A DNA stretch of 64,000 nucleotides from Wenjunlia vitaminophila DSM 41686 (GTDB lineage: Bacteria > Actinomycetota > Actinomycetes > Streptomycetales > Streptomycetaceae), in the NCBI RefSeq assembly GCF_000380165.1, contig NZ_KB904654.1:1-64000 (forward strand), read 5' to 3'. Both the position numbers and the translations under genes were made by a program. Numbering within the stretch: position 1 is the first letter of the stretch; each line of letters opens with the position of its first letter. The notes beneath the pieces were generated by a model. That model was not told where the DNA came from. It searched no databases and saw only the letters and a program-made list of their open reading frames with translations. Below, one piece after another: positions 1 through 64,000 of this stretch.

Positions 1-94
1 TACGAGGACGACCCTCCGCCTTGCGATCGCACGCACCAGACGCCGCGACCCCCGCCCTCCGGGCGGACGGCGCTACTTATCAGACAGGCCCTAG
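1..94. mobile_element. Right part of MITE-like element, copy 1 (truncated by window start)
   Basis: These 94 bases match positions 9959-10052 exactly. The segment ends in TTATCAGACAGGCCCTAG, the right terminal inverted repeat of the complete copy at 9872-10052. The left end lies outside the window. The final CTAG supplies the TAG stop codon of the DUF3710 gene on the minus strand. No transposase is present, so this is a non-autonomous element. Confidence 0.85.
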
Positions 95-867
95 TGGACC
101 TCAGTGATCTCCGGGCCCCGCCGGAACGGGTCGAGGTTCTGCGCGGAGAAGCGGCCCTCCCCGTCCTCTCCCTGCTGGGTGGCCTCCGGCACCATCTGGG
201 CGTCCTCGGGGAGCTTGAGCACGATGGGGTCGCGCGGGGCCATCGGCGCCTCGCCACGGACCACCACGGTGTCCCGCAGGATCTGCTCCAGCAGCCCGGC
301 GGACTCGGGTTGCACCGCGCCCTGGCCGGAGATGACCCCGCGCAGGAACCAGCGGGGGCCGTCCACACCCACGAAGCGCACCAGTTGCACGCCGTTGGTG
401 CCGTCCGGGAGCTGCACCGGCACCCGGGCCCGCAGCTCCCAGCCCAGGGGCCCCTCGACCTCGTCGACGACCCCGCCCTGCTGGGTGATGCCGGAGGCGA
501 TCTCGTCCCGGACCTCTCCCCAGATGCCCTCGGAACGCGGAGCGGCGAACGCCTGGAGCTGGATGGCGCTGTTCTGGAGCACCACGGTGGCCGCGACGAT
601 GGCGTCACCGGCCACCTCCACCCTCAGCTCCATGCCCTCCACCCCGGGCACGTAGAGGCCTCCGAGGTTGACCCGGCCCTTGCCCGGCTCACTGACCTCG
701 GAGATGTCCCAGGGCCCTTCGGGGCGCGGCGCTGCGGGGAGGTTCACCCGGCGCGGCTCGTCCTCCGGCGCCTCCTCCTCGGCGTCGTCCGCCGACTGAT
801 CCCGGTCCAGCGAGCTCTCGGACTGCTCAGGAGCCTCTGTGCTCTTACTGCGGCGACGACGGAACAC
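91..867 (-). CDS. DUF3710 family protein
   Basis: A 258-residue protein of the actinobacterial DUF3710 family, whose biochemical function is unknown. Residues 1-45 are highly charged and low in complexity, with Arg/Lys first and then a run of Glu and Asp. The folded domain follows from about residue 50 to the end. I see no signal peptide or membrane segment, so it is probably cytoplasmic. It lies one base downstream of dut and is probably co-transcribed with it and the thioesterase gene; the dut-DUF3710 pairing is common in actinobacteria. Its TAG stop coincides with the CTAG boundary of the mobile element at 1-94, so an insertion has replaced everything 3' of the stop. Family assignment rests on sequence character and on the dut neighbour. 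Confidence 0.8.
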   Translation of the reverse strand: MFRRRRSKSTEAPEQSESSLDRDQSADDAEEEAPEDEPRRVNLPAAPRPEGPWDISEVSEPGKGRVNLGGLYVPGVEGMELRVEVAGDAIVAATVVLQNSAIQLQAFAAPRSEGIWGEVRDEIASGITQQGGVVDEVEGPLGWELRARVPVQLPDGTNGVQLVRFVGVDGPRWFLRGVISGQGAVQPESAGLLEQILRDTVVVRGEAPMAPRDPIVLKLPEDAQMVPEATQQGEDGEGRFSAQNLDPFRRGPEITEVH

Positions 868-868
868 G

Positions 869-1408
869 TCACTGTCCTTCCCGGTCTACGACGACCGAAG
901 AGTATCCATTCCCGCCGGTCCGGCCGCCAACCGCGGCGTCGGCGGTCAGATCGGCGTGGCCGCCGGTGGAGCCGAGGCCGTCCTCGGCCCTGGCCGAGCC
1001 CGGCAGCCGCGCCACCTCGTGGAAACGCACCAGCTCGACCCGCTGGACGACCATCTGGGCGACGCGGTCCCCCCGGCGGAAGACGACCCGCTCGCGCGGG
1101 TCCAGATTGACCACGATCACCTTGATCTCTCCACGGTACCCGGCGTCGATCGTTCCCGGTGCGTTCACCATGGAGACCCCGCACCTGGCGGCGAGTCCCG
1201 ACCTGGGGTGCACGAACGCGGCGTAGCCGGCCGGCAACGCGATGGCGATCCCGGTGCGCAGCACCGCGCGCTCCCCGGGGTCCAGCTCGGCGTCCTCCGC
1301 GGTGCGCAGGTCCACCCCGGCGTCCCCGGGGTGGGCGTACTCGGGCAGCGGCAGCTCCGGGTCGAGCCGCCGGACCAGCACGTCCACGGGCGAGGCACCC
1401 GGCCGCAT
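869..1408 (-). CDS. dut: dUTP diphosphatase (dUTPase)
   Basis: Hydrolyses dUTP to dUMP and diphosphate, keeping uracil out of DNA and supplying dUMP for thymidylate synthesis. The trimeric dUTPase motifs are readable in order: HPGDAGVDL near residue 25, HPRSGLAAR near residue 67, [13 protein letters not shown] near residue 84, [10 protein letters not shown] near residue 112, and a C-terminal GSTGG loop. The 179-residue chain runs about 25 residues past the glycine-rich motif, somewhat longer than typical bacterial forms. The start codon overlaps the stop codon of the upstream thioesterase gene (TGATG), which suggests translational coupling. DUF3710 follows immediately. Confidence 0.96.
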
Positions 1409-2013
1409 CAGGGGTTCACCTCGAAAGCCCGGTCAGCGGCGATCCCGGGCCGGTCGCGGAGCACGGCCTCCACGTCCTCGGCCCGGCCGTGCGTGGTGAA
1501 GTGCGCCATGGGGACCTCGACGTACAGCGCGTCCGCGCGTACCGCGAGCGGGCCCTGCGGGCTCCCGATCCTTGCCTCGGCGGTGGAGTAGATCTTCCGC
1601 CGGTGCACGGCGGTGCAGCGTGCCGACAGGTGCAGCACCGCGTCCACCGGCACCGGGAGCAGGTAGTCGGTCTCCAGCCGGCGGGTCACGGCCACCGCCC
1701 GGAGCATCCAGTTCACCGCCCCGAGGACCTCGTCCAGCGCGCTGGCCAGGACCCCACCGTGGGCCAGGCCCGGGGCGCCCTGGTGGTCGCCCTGCAGCCG
1801 GAGCTCCGCGGTGACGGCGACGCCGTCACTGGCCCTGCTCACCAGGTGCAGCCCGTGCGGGTGCCGGGGGCCGCAGCCGAAGCACTGGTCGTAGTGGGAG
1901 CCGAGCAACGTGCCGGGGGCCGGTGCGTCGGGGTGCCGAACCGGTTCCTCGGCCTCGGGGGGAGGGGTCAGCGCCGCCCCGGCGGGCGCGTCGGATGCAG
2001 TTGGTCCACTCAC
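1408..2013 (-). CDS. PaaI-type hotdog-fold thioesterase
   Basis: About 201 residues with the hotdog thioesterase features of the PaaI/YiiD type: an N-terminal Cys-rich signature [12 protein letters not shown] near residue 45 and the central [11 protein letters not shown] segment near residue 85. The family hydrolyses acyl-CoA thioesters; this substrate is unknown. The start is taken as GTG 2013 because the frame upstream is only read-through with no coding character. Another GTG a few codons upstream (PTVVSAG region) is also possible. The gene overlaps dut by a TGATG junction. A perfect CTACCG-T-CGGTAG palindrome lies just upstream, in the promoter region shared with the divergent SDR gene. 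Confidence 0.82.
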
Positions 2014-2024
2014 GCCTGCTGACA

Positions 2025-2037
2025 CTACCGTCGGTAG
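2025..2037. promoter_or_regulatory. Perfect palindrome CTACCG-T-CGGTAG, candidate TetR-type operator
   Basis: A 13-bp perfect inverted repeat sits in the 114-bp gap between the thioesterase gene (minus) and the SDR gene (plus). Its form, TACCGNCGGTA, resembles operators of many actinobacterial TetR-family repressors. No TetR gene is adjacent, so the regulator would act from elsewhere. Function is inferred from sequence and position only. Confidence 0.45.
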
Positions 2038-2127
2038 CGCACTTGCCGAAGGCAGGATCTTTTCCGGCCCGGTGTCCGTTGCCCCCTTCAGGCCGATCGC
2101 CCACCCGTCCGTCCCCGGAGTCGCCCC

Positions 2128-3009
2128 ATGACCAAGTCCGTCGTCGTCACGGGTGCCAACAGCGGCATCGGTCTGGCCGTCGCGCTGGAGCTGGCCCACG
2201 CCGGGTTCGACGTGATCGGCACGGTCAGGACGGCGGAGAAGGCGGCAGCGCTGCGGGAGGAGGCCGAACGGACCGGCACCGCGGTGCGGACGGTGCTGCT
2301 GGACGTCTCCGACGCCACCTCCACGGTGTGCGCGTTCACCGAGGTCGCCCAGATGACCAACGGCGGGCCCTGGGCCGTGGTGAACAACGCCGGCGTGGCC
2401 CAGCCGGGGGCGGTTGAGGACGTGGACGACGAGCGGGTGCGGCGGCAGCTCGAGATCAACCTGGTGGCGCCGGCGCGGATCGCCCGCCTGGTGCTGCCGC
2501 AGATGAGGCAGCGGCGCGGCGGGCGGATCGTGAACATCTCCTCGGTGTCCGGACGGATGTCGATCCCGCTGTTGGGTTGGTACTGCGCGAGCAAGCAGGG
2601 GCTGGCCGCGGTGACGGACGCGCTGCGGATGGAGGCCGCGCCGTTCGGCGTGAGGGTCACGCTCATCGAGCCGGGGGCGTTCGGCACGGGGATCTGGGAA
2701 CGCGGCATGGCCCTGCTGCCGCAGCGGCAGCAGTCGGCCTACCGGGACCAGTACGAGGGCGCGCGCGAGCTGCTGCGGAACGCGGGCGACCTGCCGGGGC
2801 CGCGGCCGGTCGCCAGGACGGTCCTGCGGGCGCTGCGGGCCCGCCGTCCCCAGCCGCGTTACCTGGTGGGCGGCGTCGCGCGGGGGCAGGCCGCGCTGGA
2901 CGCGCTGGCGCCCACGGCGGCGTCGGACTGGGCCAAGTCCGTGGCGGTGGGGTTGCGCACCCCACCGGCCCGGGTGTCCAGGGCGCTGGGGCTGCTGCGG
3001 GGCCAGTGA
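2128..3009 (+). CDS. Short-chain dehydrogenase/reductase (classical SDR)
   Basis: A 293-residue NAD(P)-dependent oxidoreductase with a Rossmann fold. Visible classical SDR motifs are the cofactor loop TGANSGIG at residues 8-15, NNAG near residue 88, the catalytic serine in NISSVSG near residue 138 and the YCASK catalytic Tyr/Lys near residue 151. The residue pattern after the glycine loop (GTVRTAEK) is typical of NADP-preferring enzymes. The C-terminal 45 residues extend past the SDR core and are Ala/Arg-rich. The gene is divergent from the thioesterase-dut operon and shares a palindromic candidate operator with it. The substrate cannot be deduced. Confidence 0.9.
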   Translation: MTKSVVVTGANSGIGLAVALELAHAGFDVIGTVRTAEKAAALREEAERTGTAVRTVLLDVSDATSTVCAFTEVAQMTNGGPWAVVNNAGVAQPGAVEDVDDERVRRQLEINLVAPARIARLVLPQMRQRRGGRIVNISSVSGRMSIPLLGWYCASKQGLAAVTDALRMEAAPFGVRVTLIEPGAFGTGIWERGMALLPQRQQSAYRDQYEGARELLRNAGDLPGPRPVARTVLRALRARRPQPRYLVGGVARGQAALDALAPTAASDWAKSVAVGLRTPPARVSRALGLLRGQ

Positions 3010-3165
3010 GCGCCGGCGTCCCGGGCCGTGCTCGGTCCCGGGTTCCGTGGGGCGTGGTGCGCCGACGGTCCGCCGCCCCGTGTGCGGCCTGGACGGCCGC
3101 CCGGGCGTGTCCGGGGGCGGACGGGCGGTGCGACCCCACCGTGCGCGGCATGCCAAGCTGTGGTC

Positions 3166-3612
3166 ATGCAGTCCTACGAGGAACGCCTCACCGTGTCCCG
3201 GTCCTGGTGGGTGATCGCCTTGGTGACCGGGGCCTGTCTCGGTCTGGTCGTCCTGCCGCTGGGGACGGTTCCGGCGCTGCTGGGGCTGGTCGGCGGGGTG
3301 GTCGCGGCAGCCGTCGCGGTGAGCGCCTACGGCTCGGCGCGCATCCGCGTGGTGCAGGGGTCGCTGGTCGCCGGTCCGGCACGGGTCCCGGCGTACGCGC
3401 TGGGCGAGGCCCAGGCGCTGGACCCGCAGGAGGCCACCGCGTGGCGGTCGCACCGGGCCGATCCACGTGCCTTCATGCTGCTGCGGGCGTACATCCCGAC
3501 GGCGGTCCGGGTGGAGATCGTCGATCCCGAGGACCCCACGCCATACCTCTACCTGTCCACCCGGCACCCGGAGCGCCTGGTGGCCGCGCTGGGCAAGGCT
3601 CCTGACGCCTGA
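3166..3612 (+). CDS. DUF3093 membrane protein
   Basis: A 148-residue actinobacterial DUF3093 protein. Residues 10-30 (WWVIALVTGACLGLVVLPLG) and 33-53 form two hydrophobic membrane segments. A soluble C-terminal part follows, containing a conserved-looking stretch around YIPTAVRVEI and YLYLSTRHPE. The function is unknown. In actinobacteria the family is often found near dut, which fits here. The start ATG 3166 is chosen because the longer reading frame upstream is low-complexity and overlaps the SDR 3' region. A perfect 19-bp hairpin follows the stop. Confidence 0.82.
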   Translation: MQSYEERLTVSRSWWVIALVTGACLGLVVLPLGTVPALLGLVGGVVAAAVAVSAYGSARIRVVQGSLVAGPARVPAYALGEAQALDPQEATAWRSHRADPRAFMLLRAYIPTAVRVEIVDPEDPTPYLYLSTRHPERLVAALGKAPDA

Positions 3613-3638
3613 GGCCCACCGCACGCCCGAGGAGCTGC

Positions 3639-3689
3639 CCGTCCCCGTCCCCCGGGCGCGGGGCACCGCTGCCCGGGGGACGGGGACGG
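3639..3689. terminator. Strong GC hairpin between convergent genes
   Basis: A perfect 19-bp stem (3639-3657 with 3671-3689, beginning CCGTCCCCGTCC) and a 13-nt loop lie between the convergent DUF3093 and EcsC-like genes. There is no T-run, as is common for actinobacterial terminators. It is likely bidirectional. Confidence 0.7.
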
Positions 3690-3698
3690 GGACGGCAG

Positions 3699-4652
3699 TT
3701 ACCCGGGGAGTTCTTCCCGACCCGGCCAGGGGGAGTTGGCCGGGGCGAGCTGGTCCCAGGGAACGGCACGGGAGCGCAGGTCCGCACGGATCTCGGCGGC
3801 GAGCCGCCGGGTGTCGCGGCGGTTCACCACACCGCCGATGGCCGCTCCGATCAGGAACGGCGCCAGGGTGGGCAGGTTCCGCAGGGTGCGTTTGAACAGT
3901 CGCTGCCGCAGTTCCCGTTTGAGCTGGGCGCTGAGGGCCGCGGCGATGCTGCCCTGCTTGAGCACGTCCACGCCCCTGCGGTTCGCCCAGGCGCCGACGT
4001 AGGCGTAGGCGCGTTGGGTGGTGGTTCCGGGCGGGCGGAGCCCGTAGACCTCGTGGAGCTCGGCGATGAGCCTGATCTCCACCGCGGCAACACCCAGGGT
4101 CTCGGTGGCCAGCTCCACCGTCATGGCGGGGGGCACGGGCAGGGACGCCGCCGCGCCGACCCCGGCTCCGACGGTCGCCGTGCCCCGGGCCGCCGCGGTG
4201 ACCAGCCGGTCGGCGAGCTGCTCGGCGTCGAGGCCGGGGAACCGTTCGCGGAGTGTGGCCAGGTCACGGACCGGGATGCGGGGCGCGGCCTGGAGCAGCC
4301 GCTCGGTGAGCGCGGCCAGGCTGACCTTCCGGCCGGTGCTGGTCTCCGGTGCCGCCGGGACACCGCCCCCGGCGAGGACGGCCCAGTCGTGCTCGGCCGG
4401 ACCGTCCAGCACGGCACCGCCGTCGGCCCCGGCCTGCCCGGTCCTGTTCCGGCCGGCCCTGATCCTGCTGAGCCCGGCCCTGCCGACGCGCCGGACCGCG
4501 AGCGAGGCCGTGCGCCGTCCTCGCTCGCTGTTGACGTCGGCTTGCTGGTCCGTGGGGGACGCACCCTGTCGGGGCACGGCGGCGCCGGCGGGCAGGACGG
4601 CCGCGCCGTCCCCCGTCGTCCGCTGCTGGTCGACGCGGTCCTCGTCCACCAC
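3699..4652 (-). CDS. Conserved hypothetical protein, EcsC-like
   Basis: A 317-residue protein. The first roughly 110 residues are low in complexity (Ala, Gly, Arg, Asp) and probably disordered. Residues 110-310 form the folded part, with a glycine/alanine-rich stretch (VGAGVGAAASLPVPPAM, near residue 190) and a short hydrophobic segment (LAPFLIGAAIGGVVNRRDT, near residue 275). These resemble the amphipathic, Gly-rich helices of EcsC-like proteins, a family linked to membranes without a settled activity. It is adjacent to, and in the same direction as, the DUF4193 gene 11 bases upstream, suggesting an operon. The exact start within the disordered N-terminus is uncertain. Confidence 0.55.
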   Translation of the reverse strand: MVDEDRVDQQRTTGDGAAVLPAGAAVPRQGASPTDQQADVNSERGRRTASLAVRRVGRAGLSRIRAGRNRTGQAGADGGAVLDGPAEHDWAVLAGGGVPAAPETSTGRKVSLAALTERLLQAAPRIPVRDLATLRERFPGLDAEQLADRLVTAAARGTATVGAGVGAAASLPVPPAMTVELATETLGVAAVEIRLIAELHEVYGLRPPGTTTQRAYAYVGAWANRRGVDVLKQGSIAAALSAQLKRELRQRLFKRTLRNLPTLAPFLIGAAIGGVVNRRDTRRLAAEIRADLRSRAVPWDQLAPANSPWPGREELPG

Positions 4653-4663
4653 GGCTGCCCTGC

Positions 4664-4963
4664 TCAGGCCGCGCAGTCGCGGCAGATCGGCTGGCCGTTC
4701 TTCTCCTTCGCGAGCTGGCTCCTGTGGTGCACCAGGAAGCAGCTCATGCAGGTGAACTCGTCGGCCTGCCGGGGCAGCACGCGAACCGACAACTCCTCGT
4801 TGGACAGGTCCGCGCCGGGGAGCTCGAGGTTCTCCGCCTGCTCGAACTCGTCCACGTCAACCGTCGAGGTGGACTTGTCGGCCCGCCGGGCCTTCAGTTC
4901 CTCGATGCTGTCCTCGTTGAGGTCGTCATCGGTCTTGCGTGGGGTGTCGTAATCCGTTGCCAT
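4664..4963 (-). CDS. DUF4193 zinc-ribbon-like protein
   Basis: A 99-residue acidic protein of the actinobacterial DUF4193 family. The N-terminal two thirds are rich in Asp, Glu and Leu. The C-terminus carries a treble-clef or zinc-ribbon signature: FTCMSC near residue 74 and ICRDC near residue 95, giving CxxC...CxxC. The family is small, conserved and of unknown function; a role in transcription or RNA binding is only a guess. A good ribosome site (GGGGGAGAGG) precedes ATG 4963. The EcsC-like gene follows closely on the same strand. Confidence 0.85.
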   Translation of the reverse strand: MATDYDTPRKTDDDLNEDSIEELKARRADKSTSTVDVDEFEQAENLELPGADLSNEELSVRVLPRQADEFTCMSCFLVHHRSQLAKEKNGQPICRDCAA

Positions 4964-5674
4964 GTCGCCTCTCCCCCTCCGGGTGTTTGCGGTATCTCCA
5001 GCGCACGTAACGCGTGAGAGGCCGGACTTGTGCCCGACCCGAAGCGGAGATTTTGCCCTAACTCAAGTCCTGTTACTCAATCGACACCCAACCGCACCCC
5101 CGAAGAGGTGATCAGTGGTGGGGGTCAGGGGCACCGTGGGCGGTGAAGCCAACGCACCGTCGGGGCGCTTCATCGTGTACTTCCCGTGATCATGCCCATC
5201 GAAAACTCCCGGGCTCCACGGTCTTGACAGCACGCCCGACCGGCACGCCAAACCCCTCCAGTAGAGGGTTTCAACGCCGCGGCCGGGGCAGCCTACTCCA
5301 CCCCGCACCCCGTCTCGACACCTGGTGAGCGAACACACTGAGTGATCAGCCGCTCGGCCGGAAGCCGACGCCGACGCCTCACCCGCGCCCACCGACCGCA
5401 CATGCTCGACCACTCCAGGCGACGAAAAAGAATGACCGGAAACTCATGTGTGATCGCTCACATCGATTCGATCAAGGGGAAGAAGTCCGATTGCGCCCGA
5501 TAAGGGAAGCCGCCGGCATGGAGCGACCGTGGACCCCCACCGAACCCGAAAGCCGCACCCGGCCGGGCACGAAAAGGGGGTGGGAGAACCGCCCATTCCG
5601 CCCGGTCGGAAACACCCGCGCTGCTTCGGTCACGGCCGGCCCGTGCCCGCCCCGGCCCCCCGGGTCCGTACCGG
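4964..5674. other. 711-bp intergenic region, no convincing gene
   Basis: The region lies between the DUF4193 start and the cutS stop. It is less GC-rich than its surroundings around 5030-5260 and 5410-5500. Short open frames exist (for example plus 5446-5688) but lack a convincing ribosome site or protein-like composition. A TTGACA hexamer at 5224-5229 on the plus strand has no good -10 partner. An inverted CACGG/CCGTG pair near 5630 could contribute to cutS termination. It may hold a small RNA, but nothing proves this. Confidence 0.4.
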
Positions 5675-6964
5675 TCAGCACGGGATGACCACGCGCATGT
5701 CGAGGCCACCGCCGGGGCGTGGCACCGCCGCGATGGTGCCGCCGTGCGCCCTGACCACGGACCGCACGATGGACAGGCCGAGGCCGACTCCCTTGTCGCT
5801 CCCGGTGCGGTCAGTGCGCAGCCTGCGGAACGGCTCGAACAGGCTGTCCACCTCGTACCCCGGCACCATCGGTCCGGTGTTCGACACTTCGAGCACGGCC
5901 TGACCTCCGCTCTTGCCGCTGCTGATGCTCACCCATCCGTTTTCGGCCACGTTGTAGCGGACCGCGTTCTGCACCAGGTTCAGTGCGATCCGTTCCAGCA
6001 GCACCCCGTTGCCCTGCACCACGGCGGTCTCCAGGCTGCTGCGGAGCTCCACGCCGCGGTTCTCGGCCTCGCTCCTGGCCTGTTCCAGCGCCTGGACGGC
6101 CACCTCGGCCAGGTCCACCGGCTTGCGGTCGGTGAGCTCGTTCTCACTCCGCGCCAGCAGCAGCAGGCCCTCCACGAGCTGTTCGCTGCGTTCGTTGGTG
6201 GCCAGCAGGGTCTTGCCGAGCTGCTGGACGTCCGGCGACGCCTGCGGGTCGGCGAGCTGCACCTCCAGCAGGGTGCGGTTGATCGCCAGCGGGGTCCGCA
6301 GCTCATGGGAGGCGTTGGCGACGAACCTGCGCTGGGAGTCGAACGAACGGTCAAGCCGGTCCAGCATGTCGTCGAAGGTGTCCGCGAGCTCCTTCAGCTC
6401 GTCGTCCGGGCCGTCGAGCTCGATCCTGCGGTGCAGTTCCGCGCCCGCGACGCTGCGCGCCATCCGGGTGATCCGGCCCAGCGGGTGCAGCACCCGCCCG
6501 GCCATCCCGTACCCGAAGGCGAAGGCGGCCACGGTCAGCCCCAGCAGCGCGAGGAGCGACCTGCGCAGCAGCGCGTCGAGCGCCTCCTCCCGCTGCAGCG
6601 CCATGTACTCGGCCGTGCAGCGTTGCAGGTCGCTCTGCTCCACGGTGCCCCCGTCGGCGTACTTCTGGCACACCTCGCTGGTGAACGTGACCGTGCCCTC
6701 GAAGCGGAACGGCAGCGGGCTGCTGACGTCCACGCTCCTGGCCACCAGCCAGTAGATCAGCGCCACCAGCAGGATGCCGGCCATCAGGAACATCCCGCCG
6801 TACAGGACGGTGAGCCGGAACCGGATGGTCGGCCGCAGCCAGGGGATGCGGGGCGGCGGCGGCGGGTCCCAGGCGGGCTTGGGCGGCACCGGCCGGGGGA
6901 CCGCGCTCCTCCGCACCGCGTTGGACGGCGGTGCGCTGGGCCTGGGCGGGGGGAAGGTGGTCAC
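5675..6964 (-). CDS. cutS: Sensor histidine kinase CutS
   Basis: A 429-residue membrane histidine kinase, partner of the adjacent response regulator. The proline-rich N-terminus is followed by TM1 (residues 33-57, LTVLYGGMFLMAGILLVALIYW). An extracytoplasmic loop of about 60 residues has exactly two cysteines (EVCQK and QRCTA). Next come TM2 near residue 120, a HAMP domain, the HisKA phosphorylation site NASHELRTPLA and the HATPase N-box NLVQNAVRYN with GVGLGLSIV. In Streptomyces, CutS is reported to sense extracytoplasmic redox or disulfide state through two conserved cysteines; their presence here supports the name. GTG 6964 is chosen, five bases after the cutR stop, rather than the longer frame overlapping cutR. 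Confidence 0.88.
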   Translation of the reverse strand: MTTFPPPRPSAPPSNAVRRSAVPRPVPPKPAWDPPPPPRIPWLRPTIRFRLTVLYGGMFLMAGILLVALIYWLVARSVDVSSPLPFRFEGTVTFTSEVCQKYADGGTVEQSDLQRCTAEYMALQREEALDALLRRSLLALLGLTVAAFAFGYGMAGRVLHPLGRITRMARSVAGAELHRRIELDGPDDELKELADTFDDMLDRLDRSFDSQRRFVANASHELRTPLAINRTLLEVQLADPQASPDVQQLGKTLLATNERSEQLVEGLLLLARSENELTDRKPVDLAEVAVQALEQARSEAENRGVELRSSLETAVVQGNGVLLERIALNLVQNAVRYNVAENGWVSISSGKSGGQAVLEVSNTGPMVPGYEVDSLFEPFRRLRTDRTGSDKGVGLGLSIVRSVVRAHGGTIAAVPRPGGGLDMRVVIPC

Positions 6965-6969
6965 GGCCC

Positions 6970-7623
6970 TCAGATCCGGTAGCCCGAGCCGGGGACGGTC
7001 ATGATCACGGCAGGCTCGCCGAGCTTGCGGCGCAGCGTCATCACGGTGACCCGCACGACGTTGGTGAACGGGTCCGTGTGCTCGTCCCACGCCTTCTCCA
7101 GCAACTGCTCGGCGGAGACCACGGCGCCCTCACCGCGCATCAGCACCTCCAGCACCGCGAACTCCTTCGGCGCGAGCTGCACCACCCGCCCGTCGCGCCG
7201 CACCTCGCGCCGGCTGGGGTCCAGCCGGATGCCGGCCCGCTCCAGCACCGGGGGCAGCGGCGCGGTGCTGCGCCGGCCGAGCGCCCGGACCCGGGCCACC
7301 AGCTCGGCGAACGCGAAGGGCTTGGGCAGGTAGTCGTCGGCGCCCAGCTCGAGCCCCTCCACCCGGTCGCTGATGTCCCCCGAGGCGGTGAGCATCAGCA
7401 CCCTGGTGGGCAGTCCCAGCCGCACCAGCTCTCGGCACACCTCGTCACCGTGGACCAACGGCAGGTCACGGTCGAGGACGACGACGTCGTAGTCGTTGAC
7501 ACCGATCCGCTCGAGGGCGGCCTGGCCGTCGTAGACCACGTCCACGGCCATGGCCTCCCGGCGCAGACCGGTGGCCACCGCATCGGCGAGCAACTGCTCG
7601 TCCTCGACGACGAGAACCCGCAA
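6970..7623 (-). CDS. cutR: Response regulator CutR (OmpR/PhoB family)
   Basis: A 217-residue DNA-binding response regulator. The receiver domain (1-120) has the acidic pair VVEDE, the phospho-acceptor Asp in VVLDRDLP near residue 51, the conserved Thr in LMLTASG and Lys in LPKPF. A winged-helix output domain occupies about 125-217 (VFTNVVRVTVMTLRRKL-like region, ending in GSGYRI). The start is TTG 7623, supported by a GGAAGG ribosome site 8 bases upstream. It is co-transcribed with cutS. In Streptomyces the pair influences antibiotic production and envelope quality control; carrying that role over here is inference from synteny and domain architecture. Confidence 0.88.
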   Translation of the reverse strand: MRVLVVEDEQLLADAVATGLRREAMAVDVVYDGQAALERIGVNDYDVVVLDRDLPLVHGDEVCRELVRLGLPTRVLMLTASGDISDRVEGLELGADDYLPKPFAFAELVARVRALGRRSTAPLPPVLERAGIRLDPSRREVRRDGRVVQLAPKEFAVLEVLMRGEGAVVSAEQLLEKAWDEHTDPFTNVVRVTVMTLRRKLGEPAVIMTVPGSGYRI

Positions 7624-8163
7624 CGGGCTGTCCTTCCTGTTCGTTCGACGCTTTTCGTTCGGCCCGGTCGGCCTGGCCGGCCAGGGCAGTCGCCGGTCGC
7701 CGGCGGTGCCTGGACCGTCGGCTCGGCTCCTGGCCGCGGCGGCCCAAAGGCCCGGCGCAGCCGACCCCGGTGACCCTCGCGCCAGAGGCCGAGCGGAGCC
7801 GACGGTGACTCCATCGTGCCTCCCCCCACCGTAAGGCGGAGGTAAGCCGTTGCGGGAACGATCCGCTGCTCACCCGGGCACCGCCACGGCCAGCCCGGAC
7901 CGGAGTCCCCAGCCCGGCGCGGCACCGCGGGGCCCACGGAGTGTGACCTTTTTCCTCGTGGGATGAGGTTTTGCCTCCGGGATGCGTGGGGAAGAGCCCT
8001 GGCAACCCGCGACCAGCGGCGCCGGAGGACCGAGCGCACCGCGCAGGGAACAACCGTGAGCACACACCCGGCTACCGTCCGGGTTCCGGGGTTCCAACCC
8101 CCATCCGATCAAGACGCCGAACACGTGGACACGTGTCACCGACCGTGAACAGGGGGCGCCACC
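7624..8163. other. 540-bp intergenic region between cutR and a small divergent gene
   Basis: It must hold the cutRS promoter (minus) and the promoter of the small gene at 8164 (plus). The stretch 7945-7980 is relatively T-rich (TGTGACCTTTTTCCTC) and is the best place for promoter elements. I see no protein-coding signal, tRNA or clear operator. Confidence 0.4.
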
Positions 8164-8334
8164 ATGGACGCGTTCACCGCAGGCATCCTGCACCGCATAC
8201 GCAGCACCGAGATCGCCCTGCGCGACGCGCTCCGGTCAGGCGACGACTTCCTCGCGGAAGTCGAGCAGGCCGAGCTCGAGGACCTCCACCGGCTCGCCGC
8301 CGAGCACGGGGTGTGCGTACCGCAGGGCACCTGA
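8164..8334 (+). CDS. Small acidic helical protein, 56 residues
   Basis: A short reading frame starting ATG 8164 with an AGGGGG ribosome site about 8 bases upstream (8150-8155) and ending TGA 8332-8334. The predicted protein begins MDAFTAGILHRIRSTEIAL and ends GVCVPQGT. It is rich in Leu, Glu, Ala and Asp with heptad-like spacing (LAEVEQAELEDLHRLAAEHG), so it is probably one or two amphipathic helices. Third codon positions are almost all G or C, supporting real coding. Its function is unknown. Its position beside cutRS, on the opposite strand, invites a regulatory or adaptor role, but that is speculation. Confidence 0.65.
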   Translation: MDAFTAGILHRIRSTEIALRDALRSGDDFLAEVEQAELEDLHRLAAEHGVCVPQGT

Positions 8335-8530
8335 CGCTCCTCCAGTCGGTGTGAGGCGGTGCGTGGGCCCGCGGGTGCGGGGTGCCGCCCGGACAGGGCA
8401 GACTTGGCCCGCGACCACCGCCGGGCCCCCGCGGGGGAACTGGCTGATCGCGCGCGTCCCGGGGGCCGGGCGAGCCCGGCCGGCACCGGCGGCTCACACA
8501 CTGACGCACAGCAACGGGGGGATGCCGTCC

Positions 8531-9754
8531 ATGAGGAACCGTTTCGTCCGAGGCGTGGCAACACTCGCCGGCCTCGTGCTCGCCGGCACCGGCACCGCCG
8601 CCGTGAACGCCACCACGGCAGCCGCGGACGTCTACGACTGCCCGGCCGGCTACTGGTGCGGCTGGACCGGCGAGAGCGCCACCGGGCAGATGTTCAAGAC
8701 GAACAAGGACGTCGCGGACCTGGGAAGCCTGGACAACACGTTCTACTCGTACGTCAACCACACCAACCTGATCTCCTGCCTCTACGACGCCAGGAACTAC
8801 GACGTGTCGGGCGGCTACCATGCCCACTCCCCCGACGAAGCGGGCGCGTACACCTCCTACACCCGGCCGTCGATCAGCTCGATCAAGTTCGTCCGCACCA
8901 AGCGCGAGTGCGGCTCACCCGCCTACCCGTACTGGTTCTCCGATCCCTCCCCCACGGCCTCCGGCTTCGGGGACATGAACGCCGACCGCATGGCCGACGT
9001 CATCGTCCGCGACAAGGCGGGACGGCTGTGGTTCACCCCGGGCAACGGCACCGGCCGGCTCATCGGCGCCGGCGGCTGGAACAGCATGAGCGCCCTCACC
9101 CGGCACGGCGACTTCAGCCGCGACGGCCGCGAGGACCTCATCGCCCGCGAGGCGGCCACCGGCAAGCTGTGGCTCTACCCCGGCACCGGCACCGGCTCCC
9201 TCGGCTCCCGCCAACTGATCGGCTCGGGCGGCTGGAACAGCATGCGCCACATCACCGCCCTCGGCGACCTGACCGGCGACGGCCGCTCCGACCTGGTCGC
9301 CGTCGAGAAGGCCACGGGCAAGCTCTACCTGTACCCGGGCACCTCCACCGGCAAGCTGGGGCCGCGCACGCTCATCGGCTCGGGCGGCTGGAACGCCATG
9401 AACGCGCTCGTGGGCATGGGCGACACCAACGGCGACCGCCGCCCCGACCTGTACGCGCGCGAGGCGGCCACCGGCAAGCTGTGGCTCTACCCGGGCACCT
9501 CCACCGGCAGGCTCGGGTCCCGCACGCTCATCGGCTCGGGCGGCTGGAACGCCATGGCCAACTTCATCGCGGTCGGCGACTCCTCCGGCGACGGACGTCC
9601 CGACCTGCACACCGTCACCAACGAGAACTACGTCATCGACGGGTACCCGGGCAACCCCGGATGGCTGCTCACCTACCAGGGCCTGGGCAACGGCCGCCTG
9701 GCGAGCGGCGTGCGGACCAACGGCGACTGGTACCTCCTCAACGGCTTCTGCTGA
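8531..9754 (+). CDS. Secreted I36-like / FG-GAP repeat protein
   Basis: A 407-residue exported protein. Residues 1-31 form a signal peptide (Arg-rich start, hydrophobic GVATLAGLVLAG, Ala-rich end). Residues 33-125 contain spaced cysteines and the pattern DVYDCPAGYWCGWTG, typical of the peptidase-inhibitor I36 / beta-gamma-crystallin-like domain of actinobacteria. Residues 135-400 hold about four FG-GAP/VCBS-type repeats with Asp-rich calcium loops (GDLTGDGRSDL, GDTNGDRRPDL) and the recurring LIGSGGWN. Such repeats form a beta-propeller-like ligand-binding surface. ATG 8531 is preferred over ATG 8522 because the GGGGGGA ribosome site sits 9 bases upstream of it. It is probably extracellular; inhibitor or binding function is inferred. 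A strong hairpin follows. Confidence 0.85.
   Translation: MRNRFVRGVATLAGLVLAGTGTAAVNATTAAADVYDCPAGYWCGWTGESATGQMFKTNKDVADLGSLDNTFYSYVNHTNLISCLYDARNYDVSGGYHAHSPDEAGAYTSYTRPSISSIKFVRTKRECGSPAYPYWFSDPSPTASGFGDMNADRMADVIVRDKAGRLWFTPGNGTGRLIGAGGWNSMSALTRHGDFSRDGREDLIAREAATGKLWLYPGTGTGSLGSRQLIGSGGWNSMRHITALGDLTGDGRSDLVAVEKATGKLYLYPGTSTGKLGPRTLIGSGGWNAMNALVGMGDTNGDRRPDLYAREAATGKLWLYPGTSTGRLGSRTLIGSGGWNAMANFIAVGDSSGDGRPDLHTVTNENYVIDGYPGNPGWLLTYQGLGNGRLASGVRTNGDWYLLNGFC
8971..9640 (+). repeat. Internal tandem coding repeat, 156-bp period
   Basis: Within the secreted protein gene, blocks repeat every 156 bp (52 codons). The GGCCACxGGCAAGCT core occurs at about 9155, 9311 and 9467, and a shorter related block lies near 9010. 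The DNA is nearly identical between some units (GCGCGAGGCGGCCACCGG-type stretches), which points to recent duplication or homogenisation. Confidence 0.8.
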
Positions 9755-9816
9755 GCCCTGAGCCCGTCCGCGCACCGGGCGGGACAGGGCTCGGGGACCG
9801 GCCGTTCCGACGGCGA

Positions 9817-9846
9817 CGGGGGAGAACCCGCCCGGGTTCTCCCCCG
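9817..9846. terminator. Perfect 14-bp stem terminator hairpin
   Basis: CGGGGGAGAACCCG (9817-9830) pairs perfectly with 9833-9846 across a 2-nt apex (4-nt effective loop), 62 bases after the secreted-protein stop codon. There is no T-tract. It acts as the likely transcription end for the secreted protein and insulates it from the MITE and the inositol phosphatase gene. Confidence 0.75.
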
Positions 9847-9871
9847 TTCCGCACCGGCACCCTCCCGGCCC

Positions 9872-10052
9872 CTAGGGCCTGTCTGATAAATCCCGCCTGG
9901 GTCGTGACGCCTGGCACGCACGCTCGCTGCGTTGTCGGGATCGTCCATGTACGCCCAGTACGAGGACGACCCTCCGCCTTGCGATCGCACGCACCAGACG
10001 CCGCGACCCCCGCCCTCCGGGCGGACGGCGCTACTTATCAGACAGGCCCTAG
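9872..10052. mobile_element. Complete MITE-like foldback element with CTAG target duplication, copy 2
   Basis: The ends are perfect 18-bp inverted repeats: CTAGGGCCTGTCTGATAA at 9872-9889 and its complement at 10035-10052. If CTAG is the duplicated 4-bp target, the element proper is 9876-10048 (173 bp, ends GGCCTGTCTGATAA). A TA duplication is an alternative reading. The interior is itself nearly self-complementary (left GTCGTGACGCCTGG against right GTCGCGGCGTCTGG, and TCGTCC against GGACGA), so the whole element folds back. No transposase is encoded. CTAG targeting recalls IS5-group elements, but the parent element is not identified. The right CTAG contains the TAG stop codon of the inositol phosphatase gene. 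Confidence 0.85.
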
Positions 10053-10849
10053 TCGTGCCAGGCGCCCAGCTCGTCCACGAGCCGCTGGAGCGGGTCGAAG
10101 ATGCCCGGGACGGCGACCACGGTCAGCTCCTCCGAGGGGACCTGTCCGGGACGGCCGCCGACCAGCGCGCCGGACTCCCGGGCGAACAGCACCCCGGCGG
10201 CGTAGTCCCAGCGCTTCAGGCCCCGCTCGTAGTAGCCGTCGAGTCGCCCGCAGCCGACGTCGCACAGGTCGATGGCCGCGGCCCCGGCCCGGCGGATGTC
10301 ACGCACCTGGGGCAGCAGGGCCCGCACCACCTCGGCCTGGTGGGCGCGGCGCTCGGCGACGTACCCGAACCCGGTCGCGATCAGCGCCTGCTCGAACGGG
10401 GGCGTGTCCCTGCAGTGGACCCGCTCGCCGTCCCGGAAGGCCCCCTGACCCTCCGCGGCGTGGTAGAGCTCGCCGCGCATCGGGGCGGCGACCACACCGA
10501 CCACGGCGCGCCCGTCCACCTCGGCAGCGATGCTCACGCCCCATGACGGCAGGCCGTAGAGGTAGTTGACGGTGCCGTCCAGCGGGTCGATCACCCAGCG
10601 GACGCCGCTGCTCCCGACGGTGGTGCCGCCCTCCTCGCCGAGGAAACCGTCCGTCGGCCTCCGTTCGGAAATGAAGTCGGTGATCAGCTTCTCGGCCGCC
10701 ACGTCCATCTCGGTGACCACGTCGATGGGGCTGCTCTTGGTGGCCGCCACGGCGAGGTCGTCGGGCCGTCCGGTGCGCAGCAGCTCACCAGCCCTGCGGG
10801 CGGCCTCCTGCGCGATCTCCAGCAGTTCGGTCACGGGGGCTTGGGTCAC
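10049..10849 (-). CDS. Inositol monophosphatase family protein
   Basis: A 266-residue Mg2+/Li+-type sugar phosphatase. The family metal-binding motifs are clear: GEEGG near residue 70, WVIDPLDGTVNY near residue 88 and WDYAAG near residue 215. It probably dephosphorylates inositol-1-phosphate or a related sugar phosphate, feeding inositol lipids or mycothiol; fructose-bisphosphate or histidinol-phosphate activity cannot be excluded. GTG 10849 is chosen, with an AGGGA ribosome site just upstream; the longer frame runs antisense into the ferrochelatase gene. Its TAG stop lies inside the boundary of the mobile element, so the insertion kept the reading frame exactly intact. Confidence 0.88.
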   Translation of the reverse strand: MTQAPVTELLEIAQEAARRAGELLRTGRPDDLAVAATKSSPIDVVTEMDVAAEKLITDFISERRPTDGFLGEEGGTTVGSSGVRWVIDPLDGTVNYLYGLPSWGVSIAAEVDGRAVVGVVAAPMRGELYHAAEGQGAFRDGERVHCRDTPPFEQALIATGFGYVAERRAHQAEVVRALLPQVRDIRRAGAAAIDLCDVGCGRLDGYYERGLKRWDYAAGVLFARESGALVGGRPGQVPSEELTVVAVPGIFDPLQRLVDELGAWHD

Positions 10850-10901
10850 GGGATATCCCTGTCTGTGGTGCGTTGTGGTGGTGCGGTGTTCCCGCGCCCG
10901 G

Positions 10902-12032
10902 TCAGTCCAGGCCGGCGGCTGCCGGCCGGCGGGCGCGGGGGTTGGGACAGCAGCCCAGGGGGCAGATGTCGTGGCTGGGCCCGAGGGCGCCCAGGGCCGG
11001 GCGGCTCGGCTGCTCCCCGCGTTCGGCGGCGGCCCGTTCCAGGACGAGCTGTCGCACGGCGGCGACGAACCCGGGGTGGGCTCCGACGGTGCGGGCCCGG
11101 GTGACCGGGAGGTCCAGGTCCGCGGCCTTGGCCGTGGCCTCGGTGTCCAGGTCGTACCTGACCTCCATGTGGTCGGAGACGAAGCCGATGGGGACCATGA
11201 CCGCCGCCACGGCTCCCGCCTCGCCGAGGGCCTCCAGGTGGTCGCAGACATCCGGTTCCAACCAGGGGACGTGCGCGGCGCCGCTGCGGCTCTGGTAGAC
11301 GAGCTCCCACGGCCGGCCGGCGACCCCGGTCGCCTCGGCCACGCCCCGCGCGACCAGGTCGGCCACGTCCCGGTGCTCGGTGACGTAGACGCCGGGGTCG
11401 CCGTGCTCGTCGGTCGGGCCCGACGTCCCGGCCGCGGCGGTCGGGATGGAGTGCGTAGTGAACACCAGGTGGGCCCGGTCCCGCAGTTCCTCGGGCAGTT
11501 CGCCGAGCGCGGCCAGGGTCGAGTCGATCATCGGCTCGACGAACCCGGGGTGGTTGAAGTAGTGCCGCAGCTTGTCCACGGTCAGCTCCGGATGCCCCTC
11601 GGCGGCCAGCATCGCCAGGGCGTCGGCCAGGTTCTCCCGGTACTGACGGCACCCCGAGTAGGAGGCGTAGGCGCTGGTGGTGAGGGTCAGCACCCGGCGG
11701 ACGCCGTCGCCGACCATCTCCCGCAGGGTGTCCACGAGGTAGGGGCGCCAGTTCCGGTTGCCCCAGTAGACGGGCAGCTCGAGACCGTGGTCCAGGAAGT
11801 CCGCACGCAGGGCGGTCAACAGCTCGCGGCACTGCTCGTTGATCGGGCTCACCCCACCGAACCGGTAGTAGTGCTCCCCCACCTCGGCGAGCCGCTCCCG
11901 AGGGATGCCACGGCCGCGGGTCACGTTCTCCAGGAACGGGATGACGTCCTGCGGACCCTCCGGTCCGCCGAAGGAGAGCAGCAGCAGGGCGTCGTAGGGG
12001 GCGGTGTCCGCCACGGTGCGCAGATCGGGCAT
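10902..12032 (-). CDS. hemH: Ferrochelatase (coproporphyrin III type)
   Basis: A 376-residue enzyme inserting Fe2+ into a porphyrin. In actinobacteria the substrate is coproporphyrin III in the coproporphyrin-dependent haem route, so it is also called CpfC. Landmarks are [11 protein letters not shown] near the start, the SPIN motif in GGVSPINEQ, the [15 protein letters not shown] region, the metal/active-site His in FTTHSIP, and a C-terminal cysteine cluster [10 protein letters not shown]. That cluster, with the cysteine in SGCRQY, is consistent with the [2Fe-2S] cluster described for actinobacterial ferrochelatases. The start is MPDLRTV at 12032, with AGGA upstream. The gene lies 52 bp upstream of the inositol phosphatase on the same strand. 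Confidence 0.93.
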
Positions 12033-12243
12033 GTCACGATCCTGCCACCTCGGGGTCCGGGGGCCGCTCCCGCCCCGGGACGGGCGGCGCCAACGGCGCG
12101 TCATGCCTTCCTCGTCGACTCGAAATATCACCAGACAGCCCGCACCGAGGTGTGTAACCTGTCAACGATACAAACACGCCTTACCCAATGGCCTGGTCCC
12201 GGTGCGCCATCAAGACCGGTGCGTTCTGAACCGTGGAGTGCCC

Positions 12244-13617
12244 GTGCTCGCCCCGTATCGAGCGATCTTCGCCGCGCCCGGCGCCAGGGCCTTCTCCGGT
12301 GCCGGTTTCGTCGCCAAGATGCCGATCTCCATGCTCGGCATCGGCATCGTGACGATGATCTCCCAACTCACCGGCGAGTACGGGATCGCGGGCGCGCTGT
12401 CGGCCACCCACGCGCTGTCCCTGGCGGTGCTCGGCCCCCAGATATCCCGTCTGGTCGACCAGTTCGGCCAACGCCGGGTGCTGCGGCCCGCACTTCTGGT
12501 GACCGTCCTGGCAGTGACGGGTCTCGCGGTGTGCGCCAGCCTGGGGGCACCCACCTGGACCTGGTTCCTGTGCACCGCCCTCGCCGGGTGCACGCCCAGC
12601 ATGGGGTCGATGGTGCGGGCCCGCTGGGCCCACCTGTACGGGGGGACGCCGAAGCTCCACACCGCCTACTCGTTCGAGTCGGTGCTGGACGAGGTCTGCT
12701 TCATCATCGGGCCCATCATCTCCATCGGCCTGTGCACCGTCCTGTTCCCCGCCGCCGGTCCGGTGCTGGCGATCACTCTGCTGACCGTCGGGGTCTTCGC
12801 GATCACGGCCCAGCGGTCCACCGAACCGCCGCCGCACCCCAAGGTGCGCGCGGGCAGGGGCTCGGCACTGCGCTCCCCCGGGCTTCAGGTCCTGGTGGGG
12901 ACGTTCGCCGCGGCCGGGGCGATCTTCGGCAGCGTGGACGTGATCACCGTGGCGTTCGCCGACGAGCAGGGCCACAAGGGGGCGGCCAGCCTGGTCCTGG
13001 CGGCGTACGCCCTCGGCTCGTGTGTCGCCGGCATCGTCTTCGGCCTGATGGGGCCGAGGGGGCGGGCCCAGCGCCGCTTCCTGATCGGCGTGGTCGCCAT
13101 GGCCGCGAGCATGCTCCCGTTGCAGTTCGTCGGCAGTCTCCCCGCCCTGGGTGTCGCGGTCTTCGTCGCGGGGTTGGCCATCGCCCCGACCATCGTCACC
13201 ACGATGGCACTGGTCGAGCGCATGGTCCCGCGGGCACAGCTCACCGAGGGAATGACCTGGGTCAGCACCGGACTCGCCGCCGGCGTGGCGGCCGGGGCCG
13301 CGGTCTCCGGATGGGTCGTGGACCGTTCCGGGGCGCAGACGGCCTTCCTGGTCTCGGCCTGCGCCGGGGCGCTGGCGGTGCTGGTGGCGAGCCTGGGGCT
13401 GCGCCGGCTGCGGGACGTTGAGGTGTCGTCCGGGGAGACGGGCCAGAAGTCCGTCCCGCCGGACGCCGGAGCACCGGGTCAGGACCGGAACGCACCGTCG
13501 CCCCCGGCCCCCGAGGCCGAACGCAGCACCGCCCCGGGCACAGGAGGAGCACATGACGAGGACGGGCACCTGGCCGCGGCGGACGAGCCCCGGGGTCTGG
13601 AGCAACTGGGCGGGTAA
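12244..13617 (+). CDS. MFS transporter
   Basis: A 457-residue integral membrane protein of the major facilitator superfamily. About twelve hydrophobic helices are visible, with a typical arginine-containing loop between helices 2 and 3 (LVDQFGQRRVLRPALL) and a second half starting near LQVLVGTFAAAGAIFG. The C-terminal 50 residues are hydrophilic and Pro/Ala-rich. Its architecture resembles exporters of the drug/sugar-efflux type, but the substrate is unknown. GTG 12244 (or 12238) is preferred, with GGAG just upstream; a frame extending to 12004 lacks coding character and crosses the ferrochelatase promoter. The last 65 bases overlap the next gene in another frame, so the two are probably translated together. 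Confidence 0.82.
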   Translation: MLAPYRAIFAAPGARAFSGAGFVAKMPISMLGIGIVTMISQLTGEYGIAGALSATHALSLAVLGPQISRLVDQFGQRRVLRPALLVTVLAVTGLAVCASLGAPTWTWFLCTALAGCTPSMGSMVRARWAHLYGGTPKLHTAYSFESVLDEVCFIIGPIISIGLCTVLFPAAGPVLAITLLTVGVFAITAQRSTEPPPHPKVRAGRGSALRSPGLQVLVGTFAAAGAIFGSVDVITVAFADEQGHKGAASLVLAAYALGSCVAGIVFGLMGPRGRAQRRFLIGVVAMAASMLPLQFVGSLPALGVAVFVAGLAIAPTIVTTMALVERMVPRAQLTEGMTWVSTGLAAGVAAGAAVSGWVVDRSGAQTAFLVSACAGALAVLVASLGLRRLRDVEVSSGETGQKSVPPDAGAPGQDRNAPSPPAPEAERSTAPGTGGAHDEDGHLAAADEPRGLEQLGG

Positions 13618-14884
13618 CGTCCGGGCCCACCCCACCCGCACCGTCCGCCCGGCCACCGTGGAAGAGCTGGCACGGCAGGTGCGGAGGGCCGCCGAGGACG
13701 GTCTGCGGATCAAGGCGGTGGGGACCGGGCACTCGTTCTCCGCGGCGGCGGCCACCGACGGGCTGCTGGTCCAGCCCCAGGGGCTCACCGCCGTGCGGGA
13801 GATCGACCGGGTGGCCGGAACGGTCACCGTCGAGGCGGGGCTGCCGTTGCGCGAGCTGAACCGGGTGCTGACCGCCGAGGGACTCGCCCTGACCAACATG
13901 GGCGACATCATGGAGCAGACCGTGGCCGGAGCGGTCAGCACCGGCACCCACGGCACCGGCAGGGCCTCCGGCTCACTCGCCGCCCAGGTCCGGGCGGTGG
14001 AGCTGGTCCTGGCCGACGGCACCGTGGTCACCACCTCCGCCCGGGAGCGGCCGGAGCTGTTCGACTCGGCCCGACTCGGCCTGGGGGCGCTGGGGGTCGT
14101 CAGCGCGCTGACCTTCGCGGTGGAGCCGGCGTTCCTCCTCACCGCACAAGAGGAGCCCATGCGGTTCGACCGGGTGATCGCGGAGTTCGACCAGTTCGTC
14201 GCCGAGAACGAACACTTCGAGTTCTACTGGTTCCCGCACACCCGTGGCTGCATCACCAAGCGCAACAACCGCAGCCCGGGACCGGCGGCGCCCCTCCCCC
14301 GCTTTCGCGGCTGGGTGGATGACGAACTGCTGTCCAACGGTGTCTTCCGGGCGGCCTGCGCGCTCGGCAGGACCGTGCCGGCGACGATCCCGGCCGTGGC
14401 CCGACTCTCCTGTCGGGCCCTGGGCGCGCGCAGCTACACCGACACCTCCTACAAGGTGTTCACGAGCCCCCGCCGGGTCCGCTTCGTCGAGATGGAGTAC
14501 GCGGTGCCGCGGGCCGCCGCCGTGCCCGCGCTGCGCGAGCTGCGGCGCTTGGTGGACCGCTCCGACTGGCGGATCAGCTTCCCGGTCGAGGTGCGCGTCG
14601 CCCCGGCCGACGACCTGTGCCTGTCCACCGCCTCGGGACGGGACACCGCCTACCTCGCCGTCCACATGTACCGGGGCACCGATCACCGGGCCTACTTCGC
14701 CGCGGTCGAACGTGTCATGACGGCGCACCAGGGGCGCCCTCACTGGGGGAAGGTGCACGGCAGGGACGCCGCGTACCTGGCCGACGCCTATCCCCGGTTC
14801 GGCGAGTTCACCGCGGTGCGGGACCGGCTGGACCCGGACCGCCGGTTCACCAACGACTACGTGCGCCGCGTGCTGGGGGAGTGA
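13553..14884 (+). CDS. FAD-linked sugar-1,4-lactone oxidase (ALO family)
   Basis: A 443-residue flavoprotein. The N-terminal FAD-binding PCMH/VAO domain shows RPATVEELARQVR and the loop AVGTGHSFS (about residues 30-65), followed by GALSTGTHGTG-like VSTGTHGTGR near residue 130. The C-terminal ALO domain ends with HWGKVHG near residue 398, followed by a conserved YP/F pattern. D-arabinono-1,4-lactone or L-gulonolactone oxidases of this family make ascorbate-like products with release of H2O2; some actinobacterial members are alditol oxidases. ATG 13553 has an ideal AGGAGG site and overlaps the MFS gene, suggesting transporter and oxidase act on the same compound or product. The substrate is not determined. 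Confidence 0.85.
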   Translation: MTRTGTWPRRTSPGVWSNWAGNVRAHPTRTVRPATVEELARQVRRAAEDGLRIKAVGTGHSFSAAAATDGLLVQPQGLTAVREIDRVAGTVTVEAGLPLRELNRVLTAEGLALTNMGDIMEQTVAGAVSTGTHGTGRASGSLAAQVRAVELVLADGTVVTTSARERPELFDSARLGLGALGVVSALTFAVEPAFLLTAQEEPMRFDRVIAEFDQFVAENEHFEFYWFPHTRGCITKRNNRSPGPAAPLPRFRGWVDDELLSNGVFRAACALGRTVPATIPAVARLSCRALGARSYTDTSYKVFTSPRRVRFVEMEYAVPRAAAVPALRELRRLVDRSDWRISFPVEVRVAPADDLCLSTASGRDTAYLAVHMYRGTDHRAYFAAVERVMTAHQGRPHWGKVHGRDAAYLADAYPRFGEFTAVRDRLDPDRRFTNDYVRRVLGE

Positions 14885-15397
14885 AGCGGCGCGACAACCG
14901 GCGCGCCAGTCAGGGAGCCCGCCCCCTGAACGCCCCGTCACCACCTGGGATCACGCGGTCCGGCGGGTCCCGTTCGGAGCAGTCGAGGGCATACGAAAAG
15001 ATCAACCAGAAGAAACGATGAGAGGGCGCGTCGAAACATCCGAAAACGTCCCAGTCTGCGAAGATGAACACCGTTGCGGGGGAACGCCCGGCCGGGGCAG
15101 GGTGTCAACTCCAGCGCCACCACCGAAATTCGACGGCGCGGTGGTCCACTCACATGGGCCAAATGGAGTACTGTGCCCAGGGTGCCGCAGCAGAGGATGG
15201 AAAGGGACAACGCGGGGTGACATGAGGGCGTCACGCAGCGTTGCGAACAGGTAACCGTGCCATAACGGCGGGCCGGGGAACTTCCCGACACGCCAGGCAA
15301 CTCGCAAGGTTGTGGCAGGCTGCACCCGGGCAGGCCACACTCGTCCAACGGGAGCAGCGACGCAACGGACGTCGGCAGGCACCACCGGGAGGTTCCC
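14885..15397. other. 513-bp region upstream of sepH
   Basis: This holds the sepH promoter. A candidate -10 TACTGT lies near 15169-15174. The stretch 14990-15075 is comparatively A-rich. An open frame at 15018-15254 has weak start signals and no protein-like composition, so I do not call it. No terminator is obvious after the oxidase gene. Confidence 0.4.
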
Positions 15398-16417
15398 ATG
15401 CCCGAACTGCGTGTCGTGGCCGTCAGCAACGACGGCACACGACTGGTGCTCAAGGCTGCCGACAACACGGAGTACACGCTCCCCATCGACGAGCGGCTCC
15501 GCGCCGCGGTCCGCAACGACCGCGCCCGTCTCGGCCAGATCGAGATCGAGGTCGAGAGCCACCTCCGCCCACGCGACATCCAGGCGCGGATAAGGGCCGG
15601 CGCGAGCGCCGAGGAGGTCGCCCAGCTCGCCGGCATCCCGGTGGACCGGGTGCGCCGCTTCGAGGGCCCGGTGCTGGCCGAGCGCGCCTTCATGGCCGAG
15701 CGTGCCCGCAAGACCCCGGTGCGCCGCCACGGCGAGAGCACCGGTCCGCTCCTCGGGGACGCGGTGGCAGAGCGCCTGCTCCTTCGCGGCGCCGAGAAGG
15801 ACTCCGCCCAGTGGGACTCCTGGCGCCGTGACGACGGCATCTGGGAGGTGCTGCTGGTCTACCGGGTCGCCGGTGAGCCGCACTCGGCGAGCTGGACCTA
15901 CGACCCGCCGCGCCGTCTGGTCCAGGCCTGCGACGACGAGGCCCGGGGCCTGATCGGGGAGACCACCGAGCACCCCGAGCCGAGCTTCCCCTTCGTCCCC
16001 CGCATCGCCCGGCTGCCCCGCGACCGGACCACCGACCGGGACCGCGACAGGCCCAGCGCTGGCTCGAGTCGTTCCGAGGAGGACCGGGACTCGCTGACCA
16101 GCCTGCTGGACGTGGTGCCGAACTTCCGTGGCGACATGGTGGTGCCCGACCCTCCGGCAGCCGCGACACCGCCGTCGGAGGAAGCCGAGCAGGCGGACGA
16201 GTCAGCGGAGGCGGCTCCTCCCGCCCCGGCGGCGAGTGCGGGTGCCGGCTCGGCCTACGCCGACGTGCTGATGCCGCGCTCGGTGAGCGGCCACCGGGAC
16301 CGACTCGTCGGCAGCACCGACCGCCAGGCGGAGGCCGACGGCGTCCGTCCCGGGCGCCGGGCCACCGTTCCCAGTTGGGACGAGATCGTGTTCGGCAGCC
16401 GGCGGAAGAAGGACTGA
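15398..16417 (+). CDS. sepH: Septation protein SepH (cell-division regulator)
   Basis: A 339-residue homologue of the actinobacterial SepH protein (DUF3071), which binds FtsZ and promotes filament assembly during septation in Streptomyces and mycobacteria. The N-terminal domain (1-165) includes the conserved start MPELRVVAVSNDGTRLVL and a helix-turn-helix (AEEVAQLAGIPVDRVRRFEG, near residues 70-90). A low-complexity, acidic and Pro/Ala-rich linker (about 195-290) and a short conserved C-terminal region ending in WDEIVFGSRRKKD follow. The GGGAGG ribosome site fits ATG 15398. A terminator hairpin separates it from the convergent rhodanese gene. Name based on sequence and conserved neighbourhood. 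Confidence 0.92.
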   Translation: MPELRVVAVSNDGTRLVLKAADNTEYTLPIDERLRAAVRNDRARLGQIEIEVESHLRPRDIQARIRAGASAEEVAQLAGIPVDRVRRFEGPVLAERAFMAERARKTPVRRHGESTGPLLGDAVAERLLLRGAEKDSAQWDSWRRDDGIWEVLLVYRVAGEPHSASWTYDPPRRLVQACDDEARGLIGETTEHPEPSFPFVPRIARLPRDRTTDRDRDRPSAGSSRSEEDRDSLTSLLDVVPNFRGDMVVPDPPAAATPPSEEAEQADESAEAAPPAPAASAGAGSAYADVLMPRSVSGHRDRLVGSTDRQAEADGVRPGRRATVPSWDEIVFGSRRKKD

Positions 16418-16422
16418 CCGCC

Positions 16423-16454
16423 GGCGTCCGGGGACCCACGGGCCCCCGGACGCC
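16423..16454. terminator. Bidirectional terminator between sepH and sulfurtransferase
   Basis: GGCGTCCGGGG (16423-16433) pairs perfectly with 16444-16454; the 10-nt loop contains a further CCC/GGG pairing. It lies in the 41-bp gap of two convergent genes. Confidence 0.75.
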
Positions 16455-16458
16455 TCGC

Positions 16459-17298
16459 TCACCCGCGGTCCCGTCCCGTGGCCACCGGGCGCTGCGGGTC
16501 CCCCGACCACTCACTCCAGGAGCCGGGGTACAGCGCGGCCGGAACGCCGGTCAGGGCGAGGGCCAGGATCTCGTGGGCGGCGGTGACGCCCGAGCCGCAG
16601 TAGACGCCCACCCGGACCCCGGGCTCCGCGGCTCCCAACGCGGCGAACCGGGCGGCCAGGACGTCACGGTCCAGGAACCGTCCCCCCGCGTCAACGTTGG
16701 CGGTGGTCGGCGCGCTGACCGCGCCGGGGATGTGCCCGGCGACCGGGTCCACCGGCTCGACCTCGCCCCGGTACCGCTCCGCGGCCCTGGCGTCCAGAAG
16801 CAGCCCGGAACGCGCCAGTTCCGCGGCCTGGTCCGCGGTGAGCACGGGCATGCCGCCCGGACGGACGGTGAAGTCACCCTTCTCGTCCTCGGGCACCGCC
16901 CGATCGAGTGGGAACCCCGCGGCGGTCCAGGCCCGAAGCCCGCCGTCCAGGACCCGCACCCGGCCGTGACCCGCCCAGCGCAACAGCCACCAGCAACGCG
17001 CCGCCGCCATCGACGACGCGGCGTCGTACACCACCACCTCCCGGTCCGCGCTCACCCCTGCCCGGCGCATCACCGTCTGGAAGGCCTCCGGCTCCGGCAA
17101 CGGGTGACGGCCCCCGGCGCTCGGTGGCCCCGCCAAGTCGGTGTCCAGGGCCATGAAGTGGGCACCCGGGATGTGACCTTCCGCATAATCGGACCGGCCC
17201 GGCGGCCCACCGAGCTGCCAACGGATGTCCAGAACGACCGGGCTTGTCGCCCCGGCGAGGTCACGGGCCAGCTCTTCGCTGGTGATGAGGGAGTTCAT
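16459..17298 (-). CDS. Thiosulfate/3-mercaptopyruvate sulfurtransferase (two rhodanese domains)
   Basis: A 279-residue tandem rhodanese. The N-terminal inactive domain (1-140) starts with ISSEELARDL-like ITSEELARDLAG and includes GHIPGAHF. The C-terminal catalytic domain (155-279) has the active cysteine in VYCGSGVTA near residue 235. The CGSGVT loop matches mercaptopyruvate-type sulfurtransferases (CG[S/T]GVT) more than classical rhodaneses (CRKGVT), so 3-mercaptopyruvate is the likelier donor. It acts in the cytoplasm, moving sulfane sulfur to thiophilic acceptors. It is convergent with sepH, separated by a terminator. Upstream lies the 17.4-18.1 kb repeat array. Confidence 0.9.
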   Translation of the reverse strand: MNSLITSEELARDLAGATSPVVLDIRWQLGGPPGRSDYAEGHIPGAHFMALDTDLAGPPSAGGRHPLPEPEAFQTVMRRAGVSADREVVVYDAASSMAAARCWWLLRWAGHGRVRVLDGGLRAWTAAGFPLDRAVPEDEKGDFTVRPGGMPVLTADQAAELARSGLLLDARAAERYRGEVEPVDPVAGHIPGAVSAPTTANVDAGGRFLDRDVLAARFAALGAAEPGVRVGVYCGSGVTAAHEILALALTGVPAALYPGSWSEWSGDPQRPVATGRDRG

Positions 17299-17389
17299 GG
17301 CCCCATTGTGGTCGGTGCCCGGGCAGTGCCATTGTCAGGACCGGACCAGACAGCCACCCGCGCCGACCCGCACCCTGACGAGGACCGAC

Positions 17390-18126
17390 GTGAGCGAGCC
17401 ACAGGACGCGCCGAAGAGCACAGCACTGCGCACGCCTCCTGCGCCAGTACGATCCGACGACGGGTCAGGTATGACCGTCGCACGATGAGCCCTCCGAGGA
17501 ACATGGACACGCCGGCTGTGGAACGTCGACAGGGACCGCGAGCACCCGACGCCGAGCGAACCCCCCGACCACGCCGCAGCGTCGTGCACCCCCACCCCGA
17601 CACGCGCAGACGTGAGCGAGCCGCAGCCACACCAGCGGCGAGCGAACCCCCGACCACGCCGCAGTGTCGTGCACCTTCACTCCGGCGATGTGGGGACGTG
17701 AGCGAGCCAAAGGCCGCGCCCCTGCCGAAGAGACGAGACCAAGCGACCGAGGCACGAGGGAGCGCAGCATCGAGGAACGCCGGCAGGGGCACCCCAAAGC
17801 GGCCGGCGGCGAGCGAACACGAGGGAACCAGCGCCGTGAGCGAGCCAAAGGCCGCGCCCCTGCCAAGAGACGAGGAGAAGGTCGCGAGGAACGAGCGACC
17901 GCACGACGAGGAACGCCGGCAGGGGCCCCGCAAAGCGGCCGGCGGCGAGCGAACCCCCGGGAAAACCCGCAGCGTCGTGCACCCCCGCCCCGACAACGCG
18001 CAGACGTGAGCGAGCCAAAGGCCGCGCCCCTGCCGAAGAGACGAGGAGCAGGTCGCGAGGAACGAGCGGCCGCACGACGAGGAACGCCGGCAGGGGCCCC
18101 GCAAAGCGGCCGGCGGCGAGCGAACA
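17390..18126. repeat. Modular intergenic repeat array with internal hairpins
   Basis: The motif GTGAGCGAGCC recurs at 17390, 17612, 17698, 17836 and 18006. Two modules alternate. Module A (17698, 17836, 18006) runs from GTGAGCGAGCCAAAGG through GCCCCTGCC, about 60 unpaired bases and the complementary GGCAGGGGC, to GCGGCCGGCGGCGAGCGAAC. Its arms can form a stem, with outer GGCCGC/GCGGCC pairing. Module B (near 17555, 17642 and 17948) carries GACCACGCCGCAG-like sequence and CGTCGTGCACC. Copies differ in length (121-170 bp) and are diverged at the 5' side. Both strands stay open in several frames because of composition, but there is no plausible start or product. The array lies directly upstream of the VOC gene. 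Confidence 0.8.
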
Positions 18127-18148
18127 CAAAAAGAGGAGACTCCGTCTT

Positions 18149-18931
18149 ATGAGCGAGGTTATGGCCCGGCCCGTCCAGGGCACTCCGTGCTGGGTCAGCC
18201 TGCTGGCCCGTGATCTGTCCACCGCACAACGCTTCTACGGTCAGTTGTTCGACTGGGAGTTCCGCGCGGGGCCCCAGCACTTCGGGCCCTACTGCCGTGC
18301 CCTGCTGGGTCCTCACCAGGTGGCCGGCCTTGGCGCCATCCCGGCCGGTCGGAACCTGCCGGTGGCCTGGACGATGTACGTCGCCAGCGACAACGCCGAC
18401 GCGACGGCGGCACGCATCCGGGACTCCGGTGGCACCGTCGCGGTGGGGCCCCTGGAGTCGGATTCGGCCGGTCGGATGGCGATCGCCGCGGACCCGAGCG
18501 GAGGGGTGTTCGGCGTGTGGGAGCCGCGTGAGCACCTCGGCGCCGACCTCACCGGGGAGCCCGGCTCGGTCGCGTGGAACGAGTTGCTGATCCGGGACGC
18601 CTCCTATGTGGACGCCTTCTACTCGCTGGTGTTCGGCTACGCCACCGAACCGGTGTCGAGCCCGTTCGACTGGCGGCTGCTGCTGCTGGTCCAGGGAGAG
18701 GCGGTCGCCGGGATCAGCAGCATGGGCGCGGAGATGCCCCCGTCCACCAGCCCCTCCTGGATGACGTACTTCGCGGTGCGGGACACGGACGCCTCGGTGG
18801 CGCGGGCGGTGGAGCTTGGGGGCACGATGGTCAGCGGGCCCGAGGACTTCGGGTACGGCAGGCGGGCCACCCTGGCAGACCCCGAGGGTGCGACATTCTC
18901 CGTGTTGGAAAGCCCCCGCTCGCGGGCGTAG
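18149..18931 (+). CDS. VOC family protein (two glyoxalase-like domains)
   Basis: A 260-residue protein with two vicinal-oxygen-chelate domains. The first (about 10-125) begins GTPCWVSLLARDLSTAQRFY, and the second (about 135-258) repeats the pattern with WNELLIRDASYVDAFY. Each ends with the beta-strand motif DPSGGVFGVWEP or DPEGATFSVLE. Tandem VOC proteins of this actinobacterial type are often annotated as glyoxalase/bleomycin-resistance-like or as hydroxylases, but this one's activity is unknown. ATG 18149 is preceded by AAGAGGAG about 9 bases upstream. The codons ATGAGCGAGG resemble the GTGAGCGAGCC motif of the adjacent repeat array, which ends only about 20 bases upstream. Confidence 0.85.
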   Translation: MSEVMARPVQGTPCWVSLLARDLSTAQRFYGQLFDWEFRAGPQHFGPYCRALLGPHQVAGLGAIPAGRNLPVAWTMYVASDNADATAARIRDSGGTVAVGPLESDSAGRMAIAADPSGGVFGVWEPREHLGADLTGEPGSVAWNELLIRDASYVDAFYSLVFGYATEPVSSPFDWRLLLLVQGEAVAGISSMGAEMPPSTSPSWMTYFAVRDTDASVARAVELGGTMVSGPEDFGYGRRATLADPEGATFSVLESPRSRA

Positions 18932-18982
18932 GGCGAACCCGGAGGTCAGCGCGAGTACCGGACGACCTGATGGCCGACGTGG

Positions 18983-20152
18983 TCAGGTGCGGACCTCGAG
19001 GAGGGGCACGAGCTGCTCCGCCGGGGTCATCGAGCCGTGCAGCCCCACCATGGAGGACTCCCCCGGCTCGGTCCTTGAGGCGATCACCGCCATGTCGTCC
19101 CGGGCGGCGGCCACCACGTCCCCGATCCTTCCGTACACCCGGTTGTCCACCCGCGGCCCGAACCAGCCCGCTTCGATGGCCTGGTCCCGGGTGGCCACCC
19201 ACATCTGGTCCCCGAGCACCTCGCTCCACACGGCGTGGACGTCCGCCTCGGCCCCCGGCACCGCGTAGACGTGCCGGGCTCTGCCCTCGCCACCGAGGAG
19301 GGCCACGCCGGCGCCGAGCTCCCAGTCGTCGTCGAAGTCCACCCGGTTCTCGGGGGCGACGTCGATCATGCCGTGGTCGGCGGTGACGTAGAGGGCGGAG
19401 CGTGGTGGCAGCAGCTCGGCGAGCCGCTGGGCGAGCCGGTCCACCCGCATGAGCTGGCCGCGCCAGGCGTCGGAGTCCACGCCGTACCGGTGTCCCATGG
19501 CGTCCAACTCGCTGTAGTACGTGTAGACCAGGGTGCGGTCGGCCGCGGCGAGCCGTTCGGCGGCGAAGTCCATCCGGTCCTCCCCGGTCAGCCGCCCGAA
19601 GAACGTCCCCCCGGAGAGAGCCACTCTGGTCAGCGGGGTGTGCTCGAACAGGGGGGAGGACACCTGGCAGGTCTCCACGCCTGCGGTGTGGGCGCGTTCG
19701 AAGACGGTGGGATACGGCTGCCAGGCGTGCGGGTCGGTGTGGGGGGACCAGCGGAGTTGGTTCATCAGCGTGCGGGTGCCGGGCACCATCACCATGTACC
19801 CGGCGAGTCCGTGGGCGCCGGGGGGCAGTCCGGTGCCCACCGAGGCCAGGGAGGTGGCCGTGGTCGACGGGAAGCCGGCGGTGAGCGGTTCTCCGCTGCC
19901 GCCCAGGGAGGAGCCGAGCAGCGAGGTGAGGAACGGGGCCTCCTCGGGGTGGGCCCGCAGCAGCTCCCAGCCGAGACCGTCCACCAGGAAGACGCACGCC
20001 CGGTCCGCGGGGGGCAACTCCAGGCCGCCGCCACCCGGGAAGCCCGGCACGCCGAGCCCGCGGGCGATCGCCGGCAGCAGGTCACTGAGCGAGGCGGAGC
20101 CGTAGCGCGGGGCCGGCGCGGTGGCGGGGTCCACCGGGGAGGGATAGATCAT
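18983..20152 (-). CDS. Alkaline phosphatase superfamily (nucleotide pyrophosphatase/phosphodiesterase-like) protein
   Basis: A 389-residue metal-dependent hydrolase. Early strand ACVFLVDGLGWE (near residue 50) gives the first metal Asp. TAGFPSTTATSLASVGTG near residue 95 carries the nucleophilic Thr. ADHGMIDV near residue 255 and a late His (MVGLHGSMTPAE) complete the metal site of the alkaline phosphatase / NPP fold. No signal peptide is evident, so it is probably cytoplasmic. The likely reaction is phosphodiester or phosphoester hydrolysis; the substrate is unknown. It is followed on the same strand by no further gene and is convergent with the VOC gene. The DUF5998 gene lies 23 bp upstream, probably in the same operon. 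Confidence 0.85.
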   Translation of the reverse strand: MIYPSPVDPATAPAPRYGSASLSDLLPAIARGLGVPGFPGGGGLELPPADRACVFLVDGLGWELLRAHPEEAPFLTSLLGSSLGGSGEPLTAGFPSTTATSLASVGTGLPPGAHGLAGYMVMVPGTRTLMNQLRWSPHTDPHAWQPYPTVFERAHTAGVETCQVSSPLFEHTPLTRVALSGGTFFGRLTGEDRMDFAAERLAAADRTLVYTYYSELDAMGHRYGVDSDAWRGQLMRVDRLAQRLAELLPPRSALYVTADHGMIDVAPENRVDFDDDWELGAGVALLGGEGRARHVYAVPGAEADVHAVWSEVLGDQMWVATRDQAIEAGWFGPRVDNRVYGRIGDVVAAARDDMAVIASRTEPGESSMVGLHGSMTPAEQLVPLLEVRT

Positions 20153-20175
20153 CGGCGGTGGCGGACGACGGCCGG

Positions 20176-20763
20176 TCAGCCGGCGGCCTGGGCCGTGGCC
20201 TCGGAGAGGGCCTGGGCGAACGCCAGCGCCTGGGTGACCGTCTCCGGTCCGTCCCCGGCCTCGCTGACCCGCAGGCTCAGGTCGTCGGAGGTGGAGGAGC
20301 CGGTGTAGCCGTGGTCGGCCTCGCAGTTGGGGTCGCCGCAGGCGGCCGGCTCAAGGTCCAGCCGGCTGACGGCCCCCCAGCCGATGGTCAACACCACCTC
20401 GCGGGGCAGGACACCCGGGGCGTAGGACTCGGGGTTGGCCACGACCCGGCTGAGCACCACCGAGGAGATCCGGGCCAGCTTCACCGACTCGGTGGAAGTG
20501 GTCGCGTAGGGCGAGGGCGAGGTGTCGTCGGCGGACTGTTCGTCGGTGTGGCTCACGATGAAGCGGGTGCCGGTGAGCACCAGGACGGTGACGTGCCGGC
20601 GCACCTCGTTGGCGTCGAACGTGGTCTCCTGGTGGACCAGGTAGGACACGACCGGTTCGGCTCCCACCGCGGACTCCACAGCGTCCCCGACGAGCGCGGG
20701 GTAGTAGCCGCTGCGCTCGATGGCCGCGCGCAGGCCCTGGGTGGTGGTGCCGGTCTTCGCCAT
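20176..20763 (-). CDS. DUF5998 family protein
   Basis: A 195-residue conserved actinobacterial protein of unknown function. It begins MAKTGTTTQGLRAAIERSGYYP and looks like a compact all-beta/alpha protein with strands VVSYLVHQET, VLVLTGTRFIVSHTDE and VVLTIGWGAVSRLDLEP. A short cysteine/histidine pattern (GDPNCEADHGYTG) near residue 150 could bind a metal. ATG 20763 is used, with GGAG 6 bases upstream; the longer frame is unsupported. It is followed after 23 bp by the phosphatase-superfamily gene on the same strand, and this pairing is conserved in related genomes as far as I recall. Confidence 0.75.
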   Translation of the reverse strand: MAKTGTTTQGLRAAIERSGYYPALVGDAVESAVGAEPVVSYLVHQETTFDANEVRRHVTVLVLTGTRFIVSHTDEQSADDTSPSPYATTSTESVKLARISSVVLSRVVANPESYAPGVLPREVVLTIGWGAVSRLDLEPAACGDPNCEADHGYTGSSTSDDLSLRVSEAGDGPETVTQALAFAQALSEATAQAAG

Positions 20764-20904
20764 GCACTCCATCCTAGGGCGTATCAGCCGCCGGGACAGA
20801 CACGCTGTCGGGCTGGAGGGGCCTCCTCGAGGAGCGCGTGAGCGCCTCACGTGCCGGGGTGCCGCCACTGCCGTCCCCCCTGCCTCCGTACCCGGCGCCG
20901 GAGG

Positions 20905-23748
20905 TCACCACCAGGAGAGCCGGCGCGGCCCCAGGTCGTCCCGCGCGGGTGGCCTGGCCAGGCGCACCGTCGCGCCCAACACCGCCAGCCCGGTCCGGGC
21001 GGCGACCACCGGCTCCAGGTCCACCGCGGCGACCTCCGGCAGGTCGTGCACCAGCAGCGAGACCCGCAGCAGCAGGTCCTCGAGCGCGGCGGTGTCCACC
21101 GGCTCGGCGCCCCGGTAGCCGAAGAGCAACGGCGCGCCCTTGATCGACCGCACCAGTGCGGCCACGTCCCGGTCGGTGGCCGGAACAAGTCGGTGCGCCA
21201 CGTCACCGAGCAGTTCGGAGGGGGGTCCGGCGAGCCCGAACGACAGCACGGCGCCCAGTGCCGGGTCCACGGCGGCCCTGATCACGGTGTCCACGCCGCG
21301 CGGGGCCATGGACTGGACGACCAGCCGCAGCTCCCCGGCCGCGCCGAGCGTCGTGGTCAGGTCCCGGAAGGCACGCCGCAGGTTCTCCTCGTCGGCCAGG
21401 TCGAGCCTGACCCCGCCCAGGTCGGCGCGGTGCCGCAGGTGCTCGGCCGTGGTCTTCAGGGCCACGGGGTAGCCGAGCAGCCGGGCCGCCCCCACCGCGG
21501 AGTCGGCGTCCGTCGCGGCGAGCGCCGTGCGCAGCCGGATGCCGTACCTGACCAGCAGCCGGGAGGCGTCAGCGGGAGCCAGCACCATCGGGCGCTCACT
21601 GTGTTCCTCGTGGGCAGCGAGCAGCGCCGCGACCTGGGTCCGGGCCGAGGTGACGTCGATGTCCTCGAACTGGGGCACCTGGCCGGGAGTGGTCTCGGCA
21701 CGCCGCCAGCGGGCGTAGGTCGCGGCCTCGGCCAGCGCCCGCGCGGCACGTTCCGGCGCCGGGTAGGCGGGGACGCGGGCCACGGACCGCGCACCCCCGT
21801 ACCCGTCCGCGTCAGCGTCCACGTCCGTGGCCTCGTCCACGTCCGGGGCCTCGTCCGCGTCCTCCTCGGCGAGCAGGAGGGCCGGCAGGTCGTCGAGGGC
21901 CAGGTGGGTGACCACGACGGGTTTCCCGGCGCCGGTGGCCGCGTTCCTCAGCTCACGCGCGAGGTCGGAGGCGTCCCAGTGGGGCCCGCTGTCGCCCCCG
22001 GAGACCGGCGGGATCGCGGTGACCAGGACGGCGTCGGTCCCGGGGTCGGCCAGCGCGGCAGCGACCGCGGCGCGGAAGTCCTGGGTGTCCGCCCCGGTGG
22101 TGAGGTCGTGGGGCTGCGCCGGGCGGAGCCCTCCGGTCAGGCAGGCGTCGTGGGCGACGGCACCCAGGGACCCGGAGTTGCCCACGATGGTCACCCGGTC
22201 GCCGGGCGGCAGCGGCTGGCAGTCCAGCAGCAGGCCGACGTCGAGCAGGTCGGTGATGTTGTCCACCCGGATCACCCCGGCCTGGAGGAACAGGTCGTCC
22301 GCGGTGGCGTCGGGCATCCTGGTGGTGGGCACGGCGTGTCCTGCGGGCACGGAGCTTCCGGTGTGCCGGCCGCCCTTGACCACCACGACGGGCTTGCTGC
22401 GGGCGGTGCGCCTGGCCAGCCGGGTGAACTTGCGGGGGTTCCCGAATGACTCCAGGTACATCAGGACCACTCGGGTTGCCGGGTCCTCGTGCCAGTACTG
22501 GAGCAGGTCGTTGCCGGAGACGTCGGCACGGTTGCCCGCCGAGACGAAGCTGGACAGGCCGAGGCCGCTGCGGTGGACCCCGGCCAGCAGGGCGATGCCG
22601 ATCGCCCCGGACTGGGTGAACAGGCCGACTCGGCCGGGGCGGGGCAGTTCCGGCGAGAGCGTGGCGTTGAGCCGGACGTCGGGTGCCTGGTTGGCGATGC
22701 CGAAGGCGTTGGGGCCGATCACCCGCATACCGTCGGCGCGCGCCCGACGGACGAGTTCGCGCTGCCGTTCCCTGCCCTCCTCCCCCGTCTCCGCGAAGCC
22801 GGTGCCGACCGCCAGCAACCCCTGGACCCCGTGCGTACCGCACTGGGTCGCGGCCACGAGCGCCTGTTCTGCGGGGACGGCGAGGACCGCCAGGTCAACG
22901 GGCTCGGGGAGGTCCGCCACCGAGCGGTACGCGGGCACACCCTCGGGGTGCAGGGTCGCCGTGCCCGGGGCGAACGCCGAGTTCACGGCGTACACCCGGC
23001 CGGTGTAGCCGGCGGCCAGCAGGTTGGCGAGGATGGTGCGCCCCACCCCGCCCGGTTGTCTGCTCGCCCCCACCACAGCCACCGAACGGGGCGCCAACAG
23101 CCTCCGCACCGACCGGGCCTCGGCCCGCAGTTCCCGGGCCCGCATCACTTCGAGTGACGCGTCCGTGGGTTCGAGCTCGAGCTCGAGGTGGACCACGCCC
23201 TCCTCGAAGCTGCGCCGCTGGGTGTACCCGGCGTCGGTGAAGACCTTGGTCATCTTCCGGTTCTCCGGGAGCACCTCGGCCACGAATCGGCGGATGCCGC
23301 GTTCCCTGGCCACCGCGGCGATGTGTTCCATCAGCGCGGAGGCGACCCCGCGGCCCTGGTGGGCGTCCTGCACCAGGAAGGCGACCTCGGCCTGGGCTCC
23401 CCCGCTGGCACCCCGGCCCCGGTCGTCGATCCGGTCGTAGCGGACGGTCGCGATGAACTCGTCGCCGACCGTGGCGGCGAGCCCGACCCGGTCCACGTAG
23501 TCGTGGTGGGTGAAGCGGCGGACGTCGCGGTCCGAGAGCCGCGGGTAGGGCGCGAAGAAGCGGTAGTACTTTGAGGTGTCGGAGACCTGGGCGTAGAAGG
23601 CCACCAGTCGATCGGCGTCCGCGGGGGTGATCGGGCGGATGTGTGCGGTACCACCGTCCCGCAGGACCACGTCCGCCTCCCAGTGCTCGGGGTAGGCCGG
23701 CTCCGGATCGTCCGACGGGTGGCCGCCGCCGTGCGCACTGACTGCCAT
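20905..23748 (-). CDS. GNAT acetyltransferase / ADP-forming acyl-CoA synthetase-like fusion (Pat-type protein lysine acetyltransferase)
   Basis: A 947-residue multidomain protein. Residues 30-195 form a GNAT domain (HIRPITPADADRLVAFY; acetyl-CoA loop QDAHQGRGVASALM). Residues 220-350 are a CoA-binding Rossmann domain (LLAPRSVAVVGASRQPGGVG). Residues 360-680 are succinyl-CoA-ligase-like (SGAIGIALL, NSGSLGAVAHDACL). Residues 720-947 are an ATP-grasp domain (LLVRYGIRL, PVALKTTAEHLRH). Proteins with this combination acetylate and inactivate acyl-CoA synthetases in actinobacteria, with the synthetase-like part acting as a ligand sensor. A phosphohistidine loop for true ADP-forming catalysis is not obvious. 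A low-complexity acidic insert (Asp/Glu/Val) lies near residues 640-670. It is divergent from the HPr gene. Confidence 0.85.
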   Translation of the reverse strand: MAVSAHGGGHPSDDPEPAYPEHWEADVVLRDGGTAHIRPITPADADRLVAFYAQVSDTSKYYRFFAPYPRLSDRDVRRFTHHDYVDRVGLAATVGDEFIATVRYDRIDDRGRGASGGAQAEVAFLVQDAHQGRGVASALMEHIAAVARERGIRRFVAEVLPENRKMTKVFTDAGYTQRRSFEEGVVHLELELEPTDASLEVMRARELRAEARSVRRLLAPRSVAVVGASRQPGGVGRTILANLLAAGYTGRVYAVNSAFAPGTATLHPEGVPAYRSVADLPEPVDLAVLAVPAEQALVAATQCGTHGVQGLLAVGTGFAETGEEGRERQRELVRRARADGMRVIGPNAFGIANQAPDVRLNATLSPELPRPGRVGLFTQSGAIGIALLAGVHRSGLGLSSFVSAGNRADVSGNDLLQYWHEDPATRVVLMYLESFGNPRKFTRLARRTARSKPVVVVKGGRHTGSSVPAGHAVPTTRMPDATADDLFLQAGVIRVDNITDLLDVGLLLDCQPLPPGDRVTIVGNSGSLGAVAHDACLTGGLRPAQPHDLTTGADTQDFRAAVAAALADPGTDAVLVTAIPPVSGGDSGPHWDASDLARELRNAATGAGKPVVVTHLALDDLPALLLAEEDADEAPDVDEATDVDADADGYGGARSVARVPAYPAPERAARALAEAATYARWRRAETTPGQVPQFEDIDVTSARTQVAALLAAHEEHSERPMVLAPADASRLLVRYGIRLRTALAATDADSAVGAARLLGYPVALKTTAEHLRHRADLGGVRLDLADEENLRRAFRDLTTTLGAAGELRLVVQSMAPRGVDTVIRAAVDPALGAVLSFGLAGPPSELLGDVAHRLVPATDRDVAALVRSIKGAPLLFGYRGAEPVDTAALEDLLLRVSLLVHDLPEVAAVDLEPVVAARTGLAVLGATVRLARPPARDDLGPRRLSWW

Positions 23749-23871
23749 TGCGTCAGCGTATGTCGTAGGTCGTGGTGCTGGTTGGTGGCCCCGGGAACGG
23801 CGTCGTCCGGGCACCGCGCACACCACCCCTAAGGTGGTCTAGACGAATGATTTCCGTCGAAGGGCAACACC

Positions 23872-24153
23872 ATGGTTGAGCGCCGCGTCACCGTCGGCTG
23901 GGCCGAGGGGCTGCACGCACGCCCCGCCGCCGTCTTCGTCCGGGCCGCGACCAGCACCGGCGTTCCGGTGACGCTGGCCAAGGCGGACGGGAACCGGGTC
24001 AATGCCGCCAGCATGCTGGCGGTCCTCAGCCTCGGGGTGCGGGGCGGCGACGAGGTCGTCCTGACCTGCGACACCGCCGACGCCGAGGTGGTGCTCGACC
24101 GCCTGGCCCGGATGGTCGCCGAGGGCCTGGACGAGCTGCCGGAGACGGTCTGA
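23872..24153 (+). CDS. ptsH: Phosphocarrier protein HPr
   Basis: A 93-residue HPr of the PEP-dependent phosphotransferase system. The phosphorylation-site loop GLHARPA has the catalytic His at residue 16. The regulatory-serine region NAASMLAVLSLG has Ser near residue 47. Enzyme I phosphorylates HPr on the histidine, and HPr passes the group to sugar-specific EIIA proteins. No other pts gene is nearby. The isolated chromosomal ptsH next to the M16 protease pair matches the arrangement I recall for Streptomyces. A short GGCGAC/GTCGCC hairpin follows the stop. Confidence 0.93.
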   Translation: MVERRVTVGWAEGLHARPAAVFVRAATSTGVPVTLAKADGNRVNAASMLAVLSLGVRGGDEVVLTCDTADAEVVLDRLARMVAEGLDELPETV

Positions 24154-24187
24154 GCCGTCCGGCCGTGAGCCGCTCGGGCGGGGCGGC

Positions 24188-24204
24188 GGCGACGAGGAGT
24201 CGCC
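24188..24204. terminator. Short hairpin after ptsH
   Basis: GGCGAC (24188-24193) pairs with GTCGCC (24199-24204) around a 5-nt loop, in the 79-bp gap between convergent ptsH and the M16 gene. Weaker than the other hairpins in the window. Confidence 0.4.
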
Positions 24205-24232
24205 ACCGCCTGCCACGGCAGCCCCGAGGGCG

Positions 24233-25618
24233 CTAGCTGATCACCCGCACGGGACCGATGCCCAGCTTCTCCACCGACTCGGTGATCTTGGCGGCGTCCC
24301 CCACCAGGACGGCGACCAGCCGCTCCGGCGGGAACGCCCGGACCACCGCCGTCGTCGCCTCCACGGTCCCGACCTCGGTGAGCCGCAGGTACACCTGGGA
24401 CTGGAAGTCGTCCGGCAGGAACTGCTCGACCTGGTCCGCCAGGGTGCTGGCCACCGACGCCGCGGTCTCGTACTTCAGCGGGGCGACGCCCACCAGGTAC
24501 TGCACGGCGGCCTCCCGCTCCTCGTCGGTGAGGCCCTCCTCGGCGAGGGTACGCAGCACCCGCCAGGTGTCCGCGAGCGCGGGCCCGGTGACCTCGGTGG
24601 CCACCGAACCGGTGATCGCCAGCACGGATGCGCCGACGCCCTCGCTGGTGGAGCGCAGCACCTGCCCGAATGCCCGGACCCCGTAGGTGTAGCCCTTCTC
24701 CTCCCTGAGCACCCGGTCCAGACGGGAGGTCAGGGTGCCGCCCAGGCAGTAGGTGCCCAGCACCTGGGCCGGCCAGGCGCGGTCGTGCCGGTCGGTGCCG
24801 ATGCGGCCGATCAGCAACTGCGTCTGTACCGACCCCGGGCGGTCCACGATCAGCACCCGGGCCTGGTCGTCGGCGATGATCGTCGGCGCGGGCTCCGGCT
24901 TCGCGGGCTCGCCGCTCCAGGCACCCACGGTGTCCCGCAGCGCACGGTCGAGGTCGATGCCGGAGAGGTCGCCGACCACCACCAGCGTGGTGCCGGCGGG
25001 CCGTACCTGGGCCTGGTAGAAGGCGCGCACCGCGGCGGCGTCGATCCGGGCGACCGTCTCGCTCGTGCCCTGGCGGGGACGGGAGATCCGCTGGTCGGCC
25101 GGGAACAGCTCGGCGTACAGGGCGATCGCGGCGCGGCGCCCGGGGTTGGCCAGCTCGTGCGGGATCTCGTCGAGGCGGTTGGCGACCAGGCGTTCCACCT
25201 CGTCGTCGGGGAACGCGGGGCTGCGCAGCGCGTCGGCGAGCAGGGCGAGGCCGCTCTCCAGGCGGGACGCCGGGACCTCGAGCGAGACCCTGACCCCGGG
25301 GTGGTCGGCGTGGGCGTCCATGGTGGCACCGCAGCGCTCGAGCTCCGCCGCGAACCCCTCAGCGGTGTGCCGGTCGGTGCCCTCGGAGAACGCCCTGGCC
25401 ATGATGGTGGCCACACCGTCAAGGCCCTCGGGCTCCGCGCTGAGCGGGGAGTCGAGCAGCACCTCGACCGCGACCACCTGCTGCCCGGGCCGGTGGCAGC
25501 GCAGCACCGTGACGCCGTTGGGCAGGGTGGACCGCTCCGGTGCGGGAAAGTCCCACGGCTTGGCCGGGCCCGGCTCGGGCCGCGGGTGGAAGGTCATGGT
25601 GGCGGTGGCGTCGGTCAC
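24233..25618 (-). CDS. M16-family peptidase homologue lacking the zinc motif
   Basis: A 461-residue insulinase-like protein. The fold is recognisable (NGVTVLRCHRP start, late EEKGYTYGVRAFG near residue 305, a region typical of the substrate-binding half). The segment where HxxEH should be reads GVATIMARAFSEGT, so the zinc ligands and catalytic Glu are absent. Its GTG start overlaps the TGA stop of the upstream gene (GTGA), and that gene encodes an HLFEH-containing M16 protein. The pair therefore looks like a heterodimer of one catalytic and one non-catalytic subunit, like mitochondrial processing peptidase. No signal peptide is present, so it is probably cytoplasmic. Substrates are unknown. 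Confidence 0.88.
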   Translation of the reverse strand: MTDATATMTFHPRPEPGPAKPWDFPAPERSTLPNGVTVLRCHRPGQQVVAVEVLLDSPLSAEPEGLDGVATIMARAFSEGTDRHTAEGFAAELERCGATMDAHADHPGVRVSLEVPASRLESGLALLADALRSPAFPDDEVERLVANRLDEIPHELANPGRRAAIALYAELFPADQRISRPRQGTSETVARIDAAAVRAFYQAQVRPAGTTLVVVGDLSGIDLDRALRDTVGAWSGEPAKPEPAPTIIADDQARVLIVDRPGSVQTQLLIGRIGTDRHDRAWPAQVLGTYCLGGTLTSRLDRVLREEKGYTYGVRAFGQVLRSTSEGVGASVLAITGSVATEVTGPALADTWRVLRTLAEEGLTDEEREAAVQYLVGVAPLKYETAASVASTLADQVEQFLPDDFQSQVYLRLTEVGTVEATTAVVRAFPPERLVAVLVGDAAKITESVEKLGIGPVRVIS

Positions 25619-26997
25619 TGCTCGGCCTCGGCTTCCTCGTCTGACTGGTCCTCGTCCTGCTCGCCCCGGGGCCCGGTGGGCTCGTACACCAGGACGGCCC
25701 GGTTCCGCGGGTGCAGTCGTTCCGCGGCCACCGCCCTGACCTCCTCGGCGGTGACCTCCAGGACCCGGTCCACGGCGCTGAACGCGAGCTGCGGATCACC
25801 GAAGAGCACGGCGTAGCGGCACAGCTCGTCGGCGCGCCCGCCGACGGTGGCCAGCCGGTCCAGCCACTCCCGTTCGATCTGGGCCTGGGCACGCTCCAGC
25901 TCCTGGGGGGTGGGTCCCTCCTCGGCGAAGCGGGCCAGCTCCTCGTCCACGGCCGCCTCGACGCTGGGGACCTCCACTCCGCTGGACAACTTGACGTCCA
26001 GCCAGCCCAGCGACGGTGCCTGCGCGAGCCGGAGCAGGCCGAAGGCCGCACCGACGGCGAGCCTGTCCCGCCGCACCAGGCGGTTGTGCAACCGGGAGGA
26101 CTCGCCCCCGCCGAGCACCGTGAGGGCCAGGTCGGCGGCGTCCGCCTCGCGGGACCCGTCCTGCGGCAACCGGTAGGCGGACATCAGGGCGCGCGCCGGC
26201 ACCTCCTCCTCGACCACGGACCGAACCTGGTCGCCCAGCACCTCGGGCAGGGAGCCGTCCCGGGGCGCGGGCTTGCCGTCGTGCGCGGGGATGGAGCCGA
26301 AGTACCGTTCGATCCAGGCGAGGGTCTGCTCCGGTTCGATGTCGCCGACGACCGCGAGCACCGCGTTGTTCGGCGCGTAGTACGTGCGGAAGAACTCCCG
26401 GGCGTCGTCGAGTGACGCCGCGTCGAGGTCGGCCATCGAGCCGATGGGCATGTGGTGGTAGGGGTGGCCCTCCGGGAACAGCATGGCGAACAGCCGCTCG
26501 TAGGCGGTGCCGTAGGGAACGTTGTCGTACCGCTGGCGGCGCTCGTTCTTCACGACGTCCCGCTGGTTGTCCAGGTTCTCCTGGTCCAGGGCGCTGAGCA
26601 GGCTGCCCATGCGGTCGGCCTCGAGCCACAGCGCCAGCTCGACCTGGTGCGCGGGCATCGTCTCGAAGTAGTTGGTGCGCTCGAAGCTGGTGGTGCCGTT
26701 GGCCGAGCCACCCGCGTTCTGCACCAGCTCGAAGTGTCCGTTCCCCGGCACGCTCGCCGAGCCCTGGAACATCAGGTGCTCGAAGAGGTGCGCGAGCCCG
26801 GTGCGGCCACTGACCTCGTGCCGGGAGCCCACGTCGTACCAGAGGCAGACAGCGGCGACCGGCGTGAGGTGGTCCTCGGAGAGCACCACCCGCAGTCCGT
26901 TGGCGAGGCGGTGTTCGGTGGCGGAGGGCCGGCTGGGCACCGAGGGTGCCTGCGGGGTCGCCACCGGGCCGGTGTCCGGCGTGGCCGTCTGGGCCAT
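25615..26997 (-). CDS. M16-family zinc metallopeptidase (catalytic subunit)
   Basis: A 460-residue peptidase of the insulinase/pitrilysin superfamily. The inverted zinc motif HLFEH is at about residue 75 (GLAHLFEHLMFQG), with the distal Glu further along near NERRQRYDN. N-terminal and C-terminal halves follow the M16B two-domain pattern. The last 20 residues are very acidic (Glu/Asp/Gln). ATG 26997 is supported by GGAAGGA nine bases upstream. It overlaps the non-catalytic partner by four bases, so the two subunits are probably made in equal amounts. It degrades peptides or processes presequences; the target is not known. Confidence 0.9.
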   Translation of the reverse strand: MAQTATPDTGPVATPQAPSVPSRPSATEHRLANGLRVVLSEDHLTPVAAVCLWYDVGSRHEVSGRTGLAHLFEHLMFQGSASVPGNGHFELVQNAGGSANGTTSFERTNYFETMPAHQVELALWLEADRMGSLLSALDQENLDNQRDVVKNERRQRYDNVPYGTAYERLFAMLFPEGHPYHHMPIGSMADLDAASLDDAREFFRTYYAPNNAVLAVVGDIEPEQTLAWIERYFGSIPAHDGKPAPRDGSLPEVLGDQVRSVVEEEVPARALMSAYRLPQDGSREADAADLALTVLGGGESSRLHNRLVRRDRLAVGAAFGLLRLAQAPSLGWLDVKLSSGVEVPSVEAAVDEELARFAEEGPTPQELERAQAQIEREWLDRLATVGGRADELCRYAVLFGDPQLAFSAVDRVLEVTAEEVRAVAAERLHPRNRAVLVYEPTGPRGEQDEDQSDEEAEAEQ

Positions 26998-27193
26998 GGG
27001 TACGAGTCCTTCCCGGTCGCTGGTACGGGCTGCCTGCACCCTACTGCCCCGTGGTGACAGGCGCCTCGAACCGCCGCTGGCAGCGGTGCCGCGCCGGGCC
27101 GGAGGCCGAGATGTCCGCCGCTGGGTCCACAATGGAGCCCGCCACTTCCAGGCTCGTCGCACCCGCACAGGAGAAAAAGGAGCACCGGGACCG

Positions 27194-29650
<2,457 letters not shown>

Positions 29651-29663
29651 CGCCGCCGCGCCT

Positions 29664-29699
29664 CCTGCCCTTGGCCCCCGCGCGGGGGCCGAGGGCAGG
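29664..29699. terminator. Bidirectional terminator between parC and parE
   Basis: CCTGCCCT (29664-29671) pairs with AGGGCAGG (29692-29699), and GGCCCCCG (29673-29680) pairs with CGGGGGCC (29683-29690), separated by one T-G wobble. The result is a 17-bp almost perfect stem between convergent genes. Confidence 0.8.
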
Positions 29700-29719
29700 G
29701 GGCAGGGAGGCGAGTGCGG

Positions 29720-31840
29720 TCAGGTGTCGATGCGGGAGTGGTCCAGGGTGGCCGCCGAGCTGACGATGAACTCCTTGCGCGGAGCCACCTCGTTCCCCAT
29801 GAGCAGGTCGAAGACCTGCTCGGCGGCCTCCAGGTCACCGAGGTTGATCCGGCGCAGCGTCCGCTGCCGGGGGTCCATCGTGGTCTCTGCGAGCTGGTCG
29901 GCGTCCATCTCCCCGAGGCCCTTGTAGCGCTGGATGGCGTCCTTGTACCTGGTCCCCCTGCGCTGGAGTTCCAGCAGGGTGCTGCGCAGCTCGTTGTCCG
30001 AGTAGGTGTACAGGTAGCGGTCCTGCCCGCGCCTGGGGTTGCTCAGTTCGATCCGGTGCAGCGGGGGGACCGCCGCGAAGACCCGGCCCGCCTCCACCAT
30101 GGGGCGCATGTACCGCTGGAACAGGGTCAGCAGCAGGCACCGGATGTGCGCCCCGTCGACGTCCGCGTCCACCAACAGGATGATCTTGCCGTAGCGGGCC
30201 TGGTCGATGTCGAAGGTGCGACCCGAACCAGCCCCTATGACCTGGATGATCGCCCCGCACTCGGCGTTCTTGAGCATGTCGGAGACCGACGACTTCTGGA
30301 CGTTGAGGATCTTGCCTCGGATCGGCAGCAACGCCTGGAACTCGGAGTTCCGAGCCAGCTTCGCGGTGCCCAGCGCGGAGTCGCCCTCGACGATGAACAG
30401 CTCACTGCGGTCCACGTCGTCGCTGCGGCAGTCGGCGAGCTTGGCCGGGAGCGACGACGACTCCAGGGCGGTCTTCCGGCGCTGCGCCTCCTTGTGCTGC
30501 CGAGCGGCGATCCGAGTCCTGGAAGCCGCGACCACCTTCTCCATCACCGCGCGGGCCTGCTGCCGGTCGTCCCGCTTGGTCGAGGTGAGGAATGCCTTGA
30601 GCTCCTTGGACACCACGTTGGCCACGATCCTGGAGGCCGCCGAGGTGCCCAGCACCTCCTTGGTCTGTCCTTCGAACTGCGGCTCGGCCAGGCGGACGGT
30701 GACCACCGCGGTCAGTCCCTCCATGGCGTCGTCCTTGACCACGTCGTCCTCGGCGACCCGGAGCAGCTTGGCGGAGCGCAGCACCTCGTTCATGGTGCGG
30801 GTGACCGCCCGTTCGAAACCGGCGAGGTGAGTGCCCCCCTTGGGGGTGGCGATGATGTTGACGAAGGAGCGGACCGTGGACTCGTACCCGGCGCCCCAGC
30901 GCAGGGCGATGTCCACGCCGAGCTCGCGGGTGACCTCCGTCGGCGTCATGTGGCCGAGGTCGTCCAGGACCGGGACGGTCTCCTTGAACGTGCCCTGGCC
31001 GGTCAGCCGCAGTGTGTCGCACACCGCCCGGTCGGGGGCGAGGTACTCGCAGAACTCACTGATCCCGCCGTCGTACCGGAAGACCTCCTCGGTCGGCTCC
31101 GCCTCGTCGATCCCCCGCTCGTCGCGGACCACGATGGTCAGCCCGGGGACGAGGAAGGCGGTCTGCCTGACCCGTGCCTGGAGCGTCTCCAGGGACAGCC
31201 GGGCGTCGCGGAGGAAGATCTGGCGGTCGGCCCAGTAGCGGATCCTGGTGCCGAGGCGGGTCTTGGGCACCTTGCGGGTCTTGCGCAGGCCCGTCGCTGG
31301 TTCGAACGGACTGTCCGGCCCCGACTCGGTGAAGATCCCGGGCACACCGCGGCGGAAGCTGATCTCGTGGGTACGACCGCCCCGGTCCACCTCGACGTCG
31401 AGCCGGGCGGACAGGGCGTTCACCACCGAGGCTCCCACGCCGTGCAGCCCGCCGGAGGCGGCGTAGGAGCCACCACCGAACTTGCCGCCCGCATGGAGCT
31501 TGGTCATCACCACCTCGATGCCGGACAGGCCGGTCTTGGGCTCGACATCGACCGGGATGCCGCGGCCGTTGTCCCTGACCTCGACGGAGCCGTCCTGGTG
31601 GAGCAGGACATCGATGCGGTCGCAGTAGCCGGCGAGGGCCTCGTCGACGGAGTTGTCGATGATCTCCCACAGGCAGTGCATCAGTCCACGGCTGTCAGTG
31701 GACCCGATGTACATCCCCGGGCGCTTGCGGACGGCCTCCAGGCCCTCGAGGACGAGCAGGTGCCGCGCGGTGTAGTTGGAGCCGTCGCGGTCCGCGCCGG
31801 TGAGCAGTGCGGTGGACGACACGGTGGATTCGGCGGTCAC
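29720..31840 (-). CDS. parE: DNA topoisomerase IV subunit B
   Basis: A 706-residue ATPase subunit of the type IIA topoisomerase. The GHKL ATPase domain shows EIIDNSVDEALAG, DNGRGIPVD and GGLHGVGASVVN. The transducer domain follows. The TOPRIM part has EGDSALGTAKLARN near residue 475 and DADVDGAHIRCLLLTLF near residue 560, with C-terminal GLGEM-containing sequence. GTG 31840 (VTAESTVSS) is chosen with GAGGAG upstream. The protein works with ParC to separate linked chromosomes before septation. Transcription ends at the shared hairpin near 29680. Confidence 0.9.
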   Translation of the reverse strand: MTAESTVSSTALLTGADRDGSNYTARHLLVLEGLEAVRKRPGMYIGSTDSRGLMHCLWEIIDNSVDEALAGYCDRIDVLLHQDGSVEVRDNGRGIPVDVEPKTGLSGIEVVMTKLHAGGKFGGGSYAASGGLHGVGASVVNALSARLDVEVDRGGRTHEISFRRGVPGIFTESGPDSPFEPATGLRKTRKVPKTRLGTRIRYWADRQIFLRDARLSLETLQARVRQTAFLVPGLTIVVRDERGIDEAEPTEEVFRYDGGISEFCEYLAPDRAVCDTLRLTGQGTFKETVPVLDDLGHMTPTEVTRELGVDIALRWGAGYESTVRSFVNIIATPKGGTHLAGFERAVTRTMNEVLRSAKLLRVAEDDVVKDDAMEGLTAVVTVRLAEPQFEGQTKEVLGTSAASRIVANVVSKELKAFLTSTKRDDRQQARAVMEKVVAASRTRIAARQHKEAQRRKTALESSSLPAKLADCRSDDVDRSELFIVEGDSALGTAKLARNSEFQALLPIRGKILNVQKSSVSDMLKNAECGAIIQVIGAGSGRTFDIDQARYGKIILLVDADVDGAHIRCLLLTLFQRYMRPMVEAGRVFAAVPPLHRIELSNPRRGQDRYLYTYSDNELRSTLLELQRRGTRYKDAIQRYKGLGEMDADQLAETTMDPRQRTLRRINLGDLEAAEQVFDLLMGNEVAPRKEFIVSSAATLDHSRIDT

Positions 31841-32346
31841 GCGGGTGCAGCTCCTCGTCTGTCCGGAAAGGCGCCTCGCCACTGGGGGCGGGGCTGGTGG
31901 GGTGCGGGCATCCCCGATGTGGGGGGTGTCGCAGCGTTCACCGGTGAGCAGGGTACCCAGGTAGGCACCATGAGTTCGCCCGCCACCCGGTAACCCCGCA
32001 TGTTACGCCCCTCTCATACATGCGTTCGATTTTCTTGCGGACGGGTTCGAGCAAACCATCGATGCCACTGTCGAGTGATGGAAATATCACGCCCATCTCG
32101 AGGCATGAACCATTTAGGCTTCGGGCACGTCACCCTCGACAGCGGTGAGACGCCACCGCAGGCGACAAAACGGACAATTGATAACAAATGAAACCAACAA
32201 CAGTACAACGGCCCTAATCGCCGCCACCTGGCAACATCCGGCCTCCTTGGCAGCAACTTTGCGGAGAAGCCACGAGCGGGAACGTTTTCGGCCTGGTTGG
32301 ATGTTGACCCTGGTACGACAGCTCGTCGAGCTAGAGAAGAGGCGAC
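31841..32346. other. 506-bp divergent promoter region, locally AT-rich
   Basis: Separates parE (minus) and the DUF7455 gene (plus). The part 32150-32220 is notably AT-rich (ACAATTGATAACAAATGAAACC), far below the local GC content. A TTGACC at 32303-32308 is a candidate -35 for the DUF7455 gene. No coding signal is convincing. The unusual AT content may mark a promoter cluster, a nucleoid-protein site or a small RNA. Confidence 0.4.
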
Positions 32347-32577
32347 GTGACTACAGTTCTGACCCCCGCAAGCCCGCTGACCGCAGCCGACCGCTGCGAC
32401 CGCTGCGGCGCCCAGGCTTATCTGCGCGTCGTTCTCATCAGCGGTGGCGAGCTGCTCTTCTGCGCGCACCACGGCCGCAAGTTCGAGCCCGAACTGAAGA
32501 AGATCGCAGCGGAAATACAGGACGAGACCGGTCGACTCACCGCCACCCCGGCGACGGCCGGCGAAGAGGAGCGCTGA
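32347..32577 (+). CDS. DUF7455-type small zinc-ribbon protein
   Basis: A 76-residue protein. A CDRCGAQA motif near residue 17 and CAHHGRK near residue 39 give a likely Cys2-Cys/His metal site. The rest is helical and acidic (PELKKIAAEIQDETGRL). Small proteins of this type are conserved in actinobacteria immediately next to the parE/sigma-factor region; their function is unknown. The GTG start has GAAGAGG upstream. The strong hairpin after the stop is shared with the convergent protease gene. Confidence 0.82.
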   Translation: MTTVLTPASPLTAADRCDRCGAQAYLRVVLISGGELLFCAHHGRKFEPELKKIAAEIQDETGRLTATPATAGEEER

Positions 32578-32623
32578 TTCCGGCACCCACGACGAGCCAG
32601 GACCGGCATTGAGTCCGGCCACC

Positions 32624-32655
32624 GACGGCCACCCGGTTCACCCTGGGTGGCCGTC
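32624..32655. terminator. Bidirectional terminator overlapping the protease 3' end
   Basis: GACGGCCACCC (32624-32634) pairs perfectly with 32645-32655 around a 10-nt loop. The right arm lies within the last codons of the minus-strand protease gene. Confidence 0.7.
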
Positions 32656-33588
32656 CGTCACCATGGGTGCCCGTAAGTGCCGCCCGAGCTGGGCGGCCAC
32701 CTCCGTCATCGTGGACATCCGGACGTAGACCCCTGGAAAACCGGGGTGGGCGCAGCCACTGCCCCAGGAGACCAGCCCGACCAGCACTCCCCCGGCCACC
32801 AGCGGCCCCCCGCTGTCACCCTGACAGGCGTCCCGACCCCCACCCCTCGTGCCGGCACAGATCATCGACGAGGCGACGAACGTCCCCGCTTCGCTGCGCC
32901 GGTAGGCCCGCTCGCAGGTCCGTGCGGGGAGTACCGCCACGCGCGCCCTGCGCAGGGTGTAGCTGAAGTCGCCCTTCCCCGTGATGTCACCCCAGCCATA
33001 GACCTGGGCGGACGCCCCGGTGCGGGTCAGGTCCGCGTCGCCGGCCCCGGCCACCCGCGGAACGCTGCCCCCGGGGAAGCGCACCCGGCCCGCCAGAGTG
33101 ATCACGGCGATGTCGTTCTCGTTGGTCTGCGGGTCGTAGCCGGGATGCACCCACACCCGGAGCACCTCGATCTCCCGCCCCCGCGAGCCGCGCAGGTCCG
33201 TGCGCCCCACCACCACCCGCACGTCCGAGACGTCCTGCACGGGCCCGCCGGAACCGTCCTCGCTCAGACAGTGCGCCGCGGTGACCACCTTCTTCGGGGA
33301 CACCGCAGCGCCGCCGCAGAACTGCCCGGACCTCACGGTGCCAAACCGTTCCCTGCTGGCGAGCGCAACCACCCAGGGCACCGCCTCGGTACTCACGCCC
33401 TGCCCTCCGACCACGCTCGGTGACGCGAGCGCGGAGGTCGCGGGGAGAACGCAGAGCACCGCGAGCGACATCCCCCCGACGGAACCGTACCGCCCCCTCC
33501 GAGAAGCGCCGCGGACGCCGCCGAGCACTCCGGTGGCCCGACGGGCAACCAGGCCGAGGACCGCCACGCCCGCCACACCTCCTCGCAC
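32638..33588 (-). CDS. Secreted trypsin-like serine protease
   Basis: A 316-residue S1-family protease. A hydrophobic export segment (VGGMSLAVLCVLPATSALA, near residues 37-56) precedes the mature start VVGGQGVSTEAVPWVVAL, which resembles the activated IVGG terminus. The catalytic triad is visible: His in VTAAHC near residue 103, Asp in NENDIAVITL near residue 158, and Ser in GDSGGPL near residue 258 with the preceding Asp that suggests trypsin-like specificity. Six cysteines could form disulfides. The true start may be the inner Met near residue 40. It is probably extracellular. It lies between sigA and the DUF7455 gene, as I recall from the syntenic Streptomyces region. Confidence 0.88.
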   Translation of the reverse strand: MRGGVAGVAVLGLVARRATGVLGGVRGASRRGRYGSVGGMSLAVLCVLPATSALASPSVVGGQGVSTEAVPWVVALASRERFGTVRSGQFCGGAAVSPKKVVTAAHCLSEDGSGGPVQDVSDVRVVVGRTDLRGSRGREIEVLRVWVHPGYDPQTNENDIAVITLAGRVRFPGGSVPRVAGAGDADLTRTGASAQVYGWGDITGKGDFSYTLRRARVAVLPARTCERAYRRSEAGTFVASSMICAGTRGGGRDACQGDSGGPLVAGGVLVGLVSWGSGCAHPGFPGVYVRMSTMTEVAAQLGRHLRAPMVTDGHPG

Positions 33589-33698
33589 ACCGCGAGCGAC
33601 TACGCACTCAGCGTAGCCGCCATGGCGGGTCGAGGCATCGGCAGGGCGTCCATCGGGCGAACCGGAACGGCTGCCCCGGCGCGCTCGCCTGAGCAGCC

Positions 33699-33733
33699 GA
33701 CGCCCCCGGGGCTGAGCCAGCCCCGGGGGCGTC
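33699..33733. terminator. sigA/hrdB terminator, perfect 16-bp stem
   Basis: GACGCCCCCGGGGCTG (33699-33714) pairs perfectly with 33718-33733 around a 3-nt loop, 41 bp past the sigma-factor stop on the minus strand. One of the strongest hairpins in the window. Confidence 0.8.
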
Positions 33734-33773
33734 CAGTAAGCGGCGGCAGGAGGCCGACCGGAACCAGCCGTTT

Positions 33774-35387
<1,614 letters not shown>

Positions 35388-35889
35388 GAACAACCTCTCG
35401 GAACGATGGAAACGACATCCGACCTCACTCGCACTCGGCGAGAGCCACCCACGGCCGGTCACTCCGGTACGTGAAGGTTCTCGGCGAGCTTCCCCCCGTT
35501 GACACCACATGTCGTCGCGCCCGGGACGGGTCGGTCTTGGACTTGCCTCCGGCGCGATGGAGCGCCCTCGGCATGCGTGGAGCCGCGTAGCAACACAGCA
35601 TTGTGACATTCACCTGTATTCCTGAAGCGGCCACCACCTCTTACGTCATCGCGCTCCCCCACCAAGTGTTACGCCTCCCCTACGTGGCTCCGGTCACACC
35701 CCACAAGGGGCGAAAGCTATCAAAGTCCGACAGAAAGAACGATGATGAGAGCCCGGTCAGCCGAGAACGCCGCCGCCGGTCCCGAAGGACCTGGCGGCGG
35801 CGTTCTCAGAGCGGTCGTCGAGCCGGTGCCCGCGGCACCGGCGGTGGTCGCGGCACTCATGGCGGTACGGCGGCGGCGTGGCCGGTTGT
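35388..35889. other. 502-bp leader/promoter region of the sigma-factor gene
   Basis: This contains the promoter(s) of the minus-strand sigma gene and the end of the upstream whiH-like gene. The section 35590-35730 is AT-richer. A GGAAT on the minus strand (35622-35618) recalls the sigma-R -35 element known for hrdB of Streptomyces, but the expected GTT at 18-19 bases is missing (GCT instead). A strong hairpin at 35763-35807 is listed separately. No coding gene is supported. Confidence 0.45.
35763..35807. terminator. Long hairpin downstream of the whiH-like gene
   Basis: GAGAACGCCGCCGCC (35763-35777) pairs perfectly with 35793-35807. GGTCC (35778-35782) pairs with GGACC (35787-35791) above it, closed by a CGAA tetraloop with one bulged base. 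Located 83-127 bp after the GntR gene stop, it is a probable terminator separating it from the sigma-factor promoter. Confidence 0.75.
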
Positions 35890-36777
35890 TCAGTGCTCGC
35901 GGGGGGCGGGCACCACGTGATCAACATCTGGGTGGACGGTGAGCAGGGAACGCATCGCCCCCTCGGCCGCAGCGCCGTCACCGGAGCCCAACGCGTCGAC
36001 CAGCCGCGCATGCAGACCCACGGAGGACTCCGACGGACGCTCACATCCGGTTGCCGGGCCGCCGGAGACCTGGAGTGCGGCGGAGACGATTCCCGCGAGG
36101 TGCTCCAGCATGCGGTTCCCGGCGATCTGGAGGACCAGCGTGTGGAACTCGACATCGGCACGGGCGAAGGTGACGCCGTCGCCCTGACCCACGGCATGCC
36201 CCATGATCTCCACCATGTCGATGAGGCGCTGCTGGACGTCGTCCCTGCCGTGGCCGGCGGCCAGCCGAGCGGCCAGTGGCTCGATCGACCAACGCAGCTC
36301 GAACAGTTCGCGGCGCTGGTCATCCCGCTGCGGACCGAAGGCCCGCCACTCGATGATGTCCGGGTCCAGCAGATTCCAGTCGCTGACCGGACGTACCCGG
36401 GTACCGACGTTGGGGCGCGCGCTGACCAGGCCCTTCGCCTCCAGCACGCGCAGCGACTCGCGCACCACGGTGCGGGAGACCTCGAAGCGCTGCCCGATCT
36501 CTTCCGGGACCAGGGGGCGGTCGGCGCCGAGGTCTCCGGAGACGATCATCTGTCCGAGCTGCTGGACGAGCTGGCCGTGCAGGCCCCGCCCCCGGCTGCC
36601 GCTGGCCCGGCGGCCGACCCGGCCCATCTCGGAGTCCGGGCCGTCCCAGGCTGCGGGCCCGGGGCGCTCCCCCGGGGGAGCGTCGACGAGGGAGAAGCGG
36701 TCGAGCTCGCCCGAGCCCGGCAGGCTGGGATCGGCCGGGCGAGCCGTGGTCATCGTGGTGTGCGCAAGGGTATTCAC
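35890..36777 (-). CDS. whiH: GntR/FadR-family regulator, WhiH-like
   Basis: A 295-residue transcription factor. A disordered N-terminus (1-65) precedes a winged helix (about 70-135: QLVQQLGQMIVSGDLGADRPL-type region, EEIGQRFEVSRTVVRESLRVLEAKGLV). A FadR-type all-helical C-domain (150-290) has the metal/ligand pattern around ARADVEFHTLVLQIAGN. In Streptomyces, WhiH sits immediately upstream of hrdB and controls septation in aerial hyphae; the same position here supports orthology. GTG 36777 is chosen because AAAGGA lies at ideal distance; ATG 36753 is an alternative. The effector is unknown. Confidence 0.82.
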   Translation of the reverse strand: MNTLAHTTMTTARPADPSLPGSGELDRFSLVDAPPGERPGPAAWDGPDSEMGRVGRRASGSRGRGLHGQLVQQLGQMIVSGDLGADRPLVPEEIGQRFEVSRTVVRESLRVLEAKGLVSARPNVGTRVRPVSDWNLLDPDIIEWRAFGPQRDDQRRELFELRWSIEPLAARLAAGHGRDDVQQRLIDMVEIMGHAVGQGDGVTFARADVEFHTLVLQIAGNRMLEHLAGIVSAALQVSGGPATGCERPSESSVGLHARLVDALGSGDGAAAEGAMRSLLTVHPDVDHVVPAPREH

Positions 36778-36869
36778 GCATCCTTTGTCGGCGATGTCCC
36801 TCACACCCTTGAGCGCTTTGCAGAAAAGCACACGAAAGGGTGATCGCCCACCACCAGGATATTGACGCT

Positions 36870-36877
36870 TTATCAGC
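36870..36877 (-). promoter_or_regulatory. Possible sigma-WhiG -10 element (GCTGATAA)
   Basis: On the minus strand, GCTGATAA lies about 93 bp upstream of the whiH-like start and matches the sigma-WhiG -10 consensus GCCGATAA with one mismatch. The expected TAAA about 15-16 bases upstream is not present, so confidence is low. whiH of Streptomyces is known to be sigma-WhiG dependent. Confidence 0.25.
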
Positions 36878-36887
36878 AAGAATCAGT

Positions 36888-39224
36888 CTATCCCGGGAAT
36901 CGCCACCCTGTTCGTCGACGCACCGTCAGGGCGATGTGGATCAACAACAGCACCAGCAGGGTGAGCCCGTAGGTACAGGCCGCTGGCCCCGCCGCGAGGA
37001 CGCGGGCTGCCTCGCCGGCCCCGACCAGCGGGCCGCCCCCACCGGTGGCGAGCGCCCCGACCGCCTGCCGGAACAGGCCCAGCGTCGGCCCCAGCAGCGG
37101 TTGGTCGGCGAGCCAGCCGACCATCGGCTCCACCAGTACCGGAACGGCCAGCACCCACAGGGCCCCGACCACGGAGGAACGGAACAGCGCCGCGGCCAGC
37201 AGCCCCACCCATGCCGAGCCCACCACCAGGACCGCCCACCAGGTGAGCAGGGGCAGCACCGGACGGGGCACCGCCCCGCCCTCCGGGTCCACGGTGTACC
37301 GGACCCCCAGCGCGTTCACCGACAGGGTGGCCGCGGCGAGCAGCAGCGCGCACACCGCGGTGGCCACCAGCTTGGCCAGGAGCAGCCGCAGGCGTCGTTC
37401 GACCGAGACCTGGGCGGGGGCCAGCGCGGGGTAGCGGAACTCCTGGCCGAAGGAGAGGGCACCGAGCAGCCCGGCACCCAGCGCGGCAGGCGGGAGCGGC
37501 AAGCCGGGCAGCCACGAGGTCAACAGCCGTTGCAGGTCCTCGTGCCGGCTGGCGGCGTAGGTGCCGCGGCCGAGCAGGAGGGTGACCAGCAGGCCCGCGC
37601 ACAGCGCGACGGCGAGGGTGAGCCAGGTGGAACGGACGCCGGTGAGTCGGTGCCACTCGTAGCGCAGCAGCCATGTGCCGCCCGGGAACGGCAGGAAGGA
37701 GCGGGCCTCGGACGGCACCGTCTCGGTGGCGGGTGCGGGCACGCTGGCGGGCTCGGTGGGCCGACCGCCGGGGTCGCGGGCACCGGCACAGGCGGGTGGT
37801 CGGGGCGGGGTGCCGGCGCCGGCACCGCCGCCGGCGGGCGGGCCGGGGAGGGCGGTCGCCACCGCGCTGGCGGGGGTGGGCTGTGCGGTCGGCACGGTGC
37901 GCGTGGCGGAGGTGGAGGTGATGATGCCGGTGAACGGCGTCGTGGGCGCACCGGCGCTGGCGGAGCGTGGGGCCGGGCGACGACCGGCCACGCCCTGCGG
38001 AGCGGCGGAGGCCCCGAACGACACCTCCCGGAAGGGCACCACGCCGCCAGGTGTCCCCGGCCAGGGCCGAAGGCCGTCCTTCCCCACGGCGGAGGGCAGG
38101 ATGAGGGCCCCACGGATGGCGGGCGGAGAGGTCAGGGGCGCCGCGGAACTGATGGTCCGGAGCCCGGCCCTGGCCGCGATCAGCGCCCTGCCGTGGCCCG
38201 CTGGCGGGATCTCCGTCAGGGGCCCCACCGCCGCTGGGGCAGCCGCCTGGCCCGTGGTGAGCAGCACTGTGGCGCCCGAGGGAGCCTCCGTGCCGCTGGC
38301 CGCGGCGGTGACGGCAGGGCGGGGGCCGGCCAGCGAGGTGATCGGGGCGACCGAGGAGGCGGGCGGCGGACCCGCCTCGACGGCCTCGTCCGTGAGTTGG
38401 TGCAGCATGATCCCGTGGCGGAACGCGATCTCGCCGACCCGCGCCCGTTCAGCGCCGAGCACGATCACACAGGAGCCGCCCTCCCGGACCGTCTCCAGTC
38501 CCTGCGCGGCGAGCAGACGCGCCAGGTGCTCGGCCCGCGGGCTGCGCACCACCACTCGGGGCTGCAGCCCGGTCCCGGTGAACTCGCCGACCGGTTGGTC
38601 AGCGACCAACCGCCCCCGGTCGATCCGGACCACGTGATCGGCGAGCGTCGACATCTCCCCGGCGTCATCGCCCGTCACCACGACCGTGCCGCCCTGGTCA
38701 GCGAAGGCCCGCAGCAGTGAGCGCATCCAGACGGCCTCGCGCCGGGAAAGACCCGCGGCCGGCTCGTCCAGGACCAGGCAGTACGGGTCGCCGAGGAGGG
38801 CCGCTGCCAGTCCCAGGCGGCGGTCCATCCCCACCGAGAAGGAGGCCAGACGCTGCCTGGCGACCCCGGTCAGACCGACCAACTCGAGCGCCTCTTCGGC
38901 GCGGGTCGGGGGAACTCCCGCGGCGGCCGCGAGCATGCGCAGGTACCCGACGGCGGTCCGGCCCGGACTGCCCGGCACGTTGCCGAGCAGCACACCCACC
39001 TCACGGGCCGGGTGGTGCAGCCGGTGCAGGGCACGGCCGCCGAACAGTGCCACGCCGCGCCCCCGTTGCAGGCCCAGCATGAGCCGCAGGGCGCTGGTCT
39101 TGCCGGACCCCGGCCTGCCGAGCAGACCGGTGATGCCGCCGGGTCGCGCCTCGAAGGTGAGGTCGCTGACGGCGGGTTCGCCGTTACGACGGCACAGGCT
39201 GGTCAGACCGATCACCTGGATCAT
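36888..39224 (-). CDS. ABC transporter with ATPase and permease fused in one chain
   Basis: A 778-residue single-chain ABC-2-type transporter. Residues 1-300 form the nucleotide-binding domain: Walker A LLGRPGSGKTS near residue 37, a degenerate signature ASFSVGM near residue 130 and Walker B CLVLDEPAAGLS near residue 152. Residues 310-530 are a long Pro/Ala/Gly/Thr-rich linker with no domain character. Residues 535-775 hold about six hydrophobic helices (LTLAVALCAGLLVTLLLG, LLAKLVATAVCALLLAAATLSV and others). Normally these functions are on separate genes. It is probably an exporter; the substrate is unknown. ATG 39224 has AGGGAG upstream. It lies directly upstream of the whiH-like gene on the same strand. 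Confidence 0.82.
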   Translation of the reverse strand: MIQVIGLTSLCRRNGEPAVSDLTFEARPGGITGLLGRPGSGKTSALRLMLGLQRGRGVALFGGRALHRLHHPAREVGVLLGNVPGSPGRTAVGYLRMLAAAAGVPPTRAEEALELVGLTGVARQRLASFSVGMDRRLGLAAALLGDPYCLVLDEPAAGLSRREAVWMRSLLRAFADQGGTVVVTGDDAGEMSTLADHVVRIDRGRLVADQPVGEFTGTGLQPRVVVRSPRAEHLARLLAAQGLETVREGGSCVIVLGAERARVGEIAFRHGIMLHQLTDEAVEAGPPPASSVAPITSLAGPRPAVTAAASGTEAPSGATVLLTTGQAAAPAAVGPLTEIPPAGHGRALIAARAGLRTISSAAPLTSPPAIRGALILPSAVGKDGLRPWPGTPGGVVPFREVSFGASAAPQGVAGRRPAPRSASAGAPTTPFTGIITSTSATRTVPTAQPTPASAVATALPGPPAGGGAGAGTPPRPPACAGARDPGGRPTEPASVPAPATETVPSEARSFLPFPGGTWLLRYEWHRLTGVRSTWLTLAVALCAGLLVTLLLGRGTYAASRHEDLQRLLTSWLPGLPLPPAALGAGLLGALSFGQEFRYPALAPAQVSVERRLRLLLAKLVATAVCALLLAAATLSVNALGVRYTVDPEGGAVPRPVLPLLTWWAVLVVGSAWVGLLAAALFRSSVVGALWVLAVPVLVEPMVGWLADQPLLGPTLGLFRQAVGALATGGGGPLVGAGEAARVLAAGPAACTYGLTLLVLLLIHIALTVRRRTGWRFPG

Positions 39225-39332
39225 CGTGCTCCCTGGAGCCGGAGGGCCGCGCTTGCCATCCCAGTGCACAATAACCGACATATCGGACCTATCGGACAGG
39301 TCTTCCGTAACGCCTGCGTGTCCCGCCCGGGC

Positions 39333-40070
39333 TCAGACCTCAGGACGCAGCATCGGCGGATTCAGCACGGTCGCTCCTCCGGCGCGGAACAACTGGGCGG
39401 GGCGACCGCCCTGACGGGTGGTCGTCCCGCCAGTGGGCACGAGGAAGCCGGGGGTGCCCGTCACCTTGCGGTGGAAGTTGCGCGGGTCGAGCGCGACACC
39501 CCAAACCGCTTCGTAGACCCGGCGGAGCTCTCCGACGGTGAACGAGGGAGGACAGAAGGCGGTGGCCAGGGAGGAGTACTCGATCTTCGCTCGGGCCCGC
39601 TCCACCCCTTCGGCGAGGATCTGGGCGTGGTCGAAGGCGAGGGCACTGCCGTCCCCACTGCCGAGGAGTTCGCCGACCTGGGCCCAGCGGGCGCTCCGCG
39701 CGTCGCCGCCGGCCCGGGGCGCCGGCAGGTCCGGGGCGAGCACCAGGTGCGCCACGCTGACCACGCGCATCCTGGGATCGCGCTGGGGGTCACCGAAGGT
39801 GGCCAACTGCTCGAGGTGGGCGCCGGGCCCCCCGCTCGACCCGGGCGACTGGGCACGCAGCCCGGTCTCCTCGGCCAGTTCCCGTGCGGCTGCCGCGGCA
39901 AGGTCCTCGTCCGCCCGGACGAAACCACCGGGCAGCGCCCACCGCCCCTGGAACGGCGGCTCGCCACGGCGGACCACGAGCGCGGACAACACGTGCTCAC
40001 GCACGGTGAGAACCACCAGGTCCACGGTGACAGCGAACGGCGGGAAAGCCGACGGGTCGTAGGGCGACAT
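39333..40070 (-). CDS. NrtR-like Nudix transcriptional regulator / ADP-ribose hydrolase
   Basis: A 245-residue protein. Residues 10-150 form a Nudix domain with a perfect Nudix box (GFVRADED...RELAEETGL, near residues 47-69), so hydrolase activity is plausible. Residues 160-235 resemble the winged-helix of NrtR regulators (FTVGELRRVYEAVWG, PRNFHRKVTGTPGFLVPTG). NrtR proteins repress NAD-biosynthesis genes and release DNA on binding ADP-ribose. Many have lost catalysis, but this one keeps all motif residues. An inverted repeat lies 14 bases upstream of the start, suggesting autoregulation. No NAD gene is adjacent. Confidence 0.82.
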   Translation of the reverse strand: MSPYDPSAFPPFAVTVDLVVLTVREHVLSALVVRRGEPPFQGRWALPGGFVRADEDLAAAAARELAEETGLRAQSPGSSGGPGAHLEQLATFGDPQRDPRMRVVSVAHLVLAPDLPAPRAGGDARSARWAQVGELLGSGDGSALAFDHAQILAEGVERARAKIEYSSLATAFCPPSFTVGELRRVYEAVWGVALDPRNFHRKVTGTPGFLVPTGGTTTRQGGRPAQLFRAGGATVLNPPMLRPEV

Positions 40071-40691
40071 GGCGTGATCATAGTCGTCTGCCTGACGATA
40101 AACAGGAGATCGCGCACGTGCTCCACGCTCGGGCCGCAAAGGGCCGAAAACAGCTCCCGGAGGGACGTGTTCACCCTCGCCGCGCGCTCTGGGCCCGGCC
40201 TGCGCGACCCGTCGGCGAGCGAGCCGGCGGGGGCGCTGGACGGCGCGACCCCGGCCCCTTCACCGCCGGCCCTTCGCTCGGGAGCCGCCCTGGGACACCA
40301 TCGGCGCGACGCCCTGCGGTCCACCCCTCCAGGGGCGGGGGCCACACGGGCGTTCGCCCACGGTTGACCGCCGTGGCCCCCGGCCGGGGCGACGCCAAGG
40401 CGGCGTGGCCGTCCAGCCAGGAGCAGCCGAACCGCTGCCCAGGGAACCGCCCGCGGTCGGCGACGAACACCAGCGCCGGCCCGTCGGCGCAGACGGCAGC
40501 AGCGTGAACCGGCAAGGAACCCGGCCCGCTGCCCGTCGGGGGTTCGCCCCGGCCGTGCCGGCGCTCCTCGGGTGCGGTGTCCGGAGCAGGCGGCACGCCG
40601 ACGGGCGGTCCGCGCCCACCGGACGGGGGCGCACACCCACCAGGGCGCCCCGGGACGGGGCTGGCGCTCCGCGCGTCGTCGCCCACCGGGC
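40071..40691. other. 621-bp region with ambiguous coding character
   Basis: Between the NrtR-like gene and the DUF4192 stop. On the minus strand an open frame ending at 40171 includes a stretch around 40420-40510 (reading VHAAAVCADGPALVFVADRG) with GC-rich third positions and a balanced residue mix. It has no clear start, ribosome site or family, and flanking residues are low in complexity. It could be a decayed gene remnant. Otherwise I see only the palindrome at 40084-40098. Confidence 0.3.
40084..40098. promoter_or_regulatory. Inverted repeat TCGTC-N5-GACGA upstream of the NrtR-like gene
   Basis: The repeat lies 14 bases before the ATG of the NrtR-like regulator, overlapping where its ribosome site or promoter should be. 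It is a candidate self-repression operator; NrtR sites are AT-richer palindromes in many bacteria, so the assignment is tentative. Confidence 0.35.
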
Positions 40692-41828
40692 TCAACCCCG
40701 TCCATCGCGCTCCTCGCGCAGGCACCGGCGCAGCGGCTCGGGATCGAGGCCACCGTTGCACGCCTCGTGGAGCAGGCGGGCGAAGGTGTACTCGGGATCG
40801 AGGGTCAGGGCCCGGCGGAAGGCCACCTTCGCCTCGGCCGGGTCCCCCAGGGACCAGGCCACCCACCCGGCCAACGTCACTGGTGCGGCGGCGTGCTCCA
40901 GATAGGGCGCCACGCACCGCCGGGCCAGCGCCCGCCACAACCGCAGGGCCGGCTCGGCGTCGGGCAGCTCCATCCACTCCGCGGCGCGGTCACGGGCGGT
41001 CCTGTCCTGGAGGCCCAGGATGATGGTCGCGGCCTCGTGGTCGTCGAGGATCGCGTCGTCCCTGCGGTCCCGCTCGTCCTCGGAACCGCCGCCGGACGGG
41101 GTCTGCCGGAACCGCTCCAGCGCGGAGGCCAGCAGCACCGCGGTCTCCTCCCGCACCTCCGCCGCGCAGGCCTGGTCCACCAACCGGGGCACCACGTGGC
41201 GCGACGCCTCGTGCAGGGCGCGTGCCTGGCCCTCCGCCGCACCGCCAGGGACCGGGAGGAAACGGGACTCCATCTCGCTGAGTGTGCCCCGGACCCGAAT
41301 CCCGGCGTACGCGGCCGCCGCTGCCATCACGGACGTCCCCGGCTGCCTGACCGGTGTGCCCGCGCCGGAGCAGCGGTCGTCGTCGGCGCAGACGTAGGAC
41401 CACCACCGCCCGTCGCTGACGCACAGCGCCTCCCAGACCGGAACCTCCAGCGCGCCGCAGGCCAGTCGTAGGGCTTGGGCCAGGGGACGGAGCTCCTCCA
41501 TGACCGCCCGCGCTTCCGAGCCGGGAGCCGGGTCCCGGCAGAGATAGACCACGATGCCGTCGGGCCTGCCGGCGCGGCGCTCACTGCCGTGCACCAGGTG
41601 GTGGGCGAGCAGTTCGGCGGTGGGTCGCCACTGGGCGGGGTCCTGTGGGATGCCCACGTGCAGCCGTGCGCCGAAGCGCCCGTGCGGGCGGTGCAGGGCC
41701 ATCAGCACCACGCTGTCGTCCGGGCGGAAGCCCATCAGGTAGGGCAGGGCGTCCGCCAGGTCCGCCGAGTCGCTCAGGGTGACGTGGGGAACGGTGGGAA
41801 TCTGCGGAACGGTGGTGTGCGAAGTCAT
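40692..41828 (-). CDS. DUF4192 family protein
   Basis: A 378-residue actinobacterial DUF4192 protein of unknown function. The N-terminal conserved part reads VTLSDSADLADALPYLMGFRPDDSVVLMALH, characteristic of the family. A C-terminal TPR-like half (GWVAWSLGDPAEAKVAFRRALTLDPEYTFARLL, near residues 320-355) follows. There is no signal peptide. It is divergently transcribed from the RecQ-like helicase gene, with a nested palindrome bearing DnaA-box arms between them. The conserved association with recQ suggests a DNA-metabolism link, but this is inference. ATG 41828 is taken from the conserved N-terminus; the longer frame covers the palindrome region. Confidence 0.85.
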   Translation of the reverse strand: MTSHTTVPQIPTVPHVTLSDSADLADALPYLMGFRPDDSVVLMALHRPHGRFGARLHVGIPQDPAQWRPTAELLAHHLVHGSERRAGRPDGIVVYLCRDPAPGSEARAVMEELRPLAQALRLACGALEVPVWEALCVSDGRWWSYVCADDDRCSGAGTPVRQPGTSVMAAAAAYAGIRVRGTLSEMESRFLPVPGGAAEGQARALHEASRHVVPRLVDQACAAEVREETAVLLASALERFRQTPSGGGSEDERDRRDDAILDDHEAATIILGLQDRTARDRAAEWMELPDAEPALRLWRALARRCVAPYLEHAAAPVTLAGWVAWSLGDPAEAKVAFRRALTLDPEYTFARLLHEACNGGLDPEPLRRCLREERDGRG

Positions 41829-41878
41829 GGCCCGACGATGACGCATCTCGGCGCGGCGCGGGGAAACCAGCATCCAGC

Positions 41879-41948
41879 CTGTGGATAACTCGGGCCGACC
41901 AGGAATACGCGTCACCCACAAGGGTGAATTCCTATCTTTTATCCACAG
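41879..41948. promoter_or_regulatory. Nested palindrome with two perfect inverted DnaA boxes
   Basis: CTGTGGATAA (41879-41888) and its complement TTATCCACAG (41939-41948) form 10-bp arms, each containing the exact DnaA box TTATCCACA. Inside lie AGGAAT/ATTCCT arms and a central CACCC-ACAA-GGGTG hairpin (41913-41926). The whole 70 bp can fold as a cruciform, and it sits in the 174-bp divergent promoter of DUF4192 and recQ. It is locally AT-rich. This could be a DnaA-dependent regulatory site or a palindromic operator. Confidence 0.6.
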
Positions 41949-42002
41949 TCAGTGCCGCTGTCGGGGTCCCGCCCCGACGACCTGTCGGCTCGACGGGGTT
42001 AC

Positions 42003-44204
42003 ATGGACGGCATGAGCGACACTCTCCGTCTCACCGACCGGGCGGCCGTCCGCGAGCGGGCCGACGCCGTGCTCCGTGACCTCGTCTCCGCACCCGACGG
42101 GGCGGCTCGGCTGCGGGACGACCAGTGGCGGGCCATCGAGGCCCTGGTGATCGACCGCCGTCGGGCCCTGGTGGTCCAGCGGACCGGCTGGGGCAAGTCC
42201 GCGGTGTACTTCGTGGCCACGGCACTGCTCCGGGCGTGCGGGGCCGGTCCCACGGTCATCGTCTCCCCGCTGCTGGCCCTCATGCGGAACCAGATCGACG
42301 CCGCCGTCCGGGCCGGCATCCGCGCCCGGACGATCAACTCGGCCAATCCCGAGGAGTGGGAGCAGATCCAGGCCGAGATCAAGGACGGGGAAGTCGATGT
42401 CCTCCTGGTGAGCCCGGAACGCCTGAACGCCGTCGACTTCCGGGAGCAGGTGCTGCCGGCGCTCACTGCCTCCACCGGCCTGCTCGTGGTGGACGAGGCG
42501 CACTGCGTCTCGGACTGGGGCCACGACTTCCGGCCCGACTACCGCAGGCTCCGCACCATGCTGGACGACCTGGCGCCAGGTATCCCCGTGCTGGCCACGA
42601 CCGCGACCGCGAACGCCAGGGTGACCGCGGACATCGCCGACCAACTCGGCACCGGTCTCGCGCCGACCGGGGACGCCGGCGCCCTGGTGGTGCGCGGCCC
42701 ACTCGACCGGGAGAGCCTGGCACTGGGTGTGCTGGCCCTGCCGGACCCCGCGCACCGCCTGGCCTGGTTGGCGGACCACCTCAACGATCTGCCGGGCGCG
42801 GGCATCATCTACACCCTCACCGTCGCCGCCGCCGAGGAGGTCACCGCGTTCCTGCGGCAGCGGGGACACGTGGTGGCCTCGTACTCCGGCCGCACCGAGG
42901 ACGCCGAGCGGCGCTCCGCGGAGGCCGACCTCCTCGCCAACCGGGTGAAGGCCCTGGTGGCCACCTCCGCTCTCGGCATGGGATTCGACAAGCCGGACCT
43001 GGGCTTCGTGGTGCACCTGGGCTCACCCCAGTCCCCCATCGCCTACTACCAGCAGGTGGGCCGTGCCGGAAGAGGCGTGGACCGCGCCGAGGTCCTGCTG
43101 TTGCCGGGCCGGGAGGACGAGGCGATCTGGCGGTACTTCGCGTCGCTGGCCTTCCCCGCCGAGGAGCAGGTCCGGACCACCCTCGACGCGCTCTCCGGCT
43201 CCGACGCCCCGCTGTCCACACCGGCACTCGAGGCCCGCGTCGACCTACGGAGGTCCCGCCTGGAGACCATGCTCAAGGTCCTGGACGTGGACGGGGCGGT
43301 CCGTCGGGTACGCGGCGGCTGGACGGCGACGGGCCAACCCTGGTCCTACGACGCCGAGCGGTACGCCAGGGTGGCTCGCGCACGTGAAGCGGAGCAGCAG
43401 GCGATGCGCGACTACGTCGCCGACGCCGGCTGTCGGATGGAGTTCCTGCGCAGGCAGTTGGACGACGACGGCGCGGCGCCCTGCGGTCGCTGCGACAACT
43501 GCACCGGGGAGCGTCGCGGCCCCCAGGTCCTGGCCGCCACGCTGGAGGCGGCCCGCAGCGCACTGGGGCGGCCCGGGGTGGAGGTGGAGCCCCGCAGGAT
43601 GTGGCCGACGGGACTGCCAGCGGCGGGCATCGACCTCAGGGGCCGCATCCCCGTCGAGGAGCAGGCCTCGGTGGGCCGCGCGCTGGGTCGCTTGTCCGAC
43701 ATCGGATGGGGCAGTCGGCTCCGCCCGGTACTCACCCCGGGGGCACCGGACGGGCCCGTCACCGAACCGGTCGCCGACGCGGTGGTCCGGGTGCTCGCGG
43801 ACTGGGCGCAGGGGCCCGGAGGCTGGGCGAACGGTGACGGCCAGGGTCCCGGCCGGCCGACGGGGGTGGTGACCGTAGCGTCGGGCCGACGGCCCCAACT
43901 CGTGGAGAGCCTGGCCGGGCGGATTTCCGCTGTGGGCCGGCTGCCGGTTCTGGGTCGGGTGGAGTACGCCCCGCACCGCCGTGACCCCGGGCCCCGGAGC
44001 AACAGCGCGCAGCGGTTGCGGGCACTCGTTGACGCGTTCGTCATACCGCCCGGCCTGGCCGCGGCGTTGGCCGCGGCGCCGGGCCCGGTGCTGCTGGTGG
44101 ACGACCTCGCCGACACGGGGTGGACCTTGGCGGTGGTTTCGAGGCTGCTCAGGCGAGCCGGGGCGACGGCGGTCCTGCCCCTGGTCCTGGCCGTCCAGGG
44201 CTGA
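42003..44204 (+). CDS. RecQ-family DNA helicase with C-terminal phosphoribosyltransferase-like domain
   Basis: A 733-residue SF2 helicase. Motif I is TGWGKS near residue 63, motif II DEAH ([15 protein letters not shown], near residue 162), motif III ATTATA and motif [10 protein letters not shown] near residue 350. The RecQ zinc site has four cysteines (AGCRMEF and PCGRCDNC, about residues 475-500). The last 110 residues (about 620-733) are unusual: [13 protein letters not shown] near residue 698 fits the PRPP-binding loop of type I phosphoribosyltransferases (four hydrophobics, DD, then TG). RecQ unwinds forked or recombined DNA in repair. What the tail adds is unknown. Start ATG 42003 or 42012. 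Divergent from DUF4192. Confidence 0.87.
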
Positions 44205-44519
44205 TCGTCAGGCGGAGGAGCAGCGGACTGCCCGGGACGAACCGACCCGTCTGGCGCGGGGGCGGTCCACACGGCGACCCGGGCACCGGACAGCGCCGAG
44301 GGCACAGCACCAGGGGGCAGCGCTGGGGGGCAGCGCTGGGGAACCGTGGCACGGCCGGGGAGCGGCGACGGCGATCAAGGTCACCCGCTCGTTGCCGACG
44401 GCCTCGCGGTACGGGGAGAATGAACGAGGTATCCCCGGCCCGGCTCGAACGAGCCCTTCCTGGCTCGGCTGCGCATCCGCGCGCCTGTTCGTCGGGGCGC
44501 GTGCTGCAAGGGAGGCTCC
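44205..44519. other. 315-bp intergenic region after recQ
   Basis: No gene is supported. A short tandem repeat, GGGGGCAGCGCT twice near 44313-44338, contains two AGCGCT palindromes. The promoter of the following gene is expected near 44400-44500. Confidence 0.35.
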
Positions 44520-45110
44520 GTGACCACCGGCTTCTCACCCGCTCCCGCGGGAGCTTCCGCCAGCGCCGGCCGGCGTCTGGAACCGGAGGACTGGTCCTCG
44601 ATCGGCGTCGCCCTGCTGCGCGACCCCCGCCAGGTCGTGACCGACCTGCACTCCCGTCACCTGCCGAGCGTCGGCATGGTGGTGGTCGGTGTCCTCGATC
44701 CCGACCAGCACACCGTGGCCAGCGCGTCGTTCAGCCCGCGCCAGGGCGCCAACGACGGGTGGGAACACCGCAACGCCCTGCTGTGGCACCTGCGCCGGAT
44801 CGTCCCGCACGACCTTCGCCGCCGCATACCGGTGCGCAGCGGCGTGCTGTTGGTGTGCCGCGAGGGCGAAGGGGGGTGGACCGAGGCGGACGGGGCCTGG
44901 ATGTGGGGGCTGCGGGACGCGTGCGTGTTGCACGGGCTGCGTTGCGGTGCGTATGTGACGCTGACCGCGCAGGGCTGGCACGTGCTGGGCGACGGACGTT
45001 CCGGCCGCAACCCGCACGCCGGCTCCTGGGCTCCGCGGGCCGCGGACGGTGCGGCCCTGCGTCCGGTGACCGGGGCCATGGGCGCCGCGCGTCGCACCGC
45101 TGCTCGGTGA
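44520..45110 (+). CDS. Conserved hypothetical protein, unknown function
   Basis: A 196-residue protein I do not recognise. It starts with GTG 44520 after a clear GGGAGG site. Residues 1-20 are low in complexity. Residues 22-165 look like a single alpha/beta domain: a strand HLPSVGMVVVGVLDPDQHTVASASFSP, then an aromatic/His-rich helix (GWEHRNALLWHLRRIVPHDL), a strand SGVLLVCREGEGGW, a helix and a strand AYVTLTAQGWHVLG. The C-terminus is Arg/Ala-rich. No membrane or export signal is seen. It is downstream of recQ in the same direction and convergent with the orphan SF1-domain gene, so a link to DNA metabolism is possible but unproven. Confidence 0.65.
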   Translation: MTTGFSPAPAGASASAGRRLEPEDWSSIGVALLRDPRQVVTDLHSRHLPSVGMVVVGVLDPDQHTVASASFSPRQGANDGWEHRNALLWHLRRIVPHDLRRRIPVRSGVLLVCREGEGGWTEADGAWMWGLRDACVLHGLRCGAYVTLTAQGWHVLGDGRSGRNPHAGSWAPRAADGAALRPVTGAMGAARRTAAR

Positions 45111-45238
45111 TCCGGGCGGTGGCCCACGGCGCCGAAGGGGGACGGTGAACGACGGGCCCTGACGGGACGCCGTCGCTCAACGGCACGTTCGACGGGGCCG
45201 CTCCCCGGCGCTGGCGGGCACCAGGGTCGCGGCCAGGG

Positions 45239-45847
45239 TCACAACAGGGTGCGCAGCCGCTCGGGATCGCCCACGACGATCAGTTGGCTCTTGGCCCGGG
45301 CGAGGGCAGCGGGCAGGGCCTGCGCGGCCTCCTCGTCCGTGCCGCCGTTGACGGCGAGCACCACGACGCCGCGGTTCGCGGCCCGCTCGGCGGAGGCGTG
45401 GGCGTAGAACACGTCCTCGCCCTCGTCCTGCTGTCGCCAGTACGAGTCCTCACCGAAGGAGAGCTCGTGGCTCTGCCAGGGATGGGGGTCCCCGGTGACG
45501 AGCACCAGGATGTCGCCCGGCGCCCGCCCGCCATCAAGCAACGTGTCCACCATCTCGTCGGCCACATCGAGAGCGGTCGGGGTGGTGGCCGGAACCAGTT
45601 CGATGCCCGCGGTTTCCCGCGTGGAGCGAGCCTGCGGCGCGGGGGAACGCGAAGGCCCGGGGCGGCCGGGGCCGGGGTGAGTGGTGCGGTTCGTACCACG
45701 CTGGGGGGTGGGCCGGGGGACGGCGGGTCGAGGACCAGGGGCCGGTACAGGGCGAGGGGCCTGCGCGGTTCGGCCACTTCCGGCCGGTGGAACGCGGGGC
45801 CCCGGGACATTCTCGCGGATCTGCGGCTCCTCGGGGATGAGAGGCAT
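45239..45847 (-). CDS. Orphan SF1-helicase C-terminal (RecA2-like) domain protein
   Basis: A 202-residue protein. Residues 1-75 are a Pro/Arg/Thr-rich, probably disordered tail. Residues 78-202 resemble the end of a UvrD/Upf1-type SF1 helicase: a strand-helix start (ELVPATTPTALDVADEMVDTLL), PGDILVLVTGDPHPWQ (motif IV-like), a strand RGVVVLAVNGGT (motif V-like position) and ALARAKSQLIVVGDP, which closely fits motif VI plus the following strand. There is no Walker A or B anywhere, so it cannot hydrolyse ATP by itself. It may bind DNA or partner with a helicase, or be a domesticated fragment. Start ATG 45847 is tentative. Convergent with the hypothetical gene, upstream of which lies recQ. Confidence 0.6.
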   Translation of the reverse strand: MPLIPEEPQIRENVPGPRVPPAGSGRTAQAPRPVPAPGPRPAVPRPTPQRGTNRTTHPGPGRPGPSRSPAPQARSTRETAGIELVPATTPTALDVADEMVDTLLDGGRAPGDILVLVTGDPHPWQSHELSFGEDSYWRQQDEGEDVFYAHASAERAANRGVVVLAVNGGTDEEAAQALPAALARAKSQLIVVGDPERLRTLL

Positions 45848-45960
45848 AACCCGTTGTCTATCAAATGGTGAAGGACTGCGCAGCGTCGGGCCTCCGTCTG
45901 AGTCCGAATCGAAGCCGATCTGAGCCCATCCGAGGGTCGGTCAGGACCGAGCGCATCCAG

Positions 45961-46710
45961 TCACCAAGTGATCTGTAGCTGTTCTGCTCCTTGCTCCGCG
46001 CCTGCCGAGGCCTCCATCAGCCCCTGCTCCGGGAACGTGCCGGGCCCACCCGCGGGGAGACGCGTCTTCTTCAGGTGCCGCCAACGGGGCAGGGCGTCCA
46101 TGTACGCCCACGAGACCCGGTGGTGGGGCGTCGGACCGTGCTCGACGAGCGCCGCCCGGTGTACGGGAGAGGGGTAGCCCACGTTGTCCTGGAAGGCGAA
46201 CGCCGCGTACTGGGGTGCCAGTTCGGCCATCAGCGCGTCACGCCGCACCTTGGCCAACACCGAGGCCGCGGCCACCGCGACACACGACTGGTCGCCCTTG
46301 ATCACCGTGCGGACCCGCCACGGCAGGCCCAGGTAGTCGTGCTTGCCGTCCAGGATCACCGCGTCGGGACGCACCGGCAGCGACTCCAGGGCACGGACCG
46401 CGGCGAGCCGCAGGGCCGCGGTCATGCCCAGTTCGTCGATCTCCTCGGGCCAGGCGTGCCCGAGGGAGAAGGAACTCACCCAGCCTTCCAACTCCGCGGC
46501 CATTTCCTGCCTCCGCGGCGGGGTGAGCAGCTTGGAGTCGGTCAGGCCCTGCGGGGGTCGGCGCAGCCCGGTCACCGCCGCGCCCACCGTGACCGGTCCG
46601 GCCCATGCCCCGCGGCCGACCTCGTCCACCCCGGCCACCACCGTCGCCCCGGCCCGGCGCAGGGACCGTTCGACGCCGTGGGTGGGTGGTGGCACGGAGG
46701 AAGGCGGCAT
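45961..46710 (-). CDS. rnhB: Ribonuclease HII
   Basis: A 249-residue endonuclease that cleaves RNA in RNA-DNA hybrids and removes single misincorporated ribonucleotides. The signature [13 protein letters not shown] (near residue 28) carries the first Asp-Glu pair. The conserved DSKLL follows near residue 57, and a further catalytic Asp is in [11 protein letters not shown] near residue 117. The C-terminus is extended by about 30 residues of low complexity. It lies among other nucleic-acid genes. Its neighbour upstream on the same strand is an ADP-ribosylglycohydrolase-like gene 101 bp away. Confidence 0.94.
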
Positions 46711-46811
46711 GCGGGCCAGCCTAGCGCCGCTGCGGGGTCACCTCGTGCGGGTTGGGCAGCCGGACACTGCGGCGTGCGTGGCGGTGCCGTGGAACCCGCG
46801 CCGCCGCCCGG

Positions 46812-47711
46812 TCAGCCGGACGGAGCAGGAACCCAGTCGGGCAGCGACTCGGTCAGCCCGGTCCAGTCCGCCGGGGGCTCCCCGCCCGTTCCCGCGGCGA
46901 CGATTCCGCCGACGATGGCGCAGGTGGTGTCGACGTCGCCGCCCGCCTCCGCGGTGGCCCAGAAGGCGCCTTCGAAGTCTCCGAGGTGGCGGGCCGCCGC
47001 CCACAGCGTGAACGGGACGGTGTCCTGGGCGCTGGTGTGCCGACCGCATCCGAGGACGGCGGCCACCTCCCGCGGGTCGTCGTGGTCGAGCATGTCCCGG
47101 GCCCGGCGCGTGCCTTCGTGCACCGCGCCGCGCGGCACCAGCTCCAGCACCTCGCTGAGCACGACGAGGGGGTCCGGTAGTCCCGGGGCTCCGGCCACCA
47201 GCGCGGCGGCGACCGCGACCGCCACGGCCCCGGCCACCGCCTCGTCATGCGTGTGGGTGACCGTGGCCGATCGTTCCGCCTGCTGGGCCGCCGTCTCCGG
47301 CTGCCCGGCGAACCACGCACCCAGGGGCGCGACGCGCATCGCCGCCCCGTTCCCCCAGGAACCCTGCCCGTCGAACAGCCCCGCGGCCAACTCCCGCCAG
47401 TCACCGCCCTCCCGCACCAGCCGGAGCATGCGGTTGACCGCGGGCCCGTAGCCCCGGTCGAAGTCGTGTCGGTCGGCAAACGCCCGCGCCAACGCGTCCT
47501 GGTCCACGGCACCGTGGCCGGCCAGGACCGCCACGACCGAGCAGGCCATCTCGGTGTCGTCGGTCCACTGCCAGGGGCCCGGCGGCAACGAACGGTCCGA
47601 CAGCGCCTGGCGGTTCTCGGGAACGAAGAACTGTGAGCCGAGGGCGTCGCCCACGGCAAGTCCGCGCAGACACGCGCGGGTCTGGACGAGTCGACCGGGA
47701 TCGGGAGTCAT
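46812..47711 (-). CDS. ADP-ribosylglycohydrolase (ARH) family protein
   Basis: A 299-residue all-helical hydrolase that would remove ADP-ribose from proteins, nucleic acids or small molecules. Metal-binding motifs are present: GLAVGDALGSQF near residue 22, WTDDTEMACSVV near residue 57 and the C-terminal AGGDVDTTCAIVGGIVAA near residue 262, supplying the Asp pair for two Mg2+ ions. Start ATG 47711 is chosen from the conserved N-terminal helix. Its substrate is unknown. It sits alone between rnhB and a reductase-like gene. Confidence 0.9.
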   Translation of the reverse strand: MTPDPGRLVQTRACLRGLAVGDALGSQFFVPENRQALSDRSLPPGPWQWTDDTEMACSVVAVLAGHGAVDQDALARAFADRHDFDRGYGPAVNRMLRLVREGGDWRELAAGLFDGQGSWGNGAAMRVAPLGAWFAGQPETAAQQAERSATVTHTHDEAVAGAVAVAVAAALVAGAPGLPDPLVVLSEVLELVPRGAVHEGTRRARDMLDHDDPREVAAVLGCGRHTSAQDTVPFTLWAAARHLGDFEGAFWATAEAGGDVDTTCAIVGGIVAAGTGGEPPADWTGLTESLPDWVPAPSG

Positions 47712-47854
47712 TGCCGGGAACTCTGGCACCGTCCCGGGGAGTGGTCAATCGCCGCACGCCCGCCAGGGCCGGCCGACCCCTCGGGGCGCGACTCGACGGC
47801 CCGCCGCGGAGCGGCCCCGGGAGGCGGACGGCCGCGGCCAGCTCCGAGGCCGGC

Positions 47855-48499
47855 TCACTTCCGCCAGAACAGGTGGTGCGTCATACCGCTGGGGCTGGGC
47901 ACGACCTCCAGGTGGAACCGGTCGAGCAGCTCGTCGGGGGAGTCCCAGAGCCGCAGCCCGGACCCGAGCTTCACGGGCGAGACCGCCACATGCATGGTGT
48001 CGACGAGGTCGGCGTCGAGGAACTGCCGGATGGTGGTGACCCCGCCGCCGAGTCGGACGTCCTTGCCCTGCGCCGCCTCCCGCGCCTGTCCGAGGACCGT
48101 GGCCGGGTCGCCGTCGACGAAGTGGAACGTGGTGTCGGAGAGCGTGAACGAAGGACGCTTGTGGTGGGTCATGACGAATACCGGAGTGTGGAACGGGGGC
48201 TCATCCCCCCACCAGCCGCGCCACTCGTGGTCCTGCCAGGGCCCGCGCTGGGGCCCGAACTTGTTGCGGCCCATGATCTCGGCGCCGATGTTGCGGGCGA
48301 AGTCCCGCGTCAGGTAGTCGTCGAGGCCCCGGCTCCCCCCTGGGTCGGTGCGCATGGGCCAGCTCGCCGTGGCGCCGGCCCAGGCGAACAGCCTCTGGGG
48401 ATCGACATGGCCGAACGGTCTCTCAAAGCTCTGGTCCTCACCAGCACCGATGCCGTCACTTGAGACGGTGAAATTCTGGACTCTCAAAAGCTGAGCCAT
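47855..48499 (-). CDS. Dihydrofolate reductase-like (RibD C-terminal domain) protein
   Basis: A 214-residue protein of the DHFR/RibD_C superfamily. It shows an IMGRNKFGPQ segment near residue 82, the Gly-rich NADPH loop LGGGVTTIRQFLDADLVDTMH near residue 150 and the terminal strand pattern LEVVPSPSGMTHHLFW. Members are usually uncharacterised NADPH-dependent reductases, not true DHFR, which fits the actinobacterial 'dihydrofolate reductase family' label. ATG 48499 has a GGAGG site. It is monocistronic. The substrate is unknown. Confidence 0.87.
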   Translation of the reverse strand: MAQLLRVQNFTVSSDGIGAGEDQSFERPFGHVDPQRLFAWAGATASWPMRTDPGGSRGLDDYLTRDFARNIGAEIMGRNKFGPQRGPWQDHEWRGWWGDEPPFHTPVFVMTHHKRPSFTLSDTTFHFVDGDPATVLGQAREAAQGKDVRLGGGVTTIRQFLDADLVDTMHVAVSPVKLGSGLRLWDSPDELLDRFHLEVVPSPSGMTHHLFWRK

Positions 48500-48631
48500 G
48501 TGTTCCTCCAGTGTTCTGGGACAACGGTGATGAGACTCTCCGGGCCGGCAGAACTCATCGCCGCGTCCGCCGCCGGCCAGGAACTGGCCCACCCGGCGTC
48601 CGATCTATGAACTTTGCGGGGTTCGTGCAGC

Positions 48632-50026
48632 CTAGCCCAGCCGGAGGCACCAGCGCTTCGTCGCCGGCAGCGCCGCCGTGACCACCGCGGCGACGGCCGA
48701 GACGGCCAGCAGCGGGCCGATGACGTAGGCGAGTACGGCGACGGACGGCGGCCCTCCCGCGACCTGGTACTGCACGCTGACACTCAGGCCGTGCAGGGCC
48801 GCTGGCGCGCCGGCCGCGACGATCACCCGGCGGCCGGCTGGCCGGCGCCGGAACAGCAGCAGCGCGCCGGTGGCGAGCGCGGCCGCCTCCACGATGCCCA
48901 GCACCATGTTCATCGCGATCAACCTGGTGGGCGCGGTGGGGTCCTGGAAGTACTGGATGGTCCTGCCGACCATGTACAGCAGTCCCGGGAGGCACAACAG
49001 GGCCAGCGTCCCGGAGGCGGTCGCGGTGCCGCCGGACGGGCTCCCGTCCGAGGGCGCGGGGCGGTACGGGGCGAACGTCGGTGCCGGGACCGGCCGCGGG
49101 AGGACGGGGCCCGGCCCGGGGACGGGGACCGCGGGCGGCGTGTGCGGCCGGGTCGGGGCGTCCGCCGGGGTGCCGGGGCCCGGTACGTGGTCGAGGCGGC
49201 GCAGTGCCTGGGCGAGGTCGGCGGCGTCGGGGTGCCGGTGCGTGGGGTCCTTGCTGAGCAGGGTGCTGACGAGGTCGTCCCAGGTGGGTGGGATGCCCGC
49301 GCGCACCGCGCTGGCGGCGGGGGGCTCCTGGGTGAGGTGGGCGGTGAGGTAGCCGACGGTGTCCGGGGCCCGGAACGGCAGTCGGCCGGTGATCAGCTCG
49401 AACAGCACACAGCCCAGCGCGTACAGGTCGCTGCGCGGCTCCGGGTAGCCCCGGGCCTGCTCGGGCGCCATGTACGGGGGCGTGCCCACGATGAAACCGG
49501 TCTGGGTGAGCCGGTCCGCGGTCGCGTAGGGGTCGGCGGCCCTGGCGACGCCGAAGTCGACGACCTTCACCCTGCCGGAGGGCGTGACGAGGACGTTCGA
49601 CGGCTTGATGTCCCGGTGCAGGACCCCGGCGGCGTGCGCCTCGGCGAGGGCGTCACCGATCTGCGCGCCCCACCGGGCCGCGTCCTTCAGGTCCACGGGG
49701 CCCCGGCGCAGCACCACGTCCAGGCCCTCGCCCCGGACCAGCTCCATCACCAGGAACGGGACCCGGTTCTCCGCGGTGCCGGTCTCGCCGAGGTCGTGGA
49801 TGGTCACGATGTTGGGGTGCTGCAGCCGGGCGGTGATCCGGGCCTCCCGCAGGAACCGGGCGCGTGCCTCGCCGCCTCGGCTTCCGCCTCCGGTGAGCAG
49901 GGAGATCACCTTGACGGCGACGGGCCGGTCCAGTGTCTCGTCCCGCGCCTCCCACACCTGCCCCATCCCGCCCTCACCGAGCTGTCGCAGCAACCGGTAA
50001 CGGTCCCCCAGGAGCTGGTCCCGCAT
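48632..50026 (-). CDS. Transmembrane Ser/Thr protein kinase
   Basis: A 464-residue Hanks-type kinase. Residues 9-270 form the kinase domain: glycine loop LGEGGMGQVW, VAIK-type VAVKVI lysine, catalytic loop HRDIKPSN, DFG as VVDFGVA and MAPEQ near residue 185. An activation loop with candidate phospho-Thr (TQTGFIVGTPPY) is intact, so activity is expected. A Pro-rich linker (275-335) precedes four hydrophobic helices (345-455), which is unlike PknB kinases with one helix and PASTA repeats. It is likely anchored with the kinase in the cytoplasm. Neighbours give no pathway hint. Confidence 0.9.
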   Translation of the reverse strand: MRDQLLGDRYRLLRQLGEGGMGQVWEARDETLDRPVAVKVISLLTGGGSRGGEARARFLREARITARLQHPNIVTIHDLGETGTAENRVPFLVMELVRGEGLDVVLRRGPVDLKDAARWGAQIGDALAEAHAAGVLHRDIKPSNVLVTPSGRVKVVDFGVARAADPYATADRLTQTGFIVGTPPYMAPEQARGYPEPRSDLYALGCVLFELITGRLPFRAPDTVGYLTAHLTQEPPAASAVRAGIPPTWDDLVSTLLSKDPTHRHPDAADLAQALRRLDHVPGPGTPADAPTRPHTPPAVPVPGPGPVLPRPVPAPTFAPYRPAPSDGSPSGGTATASGTLALLCLPGLLYMVGRTIQYFQDPTAPTRLIAMNMVLGIVEAAALATGALLLFRRRPAGRRVIVAAGAPAALHGLSVSVQYQVAGGPPSVAVLAYVIGPLLAVSAVAAVVTAALPATKRWCLRLG

Positions 50027-50274
50027 GGCAACGCCTCCCCCGTGTCGAACATGCCGCGCCCCGGCCGCTGGCCAACCGGCGCGTGGGCATCATGGCGTGA
50101 AGACGACGCGGCCGGTACACCCGGGTGCCCACGGAACGGCGGCGGTGAGGCTCCACGGTCACGGGGACCGGCTCCCGGCCGGGGTGGCGCGGGCCACGGG
50201 GGAGGCTTCGCGTCCCCGCGGGCAGGCCGAGGAGGCAACGGGGAAGGTGAGCCGGGTGCCCCGGACGTGTTGGC

Positions 50275-51075
50275 CTAGACCGTGGCGAGGAAGGCCCTGA
50301 CCGCGGCGGCGAAGGCGTCAGGGGCGGTGGTGGGAATGAGGTGGTCGGCGTCGAGTTGGACCGGCGCGGTGCCGGGACGGAGCTCAACCATGGCCCGGAC
50401 CTGCTCCGCCGGGATGATGCCCCTGGTGCCGTGGATCAGTTGGGCCGGGCAGCCGGTGGCCGTCCAGTCCGCCCAGTGGTCGCCGTGGACGAGCTCTTCG
50501 GACTGGTACATGTCCCGGGGGTGGAAGGGCAGCCGCCAGGTGCCGTCCGCGTCCTCCCGGAGCCGGTCGGCGACGTAGGGCGCGGCCGGGCCGAGGCCCG
50601 CGAGCAGCGCCTCACGGGTGGGCGCCCGGTGGGGTTGGTTGAGCAGGAAGGCGAAGGGGTTGGGCCCCTCCAGGCCGAGCGACGCGGCGCCCTCGACGTT
50701 GACCAGCGCGGTGACGCGCTCGGGGTGGCGGGCGGCGAACTGGTACGCGTTGATGGCGCCGAGGGAGTGCCCGAGCAGGACGACGCGGTCCAGCCCCAGG
50801 TGGTCCAGGAGGGCCTCGATGTCGGTGAGGTAGCCCTCCCGGGAGTAGTCGGCGGCGCGGTCGGACTCCCCGTGGCCGCGCTGGTCCGGAGCTGTCAACC
50901 GCCAGTCGGGCCCCAGCGCCTGGGCGAGGTGGGCGAAGGAGGCGCCCTCGGACAGGTGTCCGTGCAGCGCGACGATCGGGCGGCCGGTCCCACCGAAGTC
51001 GAGATAGGACAGCAGACGGCCGTCGATGGCGAGGCCGGCGCGTGTCGCGGCGGTGTTCGCGGCGCTGGTGTTCAT
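50275..51075 (-). CDS. Alpha/beta-fold hydrolase
   Basis: A 266-residue alpha/beta hydrolase. The nucleophile elbow is GHSLGA near residue 100. The oxyanion region is ALHGHLSEG near residue 35, and the catalytic His is in DADHLIPTT near residue 245. Epoxide hydrolase, haloalkane dehalogenase, ester or peptide hydrolysis are all possible. It is divergent from a TetR-family gene and is the obvious candidate target of that regulator. The sequence just before ATG 51075 on the minus strand reads GGGGG-ATT-CCCC, so the ribosome site can pair with bases adjacent to the start. Confidence 0.87.
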   Translation of the reverse strand: MNTSAANTAATRAGLAIDGRLLSYLDFGGTGRPIVALHGHLSEGASFAHLAQALGPDWRLTAPDQRGHGESDRAADYSREGYLTDIEALLDHLGLDRVVLLGHSLGAINAYQFAARHPERVTALVNVEGAASLGLEGPNPFAFLLNQPHRAPTREALLAGLGPAAPYVADRLREDADGTWRLPFHPRDMYQSEELVHGDHWADWTATGCPAQLIHGTRGIIPAEQVRAMVELRPGTAPVQLDADHLIPTTAPDAFAAAVRAFLATV

Positions 51076-51104
51076 GGGGAATCCCCCTTGTCGGTGGCGA
51101 TGGA

Positions 51105-51185
51105 ACGAGCGTAAGAGGAATTGGGCATTTGCGCAAGACGAGCGCCTAAGGCGAACGAGTAAGGCATATGACTAAGACGAGCGCG
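51105..51185. promoter_or_regulatory. Repeated ACGAG-type motifs and palindrome in the hydrolase/TetR promoter
   Basis: ACGAG followed by related sequence recurs at 51105, 51138, 51155 and 51177. The longest direct repeat, AAGACGAGCGC, is at 51135-51145 and 51174-51184. A perfect CGCCT-A-AGGCG palindrome is at 51143-51153. All lie within the 146-bp divergent promoter, which is lower in GC than its flanks. They are probable binding sites for the adjacent TetR-family protein. Confidence 0.55.
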
Positions 51186-51221
51186 TTGTGCGTACGCCTC
51201 ACTCCTGAGTAGCCTCCGGCC

Positions 51222-51815
51222 ATGGGAAATCGCGAAGACCTGCTCGCCGGAGCCCGCCGCTGCCTGGAGGAGAAGGGCTGGGCCCGCACCACCGTCCGCG
51301 ACATCGCGGCCGCCTCGGGCGGCGTCAGCATGGCCGCCATCGGCTACCACTTCGGTTCCCGCGAGGCGCTGCTCAACGCCGCGCTCATCGACGCCATCGA
51401 CGAATGGGGCACCCGCGTCGGTCGCACCCTGGCCAGCTTCGGCACGGAGGGAGCCACGCCCGCGGAGCGCTACGAGGCGATGTGGGACCGGATCATCGAG
51501 TCCTTCTCCACGCACCGCGCCCTGTGGCTCGCCTCGATCGAGGCGGTCACCCAGGCCGAGCACTCCGAGGAGCTGCGCCGCTACCTCGCCGGGGGCCAGG
51601 CCCAGGGGCGGCGCGGCCTGGCGGCCGTCCTCTGCGGAGTCGAGGACGACGCGGTCGGCGACGACACGGCGCGCACGCTGGGCGCCGTGCAGATGGCCCT
51701 GCTCTCCGGCCTGATGACGCAGTGGCTCACCGACGCCGACCAGGCCCCCACCGGGGCCGACGTCGTTGCTGGTCTGCGCGCGTTGGCTGGTGTTGTCGGA
51801 CCCGGCCGTCCCTGA
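51222..51815 (+). CDS. TetR-family transcriptional repressor
   Basis: A 197-residue regulator. The N-terminal helix-turn-helix (10-55) is typical: LLAGARRCLEEKGWARTTVRDIAAASGGVSMAAIGYHFGS-type pattern, with the YHFGSREALL signature near residue 43. The C-terminal domain (60-190) is ligand binding (TetR_C-like) and variable. ATG 51222 is followed by the expected residues; no strong ribosome site is seen, only CCTCCGG. Divergence from the alpha/beta hydrolase gene and the repeated motifs between them point to control of that gene and autoregulation. The ligand is unknown. Confidence 0.9.
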   Translation: MGNREDLLAGARRCLEEKGWARTTVRDIAAASGGVSMAAIGYHFGSREALLNAALIDAIDEWGTRVGRTLASFGTEGATPAERYEAMWDRIIESFSTHRALWLASIEAVTQAEHSEELRRYLAGGQAQGRRGLAAVLCGVEDDAVGDDTARTLGAVQMALLSGLMTQWLTDADQAPTGADVVAGLRALAGVVGPGRP

Positions 51816-51896
51816 TGCCCACCAGCCGCACGTGGATCAGGCCCGGCGGTGTCGGACACGACCGTCTGCCGGCACTCACCCCCGGTGATCACACAG

Positions 51897-51931
51897 GTGT
51901 CCCCTCGGAGCGTCTGGCTCCGAGGGGACAC
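51897..51931. terminator. Bidirectional terminator between tetR and nrdJ
   Basis: GTGTCCCCTCGGAGC (51897-51911) pairs perfectly with 51917-51931 (15-bp stem, 5-nt loop) between convergent tetR and nrdJ. Confidence 0.8.
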
Positions 51932-52008
51932 ACGGGCGGGTCACACCGCCGTCAGTTGGCGCTTCGCCCGGGACTCAGCGACCGGGGGACACGCTGGGCT
52001 GGTCGGAC

Positions 52009-54942
52009 TCAGCTACAACCGCTGGTGGAACCGCAGCCCTCGCACAGGTAGCAGCTTCCCGCCCGCCGCATCTTGGTGCCACAGGAGAAGCACAGCGGGG
52101 CGTCCGCGCTGAGACCGAGCTGGATCTCGGCCAGCTCCGTGGAGTTGTGCGCCTCCTTGGGGGCGGACGGGGCGGGCTCACCGGTCGCCGGGGGCTGGGC
52201 CGCGGCCGGGGGTTCCGGCTGGGGGGCCTGGGGGCGACGGACCTCGATCTGGCGCGGGGCCGACTGGGCGAGGCCCTCGACGTCCACCTCGTCGGCGGAC
52301 GGCTCGTAGGAGCCGGTCTCCAGGTGCCGACGACGCTCCTCGGCGGAGTGGATGCCGAGCGCCGAGCGGGTCTCGAACGGCAGGAAGTCCAGCGCCAGCC
52401 GCCGGAAGATGTAGTCCACGATGGACTGGGCCATCCGCAGGTCCGGGTCGTCGGTCAGACCGGCCGGCTCGAACCGCATGTTGGTGAACTTCGAGACGTA
52501 GGTCTCCAGGGGAACGCCGTACTGGAGGCCCACCGAGACGGCGATGGAGAAGGCGTCCATCATGCCCGCGAGGGTCGATCCCTGCTTGGACATCTTCAGG
52601 AAGACCTCACCCAGGCCGTCGTCCGGGTACGAGTTGGCCGTCATGTACCCCTCGGCTCCGCCGACGGTGAACGAGGTGGTGATGCCCGGGCGGCCCTTGG
52701 GCAGCCGCTTGCGCACCGGGCGGTACTCGACGACCTTCTCGACGGTGGCCGGCCCCGACTCCACGGACGGTTCCGTCGTCGCGCTGGCCTTCTCGTTCTT
52801 CTTCGCCGAGAGCGGCTGGCCGACCTTGCAGTTGTCCCGGTAGATGGCCAGCGCCTTGATGCCGAGCTTCCACCCCTGGAAGTAGATCTCCTCGACATCC
52901 TCGACCGTCGCGCTCTCCGGCATGTTGACGGTCTTGCTGATGGCACCCGAGATCCAGGGCTGGACCGCGGCCATCATCCGCACGTGGCCCATCGGGGAGA
53001 TCGACCGCTCGCCCATGGCGCAGTCGAAGACCTCGTAGTGCTCCGACTTCAGCCCGGGGGCGTTGATCACGTTGCCCTGCTCGGCGATGTAGGCGACGAT
53101 CGCCTCCGCCTGCTCGCCCTGGTAGCCGAGCCGCTTCAGGGCGCGCGGGACGGTGTTGTTGACGATCTGCATCGAGCCGCCGCCGACCAGCTTCTTGAAC
53201 TTCACCAGGGCCAGGTCCGGCTCGACCCCGGTGGTGTCGCAGTCCATCATCAGCCCGATGGTGCCGGTCGGGGCGAGCACGCTGGCCTGTGCGTTGCGGA
53301 AACCGTGCTGCTCCCCGAGGCGCAGCACGTCCTGCCAGGTCTCGGTGGCGGCGGCCCACACGGGGGTGTCCAGGTCGTCCACGCGCTTGGCCGCGGTGTT
53401 GGCCTCGGCGTGCTGCCGCATGACCCGCTGGTGCGGTTCGGCGTTGCGGGCGTAGCCCTGGTAGGGGCCGACGACGGACGCCAGTTCGGCCGAGCGTCGG
53501 TAGGCGGTGCCGGTCATCAACGAGGTGATGGCACCGGCGAGGGCACGCCCGCCGTCGGAGTCGTAGGCGTGTCCCGTAGCCATCAGCAGCGCGCCGAGGT
53601 TGGCGTAGCCGATGCCGAGCTGGCGGAAGGCCCGGGTGGTCTCGCCGATCTTCTCGGTGGGGAAGTCGGCGAAGCAGATGGAGATGTCCATCGCCGTGAT
53701 GACCAGCTCGACGACCTTGGAGAACCGCGCGACGTCGAAGCTCTGGTGCCCCTGTCCGTCGTCGTTGAGGAACTTCATCAGGTTCAACGAGGCGAGGTTG
53801 CACGAGGAGTTGTCCAGGTGCATGTACTCACTGCACGGGTTGGACGCGGTGATCCGACCGCTCTCCGGGCAGGTGTGCCAGTGGTTGATCGTGTCGTCGT
53901 ACTGGATGCCGGGGTCGGCGCACGCCCAGGCGGCCTCGGCCATCTGCCGGAACAGCTTCTTGGCGTCCACCTTCTCGATGACCTCGCCGGTCATCCTGGC
54001 CGTCAGTCCGAAGTCGGAACCGTTCTCCACGGCCATCATGAACGCGTCGTTGACCCGCACGGAGTTGTTGGCGTTCTGGTACTGCACGGAGGTGATGTCC
54101 GCGCCGCCCAGGTCCATGTCGAAGCCCGCGTCCCGCAGGGCACGGATCTTCTCCTCCTCCTTGACCTTGGTCTCGATGAAGTCCTCGATGTCCGGGTGGT
54201 CCACGTCGAGCACGACCATCTTGGCCGCCCGGCGGGTGGCACCGCCCGACTTGATCGTTCCGGCGGAGGCGTCGGCCCCGCGCATGAACGAAACCGGACC
54301 GGAGGCGTTGCCGCCGGAGGAGAGCAGTTCCTTGGAGGACCGGATGCGGGAGAGGTTCAGGCCGGCGCCCGAGCCGCCCTTGAAGATCATCCCCTCTTCC
54401 TTGTACCAGTCCAGGATGGACTCCATGGAGTCCTCGACGGCCAGGATGAAGCAGGCGCTGACCTGCTGTGGCTGGGCCGTGCCCACGTTGAACCACACCG
54501 GCGAGTTGAAGCTGAACACCTGGTGCAGCAGGGCGTACGTCAGCTCGTGCTCGAAGATGTCGGCGTCGGCCGGGGAGGCGAAGTAGCCGTGCTCCTCGCC
54601 CGCCGCACGGTAGGTGCGCACCACCCGGTCGATGAGCTGCCGCAGACTGGACTCGCGCTGCGGGGTGCCGACCGCGCCGCGGAAGTACTTGCTGGTGACG
54701 ATGTTGGCCGCGTTGACCGACCAGAAGTCGGGGAACTCCACGCCCCGCTGCTCGAAGTTGACCGAGCCGTCCCGCCAGTTCGTCATGACGACGTCGCGAC
54801 GCTCCCAGACCACCTCGTCGTAGGGGTGGGTCCCAGGGGTGGTGTGGATGCGCTGCATGCGTAGCCCTTTTCTGGAGGACGCTCCACCGGACCTCGAACG
54901 CGACTTGGATCCGCGTGCCGGGCCGCTCGTCGTCTCTGTCAT
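52009..54942 (-). CDS. nrdJ: Class II (adenosylcobalamin-dependent) ribonucleoside-diphosphate reductase
   Basis: A 977-residue class II ribonucleotide reductase that converts ribonucleotides to deoxyribonucleotides, using a B12-derived radical and so independent of oxygen. The radical and redox regions are visible (SACFILAVEDSM near residue 205; NPCSEYMHLDNSSCNLASLN near residue 375; GTIGLMMDCDTTGVEPD). A C-terminal region with paired cysteines (CFSCGTKMRRAGSCYLCEGC) fits the family's zinc-binding tail. ATG 54942 has AAGGAGG six bases upstream; frames further upstream are unsupported. It is transcribed with nrdR, 122 bp upstream, under two NrdR boxes. I see no B12 riboswitch in the leader. 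Confidence 0.95.
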   Translation of the reverse strand: MTETTSGPARGSKSRSRSGGASSRKGLRMQRIHTTPGTHPYDEVVWERRDVVMTNWRDGSVNFEQRGVEFPDFWSVNAANIVTSKYFRGAVGTPQRESSLRQLIDRVVRTYRAAGEEHGYFASPADADIFEHELTYALLHQVFSFNSPVWFNVGTAQPQQVSACFILAVEDSMESILDWYKEEGMIFKGGSGAGLNLSRIRSSKELLSSGGNASGPVSFMRGADASAGTIKSGGATRRAAKMVVLDVDHPDIEDFIETKVKEEEKIRALRDAGFDMDLGGADITSVQYQNANNSVRVNDAFMMAVENGSDFGLTARMTGEVIEKVDAKKLFRQMAEAAWACADPGIQYDDTINHWHTCPESGRITASNPCSEYMHLDNSSCNLASLNLMKFLNDDGQGHQSFDVARFSKVVELVITAMDISICFADFPTEKIGETTRAFRQLGIGYANLGALLMATGHAYDSDGGRALAGAITSLMTGTAYRRSAELASVVGPYQGYARNAEPHQRVMRQHAEANTAAKRVDDLDTPVWAAATETWQDVLRLGEQHGFRNAQASVLAPTGTIGLMMDCDTTGVEPDLALVKFKKLVGGGSMQIVNNTVPRALKRLGYQGEQAEAIVAYIAEQGNVINAPGLKSEHYEVFDCAMGERSISPMGHVRMMAAVQPWISGAISKTVNMPESATVEDVEEIYFQGWKLGIKALAIYRDNCKVGQPLSAKKNEKASATTEPSVESGPATVEKVVEYRPVRKRLPKGRPGITTSFTVGGAEGYMTANSYPDDGLGEVFLKMSKQGSTLAGMMDAFSIAVSVGLQYGVPLETYVSKFTNMRFEPAGLTDDPDLRMAQSIVDYIFRRLALDFLPFETRSALGIHSAEERRRHLETGSYEPSADEVDVEGLAQSAPRQIEVRRPQAPQPEPPAAAQPPATGEPAPSAPKEAHNSTELAEIQLGLSADAPLCFSCGTKMRRAGSCYLCEGCGSTSGCS

Positions 54943-55064
54943 TCCGCCTCCTTCGGGCACAAACGCCCTACTGTGCCGCCGTTGTCCTTCCGGGGCACCG
55001 TGCTGATGTCCGTCTGTCCGCCGCGACGGCGCTGCCGTCGGGCACGTCTGTGAGGTGCGGTCGG

Positions 55065-55577
55065 TCACTCCGACCGCGGGCGGACGGGGGCTGGGGGGCC
55101 GTCCGCCGCGTCGCTGACCCCGGGCTCGCGGGGATGCTCGGCGCGCAGTTCCTCGATCGCCGCCTCGAAGTCCTCGAGCGAGTCGAACGCCTGGTAGACC
55201 GAGGCGAACCGGAGGTAGGCGACCAGGTCGAGTTCACGCAGCGGCCGGAGTATCGCCAGGCCCACGTCGTGCGCGGGCAGCTCCGCCCGGCCGGTGGCGC
55301 GCACCGCTTCCTCCACCCGCTGGCCGAGCAGCGCGAGGGCGTCCTCGGTGACCGGGCGGCCCTGGCACGCCTTCCGCACTCCGGCAATGACCTTGTCGCG
55401 ACTGAACGGCTCGGTGACCCCGCTGCGCTTGATCACCATCAACGACGCCGTCTCCACCGTGGTGAAGCGGCGGCCGCAGTCGGGACACTGCCGGCGGCGA
55501 CGGATGGAGGTGCCGTCGTCGGTGGTGCGGCTGTCCACGACACGGCTGTCCGGGTGCCGGCAGAAGGGGCAGTGCAC
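55065..55577 (-). CDS. nrdR: Transcriptional repressor NrdR
   Basis: A 170-residue repressor that binds ATP/dATP and shuts down ribonucleotide reductase genes. The Zn ribbon CPFC...CPDCGRRF occupies residues 3-35. The ATP-cone follows ([24 protein letters not shown] and later RFASVYQAF). GTG 55577 is chosen because NrdR proteins begin M/V-HCPFC and GGGAG lies 8 bases upstream. It is the first gene of the nrdR-nrdJ operon. Two candidate NrdR boxes 31 bp apart upstream indicate autoregulation. Confidence 0.95.
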
Positions 55578-55789
55578 GATTACTCTCCCTCCGTGCGGCC
55601 GACGGCCCGGGGGCCCGAGCGGCTCTGGTCGCCGTTGGTTCGGTCGCTTGCATGTCGTTGTTACCGCCACCGCGACCCTTACTCCACGTGTGCGGGTAGG
55701 GCACGGCTACGCCGCCCGGCACGGGGCGCGAACGCGCCCTCCCGGGGACTCCCAGCATAGGCGATCGAGGCGCCCCTTGGGACCCACGA

Positions 55790-55836
55790 CCACAACTTCT
55801 GGGGTGTCACTCACATCCAACCACTAGATGTGGTGG
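55790..55836. promoter_or_regulatory. Pair of NrdR boxes, 31 bp apart
   Basis: The imperfect box CCACAACTTCTGGGGT (55790-55805) and the better box CCACTAGATGTGGTGG (55821-55836) start exactly 31 bp apart, about three helical turns. That spacing is characteristic of NrdR sites (consensus ACACwATATATwGTGT, adapted to high GC). They lie about 215-260 bp upstream of nrdR, so the promoter and a long leader separate them from the start. Confidence 0.7.
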
Positions 55837-56346
55837 ACGCGACCACGGTCGGCGACGACTCACCGCACCGTACCGCCGTGGCCGGCACGAGCCTACGGGA
55901 GCCCGCCCCCTCCACGACACACGGGGACCACGGTAACGGTGAGTACACGTGTCGCGACGCCCTTCGGGGCGGGTACCCTGGGGCGGCGCCGGGTGTCGGG
56001 TGGCGCACACGACGCACCCGGGCCGCCGGAGGACGCTTCGACGCCGGGGCCGGACAACGTGCGGCCCGCGGCGCGGACGCCGCCCCGGGGGCGCGGGGAA
56101 TCCGCGTCCACGGCGAGGAGGAACGGTGACGGGCACGGTCCGTCGGAACGGAAAGGGCGGAAGAGCGCGGTGACACCCGGCCGGAGAAGGAGCCGGAAAC
56201 CACTGGGAAGCGCTTGGCGGAATCCCGGAACTCCCGAATGGAGCGACCGTCGAATCTGCCGGCTACAGGCAATGCAGAGCCGCCGAATTCCCGGGAACCA
56301 TTACACCAGTCACCGTGATCCAGTCAGCGCGTTCAGGGAAATTCAC

Positions 56347-56362
56347 TCGAACGTGTGTTTGG
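56347..56362 (+). promoter_or_regulatory. LexA (SOS) box upstream of lexA
   Basis: TCGAACGTGTGTTTGG matches the actinobacterial SOS box (TCGAAC-N4-GTTCGA) at 13 of the significant positions, with the right half-site slightly degenerate. It lies 62 bp before the lexA start, as expected for autoregulation. Confidence 0.8.
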
Positions 56363-56423
56363 CGCAACCTTTCGAAACCAACTACCGTTGTCTTAGCGGG
56401 AGAACATCTCGAGAGGGGCCGCC

Positions 56424-57188
56424 ATGACCACCACGGACATCGCCACCATGACCGTTCAGGACCACTCCCCAGAGCGGGCGCACGAGCCCGCGCCGGCCGA
56501 CGATCCCGCAAAGCCCGCTCGCTCGCTCCCCGGTCGTCCACCGGGCATCCGCGCCGACAGCTCCGGCCTCACCGACCGGCAGCGCCGGGTCATCGAGGTC
56601 ATCCGCGACTCCGTACAGCGCCGGGGCTACCCGCCGAGCATGCGGGAGATCGGGCAGGCGGTGGGGCTCTCCAGCACCTCCTCGGTAGCCCACCAGCTGA
56701 TGGCGCTCGAGCGCAAGGGCTTCCTCCGCCGTGACCCACACCGGCCCCGCGCCTACGAGGTCAGGGGCGCGGACGCACCGCACACCCAGGCTCCCGACAC
56801 CGCGGGCAAGCCTGCCGCCTCCTACGTCCCGCTGCTGGGCAGGATCGCCGCCGGCGGGCCGATCCTCGCCGAGGAGTCCGTGGAGGACGTCTTCCCGCTC
56901 CCCCGCCAGCTCGTCGGTGACGGCGAGCTGTTCGTCCTCAAGGTGGTCGGCGACTCCATGATCGACGCAGCCATCTGCGACGGCGACTGGGTGACGGTCC
57001 GCCGCCAGCCGGTGGCGGAGAACGGCGACATCGTGGCCGCGATGCTGGACGGCGAGGCCACGGTGAAGCGGTTCAAGCGGGAGAGCGGCCACATCTGGCT
57101 CATGCCGCAGAACGCCTCCTACCAGCCGATCCCGGGCGACGAGGCCACCATCCTCGGCAAGGTCGTCGCGGTCCTACGCCGGGTGTGA
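56424..57188 (+). CDS. lexA: SOS repressor LexA
   Basis: A 254-residue SOS repressor. The N-terminal winged helix (about 45-110) reads [36 protein letters not shown]-like, as in actinobacterial LexA. The autoproteolysis region has the scissile Ala-Gly in [13 protein letters not shown] near residue 138, the catalytic Ser in GDSMID near residue 175 and Lys in TVKRFKRE near residue 212. RecA-DNA filaments trigger cleavage, derepressing DNA-repair genes. About 40 disordered residues precede the DNA-binding domain. A LexA box upstream indicates autoregulation; an intrinsic terminator follows. Confidence 0.95.
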
Positions 57189-57294
57189 CCTGCGGACGGC
57201 GGGCTGCGTCCCGCGTCGGCCGGTCCTCCGTGGACCGCCCCGCCCACGACCGGCCCCGTCCCAGCAACCCCATCCAGCAGCCACCCCAGCACTG

Positions 57295-57321
57295 AGGCTC
57301 CGGGAGCGATGCCCGGAGCCT
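57295..57321 (+). terminator. lexA intrinsic terminator
   Basis: AGGCTCCGGG (57295-57304) pairs perfectly with 57312-57321 around a 7-nt loop, followed by TTCT. It is one of the few hairpins in this window with a U-rich tail. Confidence 0.8.
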
Positions 57322-57454
57322 TTCTGCTGCCCGGGACTCCCTCCTTCGGGGCCCTCCCCCTGCCGGCCTCCGGCCGTTCGTCGCCCGCCCAGGACAAGCG
57401 ACGGCCCGCCCCCCTCGACGGTGACCCGCCTGCTCCCCGACCGACGGAGGACCG

Positions 57455-58411
57455 ATGCGACTTGGACTCCTCACCGCGTGTCTGCCCTGGCTCTCCCTCG
57501 ACGAAGCCGCAGCCTGGGCGTCCGGTGCCGGCTACGAGGCGCTGGAGGTGGCGGCCTGGCCGAGTGGCCGCGGCCACCACACCGCGCACCTGGACGTGAC
57601 CCACTTCTCCGAGGCCGACGCCGAGCGCGTCCGGGAGCTGATGGACCGACACGGCCTCACCATCCCCGCCGTGACCTACTGCGACAACAACCTGCATCAC
57701 GACGACGAGGAACGCCACCGCATCCACCGCCACCTGCGGGCCTGCGTGGACGCCGCGAGCACCCTCGGGGTCCCCCACGTCAGCACCTTCGTCGGGCGCG
57801 ACTTCACGAGGTCGGTGGCCGAGAACCTGCAACGGGCCGAACACCTCCTGCTGCCGTTGCTGGAGTACGCGGCGGAACGCGGCGTCCGGCTGCTCGCCGA
57901 GAACTGCCCAATGGAGGGCTGGAGCCCCGACGGGTACCCCGGCAACCTCGCCTACTCCCCCGAACTGTGGGACTGGATGTTCGACCTCGGAGGGCCGGGG
58001 TCCGGCTTCCTCCTCACCTATGACCCGTCCCACCTGCCGTGGCTGGGCATCGATCCCGTCGCGGCCCTGCGGCACGCCCTGCGCCGCGGCATGGTCGCGC
58101 ACGTCCAGGCGAAGGACATCGAGATCGACGAGCAGGCACGCACCCGCTACGGCGTCTTCGGCAAGACGGTGGGACGGACCGGGCCGACGGACGTGGGGTG
58201 GTGGGGCTACCGCGTCCCGGGCCGGGGCTCCCTCGACTGGAACCACCTCGTCGACGTGCTCCACCGGGCGTACTACGACGGCACGGTCGCCGTGGAGCAC
58301 GAGGACCCCGTGTGGGGCGGCACGCTCGACAGGACCACGGTCGGGCTGCGGATCGCCGCCGACCACCTCCGGCCCTTCGTCCGCCCTGAGGGTCGGCGCT
58401 CCGGCTCGTGA
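57455..58411 (+). CDS. Sugar phosphate isomerase/epimerase-like TIM-barrel protein
   Basis: A 318-residue protein of the AP-endonuclease-2-like TIM-barrel superfamily (xylose isomerase-like). Visible segments include GAGYEALEVAAWP near the start, HVSTFVGRD near residue 105, LAENCPMEGW near residue 148, YDPSHLPWLG near residue 188 and VEHEDP near residue 283, which give the His/Glu/Asp metal ligands of the fold. Likely a sugar or sugar-phosphate isomerase; many actinobacterial members are annotated only by family. ATG 57455 has a GGAGG site. It lies between lexA and the DinG-like gene and is convergent with the latter. Confidence 0.87.
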   Translation: MRLGLLTACLPWLSLDEAAAWASGAGYEALEVAAWPSGRGHHTAHLDVTHFSEADAERVRELMDRHGLTIPAVTYCDNNLHHDDEERHRIHRHLRACVDAASTLGVPHVSTFVGRDFTRSVAENLQRAEHLLLPLLEYAAERGVRLLAENCPMEGWSPDGYPGNLAYSPELWDWMFDLGGPGSGFLLTYDPSHLPWLGIDPVAALRHALRRGMVAHVQAKDIEIDEQARTRYGVFGKTVGRTGPTDVGWWGYRVPGRGSLDWNHLVDVLHRAYYDGTVAVEHEDPVWGGTLDRTTVGLRIAADHLRPFVRPEGRRSGS

Positions 58412-58489
58412 CGGAGGCGTACGGGAGGCACCGGCGCCGTGGTGGGCGGTGCCTCCCGGCCCCGAAGGACGGGGCGGGGCGGACACGGG

Positions 58490-60544
58490 TCAGGGCACGG
58501 GCTGGGCGGTGCGCGCGGCGACCGGGTGCGGAGGCGGGGCGCTGGCGTTGATCGCGGCGAGCGAGCGGCGGACCTGGTTGCGGTCGAGCGTGTACCAGAA
58601 GTCGGGCATGGAGGCGCGCAGGAAACTGCCGTAGCGGGCGTTGGCCAGCCTGGGGTCCAGTACCGCGACCACCCCGCGGTCCTGTGCCGCCCGGATCAGG
58701 CGACCCGCCCCCTGGGCCATCAGCAGGGCGGCATGGGTGGCGGACACCGCCATGAACCCGTTCCCCCCGGCCCGCTCCGCCTCCTTGGCCCGCGCGCTCA
58801 TCAGCGGGTCGTCCGGACGGGGGAAGGGAATCCTGTCCATCACCACCAGTTGGCACGCCGAGCCCGGAACGTCCACCCCCTGCCACAGCGACAGGGTGCC
58901 GAACAGGCAGGTGCCCGCATCGGACGCGAAGGTGCGGATCAGCTCGCCCAGCGTCTCCTCTCCCTGGAGCAGCACGGGGTGGTCCAGCCGACCCCGCATC
59001 TCCTCGGCCGCCGCCTGGGCCGCCCGCATGGAGGAGAAGAGCCCCAGGGTGCGGCCCCCCGCCGCCTCGATCAGATCCGCCAACTCGTCGAGCATGTCGG
59101 CGCGCGTCCCGTCCCGGCCGGGCTGTGACAGGTGCCGGGCGACGTAGAGGATTCCCTGCTTGGGGTAGGAGAACGGCGACCCCACGTCGATGCCCCTCCA
59201 GCACGGCCCGTCGGCTCCCCCGGCCTCCTGTGCTCCCTCGGGACCGGTCGCGTCCGTCTCCGGAGGCTGGTCCGGCAGCCGGTCCTGCGGGGCCAGCCCG
59301 AGGGACGCGGCGACCCCGGTGAAGTCGCCGCCGAGCTTGAGCGTCGCCGAGGTCAGGACCACGGAACGGTCCTCGTAGAGCTTCTCCCGCAGCAGCCCGG
59401 ACACCTTCAGCGGGGCCACGCACAGGGAGGCGCCGTAACGGTCGTGGCGCTCGTACCAGACGACGTCGTACTCGGAGCCCTCGCAGATCCGCTCCGCCGT
59501 GGCGTGCACGCCCTCGACCGAGGCCAGCGCCTGCTTGCGCACCGCGTCGTCGACGGAGGCGTCCTTGACCTCGCCCAGGGAGGTGATGCACGCCCGGCAG
59601 GCGTCGCGCAGCGCGGCGAGTACGTAGGCCAGGTCCTCCGGGATCTCCTCGAGCCGGCCCGGCAGGGCCAGCTCCATGATCCGCTCGAACCCCTCGGCCG
59701 CGGTGAGCAGGGCGTCGGCGGCCTTCTCGTTGGCGAGCTTGGCGGCCCGCTTGACGGCGCGGTTCACCCCGGCCGGGGTGAGTTCGCCGGTCGCCGCGCC
59801 GGTGACCCGGGACACCAGCTCGTGCGCCTCGTCGATGATCAGCATCTGGTGCCCGGGCAGCACGGGGGCACCCTCGATGGCGTCGATGGCGAGCAGCGCG
59901 TGGTTGGTGACCACCACGTCGGCCAGCTTGGCCCGCTCCCGGGCGGCCTCGGCGAAGCACTCGGCTCCGTAGGCGCACCTGGTCGCGCCCAGACACTCCC
60001 GGGAGGTGACCGAGACCTGCGCCCAGGCCCGGTCGGAGACGCCGGGGGTGAGGTCGTCACGGTCCCCGGTCTCCGTCTCGTCCGCCCAGTCCCGCAGCCT
60101 GAGCAGGTCCTTGCCCAGCTTGCTCGAGGGACCGCCGACGGACTCCATGGGGTCGAACAGGCCGTCCCCCTCGTCCTGCGGCACGCCCTCGTGCACCCGG
60201 TGCAGGCAGAGGTAGTTCGAACGGCCCTTGAGCATGGCGTACTCCGGACGCCTGCGCAGCACCGGATGCAGCGCCTCGACGGTGCGCGGCAGGTCCCGCT
60301 CCACGAGCTGCCGCTGGAGGGCGAGCGTCGCCGTGGCGACCACCACGTGCTCGCCGTGGGCCAGCGCCGGGACGAGGTAGGCCAGGGACTTGCCGGTGCC
60401 GGTGCCGGCCTGCACCAACAGGTGCTCGTCGTTCCTGACCGCGTGGGCGACGGCCTCGGCCATCGCCACCTGGCCGGGGCGCTCCACCCCGCCCACGGCG
60501 GTGACGGCGGCGCGCAGGAGCTCGGTGAGTGCGGGTTCGGTCAT
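58490..60544 (-). CDS. DinG/XPD-type ATP-dependent DNA helicase
   Basis: A 684-residue SF2 helicase. Motif I is GTGTGKSLAYL near residue 47. Four spaced cysteines (NYLC near residue 112; RECLGATRC and GAECF near residues 185-200) fit the Fe-S cluster domain of XPD-like enzymes, with motif II IDEAHEL near residue 237. Motifs V/VI lie in the last third (ATHAALLMAQGAGRLIRA). Such helicases unwind 5'-3' forks, D-loops or R-loops. It is translationally linked to the siderophore synthetase gene: the upstream gene's stop TGA overlaps its ATG. That suggests common transcription with the siderophore operon. Confidence 0.9.
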   Translation of the reverse strand: MTEPALTELLRAAVTAVGGVERPGQVAMAEAVAHAVRNDEHLLVQAGTGTGKSLAYLVPALAHGEHVVVATATLALQRQLVERDLPRTVEALHPVLRRRPEYAMLKGRSNYLCLHRVHEGVPQDEGDGLFDPMESVGGPSSKLGKDLLRLRDWADETETGDRDDLTPGVSDRAWAQVSVTSRECLGATRCAYGAECFAEAARERAKLADVVVTNHALLAIDAIEGAPVLPGHQMLIIDEAHELVSRVTGAATGELTPAGVNRAVKRAAKLANEKAADALLTAAEGFERIMELALPGRLEEIPEDLAYVLAALRDACRACITSLGEVKDASVDDAVRKQALASVEGVHATAERICEGSEYDVVWYERHDRYGASLCVAPLKVSGLLREKLYEDRSVVLTSATLKLGGDFTGVAASLGLAPQDRLPDQPPETDATGPEGAQEAGGADGPCWRGIDVGSPFSYPKQGILYVARHLSQPGRDGTRADMLDELADLIEAAGGRTLGLFSSMRAAQAAAEEMRGRLDHPVLLQGEETLGELIRTFASDAGTCLFGTLSLWQGVDVPGSACQLVVMDRIPFPRPDDPLMSARAKEAERAGGNGFMAVSATHAALLMAQGAGRLIRAAQDRGVVAVLDPRLANARYGSFLRASMPDFWYTLDRNQVRRSLAAINASAPPPHPVAARTAQPVP

Positions 60545-62370
60545 AGCTGGTCCACCCTATGTCCCCGGTCCGACACCGCGTGGGGAGCGGGGGCGAACAG
60601 GGGGTTCGGAACCGTCCCGTGGACCGCGGCGTGGGGGCGCTCCGGCCGGTCCCGGTAGCCGTCGAGCAGGAGTCGGTTGCGGTTCAGGCAGAGCCGGTCG
60701 ATCCTCGGGGAGAGCAGCGGGTACTGGTCGAACCGGTCGGCAAGCTCGGGGAAGCGCTCGTGGTGGGCCAGGACCTCCTCCCGCAGCAGGGCCCAGAACG
60801 CGTCCTCCGGGAGCCCCGCCTGGTCGGCCAGGAGCGGCGCGAGGTAGCGGAAGACGCCGACGAAGAGGCCCGAGTGGATGAACTGCGGCAGGAACTCCGG
60901 TGCTTCGCGCAGCAGGACCGCGCTCACGTCGTCGGGCATGGCGGTGAGTTCGGGAACGGGTGCGGCGCTGACGTTGACGTCGTCCACGAAGTCCTTGACG
61001 GCGAGCCGGACGGGCACGTCGTGGTCGTCGAACACCACGATGGTGTTCTCGCCGTGGGGGGAGAACACCAGGCCGTAGCGGTACAGGAAGCGCAGCAGCG
61101 GCGGCAGCAGGGCGTGGAACAGCCGGCGTGTCCACTCCGTCGCGGGGAGCCCCGAGCGGGCCACCAGTTCGGCGGCGAAGGAGCGTCCGGCGCCGTCGGT
61201 GTAGAGCAGGGCGGCCAGGGTGCGGGCCCGCTCCCCCGGCTCGAGGTGCACGTCCACCGGCTCCCGCCAGATGGCGCCGAGCAGTTCGCGGTACTGGTAG
61301 GGAACGCCGGGGACGTCCTCGAGTGCCCGGTGACGGACGGCGATCGACGCGGTCTCGCCCAGCAGCACGACCCGGCACTCGTCCCGCAGGAACGGGTCGG
61401 CGTCGCGGAGCGCCAGCACCCAGGAGGTGACGGCCGGGGCGGCCAGGGTGCGCTCGGTCGGCAGCCCGCGCCAGACCAGGGTGTTGAGGACGGAGAGCGG
61501 CAGTTTGACGGTTCTGCGGTGCCGCCGGCTGACGTTGAGGAAGGTGCGCACGGACTGCTGGGGCAGGCGCAGGTCCGGGTCCTCCGGCAGGGGGACGATC
61601 CGGTAGTCGGCGACATCGGCGGCGAACAGTGGGAGCAGGGTCTCGTCCCACTGCCAGGGGTGTACCGGCAGCCAGAGGTAGCGGGACGGGTCCCCGCCGA
61701 CGTCGCGGACGGCCGCGGCGAAGCCCTCCCGGGTGGCGGGGGCCAGCTCCTGCGCGTAGAGGCGGTCGGCGTCGAGCCCCGGCACGCCGCGGTACTCGGC
61801 GATGTCGCGGTGCACGGCGATCCACGGCAGCCGGGTGGGGCGCAGCGCTTCCGGCGCCCAGTGGTGGGCGTCGGAGGCGGAGAACCCCAGGCGTCCCTTG
61901 TTGGGCACGATCCACGGGTGGCCGGTCTGGTGGCCCTCGAGGTCGGCGTACTCGTAGCGGGCGAGTTGGGCCACGGTGGGCGCCTGGGCGAGGAGCCGGG
62001 TGTCCGCGACGAGGGTGGCGGACAGTTCGCGGACCAGGTGTCCCGCGGTGTCGTCGGTGATGCCCAGGGTGGTGCGGGCGTCCAGCAGGAACGTCAACGG
62101 GTCGTCCGCTGGTCGGCCGTCGCGGCGCACCGAGTCCGGGGCCACCCGCCAGCTCCCGTAGGCACCGCGGCGGGCCAGGAACCGGTACTCCACGCCGGAC
62201 TCCAGCCTGACCTCGTACTCGCGGGCGCCGCCGGGCCCGGCGGCGCCGTCCCTGGCGAGGGGGTGGAGGAGTTCCTCGTAGGCGAACTCGGCCAGGGCCT
62301 TGGCGAGCATCCCCCGCCCTGCGGTGCGCCAGTTCGTTCCGGTGAGGTGGTCGGGACGGAAGAGCGGCAC
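60541..62370 (-). CDS. IucA/IucC-family siderophore synthetase
   Basis: A 609-residue NRPS-independent siderophore (NIS) synthetase that adenylates a carboxylate and condenses it with an amine or alcohol. Family motifs include GHPWIVPNKGRLGFS near residue 172, LPVHPWQWDETLLP near residue 237, KLPLSVLNTLVW near residue 290, HGENTIVVFDD near residue 470 and KDFVDDVNV near residue 490. The C-terminus resembles the FhuF-like iron-binding region. Substrate type (DesD-like or citrate-type) cannot be settled from this gene alone. The next gene encodes an acetyltransferase and the one after that a second synthetase, so this is a hydroxamate- or citrate-type siderophore operon. Its stop overlaps the start of the DinG-like gene. 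Confidence 0.9.
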   Translation of the reverse strand: MPLFRPDHLTGTNWRTAGRGMLAKALAEFAYEELLHPLARDGAAGPGGAREYEVRLESGVEYRFLARRGAYGSWRVAPDSVRRDGRPADDPLTFLLDARTTLGITDDTAGHLVRELSATLVADTRLLAQAPTVAQLARYEYADLEGHQTGHPWIVPNKGRLGFSASDAHHWAPEALRPTRLPWIAVHRDIAEYRGVPGLDADRLYAQELAPATREGFAAAVRDVGGDPSRYLWLPVHPWQWDETLLPLFAADVADYRIVPLPEDPDLRLPQQSVRTFLNVSRRHRRTVKLPLSVLNTLVWRGLPTERTLAAPAVTSWVLALRDADPFLRDECRVVLLGETASIAVRHRALEDVPGVPYQYRELLGAIWREPVDVHLEPGERARTLAALLYTDGAGRSFAAELVARSGLPATEWTRRLFHALLPPLLRFLYRYGLVFSPHGENTIVVFDDHDVPVRLAVKDFVDDVNVSAAPVPELTAMPDDVSAVLLREAPEFLPQFIHSGLFVGVFRYLAPLLADQAGLPEDAFWALLREEVLAHHERFPELADRFDQYPLLSPRIDRLCLNRNRLLLDGYRDRPERPHAAVHGTVPNPLFAPAPHAVSDRGHRVDQL

Positions 62371-62432
62371 GGTGTCTCCTCGGTGTCGGGACTCACGGGT
62401 GGAACCGGTGCTCGGGGCTCGGCGGCGGTGGC

Positions 62433-63086
62433 TCAGGGCGGTGGCCCGAGCAGGTGGCGCAGCGGCCGTTCCCTCAGCATCAGAGCGGCCCGTTTGTCGG
62501 GGAGTTCGATCTCCTGGGAGTAGCGGAAGCCCGCGTTGAGGAAGGCAGCGACGGACGGGGTGTTCTCCACGGCCGGCTCCGCGACCACCCGCTCACACCG
62601 GGCGCGGTGGTCGAACACCAGGTCGGCCACCGCTCGCAGCAGCGTCGTGCCCAGCCCCCGGCCGCGCTCGGCGGTCCGTCCGAGCAGCAGGTGCACGCCG
62701 GTGTCGTGCGGCCTGGCGGGATAGTGGCCGGCCAACGGGTCGAGGTCCGCCCGGTACAGCTCCCAGTAGCTCCCCGGCACGCCGTCGAGCACCCCGAGGC
62801 AGGGCACGCTGCGGCCGTCGCCGTCGAGTTGGGCGGCGAGGTGGGCGCGTGTGACGTCGGCGGGCCCGGCGAGCTCCCAGAACGCGGCGACGGCGGGGTC
62901 GTTCATCCAGCCGGTGATCAGGTCCAGGTCGCGGGAGAGGTCCACCGGCACCAGCGTGAACGTTCCGCGGCGGGTGCTGGCGGACCCCCAGGAGGCGACG
63001 TCGTCCAGCGGATCGGCGTCGCCGGTCCCGGGGCCCGGGACCCGCACGCCGGTCCCACAGCCCTGCCGCCGCTGCCCCCCGGTCAC
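62433..63086 (-). CDS. GNAT acetyltransferase of the siderophore-biosynthesis type
   Basis: A 217-residue N-acyltransferase resembling the AlcB/IucB/DesC type that acylates an N-hydroxyamine such as N-hydroxylysine or N-hydroxycadaverine. The GNAT core begins TFTLVPVDLSRDLDLITGWMND. The acetyl-CoA loop is LGRTAERGRGLGTTLL near residue 130, and ENTPSVAAFLNAGF follows near residue 185. The GTG start overlaps the upstream synthetase stop (GTGA). The first roughly 35 residues are Gly/Arg-rich and probably dispensable. It lies between two IucA/IucC synthetases. Confidence 0.82.
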   Translation of the reverse strand: MTGGQRRQGCGTGVRVPGPGTGDADPLDDVASWGSASTRRGTFTLVPVDLSRDLDLITGWMNDPAVAAFWELAGPADVTRAHLAAQLDGDGRSVPCLGVLDGVPGSYWELYRADLDPLAGHYPARPHDTGVHLLLGRTAERGRGLGTTLLRAVADLVFDHRARCERVVAEPAVENTPSVAAFLNAGFRYSQEIELPDKRAALMLRERPLRHLLGPPP

Positions 63087-64000
63087 TCCGCGCCCCGGGC
63101 GAGCGGGTTGGGCACGGTGACGTAGACGGACTGCCCGTCCACCGGGCCGACGAGTTCGTCCAGGCCGTGCAGCCTGGTCAACAGGTTGGCCTTGCAGCGC
63201 AGGGTGGGTGAGTCGAGCAGACGTGCGGGGAAGGTGGACCGGCCGGCCGCGGCGCCGGTGAGGAAACGGCGGAAGGCGGCCAGCAGGACCCGTTCGTCGG
63301 CGAGCCGCTGCGCGCCGAACGAGCCGATGAGGCCGAGGACGTTGTTGATCCCCAGGTAGTAGGCGAACCGCTCGTCGGCGACGGCGTCGGCGACGAAGGT
63401 GTCACTGGCCGTGCCGATGCCCGGGAGCCGGGTCTGGAGGTCCTCGCGGCGGGACTCGCGGTAGTAGTAGCCCTGGTTGTCCCGGTACGCACCACCCACC
63501 GGCCAGCCGTCGCGGTCGAGGCGGACCAGGGTGTTCTGTTGGTGGGCCTCCAGGGCGACGCCGGCCTCCCCGTCCAACCAGAGCACGGGCAGGACGACGC
63601 GGTCGAGGTAGCGCAGGAACCACTCCGTGGCGACCGCGGGGGCCGGGCGTCGGGTGCGCGCGGCCAGGCGGCTCACCAGCACCGCCAGCCGGGAGCGCAG
63701 CTCGGTCGCGGGGCGACCGGGCCAGGGGCGGGGCGCGGTGAGTCCGGCGACGCAGACGACGTCCTCCCCGGGCCGGAACGGGTTGTTCCGCAGCACCACC
63801 GCGAAACCCGGGTCCGGCTCGGGATCGGCCACCGTGAGCCAGGCGGGGTCGCGGACGACGTCGAACCCCGGGTGCGCGGCGTGCCACTGCCGGGCCAGGC
63901 CGGTCCGCAACAGCCGGTGCACCTCGAGTCCCCGGCACAACTCCTTGGGCAGGTTCTCCCGACGGGAGTTGGTGATCCGCAGGGCGAGGGAGAGTTTGGG
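63083..64000 (-). CDS. IucA/IucC-family siderophore synthetase, N-terminus cut by window end
   Basis: The visible part is the C-terminal 305 residues; the gene continues beyond base 64000. The frame remains open to the window edge with sequence KLSLALRITNSRRENLP, conserved in NIS synthetases, so ATG 63940 is internal and not the true start. Further motifs are EAHQQNTLVRLD near the middle and YYRESRRED. Its stop overlaps the acetyltransferase start. Two synthetases in one operon usually cooperate in stepwise condensation on one citrate or dicarboxylate core; the operon may also extend to upstream genes not visible here. Confidence 0.88.
   Translation of the reverse strand, partial: PKLSLALRITNSRRENLPKELCRGLEVHRLLRTGLARQWHAAHPGFDVVRDPAWLTVADPEPDPGFAVVLRNNPFRPGEDVVCVAGLTAPRPWPGRPATELRSRLAVLVSRLAARTRRPAPAVATEWFLRYLDRVVLPVLWLDGEAGVALEAHQQNTLVRLDRDGWPVGGAYRDNQGYYYRESRREDLQTRLPGIGTASDTFVADAVADERFAYYLGINNVLGLIGSFGAQRLADERVLLAAFRRFLTGAAAGRSTFPARLLDSPTLRCKANLLTRLHGLDELVGPVDGQSVYVTVPNPLARGAE

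Follow-up and report, generated by a model that had tools for sequence, protein, structure and literature searches.

The DNA window analysed here, a stretch of 64,000 nucleotides from Wenjunlia vitaminophila DSM 41686, carries two copies of a short inverted-repeat element, each of which meets the TAG stop codon of a minus-strand gene at its right-hand end. The features are as follows, with bases at the junctions assigned for a target duplication of TA, the model that we favor below.

9872..10052, plus strand: complete MITE including CTAG at both ends, non-coding, 181 bp
9872..9889, plus strand: left terminal inverted repeat with CTAG junction
10035..10052, minus strand: right terminal inverted repeat with CTAG junction
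9873..9874: putative TA target duplication, left copy (host C at 9872, first element base G at 9875)
10050..10051: putative TA target duplication, right copy (last element base C at 10049, host G at 10052)
10049..10051, minus strand: TAG stop of the inositol monophosphatase gene (T and A target DNA, G the terminal base of the element under the TA model)
10049..10849, minus strand: inositol monophosphatase family gene (PF00459)
1..94, plus strand: second MITE copy, element positions 88-181, ending at the contig start
91..93, minus strand: TAG stop of the DUF3710 gene, at the right junction of the copy at 1-94
91..867, minus strand: DUF3710 gene (PF12502)

The element and the proteins beside it

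The termini of the 181-bp element are perfect inverted repeats over 18 bp (88% over 26 bp), and the corresponding 18-mer, CTAGGGCCTGTCTGATAA, occurs at 9872-9889 on the plus strand and at 10035-10052 and 77-94 on the minus strand, against 0.01 occurrences expected. No open reading frame is confined to the element, and its DNA folds far more strongly than shuffled sequence does (z=-7.1). The first-pass annotation had described two copies identical over all 94 comparable bases, both with a right-hand CTAG that holds the stop codon of the neighbouring minus-strand gene (DUF3710 and inositol monophosphatase), and both points are borne out, with 100% identity between window positions 1-94 and element positions 88-181. 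The truncation of the copy at 1-94 is only apparent: base 1 of the window is base 1 of contig C20 (the genome, of 6.43 Mb, is in 111 contigs), and the left half is missing through a break in the assembly and not for a biological reason. The same annotation also had the element replacing native 3' sequence, but there is no sign of host sequence loss. Between the plus-strand gene at 8522-9754 and the MITE, positions 9816-9847 form a perfect 15-bp inverted repeat with a 2-bp loop, which is probably a native terminator.

The element is short, non-coding and bounded by terminal inverted repeats, it is found as about 30 near-identical copies (96-100%) at separate sites with unrelated flanks, and its ends are common to autonomous elements, as seen in IS5-family elements of relatives that have the same 14-18 bp tip. 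We assign it to the IS5/IS427-type MITEs, a kind already known.

An insertion at a stop codon was proposed to truncate no protein, and this holds at all eight sites tested (the two window genes and six further sites compared with a genome of the same genus), where the protein ends at the same residue as its orthologs or at a neighbouring one. The inositol monophosphatase ends in GAWHD as its orthologs do, and the DUF3710 protein in EITEVH where orthologs have EITEVR; in a DUF3710 ortholog of the same genus the corresponding stop is an empty C-TAG. Truncation of proteins by insertion is rejected, since the C-termini match at eight of eight sites. A related reading, that the insertions create the stops and so truncate or trim the proteins, with the element supplying the TAG, we find hardly credible. 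It can appeal to the TA model, under which the G of TAG belongs to the element, and to the orthologs of sister species, which mostly end in TGA and not TAG, but most stops in these genomes are TGA (635 of 799), so that a differing stop in a relative is expected, and both the empty C-TAG retained in one ortholog and the agreement of the C-termini speak against it. At one degraded copy, at an orotidine-5'-phosphate decarboxylase-like gene (L091:9203, C71), the junction has changed from CTAG to CCAG and the gene now reads through to a TGA within the terminal repeat of the element.

Copies, CTAG background and placement at stops

A genome-wide search with the 18-mer, allowing up to three mismatches, located 38 ends in forward and 33 in reverse orientation, and none for the reversed pattern used as a control. 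After merging of copies split across contig ends these give 30 copies, a count that could drop by about three as contig breaks inside some copies leave just one side visible, plus several remnants and a 67-bp miniature (L074:2494-2560, C26:72493-72559) that consists of two tips and a short stem only. With genes around the copies called by a home-made codon-usage script, 17 of the 30 have a junction CTAG that includes the TAG stop of such a gene, and at two of these (L065 and L097) it serves as stop for the convergent genes on both sides, whose ends lay in a single CTAG before the element inserted. The 13 other copies lie elsewhere than at stops, some of them just upstream of genes.

CTAG is rare in this GC-rich genome, as the first-pass annotation had supposed. 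Outside the elements, 642 kb of the genome contain 107 occurrences where base composition predicts 1599, a depletion of about 15-fold, and these divide into 31 at stops, 65 intergenic and just 11 inside genes. The background was taken from 1.04 Mb of the same genome and 0.82 Mb of relatives. Within the 1.04-Mb sample 45 of 199 CTAGs are at stops, and the tabulated copies exceed this background as anticipated (OR 4.5, p=2.6e-4), also when compared with non-genic CTAGs only (OR 3.7).

Placement at stops recurs beyond this genome. A similar element body is present in 21 of 41 related genomes, and TAG stops hold 15 of 20 copies in G007 (background CTAGs 11/47) and 22 of the 40 loci with tip GGCCTGTCTGACAA in other genomes of the same family (background 28/91), copies that are not necessarily all independent events. 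The exact 18-mer is found in named records including Streptomyces radicis, S. thermovulgaris and S. hainanensis, with several ends again at TAG stops, in a collection that may omit our own genome and very near ones. The window element (9872-10052) and the G007 copies (e.g. L124:7992-8172) are 89% identical in the body (129/145) and share only 8 of 14 tip bases per end; related bodies in further genomes carry still other tips, as though one body had been re-tipped for different transposases.

Among the pooled complete copies 37 of 53 lie at stops, compared with 79 of 319 unoccupied CTAGs (OR 7.0, p=4e-10), and occupied sites are distinguished in other respects too: G or C stands on both sides of CTAG in 43/53 of them versus 155/319 (p=1e-5), and they sit in GC-rich DNA, away from gene starts. 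A purely tetranucleotide explanation is rejected, because occupied sites also require the G/C flanks and the GC-rich context. The stop excess is seen within convergent gaps (23/25 vs 28/45, p=0.01), within tandem gaps (12/16 vs 48/157, p=7e-4) and among S-CTAG-S sites that are non-genic, GC-rich in context and no closer than 150 bp to a start (26/33 vs 26/48, p=0.03). A logistic model with flanking bases, GC, gene orientation and upstream distance as covariates gives a stop effect of OR 2.45 (z=2.3), where the raw OR is 7. The enrichment is mostly explained by CTAG depletion in genes, G/C flank preference, GC-rich context and avoidance of upstream positions; the residual effect of about 2.5-fold may reflect selection or a genuine but slight preference, and a stop-recognising mechanism is not needed.

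These comparisons bear on the proposal of the first-pass annotation that the element finds a safe harbour through its choice of tetranucleotide. The proposal is right in outcome, the stop enrichment being genome-wide and the proteins intact, but mostly passive in mechanism: the tetranucleotide does not act alone, as flanks, GC context and upstream distance also count, and a dedicated mechanism is unproven, given how far the stop effect falls with the covariates and that selection could explain the remainder. Active targeting, in which the transposase would prefer 3' gene ends beyond CTAG itself, for example DNA exposed at transcription termination, would account for the residual effect and for the excess that holds inside convergent and tandem gaps. 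However, the effect shrinks to about 2.5-3 as covariates enter, 13 of the 30 copies lie elsewhere, including some just upstream of genes, and purifying selection against intergenic insertions is expected to have the same sign, and we regard such targeting as quite unlikely. Doubtful, too, is a more general claim, that IS5/IS427-type elements have a stop-codon niche in GC-rich actinobacteria, in which C-TA-G and the terminal G restore the stop whichever strand it is on, with a further preference of the transposase for gene ends; if it were true, TAG stops would be a self-repairing landing site.

We also considered whether copies are retained at stops as domesticated 3'-end elements, the hairpin ending or protecting the transcripts of the neighbouring gene. 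As RNA the element folds into a hairpin over nearly its whole length (-128.8 kcal/mol, z=-12.3 for the minus strand; -107.6 kcal/mol, z=-9.5 for the plus strand), and degraded remnants (L077, L079 and L093) are still at stops. Folding is expected of any foldback MITE, however, and so are remnants at stops, because selection keeps the stop itself; moreover a U-run is absent, and orientation relative to the gene has no clear bias in a hand count (9 right-end vs 6 left-end), so that we judge domestication to be very unlikely. A search of Rfam with the element returned no known RNA family, the matches being chance ones to microRNAs, far below threshold.

Duplicated unit, transposase and proposed mechanism

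Nearly all junctions read CTAG, and the duplicated unit is best judged from the few imperfect junction pairs, in copies as they are found in the genomes. The pairs at complete copies are TTAG/CCAG, TTAG/CTGG and CCAG/CTAA in our genome and ATAG/CTAG in G033. A 4-bp duplication needs two changes for each of the first three and one for the last, whereas a 2-bp duplication of TA, with G as the first base of the element and C as its last, needs one, one, one and none, and parsimony thus favors TA over CTAG. The ends of L250, a transposase-bearing element (CTA-AGGCC at the left, GGCCT-TAG at the right), form a direct repeat only under TA duplication. On this parsimony argument the duplicated target is probably, although not certainly, TA within Y-TA-R (usually C-TA-G), and the stop TAG beside an element probably consists of host TA and the terminal G of the element. 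The first-pass annotation had the element both targeting and duplicating CTAG; the landing site stands, and as the duplicated unit TA fits better with the junction pairs and L250. Elements of the IS427 group in Paracoccus have mostly 2-bp repeats (PMC3281130), and a 4-bp CTAG duplication is reported, in the portions of the papers available, for an IS5-group element (PMC9241763) and for MITEPsy1 (PMC3189936).

Several copies have altered junctions. At L075/L089, L087/L094, L096 and L081 the changed junction that faces a gene keeps TAG, with a varying preceding base (TTAG, ATAG), and the junction that faces no gene decays to CCAG, CTGG or CTCG. In two tandem or abutting pairs (L096:9549-9776 and L090:9112-9320) the CTAG-like end of the first element is precisely where the second begins, so that the ends of elements act as targets for more insertions.

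A transposase-bearing relative with the same ends was to be expected from the first-pass annotation, and larger elements bearing the MITE tip are present in related genomes: L245 (955 bp, DUF4096), L250 (938 bp) and L254, which is larger. DUF4096 is matched by ORFs of L245, L251 and L254, as a separate ORF in the first two and, in L254, within one 314-aa ORF that has both DUF4096 and DDE_Tnp_1; the matches in these partner elements are at 1e-29 for PF13340 and 2e-22 for PF01609. The partner transposase has the DUF4096 N-terminus and DDE domain by which the IS427 group is recognised. Another mark of that group is a transposase produced by frameshift across two ORFs, and in ORF layout the partners are mixed, with a separate DUF4096 ORF in L245 and L251 and a single long ORF in L254. 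Within our own genome no same-tip transposase is found among the 18-mer ends (up to three mismatches) and the IS5-family matches examined. Its multi-copy IS5 element (DUF4096, DDE) has tips GCCGTGTCCGTAAAG / GTCGTGTCCGCAAAG, which differ from those of the MITE, and is probably not the mobiliser; CTAG is its insertion site too, and three of the five ends seen are at TAG stops (L165:19667, L166:235-238, L162:262). Among the 30 loci examined in G006, G007, G021, G032 and G033 there is no tip match between the MITEs and the resident IS5 elements, and unseen copies are possible.

The explanation that we favor, and as a whole consider likely, is that of a trans-mobilised IS427-type MITE with a Y-TA-R target, whose placement at stops is mainly a by-product, supplemented by selection. 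It draws on what is observed: the number of copies, their excess at stops, the intactness of the proteins, the extended target and the transposase-bearing relatives with the same tip. A non-autonomous IS5-family MITE of IS427 type would be mobilised in trans by an IS5-family transposase (tip GGCCTGTCTGATAA) into Y-TA-R, in practice C-TA-G with G or C flanks. The TA would be duplicated with the terminal G of the element (C on the other strand) adjoining it, and both junctions would read CTAG again. Because CTAG is nearly absent inside genes, the surviving targets would be mostly C-TAG gene ends and intergenic DNA, and insertions upstream of genes would be reduced further. At a C-TAG stop, the host would provide T and A and the element G, which would restore TAG regardless of which end faces the gene, and since the target is palindromic the rebuilding would work on both strands, even for convergent genes with one common CTAG. 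Placement at stops would then follow mainly from target choice and host composition, with selection, as we infer, behind the residual.

Comparison with known systems

The element offers a quantified case of the way in which target choice and genome composition can put a mobile element at a harmless position without a dedicated targeting protein. Stop repair from host TA and element G is a simple rule that makes predictions, and these can be tested wherever a GC-rich genome has IS5-type elements. There is a warning for annotation as well, as many actinobacterial genes have their stop codon in common with a transposon end. The literature searched, which covered few subscription journals, describes IS5 elements that target CTAG but does not mention an enrichment at stop codons; the stop-codon niche is real and appears undescribed there.

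The closest known group is IS427 within the IS5 family, with two overlapping ORFs, short terminal repeats and mostly 2-bp duplications (PMC3281130). The elements with the MITE tip resemble it in their DUF4096 and DDE_Tnp_1 transposase, in a length of about 0.9-1 kb (L245 and L250) and, probably, in inserting at TA in C-TA-G, whereas the window element lacks a transposase and an IS with its exact tip is absent from the matches in its own genome. MITEPsy1 of Pseudomonas syringae, an IS5-like MITE of 100 bp, is likewise small, with 18-bp ends and a CTAG/YTAA target, but its length and terminal sequence are unrelated, its copy number is low, its duplication is reported as 4 nt, and the available part of its description reports no association with stop codons (PMC3189936). 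ISMysh01 of Mycobacterium shottsii is also an actinobacterial IS5-family element at CTAG; unlike the MITE it is autonomous, with a single ORF and reported 4-bp CTAG direct repeats, and no analysis of stop codons is reported in the accessible portion of that paper (PMC9241763). ISLxc2 and ISLxx4 of Leifsonia xyli, which belong to the IS481 family and duplicate NCTAGN, share with our element a CTAG target whose TAG is used as a stop, although in these members of another family the TAG ends the transposase of the IS itself and not a host gene (PMC2516522).
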